Shown one piece after another: positions 1 through 57,843 of a stretch of DNA of 57,843 nt. The notes under the pieces are model-generated. The model made no database searches, was not told where the DNA came from, and saw only the letters and a program-made list of their open reading frames with translations. The stretch is from Actinomycetota bacterium. GTDB lineage: Bacteria > Actinomycetota > Humimicrobiia > Humimicrobiales > Humimicrobiaceae. The position numbers and the translations under genes were made by a program. The stretch lies in contig JAQVDY010000003.1 of assembly GCA_028698215.1 (NCBI GenBank), positions 70,001 to 127,843 on the forward strand. The letters are read 5' to 3'. Each line of letters starts with the position of its first letter. Within the stretch, counting starts at the first letter, position 1.

Positions 1-2107
<2,107 letters not shown>

Positions 2108-2162
2108 TTTTCTATAGAATGCTATGAAGTTTTGAGAGAATACTTTAAAAAGTTATTTAAGC

Positions 2163-2280
2163 TTACGGTGGCAATAGCGAAGGGGTAACACCTGTTCCCA
2201 TCCCGAACACAGAAGTTAAGCCTTTCAGCGCCGATGGTACTGCACTGGAGACGGTGTGGGAGAGTAGGTAGCCGCCGTTT
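2163..2280 (+). rRNA. rrf: 5S ribosomal RNA
   Basis: About 118 nt, 55 nt after the 23S end with no tRNA between. The terminal helix is visible: ACGGTGGC at 2165-2172 pairs with GCCGCCGT at 2271-2278. The interior carries the conserved CCCATCCCGAACACAGAAG block. A run of seven T (2278-2284) directly follows the 3' strand, so the terminal helix may also serve as the operon terminator. Confidence 0.95.
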
Positions 2281-2284
2281 TTTT

Positions 2285-2538
2285 ATGCCCATTATTTAAC
2301 AAATTTAAAATATTTAAACTCTTCCTCCAGTCTTCTTTTAATAAGAACCCTGCTATATTTAAAAAAAATAAATAATTTTTCTAAATATTAAAAAATACGA
2401 AATAATTTGCAAAACTGAAATAAAAGTAAAAAAATAATAAATTATTACCTAAATTTTAAATATTTGTAATATTTACTATATATATTGTAAAATTTAAGAT
2501 ATAATTTTTAAAAATTGAATAATAACAAAAGGAAAACC
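2285..2538 (+). promoter_or_regulatory. AT-rich spacer with probable pckG promoter
   Basis: This 254-bp gene-free stretch is extremely AT-rich. A TATAAT box at 2500-2505 is the only strong element; no good -35 box sits 16-18 bp upstream. Initiation about 7 bp downstream of the box would leave a leader of roughly 27 nt that holds the ribosome site AAAAGGA at 2527-2533. I see no RNA gene or repeat in the rest. Confidence 0.4.
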
Positions 2539-4413
2539 ATGAAATTAAAATTAGAAGAAATCAAATCCAAGTTAGATGAAAAAAATTTTAACAAACTGAT
2601 TAAAATAGGTAACCCTTTCCTAATTGATTTCATAGTAAAATATGTAAAATTACTGAATCCTGACAGCATATTTGTAAACAGCGACACTGCTGAAGATCTT
2701 CAATATATAAGGGATAAAGCATTGGCTGACAGGGAAGAAAAAAAATTAGCATTAGAAGGGCATACTGTCCATTTTGATGGAATTAACGACCAGGCTAGGG
2801 ATAAAAAAAGGACTAAATTCCTAATAGATGAAAACAGCGAGCTAACCAGTGAATATAATACCATTGACAAAAAAGAAGGCTCAGAAGAGCTGGATAGTTT
2901 GTTTAAAGACATTATGAGGGGCAGGGAATTAATAATTGGATTTTACAGTTTAGGGCCCAACAACTCTGTATTTTCAATTCCTGCTGTTCAATTAACTGAT
3001 TCCAGTTATGTAGCGCATTCTGAAAACATATTGTATCGACCAGGTTACCAGGAATTTATAAAATCCGGACAGGCCGATAGGTTTTTTAAATTTGTACACT
3101 CAGAAGGAAAACTGGAGAACGCGGTTAGCGTAGATGTGGATAAAAGAAGGGTATATATAGATACACAGAATGAAATTGTGTATTCAGTTAACACCCAATA
3201 TGGTGGAAATACAATAGGCTTAAAAAAACTAGCTATGCGGCTGGGTATTAAACGGGCATCACAGGAAGGATGGCTTACCGAGCATATGTTTATAAGTGGA
3301 ATCCATGGTCCCCGGGATAGAGTAACCTATTTTATGGGAGCTTTTCCTTCTATGTGCGGCAAGACCTCTACTGCCATGATTCCTACAGAAACCATAATAG
3401 GCGATGACATAGCCTATATCAGGAAAGTAAATGGTAAAATAATGGCAGTAAATGTAGAAGAAGGCCTGTTTGGCATAATTAAAGACATTAATCCGGAAGA
3501 CGATCCCATTATATGGGAAGTGCTGCATAGTCCCAACGAGACTATATTTTCCAATATTCTGGTAACTGAGGACCTTCAGACTTACTGGATCGGTAAACCG
3601 GTGGATGAGCCTTCAAAAGGTATAAATTTTGCGGGGCAGTGGTGGCCCGGTAAAAAGGATGAGAGCGGCAATGAAATAACTCCTTCCCATAAGAATGCTA
3701 GATTTACTACCAATTTGAGAAATCTTAAGAATTTGGATCCTAATTATAACAATCCTGAAGGGGTGCCTATAGGAGGAATAGTTTATGGTGGCCGTGATTC
3801 GGATACCAATGTACCGGTACTGGAAGCTTATGATTGGACGCATGGCATAGTTACAATTGGAGCATCACTGGAATCTGAGACTACAGCCGCAACCTTAGGC
3901 AAAACTGGGGTAAGAACTTTTAACCCCATGTCTAACATGGACTTTCTTTCTGTACCTATGGGAAGATATTTAGAGATGAATATTGGTTTTGGCCAAAATT
4001 TAAGCAATCCTCCTAAAATATTTGGAGTAAACTATTTTCTAAAGGACGATCAGGGAAATTATATCAGTTCTATTTTAGATAAAAGGGTATGGTTAAAATG
4101 GATGGAACTAAGGGTTCATGATGAAGTAGGGGCTATTGATATCGGTACCGGCTACATACCCAAATATGATGATTTACAAGAGTTATTTAAACAGGTTCTG
4201 GGTAAAGATTATTCACTTCAGGAGTATGAGCTCCAGTTTAGCTTAAGGGTAGTGCAAAACCTTTCCAAGATTGAAAGGATAACTGGCATCTACAATAAAT
4301 CTGAAAGCAAAATACCTCCTGTGCTCTTTGACATACTAGAAAAACAAAAAAGAAAATTATTGGAAATGCAGCAGCAGTATGGTGATTGCATTAAGCCTGA
4401 ACAGTTTTCTTAA
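2539..4413 (+). CDS. pckG: Phosphoenolpyruvate carboxykinase (GTP)
   Basis: Interconverts oxaloacetate and phosphoenolpyruvate using GTP/GDP in the cytoplasm, linking the C4 acids to gluconeogenesis or, in reverse, to anaplerotic CO2 fixation. The 624-residue length fits the GTP family. Motifs seen in order are SYVAHSENILYR (phosphate/PEP binding), QYGGNTIGLKK, WLTEHMFI (metal ligands), the P-loop FPSMCGKTS with reactive Cys near residue 273, kinase-2 GDDIAYI near 288, and PEGVPIGGIVYGGR. The ATG at 2539 is preferred to an in-frame TTG at 2515 because AAAAGGA lies 5-11 bp upstream of the ATG and because the TATAAT box at 2500 would leave the TTG with no leader. Its stop overlaps the convergent DUF1015 gene. 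Confidence 0.95.
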   Translation: MKLKLEEIKSKLDEKNFNKLIKIGNPFLIDFIVKYVKLLNPDSIFVNSDTAEDLQYIRDKALADREEKKLALEGHTVHFDGINDQARDKKRTKFLIDENSELTSEYNTIDKKEGSEELDSLFKDIMRGRELIIGFYSLGPNNSVFSIPAVQLTDSSYVAHSENILYRPGYQEFIKSGQADRFFKFVHSEGKLENAVSVDVDKRRVYIDTQNEIVYSVNTQYGGNTIGLKKLAMRLGIKRASQEGWLTEHMFISGIHGPRDRVTYFMGAFPSMCGKTSTAMIPTETIIGDDIAYIRKVNGKIMAVNVEEGLFGIIKDINPEDDPIIWEVLHSPNETIFSNILVTEDLQTYWIGKPVDEPSKGINFAGQWWPGKKDESGNEITPSHKNARFTTNLRNLKNLDPNYNNPEGVPIGGIVYGGRDSDTNVPVLEAYDWTHGIVTIGASLESETTAATLGKTGVRTFNPMSNMDFLSVPMGRYLEMNIGFGQNLSNPPKIFGVNYFLKDDQGNYISSILDKRVWLKWMELRVHDEVGAIDIGTGYIPKYDDLQELFKQVLGKDYSLQEYELQFSLRVVQNLSKIERITGIYNKSESKIPPVLFDILEKQKRKLLEMQQQYGDCIKPEQFS

Positions 4414-5663
4414 TAACTGTCAAGTTTATACATGACCAGTCCAGTGCAGGGTTTAGGATAGAAATAAGTTGATTTCTGGGGCATCAGGTATCCCTGCCTG
4501 GATAAGGTTTCTACCTCGCTAACACTAGGAGCATTGAGCAATATGCCCATATTGTATTTTCCCTTGTCCAGCTCTGATTTTAAATGCTGCCATGAATGGG
4601 TAAAATCAATGTTTTTAACCATGCTTTTTCCCAATCCCTGGTCCAATAATACATTATGCAATATATTTACATCCAAGTCCTGCCATAAATCATTTTTTAG
4701 AAGATTATTTTTGTAATCGGCTTCCAGCGTAAGGCCGTTGCCCATATAAATGAGAAAGGATTTGATTTGGTTGTTTTTCCTATCTACTAGAAATTGGTCT
4801 ATTGAAAAACCATCATAAGTTTTTATTTTTATATTAAAATAAGGGCTTATTTTATCTATTATCTGCTCTATTTTTAAGGGTTTTTCAGTTTCTACCAATC
4901 TATAGGTAGGATAGATGGCAATATCTTTCTGGTAGCTGTTTACAAAAAGGGTTAAAATATATTCATGCCCTTGGCCTGGCCAGCCTTCCTGGTTGGCTTT
5001 CTGGCCATATATTCTTGAAGTTTCATAACGGTGATGCCCATCCGCTATCAAAACCTGTTTGGCAGCCATTAACTTAATTATTTTTTGAATTAAATCCGGC
5101 TGGCATAACTTCCATAGCCGAAATTCCAGGGTAGGGTCATAGCTGGGCTTAAACTTAAATTGTTCGGGGCAGCTGTCAGCGATCTTCTCAATAAAATTGG
5201 TCTGGTCCCGGTATATAGTGTACACCAGGCCAAAATTAGCCCGGGTACTTTCCAGAAGATTTAGGCGGTCTTGTTTAGCTTTAGGAAGGGTATTTTCATG
5301 CCTCAGCACTTTTTGGGTGCTATATTCTTCTATTTTATTTAGGCCTATAAAACCAATAATACGCTTTTTTTGACCACCTGTTTTAAATGATTCTTCTAAT
5401 AAATAAAAACACCTCTGGGATTCAAACTGGAGTATGTCCTCTCTTATCCATTGATTTAAAGTAGTAGCAGCATACAGATACTTATCCGTTGCCGGGCTGC
5501 CTGCAGGCAATATAAGATTTATAATATTATAGGGAGAAATACTTCTAAGTAAGGTGTCTTGCTGTTCGGAAATAACATCATAGGGAGGAGATACTACCTG
5601 CGAAAGATGCTTAATTTTCAAATTATTGTAAGTTAATGCCTTGAATGGTAGAATTTCTACCAC
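4410..5663 (-). CDS. DUF1015 family protein (possible SerK-like kinase)
   Basis: A 417-residue cytoplasmic protein. The N terminus (ILPFKALTYN...VVSPPYDVIS) and the ADGHHRYETS motif in the middle are hallmarks of the widespread DUF1015 family. The family has no firmly established role known to me. The DGHHR motif is shared with ParB-like free serine kinases (SerK, SbnI), so a small-molecule kinase activity is a reasonable but unproven guess. The GTG start follows GAAAGGAT. The gene is transcribed from its own promoter divergent from hypB, and its 3' end overlaps pckG by 4 bp tail to tail. Confidence 0.85.
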   Translation of the reverse strand: MVEILPFKALTYNNLKIKHLSQVVSPPYDVISEQQDTLLRSISPYNIINLILPAGSPATDKYLYAATTLNQWIREDILQFESQRCFYLLEESFKTGGQKKRIIGFIGLNKIEEYSTQKVLRHENTLPKAKQDRLNLLESTRANFGLVYTIYRDQTNFIEKIADSCPEQFKFKPSYDPTLEFRLWKLCQPDLIQKIIKLMAAKQVLIADGHHRYETSRIYGQKANQEGWPGQGHEYILTLFVNSYQKDIAIYPTYRLVETEKPLKIEQIIDKISPYFNIKIKTYDGFSIDQFLVDRKNNQIKSFLIYMGNGLTLEADYKNNLLKNDLWQDLDVNILHNVLLDQGLGKSMVKNIDFTHSWQHLKSELDKGKYNMGILLNAPSVSEVETLSRQGYLMPQKSTYFYPKPCTGLVMYKLDSY

Positions 5664-5697
5664 GGATATCCTTTCTTTTATCTTCCAAATTTGAATA

Positions 5698-5726
5698 AAT
5701 ATAAAATTGAATTAGAAATATGTCAA
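5698..5726 (-). promoter_or_regulatory. Promoter of the DUF1015 gene
   Basis: On the minus strand, TTGACA (5726-5721) is followed after 17 bp by TATATT (5703-5698), a near-consensus housekeeping promoter. It would start the transcript near 5691, about 28 nt before the GTG start. Confidence 0.65.
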
Positions 5727-5741
5727 TAAAAAATTAGTTGT

Positions 5742-5769
5742 TTGACATAGATAAAAATTTAGGTAGGAT
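5742..5769 (+). promoter_or_regulatory. Promoter of hypB, divergent
   Basis: TTGACA at 5742-5747 followed after 16 bp by TAGGAT (5764-5769). Together with the minus-strand TTGACA at 5721-5726 it makes an inverted pair of -35 boxes separated by 15 bp, so both transcripts could be co-regulated by one factor binding between them. Confidence 0.5.
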
Positions 5770-5800
5770 TGTAAATCAGAAATTTATTTATGGAGATTTT

Positions 5801-6451
5801 ATGAAAGTAAATGTAGTTGAAAATGTTTTAGCCTATAACAAGGAACATGCTGAACAAAACAGGGATTTGTTTGCTAAAAACGGTGTTTTTGTGATAAATA
5901 TTTTGTCCTCTCCAGGGGCAGGCAAAACTACTTTAATTATAGAAACATTAAAAAAACTGGAAAATGATTATGCCATTGGAGTGGTAGAAGGGGATATTTC
6001 TTCTACCCATGATGCTGAAAAAATAAAGAGATATACAGATGCTGTAGTACAAATTAACACTGGAGGCAGTTGCCACCTTAATGCTTCCATGGTAAAGAAG
6101 GCTTTGGAAAAACTGGACCTTGAAAAACTGGATATTTTATTTATAGAAAATGTTGGCAACTTGATATGTCCCGTAAATTTTGATTTGGGAGAAAATATTA
6201 TGGCAGTGCTCTCTTCCGTAAATGAGGGAGATGATAAACCTGTAAAATATCCGCCGGTATTTGTCAAAAGCGGTTTAGTTTTGTTAAACAAGATAGATAT
6301 GTTGGAAAATAGTGATTTTGACCTCGCTTTTTTCCAGGGTAAGGTGCGGAAGTTAAATCCTAAAGCTTCTCTAATTAACTTTTCCTGCAAAACCGGGGAA
6401 AATCTGGATAAATGGATAGATTGGCTAAAAACCAATAAGGACATTGGCTAG
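5801..6451 (+). CDS. hypB: Hydrogenase nickel incorporation GTPase HypB
   Basis: Metal-handling GTPase that works with HypA to insert nickel into the [NiFe] hydrogenase large subunit. It has 216 residues from the ATG at 5801, which has GGAG at 5792-5795; an in-frame TTG at 5738 lies inside the -35 region and is unlikely. Visible motifs are the P-loop SSPGAGKTT near residue 38, EGDISSTHDAEKI, the metal-site TGGSCHLNA with Cys-His, ENVGNLICP with a second Cys, and LLNKIDML. There is no histidine-rich N-terminal nickel store. It lies just upstream of the hydrogenase structural genes. HypA, its usual partner, is not in the window. Confidence 0.95.
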   Translation: MKVNVVENVLAYNKEHAEQNRDLFAKNGVFVINILSSPGAGKTTLIIETLKKLENDYAIGVVEGDISSTHDAEKIKRYTDAVVQINTGGSCHLNASMVKKALEKLDLEKLDILFIENVGNLICPVNFDLGENIMAVLSSVNEGDDKPVKYPPVFVKSGLVLLNKIDMLENSDFDLAFFQGKVRKLNPKASLINFSCKTGENLDKWIDWLKTNKDIG

Positions 6452-6519
6452 TTTTACTTTATTAATAATTTTGTTGTAAATGTTTTGTGTAAAATAGCAT
6501 TCAAGCGAAAGGAGACTCT

Positions 6520-7551
6520 ATGCTCTATAAGGTCTTAACCAAGAATGATTATGTACGGCTAGTAAAAGGGCTGATTGAGGATTACAAAATGATTGGACCC
6601 AAAAAGAAAGATAAAGCCGTTCATGATTTTGTCCATATCAAGGATATGGCAGAACTAGACACCAATTATACCCGGACTACTATACCTCCAGCTAAAAAGA
6701 TACTTTTCCCCCCCAAAGAAAAACTGGTTGAATACGAGATCGGTAATGAAATTAAAATAAAGCCGGTTATTGAAAGCGAAGAAATGATATTATTTGGAGT
6801 AAATGCCTGGGATATTAATGGCATTAACTTTTTAGACCAGTTTTTCTCTACAGACTTTGTGGATGAAAATTATTGGGAAAAAAGAGAAAAAATTACAGTA
6901 ATTGGCCTGGATATTGATCCTATTGAGACGAATTTTGCTTTGAGCATGAATGCAGAATATGCAACTGAAGGTTTTGATCTATACCTAACCGATTTAGGAG
7001 ACAGGTATTTTACCAGGGTTGCTACTGCCAAAGGTAATCAGCTGTTAAATAGTTACACAGAAGCAAAAGAAGCTACCCAGAAGGACTTTAAAGATTTTGA
7101 CAGCTATATGGATAACTACAGGTCAAAATTTACCAATAAGGTAGATATAAAAAGTTTTTATGACAACTTTGAACTTATCTATGATAATGAAGAATTTTGG
7201 AAAAAAGCAGCCAAGGATTGCTTAAGCTGCGGTTCATGCAACCTGGTATGCCCCACCTGTTTCTGTTTTAATGTGCAAGATGACCTGGAACTTAATTTAA
7301 AAAAAGGTGCTAAAACCAGGGAATGGGACTCCTGCATGATTCCGGAATACGGATTAGTTGCCGGCGGGCATAATTTCAGGCCTGACAAAGAAAACAGGCT
7401 CAAGCAAAGGTATCGATGTAAGCTTAAGACTTTTTATGATAAGTTCGGTCAGTACTCTTGTGTGGGTTGTGGAAGATGTATAGAAGCATGTTTGGCAAAA
7501 ATAAATATAGCTGAAGACATTAACTCAGTTAAGAAAGAGGTGAATGTATAA
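6520..7551 (+). CDS. hydB: Group 3b [NiFe] hydrogenase, beta (Fe-S) subunit
   Basis: Electron-transfer subunit of a cytoplasmic bidirectional NAD(P)-linked hydrogenase (sulfhydrogenase HydBGDA type). It has 343 residues. The C-terminal half carries two [4Fe-4S] motifs: CLSCGSCNLVCPTC near residues 233-246 and CVGCGRCIEAC near 314. Extra conserved cysteines lie between them (EWDSCM, RYRCKL). The N-terminal part is typical of the HydB/ShyB family and has no membrane segment. The start ATG follows GAAAGGAGA. It is the first gene of hydB-hydG-hydD-hydA, the order of Pyrococcus hydrogenase I, and its stop abuts hydG. An anaerobic sulfite-reductase-like beta subunit is the alternative, but the downstream NiFe subunits decide the call. 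Confidence 0.9.
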   Translation: MLYKVLTKNDYVRLVKGLIEDYKMIGPKKKDKAVHDFVHIKDMAELDTNYTRTTIPPAKKILFPPKEKLVEYEIGNEIKIKPVIESEEMILFGVNAWDINGINFLDQFFSTDFVDENYWEKREKITVIGLDIDPIETNFALSMNAEYATEGFDLYLTDLGDRYFTRVATAKGNQLLNSYTEAKEATQKDFKDFDSYMDNYRSKFTNKVDIKSFYDNFELIYDNEEFWKKAAKDCLSCGSCNLVCPTCFCFNVQDDLELNLKKGAKTREWDSCMIPEYGLVAGGHNFRPDKENRLKQRYRCKLKTFYDKFGQYSCVGCGRCIEACLAKINIAEDINSVKKEVNV

Positions 7552-8421
7552 ATGACTACTCCAACCAGAGAAATAGATAAACTGGATCATCACCAGAAAC
7601 TATATGAACCCTTTGTAGCAACAATTAGAAATATAAAAGAACTTTCTCCCACGGAAAAACAGTTTGATATCTATATTGATGACCCCCAGGTAAGAGAATC
7701 TTTTAATTTCTTGCCCGGTCAATTTGTAGAATTAACTATATTTGGTTTGGGAGAAGCACCATTTTCTATACCATCTTCTCCTAATAATAAAGACTATTTT
7801 GAATTATGTGTCAGGAATACGGGGAACGTATCCGGTGCCCTCCATAGAATGAAAGAAGGCGATAAAGTTGGTATTAGGGGTCCATTCGGGAATGGCACCT
7901 TTCCCTATGAAGATATGAAAGGCCATAATGTTATTATAATTGCTGGCGGTTTAGGTATGGCTCCGGTGAGGTCCCTTATTAAATACATTCTGGAAAACAG
8001 GTCAGACTATAAGAGGCTGGTAATAGTTTATGGTTCGGTAAGCCCTGAATATTTGCTTTACAGGCAAGAGTTGGAAGAATGGAAAAATAGGGATGATATA
8101 GAACTCTGTTTAACTGTTGATAACCCTGATCAATCTTGGGCAGGCGAAGTAGGGGTGTGCACAAACCTTATTCCCGGCATTGACTGCCCGGTAGATGATT
8201 CTTATGTAGTGGTATGCGGACCTCCAGTAATGTATAAATTCGTTATCAAAGAATTGGACATTAAATGCTTTAAGCCGGAAAACATTTTCCTGTCACTGGA
8301 GAGAAGGATGGAATGCGGGGTAGGTAAATGTAACCACTGCCATATTGGGGATAAACTAGCATGTGTAGATGGTCCCGTTTTTAGTTTATGGGAAATCAGG
8401 AATTTAAAGGAGGCTATATAA
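7552..8421 (+). CDS. hydG: Group 3b [NiFe] hydrogenase, gamma (FAD/NAD(P)) subunit
   Basis: Diaphorase subunit that passes electrons between FAD, a [2Fe-2S] centre and NAD(P). It has 289 residues of the ferredoxin-NADP reductase fold. Seen are the FAD site around APFSIPSSP, the nucleotide site IIAGGLGMAPVRSL, VVCGPPVMYKF, and a C-terminal [2Fe-2S] motif CGVGKCNHCHIGDKLAC (C-x4-C-x2-C-x7-C). The family also includes dihydroorotate dehydrogenase electron-transfer subunits (PyrK), but the location between HydB and HydD makes the hydrogenase role clear. Its ATG begins directly after the hydB stop, and its TAA overlaps the ATG of hydD by one base. Confidence 0.92.
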   Translation: MTTPTREIDKLDHHQKLYEPFVATIRNIKELSPTEKQFDIYIDDPQVRESFNFLPGQFVELTIFGLGEAPFSIPSSPNNKDYFELCVRNTGNVSGALHRMKEGDKVGIRGPFGNGTFPYEDMKGHNVIIIAGGLGMAPVRSLIKYILENRSDYKRLVIVYGSVSPEYLLYRQELEEWKNRDDIELCLTVDNPDQSWAGEVGVCTNLIPGIDCPVDDSYVVVCGPPVMYKFVIKELDIKCFKPENIFLSLERRMECGVGKCNHCHIGDKLACVDGPVFSLWEIRNLKEAI

Positions 8422-9164
8422 TGAATAAGCCGAAGGTAGGAGTATTTGGATTTACTGGTTGCGGCGGATGCCAGCTGGAAATATTGAATCTGGAAGACCA
8501 GCTGCTGGATTTGGTGAGTGCAGTAGACATTGTTCATTTCCGAGAAGCCATAACCGAATACAGCGACAATTATGATATAGCATTAGTAGAAGGTTCTATT
8601 ACCACCAAGCATGGAGTGGAAAGAATAGAAAAAATTGGCAGCATAGCCAAAATAATAGTAGCTGTAGGGGCTTGCGCCTGCACCGGAGGGCTAAACTGCT
8701 TGAAAAACCTTTACGGCCTGGAGAAAGCCAAAGACCTGGTGTATGGTGAAAAAAAAGATTGGATTGATTCTATTGAAGTTAAACCTATTGATGATTATGT
8801 CAAAGTAGATTATATGGTGAGGGGATGTCCTCCCAACCGGTTTGAAATAGTGGATGTAATAAGATCCTTACTGGTAGGAAGGAAACCGGAAATACCCAAC
8901 TATCCAGTTTGTGTAGAGTGCAAGAGGAATGGAAACACCTGTCTTTATGATCTGGGTCTTACTTGTATGGGGCCGGTTACCAGGGCAGGGTGCGATGCCA
9001 GGTGTCCCGGCAATGGTTCAGGATGCGATGGTTGCAGAGGCCCCATTGATGATCCTAATGTAAATGCTCAAAAAGACATAATGGTGGAATATGGGTTGAC
9101 AGTTGAGGATATAATGGAAGGCTTTAATCTATATAATGCATGTAAAAAGATTGAGCAAAAATAA
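8421..9164 (+). CDS. hydD: Group 3b [NiFe] hydrogenase, delta (small) subunit
   Basis: Small subunit carrying the Fe-S relay next to the NiFe site. It has 247 residues with no twin-arginine signal, so it is cytoplasmic. Proximal-cluster ligands are visible in GCGGCQLE (residues 10-17), GACACTGG and MVRGCPPNRF. A cysteine-rich C-terminal part (CVECKRNGNTC, GCDARCPGNGSGCDGCRGP) would hold the other clusters. The ATG at 8421 has AAAGGAGG at 8406-8413 and overlaps the hydG stop (TAATG). A longer in-frame start at 8388 lies inside hydG and is unlikely. Confidence 0.95.
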   Translation: MNKPKVGVFGFTGCGGCQLEILNLEDQLLDLVSAVDIVHFREAITEYSDNYDIALVEGSITTKHGVERIEKIGSIAKIIVAVGACACTGGLNCLKNLYGLEKAKDLVYGEKKDWIDSIEVKPIDDYVKVDYMVRGCPPNRFEIVDVIRSLLVGRKPEIPNYPVCVECKRNGNTCLYDLGLTCMGPVTRAGCDARCPGNGSGCDGCRGPIDDPNVNAQKDIMVEYGLTVEDIMEGFNLYNACKKIEQK

Positions 9165-9180
9165 TGGAGGTTAAATAATT

Positions 9181-10482
9181 ATGGCTAATACTTTTAGTAT
9201 AGAAGAAGAAAACATTTCAAGGGTAGAAGGTCACGGTGATCTTGTGCTTAATGTAAAAGATAGAAGGATAGAGCAGCTGCAATTTAGGATACCTGAGTCA
9301 CCACGGTTTTTTGAAGCCATGCTGGTAGGAAGAAAATGGGATGAGCCTTCACATATTACTTCAAGAATATGTGGTATTTGTTCTGTTGCTCATACTTATG
9401 CTTCCATCAAGGCTACTGAAGCTGCTTTTGGAGTGGTGCCTACCGATAAGATAACCAAGCTGAGAAAACTTATATTCCATCATGAGTGTGTGCAGAGTAA
9501 TGCATTGCATGTTTATTTTTTAGCAGCTCCCGATTTCTTTGGGGTAGGCAGTGCCATATCTTTGGTAGATACCCATCCAGATGTAGTAAATATTGCTTTA
9601 AGGATTAAGAAAATGGCCAATGACATGGTTAGAATCATCGGCGGAAGGGCTGTACACCCTATTAGGACTGTGGTGGGCGGATTTACCAAACTTCCTACAG
9701 AGGAAGAAATGGTTAAGATGAAAGAAATGTTAAAATCCAGCTACGCCGACCTAGAGACTACCTTGCAGTTATTAAAAACCTTAAATCTACCTGATTTTGA
9801 AAGGGAAACTGAATATATCTCCATTAGCGATCCCTTAGATTATGCTTTATATGATGGTGATATTAAATCCAGTGACGGGTGGGTAATAAATGATCAGGAT
9901 TACTTGACTAAAATAAATGAAAAGGTAGTTCAGCATTCTACCGGCAAGCATTGTTGGGCTTCCCGTGATTCCTATATGGTAGGGGCTTTGGCCAGGTTTA
10001 ATAATAACTATGAACAGCTTTCTGACCGTGCCAAAGAATACGCCCAGGAATTAGGCCTTCAGGCTCCAAATTATAATACATTCATGAACAACATAGCACA
10101 ATTTGTAGAGATAGTTCATAGCATAGATGACAGTATAAAACTTATTGATGAGCTAATGGAGGAAGGTATGGCTCAAGAGGAAGCCATGGTAGATATTAAG
10201 CCTAAAGCCAGTAGGGGAGTAGGGGTAGTCGAAGCGCCCAGGGGCCTGTTAATCCATGATTACACCTATGGTGATGATGGTAAAGTAACTAAAGCCAACC
10301 TTATAATACCCACCAATATGAATTATGCCAATGTAGAAAAAGATATGGAGGCTTTAGTGCCATCTATAATTGATAAAAGCGAAGATGAAATAAAACTGGC
10401 TTGTGAAATGCTGATCAGGGCTTATGATCCCTGTATTTCTTGCTCTACCCATTTTTTGAATGTAAAGCTAGTAAATAAATAA
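9181..10482 (+). CDS. hydA: Group 3b [NiFe] hydrogenase, alpha (catalytic large) subunit
   Basis: Catalytic subunit that oxidises H2 or reduces protons. It has 433 residues. The nickel ligands are supplied by the N-terminal RICGICSVAH (CxxC) near residues 60-70 and the C-terminal DPCISCSTH (CxxC) at the very end. Nine residues follow the final histidine and would be removed by the maturation endopeptidase. The flanking motif ISRVEGHGDL is typical. The ATG has GGAGG at 9166-9170. The protease gene follows after 12 bp, which supports a dedicated processing partner. Confidence 0.96.
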   Translation: MANTFSIEEENISRVEGHGDLVLNVKDRRIEQLQFRIPESPRFFEAMLVGRKWDEPSHITSRICGICSVAHTYASIKATEAAFGVVPTDKITKLRKLIFHHECVQSNALHVYFLAAPDFFGVGSAISLVDTHPDVVNIALRIKKMANDMVRIIGGRAVHPIRTVVGGFTKLPTEEEMVKMKEMLKSSYADLETTLQLLKTLNLPDFERETEYISISDPLDYALYDGDIKSSDGWVINDQDYLTKINEKVVQHSTGKHCWASRDSYMVGALARFNNNYEQLSDRAKEYAQELGLQAPNYNTFMNNIAQFVEIVHSIDDSIKLIDELMEEGMAQEEAMVDIKPKASRGVGVVEAPRGLLIHDYTYGDDGKVTKANLIIPTNMNYANVEKDMEALVPSIIDKSEDEIKLACEMLIRAYDPCISCSTHFLNVKLVNK

Positions 10483-10494
10483 ATTAAATCAGCT

Positions 10495-10965
10495 ATGAAT
10501 AAAAGTAATATTCCCAAAACCATTATCAGAGTTATTGGTTTTGGGAATATTTTTATGTCTGATGATGGTGTAGGAATAAAAGTACTGGAAACTTTACCCT
10601 CTTTACCCGGGAATGTAGAAGTTATAGATGGGGGCACTTCAGCAGCTGATTTAATCAATTATGCCAAACAATGTGGAAAAATAGTTATTATAGATGCAGT
10701 GGACGCTGGGCAGGAGCCTGGTGAAATTATAAGATTTGGGCTTAAGGAAATAGATCAGTTCTATAAAAATATTAGGAGCTATTCCCTGCATGATTTTGGC
10801 TTAGGCCAAGCTTTAGAGCTTATCCACCGGCTGCATTTAAAAACTGAAATAATAATAATAGGAATAAAACCGCTAAATGTAAGTTTTGGCCAGGAGCTTT
10901 CAGAAAGAGTAAAATCAAAAATAACTGAAATGGCAGAGATGGTCCTAGCAGAAATAAATGTTTAG
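10495..10965 (+). CDS. Hydrogenase maturation endopeptidase (HycI/HyaD family)
   Basis: Protease that clips the C-terminal tail of the large subunit after nickel insertion. It has 156 residues. The family signature GFGNIFMSDDGVG lies near residues 14-26, with the likely metal ligands Asp in DDGVG, Asp in IIDAVDAG near 65, and His in YSLHDFGL near 100. The first nine residues are a short extension compared with usual family members. No clear Shine-Dalgarno site precedes the ATG at 10495. A perfect hairpin with a T run (10507-10554) lies inside the first 60 bp of this frame, so expression may depend on read-through or on translation coupled to hydA. Confidence 0.88.
   Translation: MNKSNIPKTIIRVIGFGNIFMSDDGVGIKVLETLPSLPGNVEVIDGGTSAADLINYAKQCGKIVIIDAVDAGQEPGEIIRFGLKEIDQFYKNIRSYSLHDFGLGQALELIHRLHLKTEIIIIGIKPLNVSFGQELSERVKSKITEMAEMVLAEINV
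10507..10554 (+). terminator. Terminator-like hairpin inside the start of the protease gene
   Basis: AATATTCCCAAAACCA (10507-10522) and TGGTTTTGGGAATATT (10536-10551) are perfect 16-bp inverted arms around a 13-nt loop, and a five-T run (10550-10554) ends the 3' arm. The shape is that of an intrinsic terminator, though with a low-GC stem. It lies 25 bp after the hydA stop but within the next reading frame, where the right arm encodes the conserved GFGN residues. Confidence 0.6.
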
Positions 10966-11110
10966 ACCTGTAATATATTACTGGTTGCTTTTTTATTTAT
11001 ACTTTCATATTCAGCCACCCGGCCAGGATACATATTTGTCCTAATTATTCCAATATTAAAAAGCAGCCATTATAGTCAAATTGATTAAAATAACCGATGC
11101 TAAAGCAGGC

Positions 11111-12136
11111 CTAGCAAATACGGGGCAACTGTTCCCCATACAGCATGTCCAGCATTCTGCGGGTACCTATTTCAGTATTTAGTATTACAGATCCTGGTCC
11201 TGAAGGGCCTACTTCGCCTATAATGGCGGCCTGCTTCCCATATTTGTGGTTTCTTATCGTATCCAGCACAACCTGGGCATCCATAGGATCTACAAATATA
11301 ACCATCTTGCCCTCATTGGCTATATATAGCGGATCTAATCCTAAAAAATCACAGATGCCCCGTACTTCATCCCTGACCGGTATATTTTGATTATGGATAT
11401 TAATGATATGGCCGGAAGCTTGGGCTATTTCCAGCAATACTGTAGCCAAACCACCCCGGGTAGCATCACGGAAAGCATGTATTTTTTTTGTTTTAGACAT
11501 TACAGCGGAAACCAAAGAGCTTAAGGGCGCACAATCACTTACAATATTTGATTGGAAGTTAAATTCCTTTCTTTGGCTGAGGATAGATATTCCGTGATCT
11601 CCAATGGGGCCATTAATAATTATTTTATCTCCTGTTTTTACTTCAGAGGGTGACAGCAGGCTATTGTGTTTGATTAGGCCTAAGCCAGAAGTGTTTATAA
11701 ATATTTTATCTGCGCTTCCTTTTTCCACCACTTTAGTATCACCGGTGATGATACTGGTTTTTGCTTCGAGAAGGGTTTCCCTCATAGAAGCTAGTATTTT
11801 TTTTAAATGGCTTACAGGAAAGCCTTCTTCCAATATAAGGGAAAAGCTTAAACCTATAGGAACACACCCTGAAGTAGCCAGGTCATTTATGGTACCGCAT
11901 ATAGCCAGTTTGCCTATATTTCCTCCCGGAAAAAATATTGGATTTACTACAAAACTGTCCGTAGTAAAAGCTATCCGGGATCCAGGCGCCTTAATTACAG
12001 CACTGTCCTCCAAGCGGTTAAGCAAATCATTTCCCAAGTATTCTAATATGAGGTTATGAATCAGCTGATTGCTTTTTAAACCCCCATCCCCATGAGATAA
12101 CTGAATATTTACATCTTTAAAATTTTGATCTTTAAT
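11111..12136 (-). CDS. hypE: Hydrogenase maturation protein HypE (carbamoyl dehydratase)
   Basis: Dehydrates the thiocarbamate on its own C-terminal cysteine to thiocyanate, the source of the cyanide ligands of the NiFe centre; it works with HypF. The C terminus ends in the essential PRIC. AIRS-type motifs include FTTDSFVV, FFPGGNIGKLAICGT, ITGDTKVV and RDATRGGL. The conserved N-terminal NIQLSHGDGG motif is encoded upstream of the first ATG/GTG/TTG codon (a TTG at 12037), so that short version would lose it. The only start with a good ribosome site is ATT at 12136-12134, 7 nt after AAAGGA and 2 nt after the hypD stop. It gives 341 residues, a normal length for the family. Confidence 0.9.
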   Translation of the reverse strand: MKDQNFKDVNIQLSHGDGGLKSNQLIHNLILEYLGNDLLNRLEDSAVIKAPGSRIAFTTDSFVVNPIFFPGGNIGKLAICGTINDLATSGCVPIGLSFSLILEEGFPVSHLKKILASMRETLLEAKTSIITGDTKVVEKGSADKIFINTSGLGLIKHNSLLSPSEVKTGDKIIINGPIGDHGISILSQRKEFNFQSNIVSDCAPLSSLVSAVMSKTKKIHAFRDATRGGLATVLLEIAQASGHIINIHNQNIPVRDEVRGICDFLGLDPLYIANEGKMVIFVDPMDAQVVLDTIRNHKYGKQAAIIGEVGPSGPGSVILNTEIGTRRMLDMLYGEQLPRIC

Positions 12137-12138
12137 AG

Positions 12139-13218
12139 CTATATCCTTTCTGGGTTTAGTCTTTCGTACCTATAATATGCAGCACAGGACCCTTCGCTGG
12201 AAACCATACAGGGGCCGATAGGGTTTTGGGGAGTACATGGCTGGCCGAAAAGGCGGCACTGGTTTGGTTTCAATAATCCTTTCAATACCTCCCCGCAAAC
12301 GCACCCTGGATGAGGCCTGGGTTTAATCTCAGGTACCGGAAATCTTAACCTGGCATTAAACCTCTGGTATTCAGGCTTTAGTTCCAGACCACTACAGGGC
12401 ATATTTCCCAACCCTCTCCACAAGCAGTCCACAGGCTGGAATACATCGTATATATTATCGATGGCTACTCTGTTGCCTTCCGGTTTCACAACTGTCTTAT
12501 ATTGTATTTCTACGCTGGGCTTACCCTGATATATCTGCCTTAATATCATAGCAATGGATAGCAGTATGTCAGTGGGTTCAAAACCGCTAACTACACAGGG
12601 TATACCATATTCTAAAGGTATAAAATGGTAAGGTCTGGACCCAATTATAGCGGATACGTGCCCGGGACAGAGAAAGCCGTCAATCTTTACCTGTTTGTCT
12701 TTTACCAGCAGCTCTAATGCAGGCGGGACCAATTTATGGGTTGAGAATATAAAGAAATTTCTGACCTGGTTTTCTTCTGCCCTTTTTATAACAATAGAGG
12801 ATAGGGGGGTAGTGGTTTCAAAGCCAATAGCAATAAACAATACCGATTGGTCTGGATTATGGATAGCAAAGTTTAAAGCGTCAAGAGGTGAGTAGCATAC
12901 AGTAATTTTTTTGCCCCTGGATTTTTGTTCAAGCAAGCTGGAGGAGGAGCCTGGTACCCGTATCATATCTCCAAAGGTAAACAGGTTAAGGTCGTAATTA
13001 TTGATAATTTCCAGTATTAAATCAATATCATAGGCAGAAGTAACGCAAACTGGGCAACCAGGCCCGCTGATCAAATTAATATTTGGGGGCAAAAGCTGCC
13101 TTAATCCATACCTTGAGATAGCCATAGTATGGGTGCCGCATACTTCCATTATGTTTAATGGTTGTCCAGTATTATATTTTTTTAACCATTTCTTTCCTAA
13201 TTCAAAAAGATCACTCAC
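12139..13218 (-). CDS. hypD: Hydrogenase formation protein HypD
   Basis: Fe-S scaffold protein that, with HypC, assembles the Fe(CN)2CO moiety. It has 359 residues from the GTG at 13218-13216, which follows GGGAGGAATTC. This start overlaps the hypC stop by 8 nt (GTGAGTGA), a sign of translational coupling. A longer frame starting at 13257 lies inside hypC. Motifs seen are MEVCGTHTMAISRYGL, SGPGCPVC, PGHVSAIIG, and the cysteine-rich C terminus PHPGCVCGEVLKG...QCRLFGQPC...GPCMVSSEGSC that binds the cluster. Confidence 0.95.
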   Translation of the reverse strand: MSDLFELGKKWLKKYNTGQPLNIMEVCGTHTMAISRYGLRQLLPPNINLISGPGCPVCVTSAYDIDLILEIINNYDLNLFTFGDMIRVPGSSSSLLEQKSRGKKITVCYSPLDALNFAIHNPDQSVLFIAIGFETTTPLSSIVIKRAEENQVRNFFIFSTHKLVPPALELLVKDKQVKIDGFLCPGHVSAIIGSRPYHFIPLEYGIPCVVSGFEPTDILLSIAMILRQIYQGKPSVEIQYKTVVKPEGNRVAIDNIYDVFQPVDCLWRGLGNMPCSGLELKPEYQRFNARLRFPVPEIKPRPHPGCVCGEVLKGLLKPNQCRLFGQPCTPQNPIGPCMVSSEGSCAAYYRYERLNPERI

Positions 13219-13426
13219 TAGAGAATTCCTCCCAATAACCCTGGGTAGCCAAGGCATCGTCCTCTTCTACTATTTGAATAGCAAAACCAGCATGGACCAA
13301 TACATAATCTCCTGTCTTTGCTTCAGGAACCAGGGTAATATCAACAATTTTGGTTACCCCCAAGGCTTCTATTTGTGCAGAATTACCATCTATATTTATA
13401 ACTTTTGCAGGAATGGCTAAACACAT
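13211..13426 (-). CDS. hypC: Hydrogenase assembly chaperone HypC
   Basis: Small chaperone of 71 residues that shuttles the iron moiety from HypD to the large subunit. The N-terminal MCLAIPAKV contains the essential Cys2, and the HAGFAIQ motif has the usual histidine. It overlaps hypF by 10 nt upstream and hypD by 8 nt downstream, so the four minus-strand hyp genes form one tightly coupled operon. Confidence 0.95.
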   Translation of the reverse strand: MCLAIPAKVINIDGNSAQIEALGVTKIVDITLVPEAKTGDYVLVHAGFAIQIVEEDDALATQGYWEEFSSE

Positions 13427-15753
13427 CTGTTACTCCTTTCTAGTTCCAGGGCTGCCATATAGGCTTGCCCCAATGAGATACCCCCATCATTTACTGGTGC
13501 TTTGTAATTAGAAAAAACCTCAAATCCCTGCTTACTTAATTTTGAAAGTGTATTTTTAAGCAGCAAGGTATTCTGGAAAACTCCACCGCTTAAAGCAACC
13601 TGGAATATATTGTATTTATCCTGGGCTATTTTGCAAATGTCTAATATGGCCGATGCCAATGTATTATGGAATTTGGCTGATATTATACTTGCCGGTACTT
13701 TATTTTTGATATCCTCCAGGATCTGCTCCAAAATAGCCATATCGTCCATACAGAAGTGGTCAATATGACTCCTATATTCTTGAGTACAGCGTAAATCAGC
13801 TATTGATTCCAAATGTATAGCTGCTTGGCCTTCATAGCTAATGGTAGAAGTTAAATTAAGAATGGAGCTAACCGCATCAAAGAACCTGCCCATACTGGTA
13901 GTGGCAGGACTGTTAAATTTAATCTCCAGCTGGTGTTTTAAAATTTCTATTTCATTTTTTCCTATAAGCTTTATAAAATGGGGGCAATTATCATATATAT
14001 ATTCACTAAATTGCTGCTTCCTATTTTGTTTCCTATAAATTTCAAGGAGGTAGCTAATAGCCATACGGTAAGGATTTCTAATAGCAGCTTCGCCTCCAGG
14101 GATTAACTTCTCTGAAAGATTCCCTAAACGGGTAATTTGTTTTTCCTTTAATAGTAATATTTCGCTACCCCAAATTTTTTCATCCAGGCCCAACCCTGTT
14201 CCATCCCAGGTGATACCCAGCACATCCCCCTGCAGATTATTTTCAGCAATGACACTAGCCATATGGGCTTGATGGTGTTGGATTCCCATAGTGGGGATAC
14301 CCAGGTGCTGGGCAAATTTAGAGGAGGTATAGCCAGGATGAAGGTCATGGGCTACCAGGTCAAACTCTGTAACATTAAACAGCCTTTTGTAAACCTCTAG
14401 TGTTTCTTTGAAAAAAGCAAAACTGTCTGCATCATCCAATTCTCCCAAATGCTGGGAAATTATGGCATAATTCCTGGTAAGTACGCAAAAAGTGTTCTTT
14501 TCCTGGGCTCCCACAGCTAATATGCATTTGTCCCCAATATCCAAACCAATTTTAATAGGGTAGGGGGAAAACCCCCTGGCTCTCCTGATAATCATCTGGT
14601 TTTTGTTTATTTCCTTTACTACTGAATCATCATAGCGCGAATATATATCCCGGTCATGCAACAGGAAATAACCGGCAATAGGACTTAGCTTTTCCAGCGC
14701 TTCTTGATTATCTTTAGCAATAGGCTCTTCACTGTTATTTCCACTGGTCATTACCAAGGGAAAATCTATTAAATTGAATAATAGATGGTGGATGGGGGTA
14801 TAGGGAAGCATGATCCCATCCATACGGTTATAAAAAGATATTCCTTCTGCCAAAAAATTTTTATTCTTTTTATTCAATAATACTATGGGGGCAGAGGGGG
14901 AAGTAAGCATTTTAATCTCTGCCTGGCTAACTGTAAAATTCTTTTTTACTGTTTCTATATTCCTGACCATTACAGCCAATGGTTTATGGGGTCTGTTTTT
15001 TTTGTTTCTTAATTTTATAACTGCTTCAGGGTTGGTGGCATCCACCGCCAGCTGGAAACCACCAAGGCTCTTTAAGGCTATAATATGTCCCTGTTTAAGC
15101 TTTCTGGCTGCCGCTTCTAAAGGGCCAGTGCTGCTTATAAGGTTATTCTTATTATCTACAAGCCATAGTTTGGGACCGCATTTATGGCAGGCATTTGGCT
15201 GGGCATGAAATCTTCGGTCAAACGGGTTTTGGTATTCCAATTGGCAGTCTTTGCACATTTCAAACTTTTTCATGGTAGTCTGGTAACGATCGTAGGGAAA
15301 ACTTTCCATTATAGTAAACCGCGGTCCGCAGTTGGTGCAATTGGTAAAAGGATAACCGTATCTTCTACCAAAGCTGCTGTTGTTAATATCAGAAATACAA
15401 TCCTGGCAAGTAGCCAGATCTGGGGATACTAGCTGAAAACGGTTCTGGCTCTTTTTGCTTTTGGTAATGCTAAAATTATTGAAACTCCTATACGGTACCT
15501 GTTCAAAAACAATCCTTTCTATATAAGCTGCAGAAGGCCTGTCCTTATTGATTTTATCCATAAACGCAGCCAGGGTCTTTTTTGAGGTAGTATTTATTAC
15601 AATATCTACTGCTTCTGTAGTGTTGGTTACCATACCCTTTAACTTAAATCTAGAGGCCAGGTTAAAGATAAAGGGCCTGAAGCCTACTCCTTGTACGATA
15701 CCAGTAACCTTTATGCTATATGTTTTTTCTTTTTTTATTAATTCTTTGTTCAT
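13417..15753 (-). CDS. hypF: Carbamoyltransferase HypF
   Basis: Transfers the carbamoyl group of carbamoyl phosphate to HypE, the first step of cyanide ligand synthesis. It has 778 residues. Domains in order are an acylphosphatase-like domain (VTGIVQGVGFRPF, about residues 15-95), two CxxC-x18-CxxC zinc fingers (starting CQDCISD and CKDCQLE), a YrdC-like domain (about 205-390, LKSLGGFQLAVDA), and a Kae1/HypF C-terminal domain (HDLHPGYTSS, QHHQAHMAS, ALSGGVFQN). All key motifs look intact. It is first in the minus-strand operon hypF-hypC-hypD-hypE. No clear ribosome site is seen before the ATG. Confidence 0.96.
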   Translation of the reverse strand: MNKELIKKEKTYSIKVTGIVQGVGFRPFIFNLASRFKLKGMVTNTTEAVDIVINTTSKKTLAAFMDKINKDRPSAAYIERIVFEQVPYRSFNNFSITKSKKSQNRFQLVSPDLATCQDCISDINNSSFGRRYGYPFTNCTNCGPRFTIMESFPYDRYQTTMKKFEMCKDCQLEYQNPFDRRFHAQPNACHKCGPKLWLVDNKNNLISSTGPLEAAARKLKQGHIIALKSLGGFQLAVDATNPEAVIKLRNKKNRPHKPLAVMVRNIETVKKNFTVSQAEIKMLTSPSAPIVLLNKKNKNFLAEGISFYNRMDGIMLPYTPIHHLLFNLIDFPLVMTSGNNSEEPIAKDNQEALEKLSPIAGYFLLHDRDIYSRYDDSVVKEINKNQMIIRRARGFSPYPIKIGLDIGDKCILAVGAQEKNTFCVLTRNYAIISQHLGELDDADSFAFFKETLEVYKRLFNVTEFDLVAHDLHPGYTSSKFAQHLGIPTMGIQHHQAHMASVIAENNLQGDVLGITWDGTGLGLDEKIWGSEILLLKEKQITRLGNLSEKLIPGGEAAIRNPYRMAISYLLEIYRKQNRKQQFSEYIYDNCPHFIKLIGKNEIEILKHQLEIKFNSPATTSMGRFFDAVSSILNLTSTISYEGQAAIHLESIADLRCTQEYRSHIDHFCMDDMAILEQILEDIKNKVPASIISAKFHNTLASAILDICKIAQDKYNIFQVALSGGVFQNTLLLKNTLSKLSKQGFEVFSNYKAPVNDGGISLGQAYMAALELERSNRCV

Positions 15754-15828
15754 GCAAGGTTATAAGATAATAAAAAATAATTATTTTAGCAAACCGAAAT
15801 TAAAAACCTAATTTTTTATTATTTCATA

Positions 15829-15858
15829 TTGATTATATCTATATGATATAATTATCAA
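15829..15858 (+). promoter_or_regulatory. Promoter with interrupted palindrome, possible autoregulatory operator
   Basis: TTGATTATATC (15829-15839) faces GATATAATTATCAA (15845-15858), an imperfect inverted repeat with a 5-bp centre. The right arm contains a TATAAT box (15847-15852), with TTCATA 18 bp upstream as a weak -35. A site like this overlapping the -10 box of a ribbon-helix-helix gene is a typical place for autorepression. The binding itself is inference. Confidence 0.4.
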
Positions 15859-15886
15859 AAATAATAATTAGTAAATGGTGATAGCA

Positions 15887-16084
15887 ATGATGAGCAAAAA
15901 AGTAATGCACTCTTTCAAGATAGAGCAAGAATTAATAGATAGGGCTAAACAGGAAGCCAAAAGGCAATCTATGGCTACTTCAGTATTTATTAGGCAAGCT
16001 ATATTAGAAAAACTGGAAAGTAAGTCTAAAATAGAAGAGTTGGAAAGAAGAATAGAATCCTTGGAAAAAAGTTCCAACAAATAG
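15887..16084 (+). CDS. Small ribbon-helix-helix (CopG/Arc-like) protein
   Basis: A 65-residue protein. The segment KVMHSFKIEQELIDRAKQEA followed by TSVFIRQAILEKL has the strand-helix-helix pattern of RHH DNA-binding proteins, with MHSFKI as the beta strand that would enter the DNA groove. The last 25 residues are charged and heptad-like (IEELERRIESLEKS), suggesting a short coiled coil. Start ATG 15887 or 15890 is preferred to 15875 because GGTG lies upstream. No toxin gene adjoins it, so it looks like a solo regulator rather than an antitoxin. Confidence 0.65.
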   Translation: MMSKKVMHSFKIEQELIDRAKQEAKRQSMATSVFIRQAILEKLESKSKIEELERRIESLEKSSNK

Positions 16085-16173
16085 GAAATGCCATAACTTT
16101 ATATTTATCCCTGCTGATTTAAATATTCATCCTGAATTGTTAGCCATAGCCAGATAAAACTTATAAGGATAAA

Positions 16174-17403
16174 CTAGTTTTCTTCGGTTTCCTGTTCCTG
16201 GTCTTCTTCTGACAGGTCTCCTGCATCAATTAAGACCATATTGCCTAGGGTAAATACATTATTGAAATCAAATTGATTGGAAGAAGAGATTACCAATTCT
16301 GTAGACTCAAGATTATCAGTGTCCAGTATAGAAACGGTGAACCCCAGGATATCTTCATCAGTGGGAGTATAATTGGTAAAATTATACCAGGGAATACTGG
16401 CTTCAATTAAATACCCGCCGGCTAACCTAGCTGAAGCTATCTGTGTCTGTTGGGGAGCAGCATTGGTGGGCCATTTCATAAAGGCCTCAGGTCTTAACTG
16501 CCCAAAATTCCCAGGAGAGAATTCTATTTGGTAATCATCATTATTTAAAAACTGGGTTTGAAGATCACCTTCTAAGTCTGTATCTAATACTATAACTACG
16601 CTATCTCCATTGGTTAATTGGTCACCAGAATAATTCTGGCTAAACACATCATCTATTATCTGTATGACAAAATAGAAATTATCATCATCCCAGCAGCTGG
16701 AAAAAGTTCCGCTTATGTCAGTATGACTGGTATAATTCTCTTTTTTAATAGTAGGCACAAAATTGGAAAATTTTTCATATATCTCCCATTCTTCAATACT
16801 GGCATCTATTACCGGGGGAGTATAACATTTATAGGCGAATATGGGTTTACCGCTGGCATCATTCTGTCTTCGATACTGGCTGTTAGCCAGTATCCTGGTC
16901 TTCTTTTCTTCTATATCCTCGCTTATGATCATTTCTTCATCTTGGCTTTGCTGGTAGTTAACTGAAAAAGTAACTTGTTTGGAAATAGCTACAGTTTGGT
17001 CTTGTTCGTCGGCTACCTGTACCAGCAGCTGATATTCTCCTCCTCTCTGGGGGTTCCAGTTAAACTCGTAAGGGGGAGAGGCAAATGTTTTTATAATCTG
17101 GTCGTTAATTAAAACGTGTACCTTGAAATTTTTATTTTCTACCTGCTTAGCCCTTACCTCTATGGGAACTGTTTCGTTTTGATTAATAAAATCAAAAATA
17201 TCACCATCATTAGGGGTAGCTAAAAATAGTTCATAGCTTTCCTCAGCGGTTTCCTCAGCCGGCATTTCTCCGCTAAACAGGCTTAGGTCTAAGGTACTGT
17301 TAACCACTAAAAATATCAAAATGGCTATACCAGCAACCAAAGCAAAGATAATAAAGGGGAACCTATCTAAAAAAGGTATAAGTTTCCTATATCTATTTTT
17401 CAT
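16174..17403 (-). CDS. Membrane-anchored protein with Ig-like and CBM9-like domains
   Basis: I know no specific function. The 409-residue protein begins with a basic stretch (KNRYRKLIPF) and one membrane helix at about residues 15-36 (FIIFALVAGIAILIFLVV), so the rest should lie outside the membrane. A region near 65-150 resembles a bacterial Ig-like domain (VHVLINDQIIKTF...YEFNWNP). Residues about 200-385 match the CBM9/DOMON-like pattern (IDASIEEWE, CWDDDNFYFVIQIIDD, GDSVVIVLDTD). The tail is acidic. Carbohydrate or other ligand binding at the cell surface is likely. The start is uncertain: ATG at 17403 overlaps the EF-G-like stop by 11 nt, and TTG at 17424 is possible. Confidence 0.7.
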   Translation of the reverse strand: MKNRYRKLIPFLDRFPFIIFALVAGIAILIFLVVNSTLDLSLFSGEMPAEETAEESYELFLATPNDGDIFDFINQNETVPIEVRAKQVENKNFKVHVLINDQIIKTFASPPYEFNWNPQRGGEYQLLVQVADEQDQTVAISKQVTFSVNYQQSQDEEMIISEDIEEKKTRILANSQYRRQNDASGKPIFAYKCYTPPVIDASIEEWEIYEKFSNFVPTIKKENYTSHTDISGTFSSCWDDDNFYFVIQIIDDVFSQNYSGDQLTNGDSVVIVLDTDLEGDLQTQFLNNDDYQIEFSPGNFGQLRPEAFMKWPTNAAPQQTQIASARLAGGYLIEASIPWYNFTNYTPTDEDILGFTVSILDTDNLESTELVISSSNQFDFNNVFTLGNMVLIDAGDLSEEDQEQETEEN

Positions 17404-19477
17404 CCTTTTGTTTGTGTTCTTCAATTAATTTTTCAGCAATATGTGATGGTAATTCTTCGTAACGGGCAAATTCCTGGCTAAAGAATCCCCGCCCCTGGGA
17501 TATGGAAGTTAAATCTACTGCATAATTAAAAGTTTCTGATTGGGGAACATAAGCCCTTATTAATTGAGTGTGATTTTCGTTAGGAGTCATATTAATAATT
17601 TTACCCCTTTTGGAATTAATATCTCCTATTATATCACCCATGTATTCTTCTGGCACTATAATCTCAAGTTCCATTATTGGTTCCAATATACAAGGGGAGG
17701 CCTGCTCCATACCTTTTTTAAAAGCCATGGAAGCTGCAATTTTAAAGGCCATTTCAGATGAATCCACACTATGGTAGGAACCGTCGTAAAGATTAACATG
17801 TATATCTACCACTGGATAGCCTGCTAAAATTCCACTCTGCAATGCTTCCTTGATGCCTTTTTCTACTCCCGGTATATAGCCTTTGGGTATGGCACCTCCA
17901 AATATGGTATCTTCAAACTTAAATCCTTCTCCCCGGGGCAAGGGTTTAAGTTCAATAAACACATGTCCATACTGACCCCTACCACCAGATTGTTTTTTGT
18001 ATTTATATTCTGATTTGGCTTCTTTTTTAATAGTTTCCTTATAGGCCACTTCAGGGGTATGCATTTCTACCCCAATCTCAAATTTTTTCTGCAGGCTTTC
18101 TTTCACTACGTTAAGGTGCACATCTCCCATGCCCCATATTATGTTTTGATGCACTTCGGTGTCCAATTCCTGCCTTAAGGTAGGGTCCTCTTCAATAAGT
18201 CTGCTGATTCCATTATTAATTTTTTCTTCGTCTCCCTTGGTTATGGGAACCACTGTTTTAGGCAGGGTAGGGTTGGGATATTTTACTTTTGGAAGCTGCA
18301 ATTGGTTATCTTCAGTGGAAATAGTATCATCATTAGAAATTTCAATTACCTTGGATACCGCTACAATATCGCCACAATCAGCATGTTCTAATTCGTTTTG
18401 TTCTTTGCCTTGCAGGCTAAACAGGTTTGCAAACTTAAAAGATTTCTTTATCCCTGACACAAAATAATTATTGTTAATGTCTATTTTCCCGGAAAATACC
18501 CTGAAAACTGAGAGTTTTCCTATATAGGGGTCGGCCATGGTTTTAAATACATAAGCACAAGTTGGCCCATCAGGAGAAGGCGCAATATTTATTTCTGAAT
18601 CATCGCTTAACTTTTTGGCAGTAAGCGATTTGCGCTCCAAGGGCGAAGGAAGCAACTCATTTATATAGTCCATTATTAGGTCTACTCCAAAATTCTTACC
18701 AGAAGATACTGCAAATACCGGTACCACTTTTCCTTCTACTACTGCTTTTTTAAAATTACTGGCAATAAGTTTTTCATCGATTTTTTCGCCTTCTAAGTAT
18801 TTGTTTAAAAGCTCATCATCGGTTTCTATTATGGACTCTACCAGTTGGCTGTTTTGGTCTTCTATTTCATCCTTTAGGGAATCTGCAATATTAGAAGGCT
18901 GGCCTTTAAAGTCTCCTGGCTTGTATTGGAAGGCTTGGTTTTTTAACAGGTCTATCACTGTATTGAAATTTTCTCCCACTCCAGCCGGTATAGTGATGGG
19001 AACTAAATTAAGCCCGTAGCTGGTTTTTAGCTCTTCTACTGTTTTTAAGAAATCTATGTTTTCCTGATCCAGCTTATTTATAATACAAAAAGCAGGTAAT
19101 TCTTCCTGCTTTATCATCCTGATTATTCTTTCGGTAGCTGCCTGCGTGCTTGACTTGGGGTCAACCAACAGCAAAGCGGCATCTATTACTTTAAGGGCAG
19201 AAAAAGCCTGTCCGATAAAATCGATATAACCGGGGGTATCAATAAAGTTTATTTGAAAATTCTTCCAGGCATAATTTAATACGCTGGAATGTATGCTGAA
19301 TCCTTTATTGGTTTCCAGAGCATCGTAATCAGAGACAGTATTCTTACTCTCCACTTTCCCTAAACGATTTATTACTCCCGCATTATACAAAAAACATTCT
19401 GCCAAAGAAGTTTTACCGGTGTTATTCCCAGATACCAGCCCAATAACCTTTTTCTTGTCCGCGCTTATTTTGCTCAT
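17393..19477 (-). CDS. EF-G-like translational GTPase (EF-G2 type)
   Basis: A 694-residue paralogue of elongation factor G. The G1 motif is LVSGNNTGKTSL rather than the AHIDAGKTT of canonical EF-G, with G3 DTPGY and G4 NKLD present. Domains II-V follow, including YKKQSGGRGQYGHVFIEL and PGVEKGIKEALQSG from domain IV. This divergent G1 and its location away from rpsL-rpsG match the non-ribosomal-operon EF-G-like group, whose role (an auxiliary or stress ribosome function) is not settled. The ATG follows GGAGGAAATTA. The CBM9-like gene overlaps its 3' end, so the two are likely cotranscribed. Confidence 0.88.
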   Translation of the reverse strand: MSKISADKKKVIGLVSGNNTGKTSLAECFLYNAGVINRLGKVESKNTVSDYDALETNKGFSIHSSVLNYAWKNFQINFIDTPGYIDFIGQAFSALKVIDAALLLVDPKSSTQAATERIIRMIKQEELPAFCIINKLDQENIDFLKTVEELKTSYGLNLVPITIPAGVGENFNTVIDLLKNQAFQYKPGDFKGQPSNIADSLKDEIEDQNSQLVESIIETDDELLNKYLEGEKIDEKLIASNFKKAVVEGKVVPVFAVSSGKNFGVDLIMDYINELLPSPLERKSLTAKKLSDDSEINIAPSPDGPTCAYVFKTMADPYIGKLSVFRVFSGKIDINNNYFVSGIKKSFKFANLFSLQGKEQNELEHADCGDIVAVSKVIEISNDDTISTEDNQLQLPKVKYPNPTLPKTVVPITKGDEEKINNGISRLIEEDPTLRQELDTEVHQNIIWGMGDVHLNVVKESLQKKFEIGVEMHTPEVAYKETIKKEAKSEYKYKKQSGGRGQYGHVFIELKPLPRGEGFKFEDTIFGGAIPKGYIPGVEKGIKEALQSGILAGYPVVDIHVNLYDGSYHSVDSSEMAFKIAASMAFKKGMEQASPCILEPIMELEIIVPEEYMGDIIGDINSKRGKIINMTPNENHTQLIRAYVPQSETFNYAVDLTSISQGRGFFSQEFARYEELPSHIAEKLIEEHKQKDEK

Positions 19478-19528
19478 TAATTTCCTCCAAGTTAATCGTT
19501 ACTGTAAACAGCTTAAATCATAGGAAAA

Positions 19529-19557
19529 AATATACCATAAAAACCCTATTGTGTAAA
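19529..19557 (-). promoter_or_regulatory. Promoter of the EF-G-like gene
   Basis: On the minus strand, TTTACA (19557-19552), 17 bp, then TATATT (19534-19529), with TG one base before the -10 (extended -10). Good spacing and near-consensus boxes. Confidence 0.6.
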
Positions 19558-19634
19558 AGAGGTTTGAGCAGGTCCATGCAGGTTAACTGCTTTGGCAGGC
19601 TGGCTTCCGCTCTATATTTAAGATTAAGCTAATA

Positions 19635-19643
19635 TGTTATAAT
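19635..19643 (+). promoter_or_regulatory. Extended -10 promoter of lemA
   Basis: TG-T-TATAAT at 19635-19643, about 30 bp before the lemA ATG, without a clear -35 box. The leader would carry the strong ribosome site GGAGGAA. Confidence 0.45.
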
Positions 19644-19673
19644 TTTTTAAAAAATAAAATACAGGAGGAACTG

Positions 19674-20243
19674 ATGTTACCAGGAATAATAATATTGATA
19701 GTAGTATTAGTATTGATAGCCTTAGTAGTTATAGGAGTAGGGGTAGGTTATTATAATTCTATTGTTTCTATTAGAAACCGGGTAGATAATGCCTGGCATC
19801 AAATTGATGTACAGCTGCGGAAAAGGTATGATTTAATACCCAATCTGGTAGAAACGGTAAAGGGTTATGCCGCCCACGAGAAAGAGACTCTGCAGCAGGT
19901 AATAGAAGCCAGGAATGCCGGTATGAATGCACAGTCCATAAAAGAGCATTCTGAAGCTGAAAACCAGATAACAGGAACTCTTAAATCCTTGTTTGCATTA
20001 TCAGAAAGATATCCCAACCTAAAGGCAGACCAGCATTTTTCCAGATTAATGGAACAGTTAAATGGCATTGAGAGCAATATTGCATATGCCCGGCAGTTTT
20101 TCAATGATACCGTAATGAAATTTAATACCAGAATAGAAACTTTCCCCGGTAATATATTTGCCAGGATTTTTAACTTTAAATCTAAAGATTATTTTGAGAT
20201 TGAAGAAGAAGCTGCCAGAGGGCCGGTAAAAGTTGAATTCTAA
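19674..20243 (+). CDS. lemA: LemA family protein
   Basis: A 189-residue protein with one N-terminal membrane helix (residues about 4-26, GIIILIVVLVLIALVV) and the classic LemA core: YNSIVSIRNRVDNAWHQIDVQL, KRYDLIPNLVETVKGYAAHE and ARQFFNDTVMKFNTRIETFPG. LemA proteins are membrane-anchored helical bundles of uncertain role, often beside HtpX as here, which points to membrane protein quality control. Start ATG with GGAGGAACTG directly upstream. Confidence 0.95.
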   Translation: MLPGIIILIVVLVLIALVVIGVGVGYYNSIVSIRNRVDNAWHQIDVQLRKRYDLIPNLVETVKGYAAHEKETLQQVIEARNAGMNAQSIKEHSEAENQITGTLKSLFALSERYPNLKADQHFSRLMEQLNGIESNIAYARQFFNDTVMKFNTRIETFPGNIFARIFNFKSKDYFEIEEEAARGPVKVEF

Positions 20244-20261
20244 ATAAGGAGTATTTAGAAA

Positions 20262-21194
20262 TTGTATGAGCAAATAAGCAAAAACAGGGTTAAAACCTAT
20301 TTCATAATAGCCTTTTTTTTAATATTTATAGGCGCTATAGGCTATTTCATAGGAATTTATATCGATTACAGGTATCAGGTCAGCGACAATTTTTCCATTT
20401 TAATTATGCTATTTGCATTAATAATTGCGGTCATTACCAGTTTTGCAAGTTATTATAATAGTGATAAAATTGTTTTGGGCTTAACCAGGGCAAAACCGGT
20501 TACCCGAGATGAAGACCCCAGGGTTTATTTTATAGTTGAAGGTTTGTCTATTGCAGCCGGTATTCCCATGCCCAGGATATATGTAATAGAGGACAATGCC
20601 CTCAATGCTTTTGCCACTGGCCGAAACCCTGAAAAGGGAGTAATAGTATTTACCCGGGGATTAATTGATAATTTAAATGACCAGGAGTTAAAGGGAGTTG
20701 CGGCTCATGAGCTGTCACATATAAAAAATTATGATATACTCCTGGGAACCATAATAGTGGTTCTGGTGGGGATGATTACCATTATCAGTAATATTCTGCT
20801 CAGAAGTTTCTTTTTTGGCGGAAGAAGGAGAAGCAGCAGAAGTTCAGGAGGCGTTCTTTCCCTGGTGCTGTTAATAATAGGAGTTATCCTGATATTGCTT
20901 TCACCATTAATTGCTACTATTATTAGGCTGGCTATAAGCAGGAACAGAGAATTTTTAGCCGATTCCAGCGGGGCCTTGATTACCAGGTATCCCGCCGGAT
21001 TAGCTAGTGCATTAAAAAAAATTAGTGCACAAAGCGAAGTAAAAACGGCTAATAATGCCACTGCTCACCTGTTTATATCTAATCCGGTGGGTAAAAAGAC
21101 AGCTGGAATTTTAAAAAATTTATTTAATACTCATCCTCCAGTAGAGGAGAGAATAAAAAGGTTAGAACAAATGTCCCTGGGAATAGGGCTATAA
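20262..21194 (+). CDS. htpX: Membrane zinc metalloprotease HtpX
   Basis: A 310-residue M48 peptidase that degrades damaged membrane proteins with its active site on the cytoplasmic side. Two N-terminal membrane helices (about residues 13-32 and 43-62) and two more after the active site (about 160-182 and 200-225) flank the zinc motif AAHELSHIKNYD (HExxH). The third ligand is probably the Glu in NREFLADSSGA. The start is TTG at 20262 with AAGGAG at 20247-20252. It lies 18 bp after lemA, a common pairing. Confidence 0.95.
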   Translation: MYEQISKNRVKTYFIIAFFLIFIGAIGYFIGIYIDYRYQVSDNFSILIMLFALIIAVITSFASYYNSDKIVLGLTRAKPVTRDEDPRVYFIVEGLSIAAGIPMPRIYVIEDNALNAFATGRNPEKGVIVFTRGLIDNLNDQELKGVAAHELSHIKNYDILLGTIIVVLVGMITIISNILLRSFFFGGRRRSSRSSGGVLSLVLLIIGVILILLSPLIATIIRLAISRNREFLADSSGALITRYPAGLASALKKISAQSEVKTANNATAHLFISNPVGKKTAGILKNLFNTHPPVEERIKRLEQMSLGIGL

Positions 21195-21215
21195 ACTTAG
21201 GAGGTGCTTCCAATA

Positions 21216-22097
21216 ATGGAAAAAGGAACTATTAAAGTGAAAGCAGGCCTGGCTGAAATGCTCAAGGGTGGCGTCATTATGGATGTTACTACTGTTGAGC
21301 AGGCAAAAATTGCTGAAGAAGCAGGTGCAGTATCTGTAATGGCATTGGAGAAAATTCCTGCAGATATTAGAGCTGCTGGCGGGGTAGCCAGGATGACTGA
21401 TCCTGAAATAATTTTAAAAATAATGGATGCGGTATCCATCCCGGTTATGGCTAAAGCTAGAATTGGCCATTTCGGAGAAGCCCAGATACTTGAGTCTATC
21501 GGCATAGATTATATTGATGAAAGTGAAGTCCTGACTCCTGCTGATGACCGGAACCATATTAATAAATGGAATTTCAAAGTACCTTTTGTGTGTGGTGCTA
21601 ATAATTTAGGTGAAGCTCTGAGAAGAATAGCTGAAGGTGCAGCTATGATTAGAACTAAAGGCGAAGCTGGCACTGGGGATGTTTTACATGCGGTAAAACA
21701 TTTAAGGGCAATACTGGGGGAAATTAACCGGGTAGCCGGTTTACCCCAAGACGAGCTTATGACCTTGGCCAAGGAAATGGGGTCCCCCTATGATTTATTA
21801 CTATATGTTCATGAAAACCGAAAACTTCCTGTAGTCAATTTTTCAGCAGGGGGAATATCTACGCCTGCAGATGCTGCTATGATTATGCAGCTGGGTGCAG
21901 ATGGGTTATTTGTAGGCTCTGGGATATTTAAATCGGAAAATCCTATGAAGATGGCCCAGGCCATAGTGGAAGCCACTACCCATTACAGGGATCCTGATGT
22001 CTTAGCAAGGGTGTCCAAGGGCTTGGGCAGCGCTATGCATGGTATAGCCACTGCTTCTATCCAGAAAGACGATATGCTTTCAATCAGAGGATGGTAA
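21216..22097 (+). CDS. pdxS: Pyridoxal 5'-phosphate synthase subunit PdxS
   Basis: Makes PLP from ribose 5-phosphate, glyceraldehyde 3-phosphate and ammonia with PdxT. It has 293 residues. Seen are [14 protein letters not shown] (catalytic Asp), [22 protein letters not shown] (Schiff-base Lys), [29 protein letters not shown] (second Lys) and [15 protein letters not shown]. The ATG at 21216 has AGGAGG 11 bp upstream; the in-frame GTG at 21204 overlaps that ribosome site and is not the start. pdxT follows after one base. Confidence 0.97.
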
Positions 22098-22098
22098 G

Positions 22099-22713
22099 AT
22101 GAAACCTGTGGTTGGTGTGCTTGCCCTACAGGGCGCTTTTAGGGAGCATATTAAATCCATAGAAGCTAATGGCGGTATTGCTTTTGAACTTAGATGGCCG
22201 GAACAATTAGATAGGGCAGATGGTCTTATTATACCTGGCGGTGAAAGTACTACCATCAACAAGCTGCTTAACCGCTACCAGTTTAAACCCAGCCTGGATG
22301 CCTTTTATGGGATAGGAAAACCAATATTTGGTACTTGTGCAGGGATGATATTGCTGGCCAGGCAGGTGGTAAACGAGCAGTTTGGCTTAAATTATATTGA
22401 TTTAGCGGTACAGAGGAATGCTTATGGAAGACAAATAGAAAGTTTTGAGCAATATATTGAGCTAGATTTGGACCATAATATGGGCCATGATCCATTTAAG
22501 GCCATTTTTATCAGGGCACCCAGGATAATTGAGGTGGGCCCAGAAGTAAAAATTCTAGCTAAAATAAATAATAATGTAATTATGGCCCAGGAAAAGAATG
22601 TTTTAGTTAGCGCTTTTCACCCCGAGCTGGGTACAGACAATAGGGTTCATAATTATTTTTTGGATATGATTAAAAATAATAAGAGGGAGATACAGCATGT
22701 CAGGTCATTCTAA
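22099..22713 (+). CDS. pdxT: Pyridoxal 5'-phosphate synthase glutaminase subunit PdxT
   Basis: Class I glutamine amidotransferase that supplies ammonia to PdxS. It has 204 residues. The motifs are GVLALQGAFREH, the oxyanion strand IIPGGESTT, the nucleophile elbow GTCAGM, and the catalytic pair in AFHPELG (His, Glu). Its last 17 bp overlap the start of yebC, so translation is likely coupled. Confidence 0.97.
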   Translation: MKPVVGVLALQGAFREHIKSIEANGGIAFELRWPEQLDRADGLIIPGGESTTINKLLNRYQFKPSLDAFYGIGKPIFGTCAGMILLARQVVNEQFGLNYIDLAVQRNAYGRQIESFEQYIELDLDHNMGHDPFKAIFIRAPRIIEVGPEVKILAKINNNVIMAQEKNVLVSAFHPELGTDNRVHNYFLDMIKNNKREIQHVRSF

Positions 22714-23455
22714 ATGGCATTCAATAAAGCATAAAAAAGCCAAAGAAGACGCGAAAAGGGGTAATATGTTCGGCAAACTGAGCCGGATGATTACGGTAGC
22801 AGCCAGGGAAGGCGGAAGCGGAGATCCCAAGGACAATATAGCTCTGGCTAATGCACTAGCTAAAGCCAAGGAATATAATATGCCCCAGGATAATATAGAT
22901 AGAGCCATAAAGAGGGGTACCGGTGAAATTGAAGGTGTAAATTACGAAACAGTTATATATGAAGGTTATGGCCCTGGCGGTATAGCGGTATTGGTGGAAG
23001 TAATGACTGAGAATAAGAACAGGACCGCAGCAGATGTCAGAAATATTTTCAATAAGCATAATGGTAACTTAGGTGAGAGTGGAAGCGTGAGCTGGCAATT
23101 TGAAAGAATGGGCCTTATTATTGTGGAGAAAAGTGAAATAGGAGATGAAGATGAATTTATGCTGAATGCTATAGATGCGGGAGCGGAAGACATAGAGGAT
23201 GAAGATGATGCCCTGGTAATAAAGGTAGATCCGCAACAGTTTATGGCAGTTAGGGGATATTTGGAAAATAAGGGGATTAATATTAAATCCAGTGAAATAG
23301 GCATGATTCCTAAAAATACAATAGAATTGTCCAAGGAGGAAGCTGGTAAAGCATTGAAACTGGTAAATACTCTGGACGAGCATGATGATGTACAGAATGT
23401 TACTTCTAATTTAGATATTCCAGATGAAATTTTAAATGAAATTGAATCTGAATAA
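22697..23455 (+). CDS. yebC: YebC/TACO1 family protein
   Basis: A 252-residue cytoplasmic protein beginning MSGHSKWHSIKHKKAKEDAKRG, the family signature. Members are described both as DNA-binding regulators and as translation factors that relieve ribosome stalling. Start ATG follows GAGGGAGA inside the end of pdxT. Its stop overlaps ruvC (TAATG); yebC-ruvC-ruvA-ruvB is a conserved order. Confidence 0.95.
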   Translation: MSGHSKWHSIKHKKAKEDAKRGNMFGKLSRMITVAAREGGSGDPKDNIALANALAKAKEYNMPQDNIDRAIKRGTGEIEGVNYETVIYEGYGPGGIAVLVEVMTENKNRTAADVRNIFNKHNGNLGESGSVSWQFERMGLIIVEKSEIGDEDEFMLNAIDAGAEDIEDEDDALVIKVDPQQFMAVRGYLENKGINIKSSEIGMIPKNTIELSKEEAGKALKLVNTLDEHDDVQNVTSNLDIPDEILNEIESE

Positions 23456-23973
23456 TGGCTATCAGTGCACTTAGAATTTTGGGCATAGACCCTGGATTAG
23501 AGACCACAGGCATAAGTGTTTTGGAGGTTCAGTCCAATAAAATGGAACCTCTTTATTGCAGCTGTATCATTACCAGCAATACACAAACAATTGAATTGAG
23601 GTTAAAAAAGATTTATGAGTCAATAATCGAAATAATCGGGGATTATAAACCCGAATGCCTGGCTATTGAAGAAATCTTTTTTAGCGTTAATGCCAAGTCG
23701 GCCATCAAGGTGGGGCAGGCCAGGGGGGTATCTATTTTGGCAGCCAGCATAAACCATATGGAAATCTTTGAATATACGCCTTTACAGATTAAGCAGGCTT
23801 TAGTAGGGTATGGTCGAGCTACCAAGCAGCAAATAAAATTTATGCTAAAAAATATATTACATAAACCAGAAAGCTATTTTCCCAAGCAAGATGATGCCTG
23901 GGATGCCATGGCTGTTTGTATATGCCATGCCAACAGCTATAAATTTAATCATAGAATTAAAAAACAAGGCTGA
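23455..23973 (+). CDS. ruvC: Holliday junction resolvase RuvC
   Basis: Endonuclease that cuts Holliday junctions after RuvAB branch migration. It has 172 residues. Acidic catalytic residues are seen in ILGIDPGLETTG, LAIEEIFF and PKQDDAWDAMA; TPLQIKQALVGYGRA is the usual DNA-contacting segment. It overlaps yebC by one base and ruvA by one base. Confidence 0.96.
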   Translation: MAISALRILGIDPGLETTGISVLEVQSNKMEPLYCSCIITSNTQTIELRLKKIYESIIEIIGDYKPECLAIEEIFFSVNAKSAIKVGQARGVSILAASINHMEIFEYTPLQIKQALVGYGRATKQQIKFMLKNILHKPESYFPKQDDAWDAMAVCICHANSYKFNHRIKKQG

Positions 23974-24554
23974 TGATTTCTAAATTATATGGAAAAATTA
24001 TAGAAAAGTATCCATCCCATATTATAGTAAAGACCGGCGGAATAGGGTTTGAGGTGTTAATATCAGCTAAAACCTATGAAAAACTGCCCGATAAGGGCCA
24101 GGATATAGAGCTTGATATTTATACCCAAGTAAGGGAGGATGCCATAAATCTGGTCGGATTTAATTCTGCCGACGAGAAACAGGTTTTTTTAAAACTACTG
24201 GAAGTAAGCGGGGTCTCCACCAAGATAGCTTTAAGCTCTTTTTCCATTTACTCTTCCCAAGAACTTAAGGATATCATAAGCAGCAAGAATGTGGAGCTTT
24301 TAAAAAGAATACCCGGTGTAGGCAAAAAATTGGCAGAAAGAATTTTATTGGAATTGAGTGAAAAGTTTGGAACGGATTTCCAGGCTACTGTCCGTGTAGC
24401 CGGGGATCAGCGGCTGGAAGAAGTAAGACAAGCTTTAAGGTCGCTGGGCTATAACCCCCATGAAGTTGAGAAGGCTATTAAGAATATTGACATAAAAGAT
24501 ATTGATAGCAAAAAGACCGAGGATATCTTAAGATTGGCACTAAAGGAGGTTTAG
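23973..24554 (+). CDS. ruvA: Holliday junction DNA helicase subunit RuvA
   Basis: Tetrameric junction-binding protein that loads RuvB. It has 193 residues: N-terminal OB fold (ISKLYGKIIEKYPSHIIV), helix-hairpin-helix segments (LLEVSGVSTKIAL, LKRIPGVGKKLAERIL) and a C-terminal domain III (RLEEVRQALRSLGYNPHEVEKAI) that contacts RuvB. The ATG overlaps the ruvC stop (TGATG). Its 3' end contains the ribosome site for ruvB. Confidence 0.96.
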   Translation: MISKLYGKIIEKYPSHIIVKTGGIGFEVLISAKTYEKLPDKGQDIELDIYTQVREDAINLVGFNSADEKQVFLKLLEVSGVSTKIALSSFSIYSSQELKDIISSKNVELLKRIPGVGKKLAERILLELSEKFGTDFQATVRVAGDQRLEEVRQALRSLGYNPHEVEKAIKNIDIKDIDSKKTEDILRLALKEV

Positions 24555-24557
24555 GCT

Positions 24558-25583
24558 ATCAACCAGGATAAAAAAGAAAGTGATGTAAACCCAGAACCGG
24601 GCATTGAAGATGTAGAGTTGGATAAGAGCCTGCGCCCCCGGTATACTGGAGATTTTATAGGCCAAAAAAAGATAGTAGATAACCTGCTGGTGTTTATAGG
24701 GTCAGCTAAAAAAAGAAAGAGGCCCTTAGACCATGTAATTTTATCTGGTCCCCCTGGATTAGGTAAGACCTGCCTGGCCGAAATAATTGCTAATGAATTA
24801 GGAGTAAATTTCAGGGTTACTTCGGGACCCGCCATAGAAAGGCCGGGTGACTTGGCTGCAATTTTGACCAATCTTGAAAATTTTGATGTTTTATTTATAG
24901 ATGAAATTCACCGGTTAAACCGAACAGTAGAAGAAATACTTTATCCGGCTATGGAAGACTACAAATTGGATATAATCATTGGTAAAGGGCCTTCAGCCAG
25001 GTCAATACGTATTGATATTGCACCTTTCACCATAATAGGTGCCACCACCAGGATTGGTTTGGTAGCCTCTCCTTTAAGGGATAGGTTTGGGGTAAACTTG
25101 AGACTGGATTATTATGATGAGGAAAGCCTGGTGCATATTATTAAACGTTCTGCTAAAATACTGGGCCTTAACATCAGTGATTCAGGAGCAGAGGCAATTG
25201 CCAGCCGGAGCAGGGGAACTCCAAGGATAGCCAACCGTCTGCTTAAAAGAGTAAGGGATTATGCCCTGGTCTATGGCCAGGAAAATATTGACCATGAGCT
25301 GGCCCGCAAAGCATTGGTAAAACTGGAAATAGATAAATTAGGCCTGGATATTATCGATAAAAAGATACTAAACACTATTATTTTTAAATTTAGCGGAGGG
25401 CCGGTAGGGGTAGGTACCATTGCCGCTTCTATAGGAGAAGAAGTAAACACTGTTGAAGATGTATATGAGCCTTATCTTTTACAGCTTGGTTTTATTAAAA
25501 GGACCGCCAAGGGAAGGGTAGCCACCAGGTTAGCTTATAAGCATTTTGGAATAAATAAAGATGAAAACCCAAGCCTGTTTTAG
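24558..25583 (+). CDS. ruvB: Holliday junction branch migration ATPase RuvB
   Basis: Hexameric AAA+ motor for branch migration. It has 341 residues if it begins at ATC 24558-24560. Walker A is GPPGLGKT, Walker B is FIDEIHRL, sensor 1 is IIGATTR, and the winged-helix C terminus includes [17 protein letters not shown]. No ATG, GTG or TTG is present between the ruvA stop at 24554 and a TTG at 24618. The TTG has no convincing ribosome site and gives 321 residues, short for the family. AAAGGAGG at 24542-24549 lies 8 nt before the ATC, so an AUC start is the best reading. Confidence 0.92.
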
Positions 25584-25585
25584 TT

Positions 25586-27722
<2,137 letters not shown>

Positions 27723-27812
27723 AAATATCACATATATGTTTGCAAATTTAGTAAAAATGTTAATAATATTAATGTTTACTTAAAAAATTATACTAAAGGT
27801 TAAGGGGTGTAT

Positions 27813-28226
27813 ATGAAAGTTTCTAGAAAAATTGTTTCATTAATCTTAATAACGGCAGTGGTATTAGTAATGGGTCTGACCTTTACAGGTTGCTTTCCCA
27901 TGGGTACCACCGGTACGGAAGGCCAAACAGAAGCACAAGCAGAGCCACCTGAAGGTGCTGCTGGATTTTTAGCACAATATGGAACCTGGATATGGTTAAT
28001 AGTGCTGGTAGTAGCTTTCTATTTTCTATTGATAAGGCCTCAAAGACAGAGAAGTAAAAAAGCTCAGGAGCTTCTAACCAATATAAAAAGGGGAGATGAA
28101 ATATTAACCGTAGGCGGATTTTACGGGAAAGTAAAAGACGTTAGGGAAGACAGCTTTATAGTTACATTATCCAGCGGGGTAGATGTAAAGATCAGTAAAA
28201 GTGCAGTTTCTAAGAAAGTAAGCTAA
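27813..28226 (+). CDS. yajC: Preprotein translocase accessory subunit YajC, with lipoprotein-like leader
   Basis: Associates with SecDF. The C-terminal half is typical YajC: a membrane helix (WIWLIVLVVAFYFLLIRPQ) followed by RSKKAQELLTNIKRGDEILTVGGFYGKV. Unlike the usual YajC, the 137-residue protein begins with a separate signal-peptide-like segment (KIVSLILITAVVLVMGLTFTGC) ending in a lipobox-like cysteine near residue 27, then a Gly/Glu/Pro-rich linker. ATG 27813 with AAGGGG upstream; an in-frame GTG at 27807 overlaps that site. Confidence 0.9.
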   Translation: MKVSRKIVSLILITAVVLVMGLTFTGCFPMGTTGTEGQTEAQAEPPEGAAGFLAQYGTWIWLIVLVVAFYFLLIRPQRQRSKKAQELLTNIKRGDEILTVGGFYGKVKDVREDSFIVTLSSGVDVKISKSAVSKKVS

Positions 28227-28239
28227 GCTATAATTTATT

Positions 28240-29499
28240 ATGCGCAATAAAAAGGTCCACGTCACCATTATAGTAATTTTGGCTATAATTATAGGGGTAA
28301 GCATCTATTATGCCTACCCCTTTGATTCCTCTATTCAGCTGGGACTGGATTTAAAGGGTGGAACTCAGATTATATTAAAGCCCATTCAGGAAGACACCCA
28401 GGAGGTTACGGACGAAACCTTGGATCAGGCCATGTTTATTATCCGCAACAGAATTGATGCCCTTGGCATATCTGAACCTTTAATTACCCGTGATTATTCC
28501 AATAATATAGTAGTACAGCTGCCTGGTGTTGGAGATCCGGATGAAGCTTTGGAGGTTATAGGGAAAACCGCCCAATTGGAATTTCGAATAGTGGAATTTT
28601 TAGACCAGGAAACAGGGGACGCCCAGCTGGGACCGGTAATGATGACAGGTGATAAGCTGGCTAGTGCCAGGGCGGGGTATGATGATAATGGAAGAATAAT
28701 AGTAGCCATGAGTTTTACGGCAGAGGGACAGCAGGAATTTTCACAAATAACTGCTGATAACGTAGGTAAGATGTTGGCTATAGTATTGGATGGAGAAATA
28801 AAATCGTCACCGGTAATAAATACTGCCATAACCGGTGATGCGGTTATAGAGGGCATCGGCAGTTTAGAAGAAGCAAATAATATAGCCCTGGTGCTTAGAA
28901 CCGGTGCCTTGCCGGTTAATCTGGAAATAGAGGAAAATAAAACTGTGGGACCTTCGCTGGGCCAGGATGCATTAACCAAGGGACTATATGCAGGTTTAAT
29001 TGGCTTAATACTGATTGTAATTTTTATGATTGCCTACTATCGCGGCTTGGGCTTGATTTCATTAATAAACCTTATCATATACGTAGTTATATTCTGGGGT
29101 ATTCTAGCCGGTATAGGAGCGGCATTAACGCTTCCTGGAATAGCTGGAATAATACTTACCATAGGTATGGCTGTAGATGCCAATGTAATTATATTCGAGC
29201 GTATTAAAGAAGAACTGGTAAAGGGCAAATCATCCCGGTTGGCCATAAATGAAGGATTTAGGCATGGGTTAAGGACTATTGTGGATGCCAATATAACTAC
29301 ACTTATAACTGCTGCTGCCCTATACAGGTTTGGAACGGGGCCGGTAAGAGGATTTGCAGTTACTTTGAGCATAGGAGTAGTTATAAGTATGCTAACCAGC
29401 TTGGTATTTAGCAGAACCATACTATACATGCTGGCAGGCTTTAAATCAGTAGCCTCCCCTGGCTTTTTAGGAATTTGGAGAAAACGGAGAGAATCTTGA
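28240..29499 (+). CDS. secD: Protein translocase subunit SecD
   Basis: RND-type membrane protein that uses the proton-motive force to help release secreted proteins. It has 419 residues: one N-terminal helix, a large extracytoplasmic domain with GLDLKGGTQIIL and RNRIDALGISEP, and five C-terminal helices with the conserved GMAVDANVIIFERIKEEL. It is on the short side, typical of Gram-positive-like SecD. It ends inside the start of secF. Confidence 0.96.
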   Translation: MRNKKVHVTIIVILAIIIGVSIYYAYPFDSSIQLGLDLKGGTQIILKPIQEDTQEVTDETLDQAMFIIRNRIDALGISEPLITRDYSNNIVVQLPGVGDPDEALEVIGKTAQLEFRIVEFLDQETGDAQLGPVMMTGDKLASARAGYDDNGRIIVAMSFTAEGQQEFSQITADNVGKMLAIVLDGEIKSSPVINTAITGDAVIEGIGSLEEANNIALVLRTGALPVNLEIEENKTVGPSLGQDALTKGLYAGLIGLILIVIFMIAYYRGLGLISLINLIIYVVIFWGILAGIGAALTLPGIAGIILTIGMAVDANVIIFERIKEELVKGKSSRLAINEGFRHGLRTIVDANITTLITAAALYRFGTGPVRGFAVTLSIGVVISMLTSLVFSRTILYMLAGFKSVASPGFLGIWRKRRES

Positions 29500-30380
29500 T
29501 TTTAAGGGATACCAATATAGATTTTGTCAGTAAAAGAAAGATATGGTATTTTGTATCATTGGCCATTATTTTCATAGGAGTTATAGGCTTTATTGCCAGA
29601 GGCGGCTTCAACCTTGGCATAGACTTTCTGGGAGGCTCTTTGATGGAAGTCAAGTTTAACCAGGAAGTAGAAGTAGAACAAGTCAGGGAAGTTATGGAAG
29701 AAATTGGTCATAGCAACGCTATTTTACAGAGAACAGAAGACGACCAGTTCATAATCAGGACTACTACCAGGAACACTGAAATCAAAAACCAGATTCTAGA
29801 TGCCTTGGATAAAGAGATAGGTATCCAAACGCCGCCCCTGCAGGATAGAAATGTAATGCCAGGATTTGGAAGGCTGATAACCCGCATGGCCCTTATAGCC
29901 ATTGCTATAAGCATAGTAGGCATATTGGTATATGTATGGATCAGGTTTGAGTTCAGGTTCGGTGCGGCTGCTATTCTGGCATTGCTTCATGATGTATTGA
30001 TTACCTTGGGGATTTATGCAATTCTGCATAGGGAAATAAATACCTCTACCATAGCAGCTATACTTACCATAATTGGTTATTCCCTAAACGATACTATAGT
30101 AGTATTTGACCGCATCAGGGAAAATAGCAGCGAAGCCAGCAAAATAGGATATGCTGCCATGGTTAATAATGCTATTAATAAAACTCTTTCCAGGTCACTT
30201 AATACTTCTTTCACCACTTTGATTCCAGTCATAATTTTATTGATTATCGGCAGTACGGCATTAAAAGATTTTGCCTTAGCCTTAACCGTTGGTATTATTA
30301 CCGGCACCTATTCCTCTATTTTTGTGGCTAGTCAATTCCTGGTTACCTTAAATAATAGGTTCCCCAAATTTAAAAAATAG
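29496..30380 (+). CDS. secF: Protein translocase subunit SecF
   Basis: Partner of SecD. It has 294 residues with six membrane helices. The N-terminal ...FVSKRKIWYFVSL, then GGFNLGIDFLGGSLMEV, and GYSLNDTIVVFDRIRE in helix 4 identify it. The start is TTG at 29496 with GGAGAG at 29486-29491; the stop of secD (29497-29499) overlaps it. Another in-frame TTG at 29475 has no good ribosome site. Confidence 0.95.
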   Translation: MILRDTNIDFVSKRKIWYFVSLAIIFIGVIGFIARGGFNLGIDFLGGSLMEVKFNQEVEVEQVREVMEEIGHSNAILQRTEDDQFIIRTTTRNTEIKNQILDALDKEIGIQTPPLQDRNVMPGFGRLITRMALIAIAISIVGILVYVWIRFEFRFGAAAILALLHDVLITLGIYAILHREINTSTIAAILTIIGYSLNDTIVVFDRIRENSSEASKIGYAAMVNNAINKTLSRSLNTSFTTLIPVIILLIIGSTALKDFALALTVGIITGTYSSIFVASQFLVTLNNRFPKFKK

Positions 30381-30382
30381 GC

Positions 30383-32113
30383 ATGAACAGTTTATGTCCG
30401 GTTTGGGTTAAAAGAAAAGCAATTAAAGAACCTGACCCCAACCTATCTAAATACAGCGCCGTACTATATGAGATATTGGCCCATAGGGGAATTACTGGTA
30501 ATGATAAAATTGAAGCATTTATAAGGCCTACTTTAAAAAAACTCCACAGTCCCCAAAAATTGCCAAACATAAAGGCGGCTACAGACAGGTTGTTTAAAGC
30601 CCTGCAAAAAAAAGAGAACATCTTAATTTTTGGAGATTACGATGCAGATGGCATCATTAGCTCAGCCCTTCTATATAATTTTTTAAAAAAACTAGACGTT
30701 GAGCCTGACATACATATACCCAGCCGTTTTGAAGACGGCTATGATATTAACCTGGAATTTGTAAAAAAAATAAATAGGCAAAAAAAATACGGTTTGATTA
30801 TTTGTGTTGATTGCGGTACCAATAGTATGCCGGTCATGCAATTTGTCAATTCTGATCAATGCAATCTGGACATTATAGTTTGCGATCATCATCAACCATC
30901 AAATGAGGTTGAAAATTTTTACTCCGACCGGTATATAATAATTAATCCAAAATTAAGAGAAAGCATCTATCCTTTTAAGGATTTAAGTGGGGCCGGGGTT
31001 ACTTTTAAATTTATTGTAAACATACTCAGGCAACTAGGTGATAAACCTAAAGAAAACTTTGATCCCCGGTACCTTACTAATCTTTTGGATCTAGTAGCAA
31101 TATCCACTGTGGTTGATGTAATGCCTTTGATAGATGAAAACAGGATTATAGTTAAAAAAGGTTTAAAAGTAATGGAAAAAACCACACACCCCGGATTACA
31201 AATTTTGCTTCAAGAAACTTCCTGCAGGCAAAGTAACTTAACTACCTATGATCTGGGATTTATAATAGGACCCCGCTTGAACGCAGCAGGAAGGCTTAAA
31301 TCAGCCCAGGATAGCGTTGATATTTTAAAATGTGATGGCTGCGATATTGAAAACAAGGTAAAAAATTTAGAAAAATTTAATCAAAAAAGAAAAGATGTAC
31401 AGGAAGAAATTCTCAATCAGATATTAGAACAGAAAAATATTGAAAAAAAGATACATTCGCAGAAAACATTAATTGAAAAATCAACATCCTGGAATGAAGG
31501 GGTGCTGGGTATCGTGGCTTCTTCCATAGTAAAACGCTATAATGTTCCTGCTTTGCTGTTTAAGGAAAAGGACGGAATACTTAAAGGCTCTGGCAGGAGT
31601 ACGGATAATTTTGACCTATATTTTCACCTATCTTCCTTAAGGCATTATTTTAAAAAATTCGGCGGCCATCAGCAGGCATGCGGTATAACTATGGAAATAG
31701 AAAAATACCAGGCTTTTAAGAAAGATTACATAAAATTAACTTCCAGCTCAATATCTGATTCCCAACTTAAAAAAACTATAAAATATGATATGGATTTAGA
31801 CTATAGCCAAATAGATGAAAACTTGCTCCAACAGCTATCCTGGTTAGAACCTCATGGCCGCGAAAATCCCAGGCCGGTGTTTAAAAGCAGTAACTGTAAA
31901 GTAATAAAGGTAGATCAGCTAAAAGACGGCCGGCACTTAAAGATTAAGTTAAAACAGGGAAAAACCAATATGGAAGCATTATTTTTTAATCCCGATTCCA
32001 GGATAAAAGACAGCCTTTCTGCTGAAAAAGTTATCGATATATTATACCAATTGCAGTTAAATGAATGGAACGGCAGGCGCACCATACAGTTGGTGTTAAT
32101 TGATGTATTTTAG
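30383..32113 (+). CDS. recJ: Single-stranded-DNA-specific exonuclease RecJ
   Basis: 5'-3' exonuclease of recombination and mismatch repair. It has 576 residues. The DHH domain motifs are FGDYDADGIISSAL, CVDCGTNS, VCDHHQPS and DLVAISTVVDVMPL; the DHHA1 domain has GRLKSAQDSVDIL and KKFGGHQQACGI; an OB-like C-terminal domain follows (KVIKVDQLKDGRHLKIKL). No Shine-Dalgarno site is seen before the ATG, 3 bp after secF. Confidence 0.95.
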   Translation: MNSLCPVWVKRKAIKEPDPNLSKYSAVLYEILAHRGITGNDKIEAFIRPTLKKLHSPQKLPNIKAATDRLFKALQKKENILIFGDYDADGIISSALLYNFLKKLDVEPDIHIPSRFEDGYDINLEFVKKINRQKKYGLIICVDCGTNSMPVMQFVNSDQCNLDIIVCDHHQPSNEVENFYSDRYIIINPKLRESIYPFKDLSGAGVTFKFIVNILRQLGDKPKENFDPRYLTNLLDLVAISTVVDVMPLIDENRIIVKKGLKVMEKTTHPGLQILLQETSCRQSNLTTYDLGFIIGPRLNAAGRLKSAQDSVDILKCDGCDIENKVKNLEKFNQKRKDVQEEILNQILEQKNIEKKIHSQKTLIEKSTSWNEGVLGIVASSIVKRYNVPALLFKEKDGILKGSGRSTDNFDLYFHLSSLRHYFKKFGGHQQACGITMEIEKYQAFKKDYIKLTSSSISDSQLKKTIKYDMDLDYSQIDENLLQQLSWLEPHGRENPRPVFKSSNCKVIKVDQLKDGRHLKIKLKQGKTNMEALFFNPDSRIKDSLSAEKVIDILYQLQLNEWNGRRTIQLVLIDVF

Positions 32114-32131
32114 GTTATAGGCAAAATGTTC

Positions 32132-32137
32132 TATAAT
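32132..32137 (+). promoter_or_regulatory. Possible internal promoter before relA (-10 box only)
   Basis: TATAAT at 32132-32137, 34 bp before the relA ATG, with no good -35. The gap between recJ and relA has no ribosome site, so the transcript may have a short, SD-less leader. Confidence 0.25.
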
Positions 32138-32170
32138 ATAGGGTATATTTTATAGCTACATATTTTTAAA

Positions 32171-34399
32171 ATGAAAAAATTAAAGGAAAAAGAAGCTAGC
32201 AGGGATAAAGCAGAAACGGTAGACACCGATTTCATTTTTGAACGACTAGTAAAAAGGATACAGGAATATAACCCCAGGGTAGATGCCAAGTTATTGGAAA
32301 AAGCTTATCTTATTGCCAAGGATAACCACCAGGATCAATTCCGTAAATCAGGTGAGCCTTTTATAATCCATCCCCTGGAGGTAAGCTTTATACTGGCGGA
32401 TATGGAGATGGACCAGACTTCTATTATTGCTGCTTTGCTTCATGACCTGGTTGAAGATACCAACATAAGCTTACAAAACATAGAGAAGGATTTTGGTAAA
32501 AAAACAGCCAACATAATTAATGGCCTGACCAAACTAGACAAAATTGTCTTCCACAGCAAAGAGGAGAGACAAGTTGAGAATTTAAGGAAAATGATTATTG
32601 CTATGTCTGAAGACGTCAGAATCATTTTGATTAAACTGGCAGACAGGCTTCATAATATGAGGACCATTTCCAGCCTCAGTAAAGAAAAAATAAAGATCAA
32701 GGCTATTGAAACCATGGAAATCTATGCCCCCATTGCTCACCGGCTGGGAATATTCCAAATAAAATCAGAACTGGAAGACCTCAGCTTTAAATGGCTTTAT
32801 CCCAAGCAATATAAGCTAATATACGATATGACCAGGGAAAAGGTCTCACAAAGAAAAGATTTGATGGACCAGGCCATAGAAGAAGTAAGGAGGCAATTAG
32901 ACCAGCTGGGCATAAATGCAGAAATAAGTGGAAGGAACAAGAATTACTTTAGTATATATAATAAAATCACCAACCAGCATAGAAAATTTGATGATATATA
33001 TGACCTGATGGCTGTAAGGATTTTGGTGGATGATATAAAAACCTGCTATGGAGTGCTGGGAATTATTCATTCTTTATGGAAGCCGGTACCGGGAAGGTTT
33101 AAGGACTATATAGCCAATCCTAAATTTAATATGTACCAATCCCTGCATACCACTGTTATAGGAAATAAAGGAAAGCCAATCGAAATACAGATAAGGACTT
33201 ATGAAATGCACAAATTAGCAGAATATGGGATAGCTGCACACTACAAATACAAGGAAGGAAATGTAAAGCTAAGTGAATTCGATAAAAGGATTACCTGGAT
33301 AAGGCAGATACTGGATTGGCAAAAGGAATTAAAAGACCCCGAGGATTATATGGAATCTTTAAAACTTGATCTTTTTGAAGAAGAGGTCTTTGTGTTTACT
33401 CCCAAGGGCAAGGTAATAAATTTGCCCAGAGGCTCTACTCCTATAGATTTTGCCTATCAAATACATACGGATATCGGGCATAACTGTATCGGGGCTAAAA
33501 TTAATGGGCAGATGGTACCTATAGAAACTATTTTAGAAAACGGTGATATATTAGAAATAATTGTATCCAAATCTTCCAAGGGGCCCAGCAGGGACTGGTT
33601 AAACGTAGTAAAGACCTCTAGTGCCAGAAATAAGATAAAACAATGGTTTAACCGTGAACAAAGACAGGAAACCTATAATACAGGGAAAGAGATACTAGCT
33701 AAAATCCTGAGAAAGAACAAGCTTTCTTTTAAAAATATTCCTTCTGAAACTTTAGACGAAGTAGCACGGGAAATGAATTTTGATAAAGGAGATAAGCTGC
33801 TCAGCTCTATTGGCTCTCATAAGGTTTCTCCCCATCAAGTGTTTACCAAAATTATAAAAAAGCTCAATCAGGCTGAACCGCAAAAAGAAATAACTACTGA
33901 TGATATTGAAAAAAAAGAAAGAAAGGTAAAGCCGGAAACAGGCATCAGGGTCAAAGGAATGGATGGAGTGCTGGTTACTATAGCAAAATGCTGCAACCCG
34001 GTTCCTGGTGATAAATTAATAGGTTATATTACCAGGGGTAAAGGAGTTACTGTCCACCGTAAAGACTGTACCAATATTACCAATTTATCCAAAGTGGACC
34101 AGCAGCGATTTATTGATGTAGAATGGGACAAAGCTGCACCTAATAAATTTAATGCTGAAATCCAGATAGATGCTTTGGACAGGACCAAACTGCTAAGGGA
34201 TATCACCAATGTTATAGGCGAATATGATATAAACATAGTAAGTGCCAGTACTTTGAAAGTGGATAAGGTAGGTCATGCCCGTTTTAGGTTTTTAATAGAA
34301 ATTAGTAATAAATATATACTAAAAGATATTATTAACAATTTAAAACAGATAGATTCTGTCTATGATGTGTTTAGAATATTACCCAGAAAGAAGAATTGA
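32171..34399 (+). CDS. rel: Bifunctional (p)ppGpp synthetase/hydrolase (Rel)
   Basis: Makes and degrades the stringent-response alarmone. It has 742 residues. The HD hydrolase domain has FIIHPLEV and AALLHDLVEDT (HDxxED intact). The synthetase domain has YDLMAVRILV, PGRFKDYIANPKFNMYQSLH and EIQIRTYEMH. A TGS domain (VFVFTPKGKVINLPRGSTP), a zinc-finger-like CCNPVPGD...RKDC segment and a C-terminal ACT domain follow. With both active sites intact it is probably the main long RelA/SpoT homologue of the cell. Confidence 0.96.
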   Translation: MKKLKEKEASRDKAETVDTDFIFERLVKRIQEYNPRVDAKLLEKAYLIAKDNHQDQFRKSGEPFIIHPLEVSFILADMEMDQTSIIAALLHDLVEDTNISLQNIEKDFGKKTANIINGLTKLDKIVFHSKEERQVENLRKMIIAMSEDVRIILIKLADRLHNMRTISSLSKEKIKIKAIETMEIYAPIAHRLGIFQIKSELEDLSFKWLYPKQYKLIYDMTREKVSQRKDLMDQAIEEVRRQLDQLGINAEISGRNKNYFSIYNKITNQHRKFDDIYDLMAVRILVDDIKTCYGVLGIIHSLWKPVPGRFKDYIANPKFNMYQSLHTTVIGNKGKPIEIQIRTYEMHKLAEYGIAAHYKYKEGNVKLSEFDKRITWIRQILDWQKELKDPEDYMESLKLDLFEEEVFVFTPKGKVINLPRGSTPIDFAYQIHTDIGHNCIGAKINGQMVPIETILENGDILEIIVSKSSKGPSRDWLNVVKTSSARNKIKQWFNREQRQETYNTGKEILAKILRKNKLSFKNIPSETLDEVAREMNFDKGDKLLSSIGSHKVSPHQVFTKIIKKLNQAEPQKEITTDDIEKKERKVKPETGIRVKGMDGVLVTIAKCCNPVPGDKLIGYITRGKGVTVHRKDCTNITNLSKVDQQRFIDVEWDKAAPNKFNAEIQIDALDRTKLLRDITNVIGEYDINIVSASTLKVDKVGHARFRFLIEISNKYILKDIINNLKQIDSVYDVFRILPRKKN

Positions 34400-35028
34400 A
34401 AATAGATAAACTTACTTTAGGCTCCTTCGGGGTAAATTGCTACCTGTTAAGCTCGGGTAAAAAGGCTGTAATAATAGACCCAGGTGCTGATTTTAAAAAA
34501 ATTGAGAAATATATACTTATCCAAAAATTGCATCCTGTAGCTATTATTAATACACATGGCCATTACGACCATATAGGGGCTGCAAATGAATTAGCAGAAA
34601 AATTTCACCTGGATTTTTATATTCATCCTGGAGATAAACAATTGCTAAAGGATCCTGGCTTGAATTTATCTTTGATGCTATGTTCCAAACCTTATGTGCT
34701 AGAGGATTTTAAATTAATTGATTCTGAGGCTATTGATTTTTTTTATAAACAGGGAATAAATATAATACATACTCCTGGCCATACACCTGGACATATAACC
34801 ATGATTGCAGATCATTTTATGTTCTGCGGTGACCTTTTATTTATGGGGGCCATAGGCAGAACTGATCTTCCCGGAGGAGATATGCAAAAGATTAAAAATT
34901 CTTTGAAAAAAATAAGGAAAATGGATAAAAATTTGGTAATATATCCTGGACACGGCCAGAGAACCATATTGGGTATGGAATTAGAAAACAATTATTATTT
35001 AAGTGATAATTTTTTAGGTAAGGGATAG
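34396..35028 (+). CDS. MBL-fold metallo-hydrolase (glyoxalase II-like)
   Basis: A 210-residue single-domain metallo-beta-lactamase protein. Dinuclear metal ligands are seen in NTHGHYDHIGA, HTPGHTPGH, MFCGDLLF and YPGHGQ. This compact type is often called hydroxyacylglutathione-hydrolase-like, but its substrate is unknown. The start is TTG overlapping the rel stop. The rel-MBL-hisS-aspS order is common in Firmicutes and relatives. Confidence 0.9.
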   Translation: MKIDKLTLGSFGVNCYLLSSGKKAVIIDPGADFKKIEKYILIQKLHPVAIINTHGHYDHIGAANELAEKFHLDFYIHPGDKQLLKDPGLNLSLMLCSKPYVLEDFKLIDSEAIDFFYKQGINIIHTPGHTPGHITMIADHFMFCGDLLFMGAIGRTDLPGGDMQKIKNSLKKIRKMDKNLVIYPGHGQRTILGMELENNYYLSDNFLGKG

Positions 35029-35037
35029 TGGTTTAAA

Positions 35038-36312
35038 TTGAATTTGAATTCTCCACGGGGAACTGCTGATGTTTTTGGAAGAGACCTGGAATATAGGAAT
35101 TATATAATAGGGGAGTCCAGGAAGTTATTTAAACTGTTTAATTATGAACAGTTAATAACTCCTACTTTTGAATATTCTGAAGTCTTCCAAAGAAGTATTG
35201 GCCAGTCGACAGACATAGTTCAAAAAGAAATGTATACTTTTGAAGACAAAAAAGGCAGGTCAGTAACACTTAGGCCTGAAGGTACGGCTAGTGTAGTAAG
35301 GGCCGTAATTGAAAATAAGCTTTACGCCCAAAATTTACCCCTTAAGGTTTTTTATAAGGGAAGCATGTTCAGGTATGAGCGCCCCCAGAAGGGAAGAATG
35401 AGGGAGTTTTATCAATTGGGAGTAGAAGTTTTGGGCAGCGATAACCCTTTAATAGACGCTGAGGTAATATGGTTGGCTAATTTGTTGTTTAGCCAGTTGG
35501 GTTTCAAGGATTTAAACCTTTTAATAAACAGTATAGGATGCCTTGACTGTCGGTTGGATTACATGAATTTATTTCGTGCTGCGGTTAAGCCCAAGCTAAA
35601 GAATTTCTGTAAAGACTGCCAGCAAAGGTTTGAAAAAAATCCTTTAAGGATTTTTGATTGCAAAAATTCCCAATGTATCGAACAGTTGGAAAACAGTCCC
35701 AAGATAGCAGATAATCTATGTTCATCCTGCCAGGAACACTTAGGGAAGGTTACCGGTTACTTGGAGCAGTTGAACATAAATTTTAAGCTTGAGCCTACTT
35801 TGGTTAGGGGCTTTGATTATTATACCGGAACTATATTTGAACTAACTTCAGGGCAGTTGGATAGTGCCCAGAATGCTCTAGGAGGTGGAGGGAGATACGA
35901 TAACCTGGTGGGCCAGATGGGCGGGCCTAATCTTCCAGCTATTGGTTTTGCCATCGGGGTGGATAGGACCATAATATTGATGAAACAGCTGGGAATAAAA
36001 CCGGTCCTGCAAAAACAATCCCCCAAGATATATATTGCTGCCATGAGTGATGAGTTTTCATCTTTTGTGCTTAACCTATTAAGCTGTTTAAGAAACTATT
36101 TTACTTGCGATACAAATTTTAATATTAAAAATATTGGTAAAGAAATAAAATGGGCCCAGAAAAATGACTTTGATTTTGTAATAATAATTGGGGAAGAGGA
36201 ATTTAGGCAAAACCAGGTTACCATAAAAGATTTAAGAAAATACCAGCAGTATGAGTGTAGCTGGAAAGACGAAAAAGAAAAAATTATAGAATTATTGAGA
36301 GGAAATAAATAA
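35038..36312 (+). CDS. hisS: Histidine-tRNA ligase
   Basis: Class II synthetase of 424 residues. Motif 2 is FYKGSMFRYERPQKGRMREFYQ-like, with TLRPEGTASVVRA before it; the histidine-specific LVRGFDYYTGTIFE and GGGRYDNL are present. A cysteine-rich insert (CLDCRLDY, CKDCQQRF, CSSCQEHL) is common in thermophile and Firmicute HisRS. Start TTG at 35038 after AGGGATAGTGG. Its stop overlaps aspS (TAATG). Confidence 0.97.
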   Translation: MNLNSPRGTADVFGRDLEYRNYIIGESRKLFKLFNYEQLITPTFEYSEVFQRSIGQSTDIVQKEMYTFEDKKGRSVTLRPEGTASVVRAVIENKLYAQNLPLKVFYKGSMFRYERPQKGRMREFYQLGVEVLGSDNPLIDAEVIWLANLLFSQLGFKDLNLLINSIGCLDCRLDYMNLFRAAVKPKLKNFCKDCQQRFEKNPLRIFDCKNSQCIEQLENSPKIADNLCSSCQEHLGKVTGYLEQLNINFKLEPTLVRGFDYYTGTIFELTSGQLDSAQNALGGGGRYDNLVGQMGGPNLPAIGFAIGVDRTIILMKQLGIKPVLQKQSPKIYIAAMSDEFSSFVLNLLSCLRNYFTCDTNFNIKNIGKEIKWAQKNDFDFVIIIGEEEFRQNQVTIKDLRKYQQYECSWKDEKEKIIELLRGNK

Positions 36313-38123
36313 TGCCTTTTGAAAGCCATAAGCATATTGATTATAAACAATTCAAGACCTCTTACCGGACACACCTATGTGGAGAAATCAGGAAGGATAA
36401 CTTAAATGAAAAAGTAAGTTTATGCGGCTGGGTGAACAGCAGAAGGGACCATGGTAAGCTTATCTTTATAGACCTAAGGGATTTTTCGGGAATAATCCAG
36501 CTGGTTTTTGACCCCGCCCGTAGCTCGGAGACTTACTCTTTGGCTAAAAAAGTCAGGACAGAGTTTGTATTAAGGGTTGAAGGTTTAATAAGGAAAAGAA
36601 GCAAGGATACTGTAAATAAAGATTTGGCTACCGGTGAAATAGAGTTATCCGTAGAGGACCTAAAGGTATTGGGAAAATCGAGTACCCCTCCATTTTTATT
36701 GACAGAAACTGAAAAAGTAGATGAGATGTCTAGGCTTAAGCACCGCTATATGGACTTAAGGTCAACCAAGATGCAGGAAAACTTAAGGCTAAGGCACGCC
36801 ATTGTTTCCCAAACCAGGGATTATTTAAATCAAAAAGGTTTTCTGGAAATAGAAACTCCCATATTAGCTAAAAGCACTCCAGAGGGGGCCAGGGATTTTT
36901 TGGTTCCTTCAAGACTCAATCCAGGGAAATTTTATGCGCTTCCTCAATCTCCTCAATTATTTAAACAAATATTAATGTTTTCAGGTTTCGATAGGGCTTA
37001 CCAGATAGCCAAGTGCTTCCGGGATGAAGATCTTAGAGCAGACCGGCAGCCGGAATTTACCCAGATTGATCTGGAAATGACTTTTGTTGATGAGGATGAT
37101 GTAATTAGTCTTATTGAAGGGATGATGGCTGTAGTATTCAGGAAAGTGCTTAACACTGAATTAAAACTGCCCTTTAGGAGAATGACCTGGCAGAAAAGCA
37201 TGGAAACCTACGGTAGCGATAAGCCTGATCTAAGGTATGATTTGCCTTTGACTGATGTATCTGATATCTTTTCCGGCACCTCCTTTAACGTATTTAAACA
37301 GGTATTATCTAAGAAAGGCTGCATTAAAAGCCTGGTTATAAAAGAGGGGCAATCCTTTACCAGAAAAGACTTGGACCAGTTAATTGAAATGGCTAAAAAC
37401 TATGGAGCCGGTGGACTGGTTTGGGCTAGGGTAGAACCGGACAATACCTTAAAATCACCAATAGCAAAATTTTTATCGACTGGCGAGACTGGCAGCCTGG
37501 TTAAAAAACTAAAATTAGAGCCTGGCAATCTTTTGATAATGGTAGCTGATAATTTTCTGGTTACCTGTAATAGCCTGGGCGCTATCAGAAAACACATAGG
37601 CCAGAAATTAGGGTTGATCAAATCGGGTTATGAGTTTCTGTGGGTGCATGATTTTCCTTTATTCGAAAAGGATAGCCGGGATAATACTATTACTCCAATG
37701 CACCATCCTTTCACTCAACCTGACTGTGAAAGCATCAAGCTATTAGACCATGACCCTTTACAGGCCAAATCATTAGCTTATGACATAATTGTAAACGGCC
37801 AGGAACTGGGCGGAGGTTCAATAAGAATAAATGATTTAAACCTTCAAAAGAAAATTTTTGAGTTGCTAGGGTTTACCCCGGAAATGATAGAGCAAAATTT
37901 TGGTTTCTTTATAAAAGCCATGGATTATGGTATACCACCACATGGAGGTATTGCCCTGGGGCTGGATCGGTTGGTCATGATTTTGGGACAACTGGAAAGC
38001 ATAAGGGATGTTATTGCTTTTCCGAAAACCCAGTCTGCTGTATGCATGATGACTGACTCTCCGTCAGGGGTAACCAATAAACAATTGCAGGAAGTACATA
38101 TTGAGATAACTAAAAGTGATTAA
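36312..38123 (+). CDS. aspS: Aspartate-tRNA ligase, bacterial type
   Basis: Class II synthetase of 603 residues, the full bacterial length including the GAD insertion domain. The N-terminal OB fold has GWVNSRRDHGKLIFIDLRD; motif 2 is FRDEDLRADRQPEFTQID; the GAD region lies at about 300-420; motif 3 is GIALGLDRLVM. Whether it is discriminating or also charges tRNA-Asn cannot be read from the window. It closes the housekeeping run; the next gene begins 10 bp later but belongs to an accessory pathway. Confidence 0.97.
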   Translation: MPFESHKHIDYKQFKTSYRTHLCGEIRKDNLNEKVSLCGWVNSRRDHGKLIFIDLRDFSGIIQLVFDPARSSETYSLAKKVRTEFVLRVEGLIRKRSKDTVNKDLATGEIELSVEDLKVLGKSSTPPFLLTETEKVDEMSRLKHRYMDLRSTKMQENLRLRHAIVSQTRDYLNQKGFLEIETPILAKSTPEGARDFLVPSRLNPGKFYALPQSPQLFKQILMFSGFDRAYQIAKCFRDEDLRADRQPEFTQIDLEMTFVDEDDVISLIEGMMAVVFRKVLNTELKLPFRRMTWQKSMETYGSDKPDLRYDLPLTDVSDIFSGTSFNVFKQVLSKKGCIKSLVIKEGQSFTRKDLDQLIEMAKNYGAGGLVWARVEPDNTLKSPIAKFLSTGETGSLVKKLKLEPGNLLIMVADNFLVTCNSLGAIRKHIGQKLGLIKSGYEFLWVHDFPLFEKDSRDNTITPMHHPFTQPDCESIKLLDHDPLQAKSLAYDIIVNGQELGGGSIRINDLNLQKKIFELLGFTPEMIEQNFGFFIKAMDYGIPPHGGIALGLDRLVMILGQLESIRDVIAFPKTQSAVCMMTDSPSGVTNKQLQEVHIEITKSD

Positions 38124-38133
38124 GGAGAAAGAA

Positions 38134-39021
38134 ATGAAAGAAAAGCTAAGCGGTGTATTTGTACCAACTATAACCCCCTTTGAGGATGATCAGGTGCAAT
38201 ACGGACAGTTGGAAGAGAATTTAAAAAAGATTAACAGCACCCCAATAACCGGGCATCTGGCACTAGGTTCAAATGGTGAATACAAGAGCCTGACTAGGGA
38301 TGAGCAGTTAAAAGTATTAGAAGTTTTTATAAAAAACAAGGGTGATAAAATAGTTATGGCTGGTACCGGTTGTGAGTCTACCAGGGAAACAGTGCAGCTA
38401 AGTAAGCAATGCCAGGAAATTGGTGCAGATTTTGTTAGCGTGCTTACCCCCAGTTATTTTAAAAAAGTTATTAATGATGATGTCCTTGTAAGCTACTATA
38501 CTGAAATAGCCGATAATGTAGATATCCCTGTGCTCATCTACAATGCTCCTGGTTTTACCGGCGGGGTTAATATTTCTCCCAAAGCAGTACGGAAACTGGC
38601 AGAGCATCCTAATATTGTAGGAATGAAAGACAGCTCACCAGCAGGCTTGATGGGTTATTTGAATGCCACTAGGGATTTAGAGGGATTCTATGTGCTTGCT
38701 GGTTCCATTAACTTCTTTTTAACTGGCCTGATTTTCGGAGCAGTAGGTGGAATTATTTCCTTGGCTAATGCTATACCTGAAGTTTGCTGCCGGCTATATC
38801 AGTTATATACCGATGGAAAAATGGAAGAGGCAATCAAGCTGCACATGGATTTATTCCAGATAAATGGAAAGGTATCAGGAGCAAATGCTGTAGCTGGAGT
38901 TAAAAGCGCTGCCGCCCTTTGTGGTTACCATGCTGGAGATCCCAGAAGACCGCTAATACCCTTAACTTCTGAGCAAAAAGAGCAAATGAGTCAATTTTTT
39001 AAAGAAAAAGGATTGGTTTAA
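38134..39021 (+). CDS. DHDPS/NAL-family aldolase or dehydratase A
   Basis: A 295-residue class I (Schiff-base) lyase of the dihydrodipicolinate synthase superfamily. Catalytic Tyr136 (LIYNAPG) and Lys165 (GMKDSS) are present, with GSNGEY as the substrate-carboxylate loop. The arginine that lysine-pathway DapA uses to hold aspartate semialdehyde is missing after the Tyr segment, so a role in cleaving or dehydrating a 2-keto-3-deoxy or hydroxy acid is more likely; pyruvate would be a product. Start ATG 38134 with AAGGAG; an upstream in-frame GTG overlaps aspS. One base separates it from the next dehydrogenase. Confidence 0.85.
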   Translation: MKEKLSGVFVPTITPFEDDQVQYGQLEENLKKINSTPITGHLALGSNGEYKSLTRDEQLKVLEVFIKNKGDKIVMAGTGCESTRETVQLSKQCQEIGADFVSVLTPSYFKKVINDDVLVSYYTEIADNVDIPVLIYNAPGFTGGVNISPKAVRKLAEHPNIVGMKDSSPAGLMGYLNATRDLEGFYVLAGSINFFLTGLIFGAVGGIISLANAIPEVCCRLYQLYTDGKMEEAIKLHMDLFQINGKVSGANAVAGVKSAAALCGYHAGDPRRPLIPLTSEQKEQMSQFFKEKGLV

Positions 39022-39022
39022 T

Positions 39023-39988
39023 ATGAAGGTTTTATTAGGCCAGTCTATTCATGAACAAGCTGTCAAGCTTCTCAAAGAAAATAATATTGAGGTTGTAATA
39101 TCTCCTTCTCCCGAAGATGAAGTGGTAAGGCAACATATCGTTGATGCTGATGCTATTATTGTCAGAACAGCTACCAAGCTAAGCAGGGAGACAATAGAAT
39201 CTGCCCCTAATTTAAAAGTAATCGGCAGGACAGGCGCTGGGGTAGACAATGTTGATGTTGAGGCCGCCTCAGAACACAATATACCAGTATGTAACACTCC
39301 GGAAGCAAATACTTCTGCCGTAGCAGAGCATGCAGTCTGTTTCATGTTAGCCCTAGCCAAAGATTTAAGCGCAATGGATAATGCAGTAAGGGAGGGTAAC
39401 TGGAAGATTAGGTTTAATTACACTCCTGTTGATATTTCGGGTAAAACATTGGGCCTGCTGGGATTTGGCAAAATCGGCAGGACTACTGCTCAGATGTGCT
39501 ACCGGTCTTTTGGTATGCAAATATTGGCCTATGACCCCTATCTGCCAGCTGATCTTAAAACCGGTTTTCCTTATACTTTAGCGGATAATATGGAAGAAAT
39601 TTTTGAGGATTCTGATTTTATATCTTTGCATATACCCTACACTAAAGAAAATCACTATATAGTAGGAAAAAAGTTGTTGGAAAAGATGAAAAACAGCGCT
39701 TACCTGATTAATACTTCCAGGGGAGGACTAATTGATGAAAAAGCTTTAGCCAAGGCTTTAACTGAACATAAAATTACAGGGGCTGCATTGGATGTTTTTG
39801 AAGACGAGCCTCCTAAGCCTGATAATCCCTTGCTTGAATGTGAAAACATAATTCTAAGCCCCCATTCTGCTGCTTTAACCAAAGAGAGCGCTACCCGTAT
39901 GGCAGTACATGCAGCCATGGGAGTAATTGATGTATTACACAACCGAAAACCGAAATGGGTATTTAATATCAAAGAAATTACCTTATAG
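39023..39988 (+). CDS. D-2-hydroxyacid dehydrogenase A (SerA-like catalytic part)
   Basis: A 321-residue NAD-dependent dehydrogenase. The nucleotide site is LGFGKIGR near residue 150, and the catalytic triad is Arg in NTSRGG, Glu in DVFEDEPP and His in LSPHSA. It has only the catalytic and NAD domains, without the ACT regulatory domain of long SerA enzymes. Substrate could be phosphoglycerate, glyoxylate or hydroxypyruvate, or a sugar-derived keto acid. It sits between an aldolase and a sugar kinase, which favours a catabolic role such as recycling NADH by reducing a keto acid. Confidence 0.85.
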   Translation: MKVLLGQSIHEQAVKLLKENNIEVVISPSPEDEVVRQHIVDADAIIVRTATKLSRETIESAPNLKVIGRTGAGVDNVDVEAASEHNIPVCNTPEANTSAVAEHAVCFMLALAKDLSAMDNAVREGNWKIRFNYTPVDISGKTLGLLGFGKIGRTTAQMCYRSFGMQILAYDPYLPADLKTGFPYTLADNMEEIFEDSDFISLHIPYTKENHYIVGKKLLEKMKNSAYLINTSRGGLIDEKALAKALTEHKITGAALDVFEDEPPKPDNPLLECENIILSPHSAALTKESATRMAVHAAMGVIDVLHNRKPKWVFNIKEITL

Positions 39989-39990
39989 GA

Positions 39991-41322
39991 ATGAAAAAGC
40001 CAGATTGCTACTTGGCTATTGATGCTGGTACCTCCAGCGTCAAGGTAGGGATAGTAGACCAAGAATATAACCTGGTTAGGCAGGCCAGTGAAAGCTATTG
40101 CTTTAAAGCTGAAAAAAAAGATGAAGTTTCGCTTGATTTTAAGCTTTTAATGGCCAAACTGCTAAAAGCTCTATCCCCGTTAAGGGAAGATTTATCTGTT
40201 ATTAAAGGGGTAGCTTTTTCAGTTCTTTGTCCAGGACTAGTGCCTTTAGATAAGGAGGGTGAACCCTTAACAGATGCCATAATACACTTGGACAGGCGGA
40301 GCGTGCGGCAGGCTCAGCAGGCTTTGAAGTTAATAGGAGAAGAAGAATTTTTAAAGTATTCTGGCAATCTGCCTTTTCCCGGAGGGATATCCCTGACCTC
40401 TATGTTATGGATTAAGCAGAATTGGCCCGATGTATATAAAGATACTTATATGTGGGGTCACACCAATACTTTTTTGGCCAGGCAGTTTACCGGTAAGTTT
40501 GGAATTGATCCCAGCAATGCATCCTTTACCGGTCTTTATAATACGGTAGGATATTCTGATTGGAATATGGATTTAGCAAGTACTTTAGGAATTGATAAGG
40601 ATAAGCTGCCCCCGGTTCTTTATTCACACCAGGTAGTAGGAAATATTACCAGACAAATAAATAACCTAACCGGCATTCCCCAGGGAGTGCCGGTTACTAT
40701 TGGTGCTGCGGATACTGCCTGTGCCGCAGTGGGTGCAGGAGTAAATGAAGATGGGCGGATTCTCAATTCCACCGGTACAGTAGAGCTGATGGTATTGTGC
40801 ATGGATAAACCGGCAGTAGATAAAAGACTGCTGCTTAGAACTCACCCTATCCCTCAAAAATGGCTTAGCATGAATATAATTGGAGCGGGTGGAGCATCAG
40901 TAGAATGGTTTAGAAAAAATTTTTGCAGGGAAATGGATGAGGATTATTATTACCGTAAATACCTTCCTCGGGTATTAAATGATTATAAGATTAGATGCCA
41001 GTTCAGGCCCTACCTGGCTGGAGACCGTTTAAGTTTTAGCCAGAAGGCAGGTTCCTTTAGCAACTTGTCCTTGGGTACCGAACGGGAAGATATGCTAAGG
41101 GCTCTGGTAAATGGTATCATCAAGCCTATGGAAAAAGCGCTGCACCAGTTTGAACAAATAACCAATACTAATAAAATTATCAGGTATACTGGAAAAGGAA
41201 GCAGTTTCCTAACCCAAATTAAAAAAGAGAAATTTTACCCTTATATTTTGGAGCCCACCATTACCAATAATACCCTTATAGGGGCCGGTATGCTCATAAA
41301 AATGAATAATGGAATTAATTAG
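39991..41322 (+). CDS. FGGY-family carbohydrate kinase
   Basis: A 443-residue sugar kinase, somewhat shorter than the usual 480-500. The N-terminal phosphate loop is LAIDAGTSSVKVGIVD; the second half has NSTGTVELM and GAGGASVEWF, then TGKGSSFLTQI where the family usually has GGG(A/S)xS. It phosphorylates a ketose, polyol or sugar acid; xylulose- or fuculose-type substrates are candidates given the fucose-isomerase-like enzyme nearby. The gene follows dehydrogenase A by 2 bp. A promoter for gntR begins right after its stop, so the upstream trio is a separate transcription unit. Confidence 0.85.
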   Translation: MKKPDCYLAIDAGTSSVKVGIVDQEYNLVRQASESYCFKAEKKDEVSLDFKLLMAKLLKALSPLREDLSVIKGVAFSVLCPGLVPLDKEGEPLTDAIIHLDRRSVRQAQQALKLIGEEEFLKYSGNLPFPGGISLTSMLWIKQNWPDVYKDTYMWGHTNTFLARQFTGKFGIDPSNASFTGLYNTVGYSDWNMDLASTLGIDKDKLPPVLYSHQVVGNITRQINNLTGIPQGVPVTIGAADTACAAVGAGVNEDGRILNSTGTVELMVLCMDKPAVDKRLLLRTHPIPQKWLSMNIIGAGGASVEWFRKNFCREMDEDYYYRKYLPRVLNDYKIRCQFRPYLAGDRLSFSQKAGSFSNLSLGTEREDMLRALVNGIIKPMEKALHQFEQITNTNKIIRYTGKGSSFLTQIKKEKFYPYILEPTITNNTLIGAGMLIKMNNGIN

Positions 41323-41334
41323 GCTAAAAAGGTT

Positions 41335-41400
41335 TTGACAAAAGCTTTCAATATAGATTACAATGAACTGGTATGACCAGCTAGGATTACTGGTATGCGT
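41335..41400 (+). promoter_or_regulatory. gntR promoter with GntR/FadR-type operator
   Basis: TTGACA at 41335-41340, 18 bp, TACAAT at 41359-41364: a strong promoter. Just downstream, over the expected start point, CTGGTATGACCAG (41368-41380) is a perfect palindrome with arms CTGGT/ACCAG, matching the FadR-class TGGT-N3-ACCA form. A second copy of the left half, CTGGTATG, lies at 41390-41397, 22 bp further, two helical turns away. Repressor binding here would block transcription. Confidence 0.7.
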
Positions 41401-41432
41401 GGAGTAACTTGTTTGCCTATTAAAATAATACA

Positions 41433-42152
41433 ATGAACAAATCTGATTTAAAATCAGTTAATAATAAAAGCACCGTTCAGATGGTAATAGACCAGTTAAT
41501 CAGTCAAATAAAAAAAGGCCAGTTAAAACCCAATGATAAAATGCATTCCCAAAGAGAACTAGCTAAAAGGTTTAAGGTGGGAAGAAGTTGCGTAAGGGAA
41601 GCCCTCCAGGCTCTAAGCCTATCCAATATAATTGAAATTAAGCCCTGCAAAGGGGCTTTTATTTCAGAACTATCCATAGAGTCCATTATGAACCCGGCTA
41701 AAGTCCATCTTACTGTAACCAAGGAAGAGCTTTTTGATTTAGTCAATGTAAGACTTATTTTAGAAACTGCAGCCATTAGAGATGCAGTAGTTAATGCCTT
41801 ACCGGGAGATTTAGAAAAACTTCAAAGACATATAAACAATACCAAGAAATGCCTTCAGGAAAACAAAATTGACCTATATTATTTTGAAGATTACGAATTT
41901 CACAAAACTATTTTTAATTGTACCCAAAACAAGGTATTAATAAATATATTTGATTTTATCTTTGAGATCCTGGTGGAAGGCATAAAAACCACTGCCCAGG
42001 TGCCTGGTTCTAAAGATAGGGGATTAAAATGGCATAAGGAAATATATAAGCATATAAAGAATAAGGATGTGGATGGTGCAGAGAAAGCCCTGACCAGCCA
42101 CCTTATGCAAATTAGGGAGGATATTAATAGGGCAGATTTTTTAATGAGTTAA
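41433..42152 (+). CDS. GntR-family regulator, FadR/FCD subfamily
   Basis: A 239-residue transcription factor. The N-terminal winged helix-turn-helix is seen in KMHSQRELAKRFKVGRSCVREALQ and KPCKGAFI (about residues 30-80). The C-terminal helical FCD domain (VRLILETAAIRDAV, YYFEDYEFHKTIFN, WHKEIYKHIKNKD) has the Asp/His positions that usually bind a metal and a carboxylate effector, so the inducer is probably a sugar acid or other organic acid. It probably represses its own promoter and the isomerase-ALDH genes behind it. Confidence 0.9.
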   Translation: MNKSDLKSVNNKSTVQMVIDQLISQIKKGQLKPNDKMHSQRELAKRFKVGRSCVREALQALSLSNIIEIKPCKGAFISELSIESIMNPAKVHLTVTKEELFDLVNVRLILETAAIRDAVVNALPGDLEKLQRHINNTKKCLQENKIDLYYFEDYEFHKTIFNCTQNKVLINIFDFIFEILVEGIKTTAQVPGSKDRGLKWHKEIYKHIKNKDVDGAEKALTSHLMQIREDINRADFLMS

Positions 42153-42200
42153 ACTATTAGAATATTTATTAATAAAATAATCAAAAAACGGGAGGATAAT

Positions 42201-43544
42201 ATGGCAATTAAATTTAGAAAGGTTAAGCTGGGGTTTGTTAATTTAGCCCTGGATTTTCTGGATGAAGAAGATCTAAAAACTGCTTCCGGCTATGCTAAAG
42301 ATGCCAGGGAATTGCTGGAAAGCATGGGGGCTGAAGTGGTTGAATTCCCTAAACCCATGGATTCCAGGCCATTGGCTAATGAAGCTTGGAAACTATTTAC
42401 AACCGAAATTGTAGACGCCGTAGTTATATTCAATGGTACTTTCTCTACAGGCGACATCACTGTGGAGCTGGTAAGAAACATGGATTGCCCCTTCTTGATC
42501 TGGGGCATAGAAGAATTTGCCGCCAGCAAGCATAATTTTACCGGCTCTATGGTAGGAGCAATGCCTGCAGGCAGCATTTTTAAAAATTTCGGCAGGACAT
42601 TTTCTTTTGTCTATGGCAATGCCAAAGGCGGTAGGCCAAATCATGGTGTACAAAAATTTATTAAAGCGGTAACTGCTATTGCTTATCTTAGGGAAGCAGC
42701 CATAGGGGTAATTGGAATGAGGCCTGATGGCTTTGAAATTTCTGATTTTGATGAGCTGGCTATCAAACAAAAATTCGGCACCACTATCACCAAGGTTTCT
42801 ATGTATGAGTTCTCTAATATAATTAAGGGAATTAGCGAAGAAGAAATTGATAAGGATATGGAAACCCAAAAACAGATATTCGAGATTGCAGAAAAAGATT
42901 TGGAGGAATCAAGAGGGCTATCCAGAGTATATCTTGCAGTTAAAAAGGTAGTGGAAGAAAAGAATCTAAAATCTTATGCACCTGATTGCTGGCCTGAATT
43001 AAGGGACATAGACAAAACTCCTATTTGTCCTGCTAACGGCCGTTGCAATGCTGAAGGTATTATGGCTTCCTGTGAAAACGATGTTGATGGATCTTTAACT
43101 TTAATGCTGCAATATGTGCTTGCTGGAAGTACTCCCTGGTTTGCAGACTTTGTAAATATTATAGATGACCTGGATGCATTACTTTTCTGGCACTGTGGAA
43201 ATTCACCTTATAATCTGTCTTACAAGAAAACCAAAATAGAAAGGGTATTTGGGGGATTAGCAGAGACAGATTCTTTAAAGGGCGGAGTGGCTACAGTGTG
43301 CAGGCTCAATTCAATAAGAGGGGAATATGCTATTCATGCAGGTATTGGAGAAGTAATTGAAACCGAGCCCTTGCTGAAGGGCAGCAACCTTTGCATAAAG
43401 ATGAAAGGTGGAAATTTCGAATTTGTAGAGTCACTTCTCAGGAATGGTATTCCTCATCATAATGGATTGGTTTACGGTGATATTTTAGAGGAACTGGAAG
43501 AATTTGCAAAGCTGATGCAAATACCTTTTGTTGTACAAAAATAA
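42201..43544 (+). CDS. L-fucose/L-arabinose-isomerase-like sugar isomerase
   Basis: A 447-residue protein of the COG2407 type, shorter than E. coli FucI (about 590). Likely metal ligands are Glu and Asp in ASCENDVDGSLT and His in LLFWHCGNSP; the C-terminal substrate domain follows (GIPHHNGLVYGD). It should interconvert an aldose and a ketose with Mn2+, but the sugar is unknown. Start ATG with GGGAGG in the leader. It follows gntR by 48 bp and precedes the aldehyde dehydrogenase by 19 bp, so all three form one unit. Confidence 0.8.
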   Translation: MAIKFRKVKLGFVNLALDFLDEEDLKTASGYAKDARELLESMGAEVVEFPKPMDSRPLANEAWKLFTTEIVDAVVIFNGTFSTGDITVELVRNMDCPFLIWGIEEFAASKHNFTGSMVGAMPAGSIFKNFGRTFSFVYGNAKGGRPNHGVQKFIKAVTAIAYLREAAIGVIGMRPDGFEISDFDELAIKQKFGTTITKVSMYEFSNIIKGISEEEIDKDMETQKQIFEIAEKDLEESRGLSRVYLAVKKVVEEKNLKSYAPDCWPELRDIDKTPICPANGRCNAEGIMASCENDVDGSLTLMLQYVLAGSTPWFADFVNIIDDLDALLFWHCGNSPYNLSYKKTKIERVFGGLAETDSLKGGVATVCRLNSIRGEYAIHAGIGEVIETEPLLKGSNLCIKMKGGNFEFVESLLRNGIPHHNGLVYGDILEELEEFAKLMQIPFVVQK

Positions 43545-43563
43545 ATATTAGCAAGGAGGAAAG

Positions 43564-45036
43564 ATGAAAGAATTTAAGCTGTTTATCAACAACCAGTGGG
43601 TTGATGCCGAAAATGGCAAAACCTTTATTTCCTATTGCCCCGCTACGGGCGAGGAACTGGCAAAACTTGCAGCTGCTTCCGAAAATGATGTAAACAAGGC
43701 AGTAGCTGCAGCTAAAGCTGCTGCCCCTAAATGGGCTGCTATGAGCGGTGATCAGAGAGCTGACCTGATGATGAAAGCTTTGGAAATAATGAAGAGAAGG
43801 CATCAGGAACTGGCAGAATGGGAAGCTAAGGATGTAGGGAAACCCATTCATGAAACAGTCAATACTGATTTACCTTATGCTTTTATGGCTATGGAGTATT
43901 TCTCCAATAAGGCCAGGCAAATCAGGGGAGATGAAGTACCTATTGCTGGGGGAGAAACATTATGTTATGAAACCTGGGAGCCTTATGGCGTAGTAGGCTC
44001 AATTATTCCCTGGAACTTCCCCATACATATTGGTACCAGAACCATATGCCCTGCGTTATCTGCAGGAAATACCGTAGTTTTAAAAGCTTCCAGTATGGCT
44101 CCCATCACCTGCCAGATGCTGGGTGAAATTTTCTTGGAAGCCGGTTATCCTGAAGGTGTGTTAAATATTGTATCTGGGTCAGGGAGTGTTACCGGGGAAG
44201 CCATGCTGGTACATCCTGATATAGACATGATTTCTTTTACTGGCTCTACTGCTGTGGGCAGAAGATGCATGCAGGCTGCTGCTGAATCAAACTTAAAGAA
44301 AGTAATTCTAGAGCTGGGCGGCAAAGGCCCCTTCATTGCTGAGCCTGACTGCAAAGTGAGCGATGCAGTTAATTCTCTCATATTAGGATTCTGTTTCATG
44401 CAAGGAGAAGTTTGCTGTGCTTCCACCAGGCTATATGCCCATGAAGACATTTATGATGAGTTTGTAGACCTGCTGGTAAAAAGATGTAATTCCATGAAGA
44501 TTGGCGATATCATGGATCCTGAAACCAGGATGGGAGCCTTGATAGATGAGAATCAGTATAAAACTATTGACGGTTACGTACAAAGAGCTGTAAAAGACGG
44601 CGCTAAACTATTATGTGGAGGCCAAAGGGTAACTGGTGGAGTATTTGATAAAGGATTCTTCTATCCTCCTACAGTGCTGGAAGTCAACGATAACAGTATG
44701 GAATGCGTACAGGAAGAAATATTTGGGCCAGTGGTAACCGTAATGAAATATAAAACCTTTGAAGAAGCTCTGGAACTTGCCAATGATACTGTATACGGCC
44801 TGGGTGCTACTATTTGGAGCGAGAATGTTAGAAAGCTTATCAAAGCTACCAGAACATTGGATGCCGGTATAGTATGGATGAACACAAATGTTATGTCTAA
44901 GATCGAAGCTTCTTATGGGGGCAATAAATTAAGCGGAATCGGTAGAGAAGGCGGAGAAGTCGGCCTTATGGAATACCTGAAGTGCAAGAACAATGTTCTT
45001 TTCTTGGGCGAAGAAGGCAATTACTACGGATTCTAA
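43564..45036 (+). CDS. NAD-dependent aldehyde dehydrogenase, non-acylating type
   Basis: A 490-residue classical ALDH that oxidises an aldehyde to its acid. Motifs are IIPWNFPIHI (cofactor), SFTGSTAVGRR, ELGGKGPFIAE with general base Glu250, GEVCCASTR with the nucleophile Cys284, and EEIFGPVV. It resembles lactaldehyde/glycolaldehyde/betaine-type dehydrogenases, not the CoA-acylating EutE/PduP type usual in microcompartments, and I see no added encapsulation helix at either end. Ribosome site AAGGAGG. A strong hairpin follows the stop. Confidence 0.92.
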   Translation: MKEFKLFINNQWVDAENGKTFISYCPATGEELAKLAAASENDVNKAVAAAKAAAPKWAAMSGDQRADLMMKALEIMKRRHQELAEWEAKDVGKPIHETVNTDLPYAFMAMEYFSNKARQIRGDEVPIAGGETLCYETWEPYGVVGSIIPWNFPIHIGTRTICPALSAGNTVVLKASSMAPITCQMLGEIFLEAGYPEGVLNIVSGSGSVTGEAMLVHPDIDMISFTGSTAVGRRCMQAAAESNLKKVILELGGKGPFIAEPDCKVSDAVNSLILGFCFMQGEVCCASTRLYAHEDIYDEFVDLLVKRCNSMKIGDIMDPETRMGALIDENQYKTIDGYVQRAVKDGAKLLCGGQRVTGGVFDKGFFYPPTVLEVNDNSMECVQEEIFGPVVTVMKYKTFEEALELANDTVYGLGATIWSENVRKLIKATRTLDAGIVWMNTNVMSKIEASYGGNKLSGIGREGGEVGLMEYLKCKNNVLFLGEEGNYYGF

Positions 45037-45048
45037 AGTAAAAATTAG

Positions 45049-45078
45049 CAGGGAGGGGTTGCAGGCAGCCCCTCCCTG
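45049..45078 (+). terminator. Hairpin terminator after the aldehyde dehydrogenase gene
   Basis: CAGGGAGGGG (45049-45058) and CCCCTCCCTG (45069-45078) form a 10-bp GC-rich stem with a 10-nt loop, 13 bp after the stop codon. The downstream TTATTGTTT is only moderately T-rich. It separates the gntR-isomerase-ALDH unit from the aldolase B-BMC unit, whose promoter should lie in 45079-45175, where TATAAT boxes occur at 45109-45114 and 45131-45136 without good -35 partners. Confidence 0.75.
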
Positions 45079-45175
45079 GGCTATTATTGTTTGCAAATAG
45101 ATTAGAATTATAATAGTATTAGCTAATTTTTATAATTTAACAGTACAACATATGCTTTAGTAAGGGCTGGTATAA

Positions 45176-46144
45176 ATGAATGATAACCGTTTTAAAGTAG
45201 TTTTTACTGATTATGATTTCGAAGATGTAGCTATTGAAAAAGAAGTCTTGTCACAAATGGATTGTGATATAGTAGAGCTACAAAGCAAAGATGAGGACAA
45301 GCTAACCGCAGAATGCGCAGACGCTGATGGTTTAATAGTGCAGTATGCTCCCATATCCGATAAGGTAATTGCGGCTATGCAGAAATGCAAAGTAATATCC
45401 AGGTATGGTATAGGGGTAGATACCATCAACTTATCGGCAGCTACCCAAAAGGGAATAAAAGTATGTAATGTCCCTGATTACTGCTTGGATGAAGTAGCTG
45501 ACCATAGCTTAGCTTTGATTATGTCTTTGGGAAGAAAAATAGTAGATTTAACCAAAGCCGTAAAATCAGGGGTATGGGATGCAGTAGGGACATCTAAACC
45601 TGTATTTAATTTTAAAAGGCAGATACTGGGTATCATAGGGTTCGGAAAGATTCCTCAAAACCTTTACCCCAAGGTAAAGGCCCTTTTTGGCAAAGTACTA
45701 ATATATGATCCTTATGTAAGCCAGGAAATAAAAGACCAGTTTGGCTTGGAAATGGCTAGTTTTTATGAAATAATTCATAATTCAGATTTCCTTTCTATTT
45801 ACTGTCCTTTAAATGATTCCACCTTTCACATGTTTGACCAGAGAGAATTCCAAATGATGAAGCCTACCTCTTTTATTGTGAATACCTCCAGGGGCGGCAT
45901 AATAAATACAGAAGCTTTGTATCTGGCTTTAATTCACGGCCATATAGCTGGAGCAGGATTGGATGTATTGGAACAGGAACCGCCTGGAATAGATAATGAG
46001 CTGGTTAAGCTGGATAATGTAATAGTAACTCCTCATGCCGCTTTCTATTCTGAATCTTCCATTGAGGATTTAAAATACAAAACCGCCTTGAATATTGTAA
46101 AAGTTTTAAAAGATGATAACCCACAAAATGTGGTTAATCGGTAG
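45176..46144 (+). CDS. D-2-hydroxyacid dehydrogenase B (CtBP/PGDH-like)
   Basis: A 322-residue dehydrogenase of the same family as the enzyme at 39023-39988 but only distantly similar to it. Catalytic Arg (VNTSRGG), Glu (DVLEQEPP) and His (VTPHAA) are present. The glycine-rich loop reads GFGKIPQ: the third glycine of GxGxxG is Pro160. Function and cofactor preference may differ from the family norm. First gene of the unit that ends with the BMC shell protein. Confidence 0.82.
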   Translation: MNDNRFKVVFTDYDFEDVAIEKEVLSQMDCDIVELQSKDEDKLTAECADADGLIVQYAPISDKVIAAMQKCKVISRYGIGVDTINLSAATQKGIKVCNVPDYCLDEVADHSLALIMSLGRKIVDLTKAVKSGVWDAVGTSKPVFNFKRQILGIIGFGKIPQNLYPKVKALFGKVLIYDPYVSQEIKDQFGLEMASFYEIIHNSDFLSIYCPLNDSTFHMFDQREFQMMKPTSFIVNTSRGGIINTEALYLALIHGHIAGAGLDVLEQEPPGIDNELVKLDNVIVTPHAAFYSESSIEDLKYKTALNIVKVLKDDNPQNVVNR

Positions 46145-46162
46145 TTGAAAGGAGTATAGTTT

Positions 46163-47347
46163 ATGGATATACCTGAAGGCGTAATCGTAGCAATGCTTAC
46201 CCCCTTTGACGAGCAGGGGAAAATAAATGAAGTAGAGGTAAGAAGGTTCGTTAATTTTTTGATTGATAAAGGGGTTGACGGTTTATTTCCGGTAGCTTCT
46301 TGTGGTGAGTATACCCATATGGATATGGGTGAAAGAAAGTTTTTAATTGATGTCGTGGTAGATGAAGCCAGGGGCAGGGTAGATGTAATACCGGGTTCCG
46401 GGGCTACTTGTCACCATAAATCAGTAGAGATAGCAAATTATGCTAAGGAAAAAGGCTGCTCAGGAGTAGTTTTGCATGGGCCTTACTTTTTCCAGAATAC
46501 CAAGGAAGTAGTAGAAGGTCACTTAAGAAAAGTAGCAGAATCGGTAGATATTCCTATCTTTTTATACAATATTCCATTCTTTGCCAATGAAGTTACTCCC
46601 CAAATGGCAGAAAACCTGTGCAATATGCCTAATGTAGTTGGAATAAAGGATTCTTCTGGCAATATGGTTAATGTTATGAACTTGATCGAAATGACCAGAA
46701 AGGTAAACCCTGATTTCAGGGTATTGGTAGGTGCAGAGGAAATACTTCTACCAGCATTAATGATGGGCGGCAGGGGCTGCATGACTGCTACTGCAGGTAT
46801 TATGCCTGAATTTATGGTGGGCATATATAAGAACTTCCTAAACCAAAACACCCAGAATGCTGCCAATTTGCAGTTTGCAATCCTTCCCTTGATCAGGGAA
46901 ATGAAATCTGTAAACTTTCCTCAGGGATTTAAAGAGGCTTTGGATGTTAGGGGCATAAATACAGGACCTCCTATGATGAACTATCCCCCCCAGGAAATGG
47001 CTAAGATTGCTGATTTAAAAACCAGGTTAGAGCTGGAAATGGAAAACCTTATGGATAAATATTTCACAGGAGTTTCCCTTAAATACAGGGAAGGCAGTGA
47101 TATAAGGGCCAAGCTAAGTTATCCTGCCCCCATGGCCAGCGAAACCACAGCAGGTATTAAAAAATATAGTGATTGTGTAGTATGCGGTATGTGTGATGGC
47201 GATGTTGAATGCAAGGTAGTACCTTGCGACAGTGTTTCCACCGATAGTGCCCAGCAGGCTACACCTATAGGCAATAAGGAAAATATAGATGAAGCTCAGC
47301 TTCAGGAAATAATTGCACAGACTATTAAGAAGGTTCTGGGCCAATAA
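46163..47347 (+). CDS. DHDPS/NAL-family aldolase B with Cys-rich segment and encapsulation-peptide-like tail
   Basis: A 394-residue protein, about 95 longer than the family norm. Residues 1-300 are a complete class I aldolase barrel with Tyr135 (LYNIP) and Lys162 (GIKDSS); the carboxylate loop is ASCGEY, and the DapA-type arginine is absent. After the barrel comes a segment with five cysteines (C338, C341, C344, C350, C355; CVVCGMC...ECKVVPC) that could bind a metal or Fe-S centre. After a flexible linker, residues 376-394 (DEAQLQEIIAQTIKKVLGQ) form an amphipathic helix of the kind that targets enzymes into microcompartments. The BMC-H gene follows after 18 bp. The likely reaction is retro-aldol release of pyruvate plus an aldehyde; the substrate is unknown. 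Confidence 0.85.
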   Translation: MDIPEGVIVAMLTPFDEQGKINEVEVRRFVNFLIDKGVDGLFPVASCGEYTHMDMGERKFLIDVVVDEARGRVDVIPGSGATCHHKSVEIANYAKEKGCSGVVLHGPYFFQNTKEVVEGHLRKVAESVDIPIFLYNIPFFANEVTPQMAENLCNMPNVVGIKDSSGNMVNVMNLIEMTRKVNPDFRVLVGAEEILLPALMMGGRGCMTATAGIMPEFMVGIYKNFLNQNTQNAANLQFAILPLIREMKSVNFPQGFKEALDVRGINTGPPMMNYPPQEMAKIADLKTRLELEMENLMDKYFTGVSLKYREGSDIRAKLSYPAPMASETTAGIKKYSDCVVCGMCDGDVECKVVPCDSVSTDSAQQATPIGNKENIDEAQLQEIIAQTIKKVLGQ

Positions 47348-47365
47348 TAAAGAAAGGATTAAGAT

Positions 47366-47629
47366 ATGAATAAAGCATTAGGTTTAATTGAGACCAGAGG
47401 GCTGGTAGGGTCCATAGAAGCTGCTGATGCCATGGTGAAGGCAGCCAATGTAACTCTAATTTCTAAAGCTTATGTAGGCGGAGGATTAGTTACAGTCATA
47501 GTTGAAGGTGATGTAGGGGCAGTAAAAGCTGCTGTAGATGCAGGTTCTGCTGCCGCCAAGAGAGTGGGGGAGGTAGTATCTGTACATGTTATACCTAGGC
47601 CCCATGAGGAAACATCAAAAATAATTTAA
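47366..47629 (+). CDS. Bacterial microcompartment shell protein, BMC-H (hexamer)
   Basis: An 87-residue single BMC domain close to EutM/PduA/CcmK. Diagnostic stretches are [49 protein letters not shown] and [22 protein letters not shown]. The pore loop (between the YVGGG strand and VTVIVEG) has small residues, which suits passage of small polar metabolites. Only this one shell gene is in the window; a BMC-P pentamer and BMC-T trimers would be needed for a closed shell and must lie elsewhere. Start ATG after AAAGGATTAAG. Confidence 0.95.
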
Positions 47630-47672
47630 CTGATTTTGGGTGCTGCGGCGTTTATTGAATTAAGACTTGAAT

Positions 47673-47678
47673 TATGAT
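47673..47678 (+). promoter_or_regulatory. Promoter of the RNA upstream of alaS (-10 box)
   Basis: TATGAT at 47673-47678, with TTTATT 16 bp upstream as a weak -35. Initiation 7 bp downstream falls at 47685, exactly the first base of the closing helix of the predicted RNA. Confidence 0.45.
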
Positions 47679-47684
47679 AACATC

Positions 47685-47880
47685 AAAATGGATACGCTGT
47701 TTGGTACGTAATTAGAGTTAATTTTTGTGCCAACAAATTAACTTTGGAAGCCCAAACTTCATCTGCGGCATAAATGCCCGTGTTATTGCGGGACTTATAA
47801 AACAGCTAGGAGGGCATCCACCTGCTGAGGCAGGGCATAAAAAACTTCCAATAATTACGGCCGAATGGGGTATCCATTTT
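47685..47880 (+). ncRNA. Structured non-coding RNA candidate, class not recognised
   Basis: A 196-nt stretch with nested, perfectly matched helices. P1: 47685-47695 with 47870-47880 (AAAATGGATAC/GTATCCATTTT). Next: 47700-47704 with 47861-47865 (one G-U), then 47707-47714 with 47852-47859 (CGTAATTA/TAATTACG). A junction follows, with hairpin 47716-47724/47735-47743 (AGTTAATTT/AAATTAACT) and helix 47744-47750/47845-47851 (TTGGAAG/CTTCCAA). The inner part has small hairpins (47767-47778, 47777-47792, 47821-47834) and two GGGCAT copies (47812, 47833) that can pair alternately with ATGCCC at 47774. It fills most of the 273-bp gap between the BMC-H gene and alaS. It lacks T-box, tmRNA and RNase P signatures. 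It could be a free RNA or an alaS leader element. Confidence 0.7.
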
Positions 47881-47902
47881 ATTAAGAACGTTTGATTTTT
47901 TT

Positions 47903-50587
47903 ATGGATATAAGAGAAAAATTTTTAAACTATTTTAAGCAAAAAGGGCATCTAGTATTGCCGTCTGCCAGCCTAGTTCCTGAAGATGATCCCAGTGTGTT
48001 GCTTACCACAGCAGGAATGCAACCTTTTAAACCTTATTATTTGGGAATTAAAAAACCTCCTAAAACCAGAATTTCTACCGTACAGAAATGTTTTAGAACC
48101 AGTGATATTGATAGCGTGGGATACACCGATAGGCATCTTACCTTTTTTGAAATGCTGGGAAATTTTTCCTTTGGTGATTATTTCAAGAAGGAAGCTATAA
48201 ATTTCGCCCTGGATTTTATTATTAATTACCTTGATTTAAAAATAGACAGGTTATGGGTGGCCATATTTAAAGGAGAAGGTAATCTTCCCCGTGACCATGA
48301 AGCCCATAGTCTTTGGTTAGAAGAAGGAATCAGCAAGAAAAGAATCGTTGAATACGGTAAATCTGAAAATTTCTGGGGTCCTGCCGGTGATACAGGTCCC
48401 TGTGGCCCTTGTACTGAGATATATTACGATTTTGGTCCGGAAGTGGGGTGCGGTAAAAAAGATTGCAGCCCGTCCTGTGATTGCGGAAGATTTCTAGAAA
48501 TTTGGAACCTGGTCTTTACACAATATAATTTTAACGGCAAAGAATACGTAGAGCTCCCTTCTAAAAATATTGATACTGGAATGGGCCTGGAAAGAATTGC
48601 CGCGGTTCTGGAGGGAAAATTATCTGTTTTTGATACAAAATTATTTAGCCCTATTATTAATAAAATCAAGGATTTGTCCGATCATGTTAGCAGTAACCTG
48701 TCTCCCCAAGAATACCAGAGGGCTTTAAGGGTTGTAGCTGATCATTGCCGGGCAATTTATTTTTTGATAGCTGACGGGGTTATACCGGCTAATGAAGGCC
48801 GTGGTTATATACTTAGAAGAATTATAAGAAGGGCTATCAGGTTTGGGAAACTATTGGGCATAAAAGGTTATTTTTTAAATGATTTAGGGCAAGTGCTGAT
48901 AGATAACTATAAGGGACCCTATCCCGAATTGGCAGCCAAACAGAAATTTGCTTTTAAAATAATAAGCGATGAAGAAGAAAGGTTTTCCAAAACCCTAAAG
49001 CAGGGAAGTAAGGTTTTGGCTTCTACTATAGAAAACTTAAAATTTCATAAAAATGATTACATTGACCCCAAGGATGCTTTCAGGCTTTATGAAACCTATG
49101 GTTTTCCGGTAGAAGTGACCAGGGAAATACTCCAGGAAAATAATCTTAAACTGGATATGGACCAGTTTGAACATTTTTATAGACAGCATGTAGCTAAATC
49201 CAAACAGCAGACCGTATTTGATAAAAAAGTGGACCATAAGCTTGATCTTTATAAGGAAACAGCTAGGAAGTGTTCAGCTGACTTTACTGGATATCAGGCT
49301 CTTCATACCTCTACTCAGGTGACTCAACTATTTGAAACAAGCCCTAAGCAAGAGTTATCAATAGTGGGCAGCTTAAAAGAAGGACAAAAGGGTGAAATCA
49401 TATTAAAATCTACACCCTTCTATGCTGAAAAAGGCGGCCAGGCTGGAGATAAGGGCAAAATTTATACAGATAAATTTTTATTTGAAGTAGAAGACACCCA
49501 GGTTCCGGTAGAAGGGGTATATATTCACCAGGGAAGGGTAAGTAAGGGTACGGTTAATATTGGTGATATGGTAGAAGCTGAGGTAGAAATAAGTTTCCGC
49601 AAAGATATAAGTAAGAACCATACTGCTACCCACCTGCTGCATTGGGCCCTTAAGGCAGTGTTGGGGGCAGAAATTAATCAAGCTGGGTCGTCTGTGGAAA
49701 ACAGCCGCTTCAGGTTTGATTTTTTATGCTATCAGGCTCCTACCAAGGAACAGTTGGACAAGGTAGAGATGATGGTTAATGCTAAAATACAAAATAATGA
49801 TATAGTCAAGATTTTTGAAACCAGCAAGGAATATGCCCAGGAAATAGGGGCGATTGCCCTTTTTGATGAAAAATATGGTGATTTTGTAAGAGTAGTAGAG
49901 ATTGATAATTATAGCCGGGAACTATGTGGCGGAACCCATGTAAGCAGAACCGGAGAATTAGGGTTGTTTAAAATTATTTCTGAGAGCAGCATAGGTGCCA
50001 ATACAAGGAGAATTGAAGCAATAACTGGCATGCATGCTTATAATATGTTAAAGCAAAAAGCCATACAGGCAGATATGGCTGCTAGGATTTTAGGGGTAGA
50101 CCAGCTAGAAGTTATTAAGGGTATAGAGGCATTAAAAAATAGTTATGATCAGCTTTCAGCCCAGATGGAAAATATAAAAATAAAGCAATTAAGGGATGAT
50201 ATAAGCTCCAAACTTCCTGCTGGACAGGATGGCAAAAAAATAAAGATAATTGCCCAAAATTTAATCCATAATCCTTTAGCTCATGGTTTAGATGCCCAGT
50301 CGTTAGCTGATATAGGGGACCAGATTAAGGATTTAAATCAGCAAAAATCTACGGTTATAATACTGGGACATGCTGTAAACAATAAGCCTGTCTTGATACT
50401 GCAAGCAACACCAGATTTAGTGAAAAAAGGTCTAAACCTGGGTAAAATTGCCAAAGAGAGCGGTAAATTACTGAATGGAGGGGGAGGAGGTAAACCAGAT
50501 TTTGCCCAATCCGGTGGTTCACAGTTATCAAAAATTGATGAGGCTATTAATTTTTCCAAACAAAGGATACTAGAGCAATGCGATTGA
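47903..50587 (+). CDS. alaS: Alanine-tRNA ligase
   Basis: Class II synthetase of 894 residues, full length. Aminoacylation core has TTAGMQPFKPYYLG, RTSDIDSVGYTDRHLTFFEMLGNFSFGDYFK-like sequence and DTGMGLERI. The editing domain zinc site is HTATHLLH near residue 575 and CGGTHVSRTG near 675. The C-terminal C-Ala domain ends with GGGGGKPDFAQSGG. The ATG follows a seven-T run with no Shine-Dalgarno site. No T-box specifier leader is visible; instead the structured RNA at 47685-47880 precedes it. Confidence 0.97.
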   Translation: MDIREKFLNYFKQKGHLVLPSASLVPEDDPSVLLTTAGMQPFKPYYLGIKKPPKTRISTVQKCFRTSDIDSVGYTDRHLTFFEMLGNFSFGDYFKKEAINFALDFIINYLDLKIDRLWVAIFKGEGNLPRDHEAHSLWLEEGISKKRIVEYGKSENFWGPAGDTGPCGPCTEIYYDFGPEVGCGKKDCSPSCDCGRFLEIWNLVFTQYNFNGKEYVELPSKNIDTGMGLERIAAVLEGKLSVFDTKLFSPIINKIKDLSDHVSSNLSPQEYQRALRVVADHCRAIYFLIADGVIPANEGRGYILRRIIRRAIRFGKLLGIKGYFLNDLGQVLIDNYKGPYPELAAKQKFAFKIISDEEERFSKTLKQGSKVLASTIENLKFHKNDYIDPKDAFRLYETYGFPVEVTREILQENNLKLDMDQFEHFYRQHVAKSKQQTVFDKKVDHKLDLYKETARKCSADFTGYQALHTSTQVTQLFETSPKQELSIVGSLKEGQKGEIILKSTPFYAEKGGQAGDKGKIYTDKFLFEVEDTQVPVEGVYIHQGRVSKGTVNIGDMVEAEVEISFRKDISKNHTATHLLHWALKAVLGAEINQAGSSVENSRFRFDFLCYQAPTKEQLDKVEMMVNAKIQNNDIVKIFETSKEYAQEIGAIALFDEKYGDFVRVVEIDNYSRELCGGTHVSRTGELGLFKIISESSIGANTRRIEAITGMHAYNMLKQKAIQADMAARILGVDQLEVIKGIEALKNSYDQLSAQMENIKIKQLRDDISSKLPAGQDGKKIKIIAQNLIHNPLAHGLDAQSLADIGDQIKDLNQQKSTVIILGHAVNNKPVLILQATPDLVKKGLNLGKIAKESGKLLNGGGGGKPDFAQSGGSQLSKIDEAINFSKQRILEQCD

Positions 50588-50967
50588 TGAGCCTTGATAT
50601 AGGGGACAAGAATATTGGTGTCGCCATAAGCAAAAAAGATATCAAGATGGCTATTCCTCATTCCGTACTTCCTCATGACCATATGATTGCAGAAAGCTTA
50701 AAAAAAATTATAGATGAGCATAAAATTGAAAAAATAATAGTGGGTATTCCCTTTAACCTTAAAGGTGAAATTGGTTATCAAGGTAAAAAAGTAATTGATT
50801 TTATAGACAAATATATTAAACCCCATGGTTTGCCTATAGTCCAATATGATGAAAGGTTTAGCACCAAGCTTTGTGAATTTAAAAATAAAAAAGATAAGAC
50901 TAAGCAAATAGATAAATATTCTGCCTGTGTAATATTAAATGATTATATAACCAGATATGAGAAATAA
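50578..50967 (+). CDS. ruvX: RuvX/YqgF-family nuclease (YrrK)
   Basis: A 129-residue RNase H-fold protein, a putative Holliday junction resolvase also implicated in 16S rRNA 5' processing. Motifs are SLDIGDKNIGVA, VGIPFNLKGEIG and YDERFSTK, with acidic residues in the expected places. Overlaps the alaS end by 10 nt and mltG by 11 nt. Confidence 0.93.
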   Translation: MRLMSLDIGDKNIGVAISKKDIKMAIPHSVLPHDHMIAESLKKIIDEHKIEKIIVGIPFNLKGEIGYQGKKVIDFIDKYIKPHGLPIVQYDERFSTKLCEFKNKKDKTKQIDKYSACVILNDYITRYEK

Positions 50968-51952
50968 AATTTTTACCATTATAATTTTAATGCTGGCCTT
51001 AATTATTTTTACCAGCTGCAGCCTGGTAGCTGTCCAGAAAGAACCTGAAATTGAAAAAGGTATGCCAATAGAAATAGAGATTAAAGAAGGCATGAATCTT
51101 ACCCAGATTTCCCAGCTTTTACAGGACGAGGGAGTAGTAGAAAATGGTTTTGTTTTCCGGCTTTACGTTCAACAGCAACAAAAAGAAACTGCACTGCTTC
51201 CAGGGACCTATACTTTAATTACTGGCTCTGAAATGGAAGTTGTGCTGGATACTATTACCGCAGGGCCCAAGATAGTTACCTATAAACTAATTATACCCGA
51301 AGGGTTTACGCTCGATCAAATAAAAGAAAGGGTGGCACAGCTTCCCTTTATCCACTCTTCAGATATGGAACAGGCTATGCAAATAGGAAATTATGATTAT
51401 TCCTTTCTGGAAGGAGCCGAAAGCCTGGAAGGATTTTTGTTTCCAAAAACCTATGAATTAACCGCTGATTATACCGCTAAAGATATAATCGGTCTTCTTA
51501 TTTCCCAATACCAATTAGAGACTAGTTCTCTTGATTATTCCTGGGCCGGTCAAAACGATTTGACTCCTTACCAGATACTGATAATAGCTTCTTTAATTGA
51601 AAGGGAGGCCTATGTAGCGGAAGAAAGAGAGCTGATTTCAGCAGTAATTCATAACCGACTGGAAATAGGTATGCCTTTGGGCATTGATGCTACCATAAGA
51701 TATGGCCTTGATAAATGGGACCAGGATTTAACTGTGTCGGACTTACAAACAGATTCGCCCTATAATACCAGGCTATATGCAGGGCTGATACCCACACCTA
51801 TATGTAATCCCGGCCTGGAAGCAATCCGGGCAGCCCTTTCACCAGCAGATGTAGATTACCTTTATTTTGTAGTTACAGATGAAGAAAAGCATACTCATTC
51901 TTTTTCAACAACGCTTGACCAGCATGAACAAAATATTAACAACTCCCCATAA
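50957..51952 (+). CDS. mltG: Endolytic murein transglycosylase MltG, lipoprotein-like
   Basis: Cuts nascent glycan strands and so sets their length, anchored in the cytoplasmic membrane. It has 331 residues of the YceG family. The catalytic Glu lies in IIASLIEREAYV, with IHNRLEIGMPLGIDATIRYGL and YNTRLYAGLIPTPICNPG also conserved. The N terminus (IIILMLALIIFTSC) ends in a lipobox-like Cys near residue 21 instead of the usual longer membrane anchor, so it may be lipid-anchored. Overlaps ruvX and trmR. Confidence 0.92.
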   Translation: MRNKIFTIIILMLALIIFTSCSLVAVQKEPEIEKGMPIEIEIKEGMNLTQISQLLQDEGVVENGFVFRLYVQQQQKETALLPGTYTLITGSEMEVVLDTITAGPKIVTYKLIIPEGFTLDQIKERVAQLPFIHSSDMEQAMQIGNYDYSFLEGAESLEGFLFPKTYELTADYTAKDIIGLLISQYQLETSSLDYSWAGQNDLTPYQILIIASLIEREAYVAEERELISAVIHNRLEIGMPLGIDATIRYGLDKWDQDLTVSDLQTDSPYNTRLYAGLIPTPICNPGLEAIRAALSPADVDYLYFVVTDEEKHTHSFSTTLDQHEQNINNSP

Positions 51953-52559
51953 TTTTTGGGAAAAATATCAGGAAAAACAACGGATATTAGAAAATTACCG
52001 TAAGAAAGCAATTAAAGAGAAAATACCAGTCTTAAAACCGGAAGCGGGTAGTTTTATCAGTTTTTTTTGCTGGCTGAAGAAACCAAAAAGCATATTGGAA
52101 ATAGGCTGCGGTTGTGGATATTCCTCTTATTTTTTAATAGAAAACCTAATGCAGGGCTCGTATATCGGTATTGATTTAAATAAAAAGAGGGCAGAAAAGG
52201 CAGAAAGCTTTCTGGCTGAGAACTTCAATACCAAAAACATCAGTATTATCACCGGTGATGCCTTGATTGTAATTTCAGAAATAGACCAGAAATTTGATTT
52301 GGTATTTATCGATGGGGCCAAATACCAATACCCTGATTACCTACAGGCATTAATGGGAAAAGTGAAACGGCATGGCTATATCATAGCAGATAATATTTTT
52401 TACTTAAATAGACTACCTGGGACAAATTTAGATAAACACCATAAAAATAGTGGCCAGGGTATAAAAGACTATTTGCAATTAATAAAAAATACTAATAATT
52501 TTAATAGTACTATCTATAATATAGGTGACGGTTTATCTGTATCTGAGGTTTTATTATGA
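51924..52559 (+). CDS. trmR: Class I SAM methyltransferase, probable tRNA 5-hydroxyuridine methyltransferase TrmR
   Basis: A 211-residue O-methyltransferase of the YrrM/caffeoyl-CoA family. SAM motif I is ILEIGCGCGYSS; DLVFIDGAKYQYPDYL and GYIIADNIFY are the metal-binding and acidic segments. In Bacillus subtilis YrrM (TrmR) methylates ho5U34 in tRNA and sits between mltG and the U32 hydroxylase genes, exactly the order here, which makes this role likely. ATG 51924 is preferred; a longer start at 51879 lies deeper inside mltG. Confidence 0.8.
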   Translation: MNKILTTPHNFWEKYQEKQRILENYRKKAIKEKIPVLKPEAGSFISFFCWLKKPKSILEIGCGCGYSSYFLIENLMQGSYIGIDLNKKRAEKAESFLAENFNTKNISIITGDALIVISEIDQKFDLVFIDGAKYQYPDYLQALMGKVKRHGYIIADNIFYLNRLPGTNLDKHHKNSGQGIKDYLQLIKNTNNFNSTIYNIGDGLSVSEVLL

Positions 52560-53785
52560 ATAATATAAAGCTGCCCGAATTATTAGTTCCGGCAAACAAC
52601 CTTAATACCTTAAAATATGCTATAAATTATGGAGCAGATGCGGTTTATGTGGGGGGAAAGGATTTTAACCTGCGCAGTATCAGGGGCAATTTTAGTTTTA
52701 ACCAGCTAAAACAGGGAATAGATTATGCCCGCCAAAGAAAGGTAAAAGTATATTTTACCCTAAATTCCATAGTTGCAGAAAATCAGCTTGATAGTTTGGT
52801 CAATTTTATAGAGCAACTGAAATCAATTAATCCTGATGCTTTAATAGTAGCCGATACCGGAGTATTCGCCCTGGTTAGAAAATTATGGCCTGAAGCTTTA
52901 ATTCATATCAGTACCCAGGCCAACACCTCTAACAGTATGGCTGTAAACTTCTGGGCAAGACTGGGTGCAAAAAGAATAAATATGGCCCGTGAAGTTACTT
53001 TTAATGATTTAAAGGAAATCAAAGGTAAAGCCCAAATTGAAATAGAGGTATTTGCCCATGGAGCCCTATGTATTTCCTATTCAGGTCGCTGTATGCTATC
53101 CAAATACATGAGTGGCCGAGATGCCAATCAAGGAAAATGCGCCCATAGCTGTAGATGGAAATACTATCTTATGGAAGAAGAGAGGCCTAATCTATTTTTT
53201 CCTGTTATTTCTGACCATTCAGGCACTTATATTTACAATTCCAGGGATCTCTGCCTGCTTTCACGGTTAAAGGATTTGGTGAATTTAAAGATAGATAGCC
53301 TCAAAATTGAAGGCAGGATGAAAACTGAAAATTATGTAGGCCAAGTAACCTGGGTTTACCGCAAGGCACTGGACTACATTAAAGATAGTAAGCTGGATCA
53401 GGAGAAAATAGAATATCTTATCCAACAACTGGATAAAGCATCTCATCGAAATTTCACTTTGGGTTTCATGTTTTTAAAAGAAAGGCAGGAACTTGAAGAT
53501 AACGATAATGTAGGTTATATAAAAAAATATAGCTTTGCGGGAGTATACAAAGACTACAGCGCCCATTTTAATGGTCCTGTCATATCTGTTAAGAATCAAT
53601 TTAAGTTAGGACAAATCCTGGATATAGTACAACCTTTTAAAGATCCTGTAGAGGTAAAGGTAAATAGAATTATTAATGATAAGGCAGGGCAGGAGATTGA
53701 TTGTGCCAACCCTAATGACGAGATAGTGCTGCCCGGTATAGGCAATATTGACAAATATTCTCTGCTTAGAGTTAAACTGGTATAA
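52556..53785 (+). CDS. trhP: U32 peptidase-family protein, probable tRNA uridine(34) hydroxylase TrhP
   Basis: A 409-residue U32 protein. Family motifs are PELLVPANNLNTLKYAINYGADAVYVGG, ISTQANTSN and EVFAHGALCISYSGRCMLS, followed by GKCAHSCRWKY; the four cysteines fit an Fe-S site. TrhP makes 5-hydroxyuridine at tRNA position 34 in a prephenate-dependent reaction, supplying the substrate of TrmR encoded just upstream. Only one U32 gene is present, whereas B. subtilis has two. Overlaps trmR by 4 bp. Confidence 0.85.
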   Translation: MNNIKLPELLVPANNLNTLKYAINYGADAVYVGGKDFNLRSIRGNFSFNQLKQGIDYARQRKVKVYFTLNSIVAENQLDSLVNFIEQLKSINPDALIVADTGVFALVRKLWPEALIHISTQANTSNSMAVNFWARLGAKRINMAREVTFNDLKEIKGKAQIEIEVFAHGALCISYSGRCMLSKYMSGRDANQGKCAHSCRWKYYLMEEERPNLFFPVISDHSGTYIYNSRDLCLLSRLKDLVNLKIDSLKIEGRMKTENYVGQVTWVYRKALDYIKDSKLDQEKIEYLIQQLDKASHRNFTLGFMFLKERQELEDNDNVGYIKKYSFAGVYKDYSAHFNGPVISVKNQFKLGQILDIVQPFKDPVEVKVNRIINDKAGQEIDCANPNDEIVLPGIGNIDKYSLLRVKLV

Positions 53786-53817
53786 TTCTGTTTATAATAA
53801 AGGCTAAAAGCGGTAAA

Positions 53818-54090
53818 ATGAAAACATTTAAAATAATGCTATCGGGAAGAGTGCAAGGAGTGGGCTTCCGTTATTTTACTGAATCCAGGGCTCATAAATA
53901 TAATATAAAAGGATATGTGTGCAATACCCCTGATTATAAAGTTGAAATACTGGGACAGGGGGAAGAAGAGGAGTTAGAGCAGTTTATAGAAGAAATAAAG
54001 AAAGGCCCTGCTTATTCAGTTGTTACGGATGTTCAGATCCAGCCTATTGTTAATCCTAAAAATTATTATTCTTTTGATATAAAATTTTAA
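53818..54090 (+). CDS. acyP: Acylphosphatase
   Basis: Hydrolyses carboxyl-phosphate bonds such as acetyl phosphate. It has 90 residues, the full domain. The phosphate-binding loop is SGRVQGVGFRYF with catalytic Arg18; Asn36 in GYVCNTPD is the second catalytic residue. Starts 33 bp after trhP without a strong ribosome site (AAAGCGGTAAA). Confidence 0.94.
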   Translation: MKTFKIMLSGRVQGVGFRYFTESRAHKYNIKGYVCNTPDYKVEILGQGEEEELEQFIEEIKKGPAYSVVTDVQIQPIVNPKNYYSFDIKF

Positions 54091-54096
54091 ACTACT

Positions 54097-54975
54097 ATGA
54101 TTGATTCTAATACCAGAATGCTGGCCGTGGTCGGATATCCCTGCCGCCACAGTCTCTCGCCGGCAATTCATAATTATTTTATAAAAAAAGCACAATATAA
54201 TGCTGCCTATGTTGCTTTTGAATTTAGCCCTGACCATTTTGACTGTGTCTTCGATGGTATGGTAGCCATGAATTTCATTGGTTTTAATGTGACTATGCCC
54301 TACAAACAAGAAGCATACAGAAAAGTAGATAGCTTGAGCGAGGCCGCCGCTGCCACTGAATCAGTAAATACAGTCAAAATATTACCCGGGTTTAAAACCA
54401 AGGGTTTTAATACTGATATTAACGGTTTAATTAATTGCCTTAAAAACAAAGATTTTAAATGGAAATCCTCACAAGCTTTGGTTCTAGGAGCAGGGGGAGC
54501 GGCCAGAAGCAGCATATATGGTTTGCTAACTAAAAAAATAAAAAAAATATATATATACAATCGCAGCCTGGATCGTGCAAAAAATATTAGAAAATTATTT
54601 AATAATGATGATAGAATAGAGATAATAAAATATTTGAATAATGTAAATGTTAAAGAAATTAACCTTATAATAAATTGCACTCCCATAGGTATGACCATAG
54701 ACGATAATTTAGGGAATAAAATGCCCATACCGGAAAATTGGGACCTATATGGTAAATTTGTAGTAGAAATGGTTTACAAACCAGTGGAAACCTTGCTGGC
54801 AGTAAAAGCTAAAAAACAGAAAGCCGTACTCATAAATGGTTGGGATATTCTGTTAAGCCAGGCTGCATTCTCTTTTAAAATATGGTTTAGCCAGGATAAT
54901 ATACCAGATACCGAAGAAATTAATAAAAAATTAAAAAAATTGATCCAAAACGGAGGTTTGCATGGATTTAAATGA
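54097..54975 (+). CDS. aroE: Shikimate dehydrogenase
   Basis: Reduces 3-dehydroshikimate to shikimate in aromatic amino acid synthesis. It has 292 residues. Seen are VVGYPCRHSLSPAIHNYF (shikimate Ser-x-Ser), FNVTMPYKQEA with catalytic Lys, GFNTDINGL with catalytic Asp, and the nucleotide loop LGAGGAARSS. The 3' end overlaps pilT by 14 bp, so an anabolic gene and a pilus gene are cotranscribed. Confidence 0.95.
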   Translation: MIDSNTRMLAVVGYPCRHSLSPAIHNYFIKKAQYNAAYVAFEFSPDHFDCVFDGMVAMNFIGFNVTMPYKQEAYRKVDSLSEAAAATESVNTVKILPGFKTKGFNTDINGLINCLKNKDFKWKSSQALVLGAGGAARSSIYGLLTKKIKKIYIYNRSLDRAKNIRKLFNNDDRIEIIKYLNNVNVKEINLIINCTPIGMTIDDNLGNKMPIPENWDLYGKFVVEMVYKPVETLLAVKAKKQKAVLINGWDILLSQAAFSFKIWFSQDNIPDTEEINKKLKKLIQNGGLHGFK

Positions 54976-56017
54976 AATACTAAAAGAAGCAGTGCAATTA
55001 AATGCTTCCGATATTCATATAGCTGCTTTCCAACCTCCCATATTTAGGATAAACGGTAAGCTTGTAAAAACAGATAACTTACAGGAACTGGGCTCTGAAC
55101 AGATTAAATCCTTATTACTAAATATTATAGATGAGCACCAAAAGAACCACCTGTTTGCAGAGAAGGAATTGGATTTTTCTTATTCCCTACCCGGAATTAG
55201 CAGATTCAGGGTTAATTATTTTTTCCAGAGGAATAGCTTAAGTGCTGCTTTCCGAGTTATTAAAGCAAAAATTGCTACTATAGAAGAACTGCGGTTGCCT
55301 CCCCAAATTAAGGAATTTGCTGCTTACCCCCGCGGATTGGTGCTGGTAACCGGTCCTACAGGTAGTGGTAAATCTACTACTTTGGCTGCTATCATTGACC
55401 TTATTAATGAAAACCGGGTAGAAAATATTATAACTATTGAAGATCCAATAGAATACCTGTATAAACATAAAAAAAGTTTAATTTCCCAAAGGGAAGTAGG
55501 CTCTGACACTAAATCCTTTGCCAATGCTTTAAAATACGTGTTAAGGGAAGACCCGGATATTATTTTAGTAGGCGAGATGAGGGATCTGGAAACCATCTCC
55601 AGCGCCTTGACTGCTGCTGAGACCGGTCATCTTGTCTTTTCTACTCTCCATACCCAAGATGCAGCCCAAACCCTGGATCGAGTAGTAGATATATTTCCCC
55701 CTCATCAGCAGCAACAGGTCAGGATACAGCTTTCAGGTACATTAAAAGCCGTTCTGGTTCAGCAACTTATTCCCACTATCGATAACCAGGGGAGGGTACC
55801 TGCTGTGGAATTAATGTTCAGCAATGTTGCTATTAGAAACTTGATTAGGGAAATGAAAACACATCAAATCTATTCTGCTATCCAGTCTGGTGGCAGGCGG
55901 GGAATGATAACTATGGACATGTCTTTAGCTGATTTATACCGGAAAGGCTTGATTTCCAGGGAGATTGCTTTGGAGAAATGCCACCATAGAGAGGATATGG
56001 AAAGGATGCTGGGTTAA
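54962..56017 (+). CDS. pilT: Type IV pilus retraction ATPase PilT
   Basis: Hexameric ATPase that powers pilus retraction on the cytoplasmic face. It has 351 residues. Walker A is GPTGSGKST near residue 130, the Asp box IITIEDPIEYL, Walker B DPDIILVGEMRD, and the His box TGHLVFSTLHTQDA. The retraction-specific AIRNLIRE motif near residue 285 separates it from PilB. Start ATG after GGAGG inside aroE. pilC follows after 5 bp. Confidence 0.95.
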   Translation: MDLNEILKEAVQLNASDIHIAAFQPPIFRINGKLVKTDNLQELGSEQIKSLLLNIIDEHQKNHLFAEKELDFSYSLPGISRFRVNYFFQRNSLSAAFRVIKAKIATIEELRLPPQIKEFAAYPRGLVLVTGPTGSGKSTTLAAIIDLINENRVENIITIEDPIEYLYKHKKSLISQREVGSDTKSFANALKYVLREDPDIILVGEMRDLETISSALTAAETGHLVFSTLHTQDAAQTLDRVVDIFPPHQQQQVRIQLSGTLKAVLVQQLIPTIDNQGRVPAVELMFSNVAIRNLIREMKTHQIYSAIQSGGRRGMITMDMSLADLYRKGLISREIALEKCHHREDMERMLG

Positions 56018-56022
56018 AATAT

Positions 56023-57243
56023 ATGGCTTCCTATAATTTTAGAGCAAGAAACAGCCAGGGGGAACTGATTGAAGATACTATGGACTCTCCCAGCCAGGAA
56101 GCTGTTTTAGCAAGATTAAAAGAGATGAACTATTTTGTCATTGAGGTAAAAGAAGCAAAACCATCATTTAAAAATATAAGTTTTGATATTGGTTTTCTTA
56201 ATCGCATAAAATTAAGAGACCTGGGGGTTTTTACCCGCCAATTCTCTACCCTTATCTCTTCCGGAATGTCCTTAATAGAATCTTTGGAAGTACTGAGGGA
56301 ACAGACCACCAATAAAAAGTTTTCTGAAATTATCTTAAATATAAGGCGGAGCATTGAATCCGGACTGACCTTATCTGAATCAATGGCCAAACATCCCCAA
56401 TTATTTACCAAACTGTATATAAGCATGATAAGCGCTGGTGAATCAGCAGGGGTATTGGACCAGACACTGGACAAATTAGCTAATTTTTTAGAGAAGGAAG
56501 AGAATATACGCCTGCAGATTAATAATAAAACAGCTTATCCCAAGTTTGTTTTAGGTTTTGCTGTAATTATCATGGCCGCTATTATTATTTTTATTGTCCC
56601 TACTTTCCAAGGGATATATGAAGAACTGGGGGCTGAGCTTCCAGTTTTAACCAAAGCCATCATTTCTATTGGGGATCTTTTCAAAAAATGGTACACCTAC
56701 ATCATATTAATAATTTTAGTCCTGGGAGGAAGGCTTGCCTTCAAAAAATTTATAGCTACTCCCCGGGGAAAATATATCATTGATAATTTTAAGATCAGCA
56801 TCCCCAAAATAGGTGAAATCATTAAAAAAATCGCCCTGGCTAGGTTTTCACGTATTTTCGGAACCTTGATTTCGGCTGGAGTCCCCCTGCTTAGGGCCCT
56901 GGATATCATTAAGGGTGTATCCGATAACTCTATCATTGATAATGCCCTGGAAGATATAAAGAACAACATTAGCGAGGGAGAAAGCATTTCTATCCCTATG
57001 TCCAAGTATAAAGTATTTACCCCTATGATGGTACAAATGGTGGCAGTAGGGGAACGGTCAGGTTCGCTGGACAATATCCTAATCAAGGTAGCTGATTTCT
57101 ACGATCAGGAAGTATCTTCCTCCATTGACACTATCATAACCGTGCTGGAGCCGGTTATGCTGCTAGTGGTAGCGGTTATGGTGGCCATAATAGTCCTCTC
57201 CTTATACCTGCCTCTGTTTAATGTTTATCAGTATATAAGTTAA
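56023..57243 (+). CDS. pilC: Type IV pilus / type II secretion inner-membrane platform protein PilC
   Basis: A 406-residue membrane protein that couples the ATPases to pilin assembly. It has two T2SSF domains with repeated motifs (FTRQFSTLISSGMSLIESL at about 70 and FSRIFGTLISAGVPLLRAL at about 273). Membrane helices lie at about 173-192, 222-240 and 378-400. A short N-terminal MASYNFRARNSQGELIEDT domain is typical. The extension ATPase PilB is not in the window. Confidence 0.95.
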   Translation: MASYNFRARNSQGELIEDTMDSPSQEAVLARLKEMNYFVIEVKEAKPSFKNISFDIGFLNRIKLRDLGVFTRQFSTLISSGMSLIESLEVLREQTTNKKFSEIILNIRRSIESGLTLSESMAKHPQLFTKLYISMISAGESAGVLDQTLDKLANFLEKEENIRLQINNKTAYPKFVLGFAVIIMAAIIIFIVPTFQGIYEELGAELPVLTKAIISIGDLFKKWYTYIILIILVLGGRLAFKKFIATPRGKYIIDNFKISIPKIGEIIKKIALARFSRIFGTLISAGVPLLRALDIIKGVSDNSIIDNALEDIKNNISEGESISIPMSKYKVFTPMMVQMVAVGERSGSLDNILIKVADFYDQEVSSSIDTIITVLEPVMLLVVAVMVAIIVLSLYLPLFNVYQYIS

Positions 57244-57461
57244 TAGAAAATTCCCAATAAATTTCTTGACATTCTAAAATAATATGTTAAATTATTATTT
57301 AAATAATCTATTTATAAATATATTCTATATTTAATAAATAGTATAATATAGATATATATTTATATTTATTATTATATATAAAAAATATATTTTTTTATTT
57401 TACTATTGAAGTAACAAGTAATAATTAAAGGCCAAAAGCATTTTTATTTAAGGGAGGTAGA
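57244..57461 (+). promoter_or_regulatory. Very AT-rich pilin leader with promoters
   Basis: This 218-bp gap is almost pure A/T. TTGACA at 57266-57271 with TAAATT 16 bp on (57288-57293, preceded by TG) is one promoter; a second TATAAT lies at 57342-57347. The leader ends with the strong ribosome site GGGAGGT at 57452-57458. No other gene or repeat family is visible. A long, AT-rich, double-start leader suits a highly expressed pilin. Confidence 0.5.
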
Positions 57462-57843
57462 ATGAGAAGGTTATATGAATATCTGCATAGGGATCAAAGA
57501 GGTTTCACCTTGGTGGAGTTGCTCATAGTGGTAATTATATTGGCTGTACTATCCGGAATTGCTGTTCCCAGCTATATGGCACTGCGTAACCGTGCCCGGA
57601 AGTCAGCTACTGAAAATGAAATGAGAAACATTGCTACTGCTTTGGAGCTATATCAAGCCGATAACGAGTCTTACCCTGCCAGTAGCGATATTGATGCCTT
57701 GGCTACAGATTTAGTGGACTATATGGCTAACATGCCCACCACTGATGCTTGGGATAATGCTTATAGCTACAGTGCTACTGATACGGGTTACACTTTAACC
57801 AGCAATGGTGCAGATGGCACTAGCGGAAATGATGATGACATCC
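57462..57843 (+). CDS. Type IV pilin / GspG-like pseudopilin, partial (runs off the window)
   Basis: The first 127 residues are present and the 3' end lies beyond the window. The leader MRRLYEYLHRDQRG is followed by the prepilin cleavage site G/FTLVELLIVVIILAVLSGIA, with Phe as mature residue 1 and Glu5 present. The later part (AVPSYMALRNRARKSATENEMRNI, LELYQADNESYPAS, TTDAWDNAYSYSATDTGYTL) resembles GspG-type pseudopilins with a short C-terminal domain and a DDD-like Ca2+-site tail (GTSGNDDDI). Probably the structural pilin for PilT/PilC encoded just upstream. Confidence 0.9.
   Translation, partial: MRRLYEYLHRDQRGFTLVELLIVVIILAVLSGIAVPSYMALRNRARKSATENEMRNIATALELYQADNESYPASSDIDALATDLVDYMANMPTTDAWDNAYSYSATDTGYTLTSNGADGTSGNDDDI

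Follow-up and report, generated by a model that had tools for sequence, protein, structure and literature searches.

The window analyzed here, a stretch of 57,843 nucleotides from an uncultured actinobacterium, carries nine ORFs between positions 38134 and 47629, all on the + strand, whose products were assigned by reading the frames and by Pfam searches. The first encodes a DHDPS-family aldolase of 295 residues (DHDPS1, 38134..39021; Pfam DHDPS), whose nearest solved relative is human 4-hydroxy-2-oxoglutarate aldolase, and is followed after a single base by a gene for a D-isomer-specific 2-hydroxyacid dehydrogenase (HADH1, 39023..39988). Downstream lie an FGGY-family sugar kinase of 443 residues (39991..41322) that matches Pfam FGGY_N with no FGGY_C match and that, among the DHDPS2 neighborhoods read, occurs only in the window and in the related genome G002, a GntR/FCD regulator (41433..42152), and an L-fucose/L-arabinose-isomerase-like enzyme (42201..43544) recognized by Fucose_iso_C and AraA_central. 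These are followed by an aldehyde dehydrogenase of the non-acylating type (ALDH, 43564..45036; Pfam Aldedh), which matches betaine-aldehyde dehydrogenase best and also alpha-ketoglutaric semialdehyde dehydrogenase, both below cut-off, by a second D-isomer-specific 2-hydroxyacid dehydrogenase (HADH2, 45176..46144) and, 18 bases further, by a second DHDPS-family aldolase of 394 residues (DHDPS2, 46163..47347; Pfam DHDPS), in which a profile marks an encapsulation-peptide-like segment of 17 residues (375-391, 47285..47335). Another 18 bases separate DHDPS2 from a gene for a hexameric BMC-H shell protein (47366..47629; Pfam BMC), whose match of 100 bits against a cut-off of 24.5 is not due to chance. 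The same-strand set of nine genes including BMC-H, as described in the initial annotation, was thus confirmed. For the isomerase-like enzyme, a distant likeness to sulfoquinovose isomerase (195 bits against a cut-off of 700) leaves a sulfoquinovose pathway via an SftI-like isomerase unsupported; a sequence search returned only a weak match to L-arabinose isomerase, and the AlphaFold model was unusable (mean pLDDT 38). A 2024 paper on sulfoquinovose degradation reportedly mentions microcompartments.

The initial annotation had further proposed a self-contained new type of metabolosome, pointing to the absence of the hallmark enzymes of known microcompartments. This absence holds within 38134-47629 but not genome-wide. 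The main BMC locus of the genome, on contig C6, comprises two BMC-H, two BMC-T and four BMC-P genes together with a class II aldolase (PF00596), an acylating-type AldDH, PduL, a PduS-like protein and a DeoR regulator; the AldDH scores above the NF011927 cut-off, and PF06130 (PTAC), PF00936 and PF03319 were matched. All NCBIfam matches of the C6 class II aldolase fall under their cut-offs, the best being 3-oxo-tetronate 4-phosphate decarboxylase (130 of 250) and the second L-fuculose-phosphate aldolase (112 of 264). A third shell site lies on contig C7. The outcome that the initial annotation had named as fatal, no other shell gene in the genome, therefore did not arise, and its call for a genome-wide search for BMC-P and BMC-T was answered by C6. 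Because the hallmarks as well as BMC-P and BMC-T are located elsewhere in the genome, a stand-alone new BMC type is rejected and the window cluster is a satellite locus in the sense of Sutter 2021, with a single BMC-H in the window and BMC-H plus BMC-P on C6. The window BMC-H and the main-locus BMC-H2 form one supported clade. Among the shell genes of C6, the class II aldolase (PF00596) and AldDH occur together, the combination that marks PVM and PVM-like compartments, and the window cluster is a satellite of an organelle resembling fucose/rhamnose-type BMCs.

DHDPS2 consists of a barrel, a linker of about 75 residues with a conserved cysteine motif, and the C-terminal encapsulation-peptide-like helix. 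Lys162, Tyr135 and Gly48-Glu49, invariant in all five aligned sequences, provide the Schiff-base lysine, the catalytic tyrosine and the GxxGE-type loop; we take these roles from the DHDPS/NAL superfamily, whose lyases, synthases and dehydratases all share them. An identity as lysine DapA was ruled out for either aldolase by the TIGR00674 cut-off of 206.15 (DHDPS1 165 bits, DHDPS2 177 bits), while another gene of the genome, located beside a dapB-like ORF recognized by eye, reaches 360 bits. The other models matched by DHDPS2 were NAL (147 and 130 bits), glucarate-type dehydratases (109 and 107 bits) and, lowest, the archaeal KDG-aldolase (101 bits). A sequence search ranked DapA best (132 bits), with YagE, named a probable 2-keto-3-deoxy-galactonate aldolase, at 129 bits. 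With a structure model as the query, Foldseek placed YagE first and DHDPS structures next at a near-equal E-value, a result that is supportive only, because confidence in the model, built on a five-sequence alignment, is low (mean pLDDT 59.2).

The tail of DHDPS2 was scored with a 17-column profile trained only on the N-termini of main-locus AldDH and PduL and on the C-termini of the class II aldolase. The window DHDPS2 reached 20.5 bits, matched by 2 of 824 other ORFs and by none of 2000 shuffles; of these two ORFs, L086 adjoins a BMC-H gene and L075 is one gene away from one. None of the other eight proteins of the operon exceeded 4.1 bits, and no encapsulation-peptide signal was found by profile scoring in DHDPS1 or in the ALDH. 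When the profile was trained on partial data, 1–2 of 824 ORFs and 0–4 of 2000 shuffles scored as high in five of six trainings, while a PduL-only profile failed on the tail (-2.9 bits; 57/824 ORFs and 90/2000 shuffles as high). Save with this last profile, DHDPS2 carries a terminal peptide like that of the co-occurring cargo, which suggests that it docks to the shell by its C-terminus. A role in the shell is supported for the tagged DHDPS2 and not for DHDPS1, which shows no tag and is HOGA1-like. In relatives, tails score weakly in G022 and G032 as well as in the three g13 genomes (just -0.6 to -1.9 bits, with an ordinary hydrophobic moment), among them both genomes with the rhamnose-type operon described below (G015 and G028); the tail count leaves out the fragment L059 as well as L048 and L057, both truncated where their contigs end. 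As a generic tag test the hydrophobic moment is uninformative, 259 of 657 background ORFs reaching the value of the G002 tail.

Orthologs of DHDPS2 were detected in 14 of the 23 shell-bearing genomes of the window's family and in none of the 12 without shell genes. In a phylum-wide sample of 396 genomes, all 12 matches at E 1e-50 or better belonged to this family, and a Desulfobacteraceae contig carried a remoter homolog (46–47%) without the tail. BMC-H directly follows DHDPS2 in five genomes (the window's, G001, G002, G003 and G007), so that the linkage anticipated in relatives holds for five of the 13 genomes in which the downstream flank could be read and not for the other eight. Both DHDPS1-HADH1 and HADH2-DHDPS2 are adjacent in G001 and G002; G030 and G018 keep all four genes, with HADH2 before DHDPS1 and HADH1 before DHDPS2; DHDPS1 and HADH1 are missing from the stretches read in G007 and G012; and in G003 an AspRS gene precedes DHDPS2 and BMC-H, with no HADH beside DHDPS2 and none of the other operon genes. 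Satellite BMC-H genes of relatives sit near varied genes, L081 being a few ORFs from a DNA polymerase I gene. A set of DeoC, AldDH and BMC-H occurs in G030.

Clues to the substrate come from the gene context of DHDPS2 in these relatives. G015 and G028 share the order SDR, MBL-fold lactonase-like protein, MR/MLE dehydratase (rhamnonate-dehydratase-like) and DHDPS2, the latter following the dehydratase without HADH, and in G015 a RhaS-like ABC transporter lies upstream of this set. The third g13 genome, G023, has DHDPS2 and lacks the SDR-lactonase-MR/MLE module. Elsewhere the module adjoins rhaA (G001), lies two genes off rhaA (G003) or stands beside a RhaS binding protein (G007), and in G012 an L-fucose isomerase above cut-off is encoded upstream of the operon. 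Of the 35 family genomes, six have an ortholog of the MR/MLE enzyme (at least 71%), and each of these six is DHDPS2-positive. In g13, neither the SDR nor the MR/MLE match reaches its curated cut-off, and among solved structures the MR/MLE enzyme scored 262 bits with an unnamed protein, 256 with a putative galactonate dehydratase and 226 with rhamnonate dehydratase. The window genome is 98% complete; its sole MR/MLE_C match was below cut-off, neither an ortholog of the MR/MLE enzyme nor a UxaA-type dehydratase was detected, and no lactonase ortholog emerged from a search run without a positive control; of two IlvD/EDD copies, the second was read in its context, which looks biosynthetic, judged by gene sizes alone. 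Only 150 bases separate the start of rhaA in this genome from an end of its contig, C49, and an assembly gap could therefore hide the sugar-acid module; in G002, however, at 97% completeness, both the MR/MLE ortholog and rhaA are absent. That DHDPS2 may be a 2-keto-3-deoxy-L-rhamnonate aldolase is suggested by its neighbors in G015 and G028 and by co-occurrence. The aldolase of the non-phosphorylative L-fucose pathway is reportedly the subject of Watanabe 2020.

From the order of the genes, the likeness of the tags, the shell genes, the co-occurrence and the operon contexts we infer encapsulation, substrate, product and direction, and consider it fairly probable that the operon serves the main aldolase-type metabolosome as a satellite cargo locus, in which DHDPS2 is a shell-docked aldolase that splits a 2-keto-3-deoxy sugar acid into pyruvate and an aldehyde. 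DHDPS2 would be a class I (Schiff-base) enzyme, co-expressed with an extra BMC-H and entering the main shell via its C-terminal peptide. Its substrate would be a sugar-derived 2-keto-3-deoxy acid, most likely a derivative of L-rhamnose or L-fucose, and the aldehyde released with pyruvate would most likely be lactaldehyde. Within the shell, the main-locus acylating-type AldDH and PduL could convert the aldehyde to an acyl phosphate, from which an acetokinase-type kinase would yield the acid and ATP, and aldehyde in the cytosol might be oxidized by the operon's untagged ALDH. What survives of the original interpretation is a shell-linked keto-acid aldolase forming pyruvate and an aldehyde, backed by the DHDPS2 tag and by the oxidative rhamnose-type sets of two relatives; the self-contained metabolosome does not.

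The same encapsulated aldolase might instead act on another substrate, with HADH1 and HADH2 each oxidizing a 2,4-dihydroxy or 3-deoxy-aldonic acid to a 4-hydroxy-2-oxo acid for one partner aldolase (DHDPS1-HADH1, HADH2-DHDPS2), so that no dehydratase is needed. The spacing of the pairs, 1 and 18 bases in the window, their adjacency in G001 and G002, the lack of a detected sugar-acid dehydratase in the window genome and the HOGA1-like nature of DHDPS1 all fit this scheme. We nevertheless regard it as unlikely, since the partners are swapped in G030 and G018 and the pairing is thus not fixed, DHDPS1 and HADH1 are missing from the stretches read in G007 and G012, DHDPS2 lacks an adjacent HADH in G003, and in G015 and G028 it follows a dehydratase rather than an HADH. 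Enzymes of the HADH family also often work in the reducing direction.

It is similarly improbable that BMC-H is an accidental neighbor, or only tunes permeability, and that the operon encodes an ordinary cytosolic sugar-acid pathway. DHDPS2 has no BMC-H beside it in most of the readable flanks, relatives' satellite BMC-H genes keep varied company, and the available part of Sutter 2021 (PMC8217296) proposes permeability tuning for satellites; yet the DHDPS2 tail resembles main-locus tags, its orthologs were found in shell-bearing family genomes only, and in G003 the DHDPS2-BMC-H pair stands without the rest of the operon. Less probable still, we think, is that DHDPS2 is itself a dehydratase of the L-2-keto-3-deoxypentonate or 5-keto-4-deoxyglucarate type that hands a semialdehyde to the ALDH. 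According to the part of PMC6336799 consulted, L-2-keto-3-deoxypentonate dehydratase does belong to the DHDPS/NAL superfamily, the ALDH has its below-cut-off match to alpha-ketoglutaric semialdehyde dehydrogenase, and the glucarate-type models slightly exceed the archaeal KDG-aldolase. These models, however, rank under DapA and both NAL models, Foldseek favors YagE (with the near-equal DHDPS hits and low-confidence model noted above), and the product would probably be ill-suited to the AldDH/PduL core.

Returning to the shell-docked sugar-acid aldolase, our results suggest that sugar breakdown of a kind unreported for protein-walled organelles in the literature searched can supply such a compartment. 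More tentatively, we propose that these metabolosomes form a lineage in which the core shell is conserved while satellite modules can be exchanged. Each module would combine a BMC-H of its own with a tagged enzyme that handles aldehydes: the DHDPS-type aldolase in the window, a PF01116 aldolase in G018, and in G030 an AldDH accompanied by a DeoC gene. In the window's genus this would place non-phosphorylative, Dahms-type cleavage of 2-keto-3-deoxy sugar acids inside a microcompartment. If true, this would be a first for any BMC within the literature searched; a shell-targeted, pyruvate-releasing aldolase would bring oxidative, phosphate-free sugar-acid pathways into BMC chemistry, and would illustrate how a single shell can serve again when the same toxic aldehyde arises from another source. 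The putative encapsulation tag of DHDPS2 is also short and open to direct testing, and the enzyme fold that bears it is well understood.

In the portions of the BMC surveys available to us (PMC4207490, PMC8217296), the aldolases that define locus types belong to class II (PF00596) or to the DeoC type (PF01791) and are described as acting on sugar phosphates. SPU BMCs (Sutter 2021) likewise have an aldolase supplying a metabolosome with aldehyde, but rely on DeoC and RpiB acting on a sugar phosphate, neither of which is in the window operon; no DeoC was seen by eye among the C6 ORFs, and an RpiB-like ORF was seen by eye on C7. The ACI BMC, in the same portion of Sutter 2021, resembles our system in an aldolase with a C-terminal encapsulation peptide and a 2-hydroxyacid dehydrogenase, traits that the window genome has at separate sites; its aldolase is PF00596, whereas the tagged satellite aldolase here is PF00701, and ACI, which is further defined by a BMC-P triplet, is confined to Acidobacteria. 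Membership was rejected on taxon, four of the five named loci being from Actinomycetota and one from Desulfobacteraceae. The EUT-module satellites of HO, SPU3 and SPU6 BMCs (Sutter 2021, as far as available) also join a remote shell gene to substrate-extending enzymes, namely EutABC with BMC-T instead of a keto-acid aldolase set. In Campylobacter jejuni, the sugar locus of the non-phosphorylative L-fucose pathway likewise holds a DHDPS-annotated gene and one for a putative aldehyde dehydrogenase, while the accessible part of PMC12566272 names no shell protein. Related as well are the PVM, PVM-like and GRM5 fucose-rhamnose BMCs (PMC4207490 and PMC8217296, in the parts consulted), with which C6 shares the PF00596 class II aldolase, AldDH, DeoR and a PduS-like protein, and the system as a whole lactaldehyde as the expected aldehyde. 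Relative to these, no glycyl radical enzyme was present among the window-genome genes read, and an additional Schiff-base aldolase, of PF00701, is encoded in the window, its expected substrate being a non-phosphorylated keto acid.

The source genome (1.78 Mb, 63 contigs, completeness 98%) contributes the window as the terminal part of contig C3 (70001-127843), and within it the genes for aspartyl- and alanyl-tRNA synthetase, both named by eye, flank a run of nine plus-strand genes (38134-47629). All nine match the names that the initial annotation had given them: DHDPS1, HADH1, FGGY kinase, GntR, isomerase-like, ALDH, HADH2, DHDPS2 (46163-47347) and BMC-H (47366-47629). DHDPS1, HADH1 and the FGGY kinase gene are separated by 1-2 bases, and HADH2, DHDPS2 and BMC-H by 18 bases each. 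The operon might comprise two transcription units. A site resembling a promoter lies upstream of GntR, even though such sites are no commoner than in shuffled sequence (28 found versus 27.1 expected), and ALDH and HADH2 are separated by a hairpin of 13 pairs (45049-45078), possibly a terminator or a processing site. A 6S (SsrS) RNA gene (47691-47875; Rfam RF00013, 86.5 bits) was found between the BMC-H and alanyl-tRNA synthetase genes.

Genome-wide, we identified eight PF00936 matches, corresponding to four single-domain (BMC-H) and two double-domain (BMC-T) proteins, and nine matches to PF03319 (BMC-P). The main BMC locus is on the minus strand of contig C6 and encodes four BMC-P, a PduS/RnfC-like protein, two BMC-T, BMC-H1 and BMC-H2, a PF00596 aldolase, a PF06130 PTAC (PduL), an AldDH passing subfamily model NF011927 (522 bits, cut-off 403), a LarA-like racemase below its cut-off (433 bits versus 460), GlcD-like and GlcF-like subunits and a DeoR regulator. 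Contig C7 carries five consecutive BMC-P genes followed by one BMC-H (locus L019, 5504-7193), with an acetokinase-family gene nearby; the five-gene BMC-P array is also present in relatives (L060-L066, L069). Given these shell genes on C6 and C7, the window operon is therefore a satellite in the sense of the available text of Sutter et al. 2021 (PMC8217296). The window BMC-H groups with main-locus BMC-H2 copies in a clade of 23 (support 97/96, on few columns).

DHDPS2 consists of an ordinary DHDPS barrel with a C-terminal extension. Throughout the family, short peptides that resemble one another occur at the N-terminus of AldDH and PduL from the main locus and at the C-terminus of the class II aldolase; N-terminal encapsulation peptides are described for one AldDH group in the available text of Sutter et al. 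(PMC8217296). A 17-column profile trained on these three sets of peptides, with DHDPS2 excluded, gave 20.5 bits for the tail of the window DHDPS2, against a 99th percentile of 9.0 bits for 824 other ORFs from 78 loci. Only two of these ORFs outscored it, a PF01116 aldolase adjoining a BMC-H gene (L086, genome G018) and an AldDH one gene away from two BMC-H genes (L075, G030), and no shuffle out of 2000 scored as high. The rank was kept in five of six subset trainings; a PduL-only profile failed on the tail (-2.9 bits, with 57/824 ORFs and 90/2000 shuffles as high). Among 12 orthologue tails from outside the window, seven scored 15.3-22.8 bits, one 10.3, one 7.8 and the three from genus g13 between -0.6 and -1.9. 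In a low-confidence AlphaFold model, residues 301-376 lack regular structure and 377-393 form a helix. The linker between barrel and tag contains a CxxCGxCxGDxxC motif (47174-47227), which is conserved in g1 and g5 orthologues although the rest of the linker is variable; g10 orthologues carry related Cys patterns, and in g13 the motif is mostly lost. It could be a metal site, an Fe-S site or a disulfide.

DHDPS2 orthologues (at least 48% identity) were present in 14 of 35 family genomes, in G018 only as a fragment with a stop. All 14 belong to the 23 genomes with both PF00936 and PF03319 matches, and none to the remaining 12 (chance value 0.0004, which ignores shared ancestry and includes several incomplete genomes). 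Within a phylum sample of 396 genomes, all 12 DHDPS2 matches at E 1e-50 came from the window's family. BMC-H directly follows DHDPS2 in the window genome (G000), G001, G002, G003 and G007, and G003 has the two directly after AspRS; no BMC-H follows in G012, G015, G018, G022, G023, G028, G030 (two copies) or G032, with G010 left out since its flank is cut. We propose fairly firmly that DHDPS2 is a tagged keto-acid aldolase.

Gene neighbourhoods in relatives suggest a possible substrate. Upstream of DHDPS2, both G015 and G028 encode an SDR, a lactonase-like protein of the MBL fold and an MR/MLE enzyme, preceded in G015 by a RhaS-like binding protein and an ABC transporter; G023, the third g13 genome, has DHDPS2 without this module. 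The best NCBIfam matches, both below cut-off, were L-rhamnose 1-dehydrogenase for the SDR (203 bits versus 400) and L-rhamnonate dehydratase for the MR/MLE enzyme (237 versus 393), the latter scoring 262 bits against an unnamed protein of solved structure, 256 against a putative galactonate dehydratase and 226 against rhamnonate dehydratase. The module adjoins rhaA in G001, lies two genes from it in G003 (both rhaA above the PRK01076 and Pfam cut-offs and below that of TIGR01748) and adjoins an above-cut-off RhaS binding protein in G007. MR/MLE orthologues (at least 71%) occur in six of the 35 family genomes, all six with DHDPS2. In G012, a sugar ABC transporter, AOR-family and URO-D-family genes and an above-cut-off L-fucose isomerase precede the isomerase-like-ALDH-HADH2-DHDPS2 set, while a different SDR lies upstream of it in G007, G030 and G018 (two scored, both above the broad model NF005559). 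Cleavage of a 6-deoxy 2-keto-3-deoxy acid gives pyruvate and lactaldehyde. Lactaldehyde is the aldehyde expected in fucose/rhamnose BMCs in the available text of PMC6620236 and PMC4207490 (also PMC5322786).

The main rival is that the HADH enzymes would supply the keto acid. The window genome yielded no MR/MLE above cut-off, no orthologue of the relatives' MR/MLE enzyme, no UxaA-type dehydratase and, in a search without positive control, no lactonase orthologue. Its rhaA is 150 bases from a contig end, and an assembly gap there possibly hides the module, but this is unproven; G002 has neither rhaA nor an MR/MLE orthologue. Moreover, relatives with rhamnose-type operons are among those with the lowest-scoring DHDPS2 tails. 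Because neither a dehydratase nor a lactonase was found in these searches and these tails are weak, we hold a putative 6-deoxy acid substrate less firmly than the tagged keto-acid aldolase, and HADH supply as its main rival.

Other satellites were seen in relatives. L075 (G030 C9, 4724-12770) is an SPU-like module, in which an above-cut-off DeoC, FGGY kinase, two BMC-H and an acetokinase accompany an AldDH whose C-terminal tag is very strong (30.7 bits). L086 (G018 C49, 766-5127) combines a Zn-alcohol dehydrogenase, a 2-hydroxyacid dehydrogenase, BMC-H and a PIG-L family deacetylase with the PF01116 class II aldolase, whose tag scores 23.6 bits. In L082 (G032 C79, 4209-10595), a gene resembling BMC-H1 of the main locus is flanked by FGGY kinase and ALDH genes and, on its other side, by genes for MTTB-family methyltransferase and B12-binding proteins. 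L077 (G012 C77, 2989-9889) has a lone BMC-H near glutamate-synthase-like, GATase and pyridine-nucleotide oxidoreductase genes, with no tag seen; L073, L079 and L084 resemble it by gene sizes only.

Among the full-text matches listed, with subscription papers and catalogue supplements outside the search, none placed a DHDPS-type or keto-acid aldolase in a BMC. A satellite that extends an aldolase metabolosome is already known; what would be new here is the cargo chemistry.

Follow-up and report, generated by a model that had tools for sequence, protein, structure and literature searches.

A DHDPS/KDG-superfamily aldolase with a conserved tetracysteine linker and a putative encapsulation helix, encoded beside a BMC-H shell gene

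The closest described counterparts of the locus reported here are the class II aldolases (PF00596) of the PVM, GRM5 and ACI BMCs, which are cargo enzymes making a short aldehyde, and among which the ACI enzyme carries a C-terminal encapsulation peptide (EP) (PMC8217296); in fucose/rhamnose BMCs, class II aldolases have been proposed to yield L-lactaldehyde (PMC3557285). Shell genes may also lie together with an enzyme gene at satellite loci distal from the main locus, as in the HO satellite with its two BMC-P genes and an aldolase, and in the parts of the BMC catalogue covered here it is considered that such loci possibly widen what a BMC can process (PMC8217296). Fe-S elements have been described in PduK, a BMC-H protein whose disordered tail closes with a Cys-rich motif, its four cysteines being the proposed Fe-S ligands (PMC6325248, PMC12058022), and in the PduS/PduT pair of BMC Fe-S redox proteins; four Pfam domains define PduS, whereas PduT is recognised from a conserved cysteine in a C-P/S/A-G-K/R/S-Y/F motif, which is a ligand of a 4Fe-4S cluster (PMC6325248).

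The locus lies in a window of 57,843 nucleotides from an uncultured actinomycete (the whole stretch of DNA that was analysed; Table 1), and it shares with these systems an aldolase that would act as cargo and make a short aldehyde, a C-terminal EP-like tail, and a shell gene next to an enzyme gene at a distance from the main locus. In contrast with the PF00596 enzymes, the window aldolase belongs to PF00701 and has a tetracysteine in its EP linker. The HO satellite differs from the window pair, which consists of one BMC-H gene and a DHDPS-type aldolase, the related satellites of the order carrying other aldolase folds. PduK resembles the aldolase tail but is a shell protein, whereas the aldolase motif sits on a catalytic enzyme, between the catalytic domain and the targeting helix; PduS and PduT, which have homologues in the main locus of the window genome, are dedicated redox proteins, whereas the aldolase reaction is non-redox. 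PF00701 aldolases are not named in the main text of the BMC catalogue (PMC8217296), and no dihydrodipicolinate-type or 2-keto-3-deoxy aldolase cargo was found in the portion of the BMC literature that was covered.

Table 1. Features of the aldolase/BMC-H locus, in window coordinates.
Feature	Position	Strand	Evidence or remark
Second DHDPS-like aldolase, 301 aa, no tail (internal control)	38116..39021	+	sequence + length
Second D-2-hydroxyacid dehydrogenase-like protein	39023..39988	+	sequence; homologues travel with locus
FGGY-family carbohydrate kinase	39991..41322	+	PF00370
GntR/FCD-family regulator	41433..42152	+	PF00392, PF07729
Fucose/arabinose-isomerase-like protein	42201..43544	+	PF02952, PF24856
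NAD-type aldehyde dehydrogenase, operon partner, no terminal tag	43564..45036	+	PF00171, 546 bits; termini inspected
D-2-hydroxyacid dehydrogenase, operon partner, no terminal tag	45176..46144	+	PF02826/PF00389; termini inspected
Aldolase gene, DHDPS/KDG-superfamily barrel + Cys-module linker + C-terminal helix, 394 aa	46163..47347	+	PF00701
Catalytic barrel, residues 1-300	46163..47062	+	AlphaFold2 barrel; final barrel-side helix stops at 300
Linker, predicted disordered, residues 301-376	47063..47290	+	block pLDDT 26-47 across most (AlphaFold2)
Tetracysteine core C338-x2-C341-x2-C344-x5-C350 (CVVCGMCDGDVEC)	47174..47212	+	kept as CxxCxxCx3-5C
Fifth cysteine C355, lineage-specific	47225..47227	+	five-cysteine clade only
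Terminal amphipathic helix, residues 377-393, putative EP	47291..47341	+	two AlphaFold2 models
BMC-H shell protein gene (satellite)	47366..47629	+	PF00936, 100 bits

The tailed protein is a DHDPS/KDG-superfamily aldolase. PF00701 matched residues 5-273 with 214 bits against a cut-off of 22 (Pfam), and DHDPS, YagE and N-acetylneuraminate lyase (NanA) were its closest neighbours in the PDB, both by sequence and by Foldseek (probability 1.00). An assignment to DapA was not obtained, as the curated cut-off of TIGR00674 was not reached (177 bits vs 206). K162 (in VVGIKDSSG) and Y135 (in YNIP) showed no variation across alignment A1, and we take them to be the catalytic lysine and tyrosine of the aldolase superfamily, which YagE, DapA and NanA have in common with the window protein, as they do the barrel fold. 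These enzymes, however, are of ~290-310 aa and have no tail. In the window protein the Pfam match extends to residue 273, and residue 300 is the end of the last barrel-side helix, in agreement with the first-pass annotation, which had placed the end of the barrel near residue 300; the frame then continues to a C-terminus reading ...ENIDEAQLQEIIAQTIKKVLGQ. The cysteines that had been listed for this tail (338, 341, 344, 350 and 355) are all present, those outside it being at positions 47, 83, 99, 153 and 206. In L019, L039 and L048 the locus is likewise joined by homologues of the tail-less aldolase of this gene neighbourhood.

The linker was predicted to be disordered in the window protein, with similarly low pLDDT in a second AlphaFold2 model, that of the homologue L020, and it evolves fast, residues 357-375 sharing 0-11% identity beyond the nearest species. 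The helix that follows had a block pLDDT of 82 (AlphaFold2), and the L020 model showed the same layout (helix 377-394). All of the full-length members (12/12) kept a terminal amphipathic stretch, with identity to the window helix dropping to 0-26% beyond the genus and its sister genus. When hydrophobic moments were compared with those of shuffled sequences, using one member per linker clade, the helix was amphipathic over the five clades combined (p = 5e-5), the window helix alone being not significant (p = 0.09). Used alone as a PDB sequence query, the tail gave no match up to E = 10. By the definition of the BMC encapsulation peptide in the covered part of PMC8217296, the tail has the features of an EP, namely a predicted helix of ~15-20 residues, a flexible linker and amphipathicity (combined clades). 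Helices of a similar type were found on the cargo of the main locus, at the C-terminus of the class II aldolase and at the N-termini of PduL and of the aldehyde dehydrogenase, and the tailed aldolase was alone in bearing such a terminal extension among those operon proteins whose termini were inspected.

The aldolase was detected in 13 of the 35 genomes of the order, that is, in 13/23 genomes with BMC genes vs 0/12 without them (Fisher p = 8.6e-4, an indicative value that overstates independence, the genomes being related). The tail was visible in 12 of the 13 carriers; a contig end truncates the copy of G017, and the G004 copy is split, with its barrel on one contig and its tail on another. 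Among 397 genomes drawn from the phylum, the aldolase was found nowhere else at E <= 1e-75. Homologues from BMC-free genomes with the same extension, which the first-pass annotation had proposed to look for, were searched for: six relatives at 40-47% identity came from a second phylum, in genomes with no BMC domains, and all were tail-less (the three that were read fully end at 312 aa, and the open frames of the remaining three span 304-313 aa). In G034, a broken copy (L075, G034:C91, 7094-7640) lacks most of the barrel and has a stop within the linker, while its tetracysteine and terminal helix are still recognisable.

This distribution could also arise if the tail were an element for protein-protein contacts or oligomer bridging that has nothing to do with BMCs, and the link between the two a phylogenetic coincidence. 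The carriers are limited to one family of one order, both traits are shared by descent among related genomes, and a BMC-H gene beside the aldolase was found solely in the window genus and one sister genus, all of which would fit such an element; but in L018 the aldolase-BMC-H pair is retained though the sugar genes are not alongside, several unrelated BMC-linked enzymes of these genomes bear similar helices, and BMC-free genomes carry tail-less relatives, so that we regard a coincidence as quite unlikely. That the tail merely follows an adjacent BMC-H gene was ruled out by the g10 and g4 loci, which have no adjacent BMC-H. The targeting of the aldolase to a BMC through its tail, with the terminal helix that the first-pass annotation had pointed out, is well supported by the comparison of sequences and models: the helix, predicted in both homologue models, is conserved, within the order the aldolase is confined to genomes with BMCs, the relatives from BMC-free genomes are tail-less, and the main-locus cargo carries similar helices.

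The BMC-H gene reported downstream of the aldolase was confirmed by its profile match and starts 18 bp past the aldolase stop; its product shares 75-78% identity with the two BMC-H proteins encoded by the main locus. The latter is on a different contig, C6, and includes two BMC-H, two BMC-T and four BMC-P genes, together with a PF00596 class II aldolase, PduL, a EutE/PduP-type aldehyde dehydrogenase (522 bits vs a cut-off of 403) and an RnfC-like protein of PduS architecture, with all four Pfam domains that define PduS; both BMC-T proteins (L022 12869-13417 and 17497-18072) have the sequence CPGKY, which conforms to the Fe-S-ligating motif of PduT, at residues 38 and 41, respectively. Because the main BMC locus sits on another contig, the aldolase and BMC-H genes, a shell gene with an enzyme distal from a BMC-H/BMC-P main locus, represent a satellite locus as defined in PMC8217296. 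We consider it probable (about 0.68) that the pair is such a satellite and that the aldolase is a targeted cargo of the main BMC.

A satellite that builds a compartment of its own, instead of joining the main BMC, appears very improbable. It has its own regulator gene, and no PduL or BMC-T match was obtained in the carrier G006, which is 97% complete; however, in the established BMC architecture a shell that has a lone BMC-H but no BMC-P stays open, and the identity between the satellite and main-locus BMC-H proteins also speaks against a separate shell. The main locus of G006 is probably in an assembly gap, since a contig of G006 breaks off next to the pair of BMC-P genes flanking this locus, and G006 was thus rejected as a carrier lacking the main BMC. 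The window operon comprises no obvious sugar-acid dehydratase. The fucose/arabinose-isomerase-like gene is conserved along with the locus, and its product had SftI (sulfoquinovose isomerase) as best NCBIfam match (NF048012, 195 bits vs a cut-off of 700); a sulfoquinovose pathway was discarded, this match being far under the cut-off.

Other satellites were observed in these genomes. Contig C7 (L024 5504-7193) carries a shell-only satellite with five consecutive BMC-P genes and then one BMC-H, and in a C7-type satellite of a sister species (G006:C19 20624-20851) a BMC-H match has an in-frame TGA and is likely broken. In L058 (G034:C49, 1832-4370) an orphan BMC-H gene lies between a D-2-hydroxyacid dehydrogenase and a PF01116 class II fructose-bisphosphate-type aldolase, both of which end in amphipathic EP-like stretches, making this another aldolase satellite. 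In L061 (G022:C9, 3724-11767) two BMC-H genes are near a DeoC aldolase, an aldehyde dehydrogenase and an acetate-kinase-like gene, the EP-like stretch being N-terminal on the DeoC aldolase and C-terminal on the aldehyde dehydrogenase. Given these orphan BMC-H genes beside PF01116 and DeoC aldolases with EP-like stretches, this lineage may have satellite aldolases as a regular trait.

The tail cysteines had been described in the first-pass annotation as a five-cysteine module, which stood for its four-cysteine core but not for C355. The core is present in 9/9 module-bearing full-length homologues and also in the tail fragment of G004, and its codons show synonymous TGT/TGC changes and zero replacements; together with one Asp, the four cysteines persist among module-bearing members while the surrounding linker is almost unalignable. 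As judged from the alignments, purifying selection acts on the four core cysteines, whose conservation goes beyond chance. C355 is restricted to the window genus and one sister genus, where the module is of the five-cysteine type, and a module of all five cysteines was ruled out because this residue is confined to that one clade. G024 and one G022 copy have the type CxxCGxCx4C, the second G022 copy, G021 and G023 have CxxCxxCx3C, and G007-G009 have the tail and helix with the Cys module absent. Since this sister clade keeps the helix and lacks the module, the module is dispensable for targeting and for catalysis in general, and a requirement for targeting was excluded as a general rule. In the tree the no-module clade falls beside module-bearing clades, and because the tree, with its long outgroup, does not fix the root, loss of the module and its original absence both fit.

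A six-frame scan of the examined DNA (ORFs of >=100 aa) found CxxCxxCx3-5C elsewhere only in ferredoxin-type-looking proteins, and the six representatives that were selected all matched Fer4 families (6/6; Pfam). The aldolase tail thus has the ligand motif of ferredoxin-type 4Fe-4S proteins, CxxCxxCx3-5C, but not their profile, no Fer4 profile matching it up to E = 1 (Pfam), and its Cys region falls in predicted disorder (AlphaFold2, window protein and L020). Of the metal or Fe-S centre suggested earlier, it can be said that the ferredoxin-like spacing and the purifying selection favour it over chance, whereas the missing Fer4 match and the predicted disorder weigh against it. Binding of a 4Fe-4S cluster would be the most likely role of the tetracysteine, although we hold it at close to even odds and as less certain than the reading of the aldolase as satellite-encoded, targeted cargo.

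Predicted disorder would also suit an exposed, metal-free thiol/disulfide switch controlling cargo loading or condensation, as would the additional fifth cysteine in one clade, and the carboxysome scaffold CcmM, with its redox-sensitive cysteines, offers a precedent. Such a switch seems rather unlikely, however, because CxxCxxCx3-5C is an Fe-S ligand spacing whose other carriers in the examined DNA are 4Fe-4S proteins only, and because hydrogenase-type and other Fe-S genes suggest an anaerobe, in which disulfides are less likely. Somewhat less likely again is a structural zinc site folding a small linker knuckle: short Cys motifs often bind zinc, and a short stretch with four conserved cysteines plus a conserved Asp could serve for it, but a CxxCxxC core is atypical for zinc and typical for Fe-S, and the remaining carriers of the motif are Fe-S proteins. 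The spacing of the conserved cysteines hints that a cargo enzyme of an organelle carries a redox or metal element of a sort not reported before.

Regarding the reaction, we infer that a 2-keto-3-deoxy sugar acid is the substrate of the barrel and is split to give pyruvate and a short aldehyde, for which L-lactaldehyde is the best guess. A sugar dehydrogenase, a lactonase and a dehydratase together convert a sugar, by a non-phosphorylating route, to a 2-keto-3-deoxy acid, which a 2-keto-3-deoxy acid aldolase splits into pyruvate and an aldehyde, this being L-lactaldehyde when the sugar is a 6-deoxy sugar. In G008 and G009 the genes next to the aldolase encode an SDR, an MBL-fold hydrolase and a dehydratase of the enolase superfamily. 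In G008 these three had L-rhamnose 1-dehydrogenase, a lactonase and L-rhamnonate dehydratase as their best NCBIfam matches; the substrate is a guess, as all of these matches fall under the curated cut-offs, and lactaldehyde is perhaps the aldehyde fed to the main BMC.

The last 17 residues, the predicted amphipathic helix, would dock on hexameric shell proteins and, as the comparison suggests, would load the aldolase into the main BMC of the genome, where the EutE/PduP-type aldehyde dehydrogenase with its EP tag, together with PduL, would take over the aldehyde, while the extra BMC-H would co-assemble with its 75-78% identical paralogues. As a working idea, the tetracysteine may be a redox-responsive or electron-relay element near the PduS/PduT-like Fe-S proteins of the same shell. 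A more specific and decidedly tentative proposal, which we regard as doubtful though slightly less so than a metal-free switch, is that the cargo enzyme bears its own 4Fe-4S cluster on the linker, and that loading, clustering or the redox state of the lumen is sensed or wired via the targeting arm (an Fe-S-gated or electron-conducting tag).

Through this locus the pyruvate-aldolase (DHDPS/KDG) superfamily joins the enzymes that apparently feed BMCs. The locus also suggests that in this lineage one shell is supplied by several interchangeable satellite-encoded aldolases. With a tetracysteine on the targeting linker, electron exchange or redox sensing in the BMC lumen becomes testable on a small, separable peptide, for which the natural homologues with and without the Cys module are ready controls.
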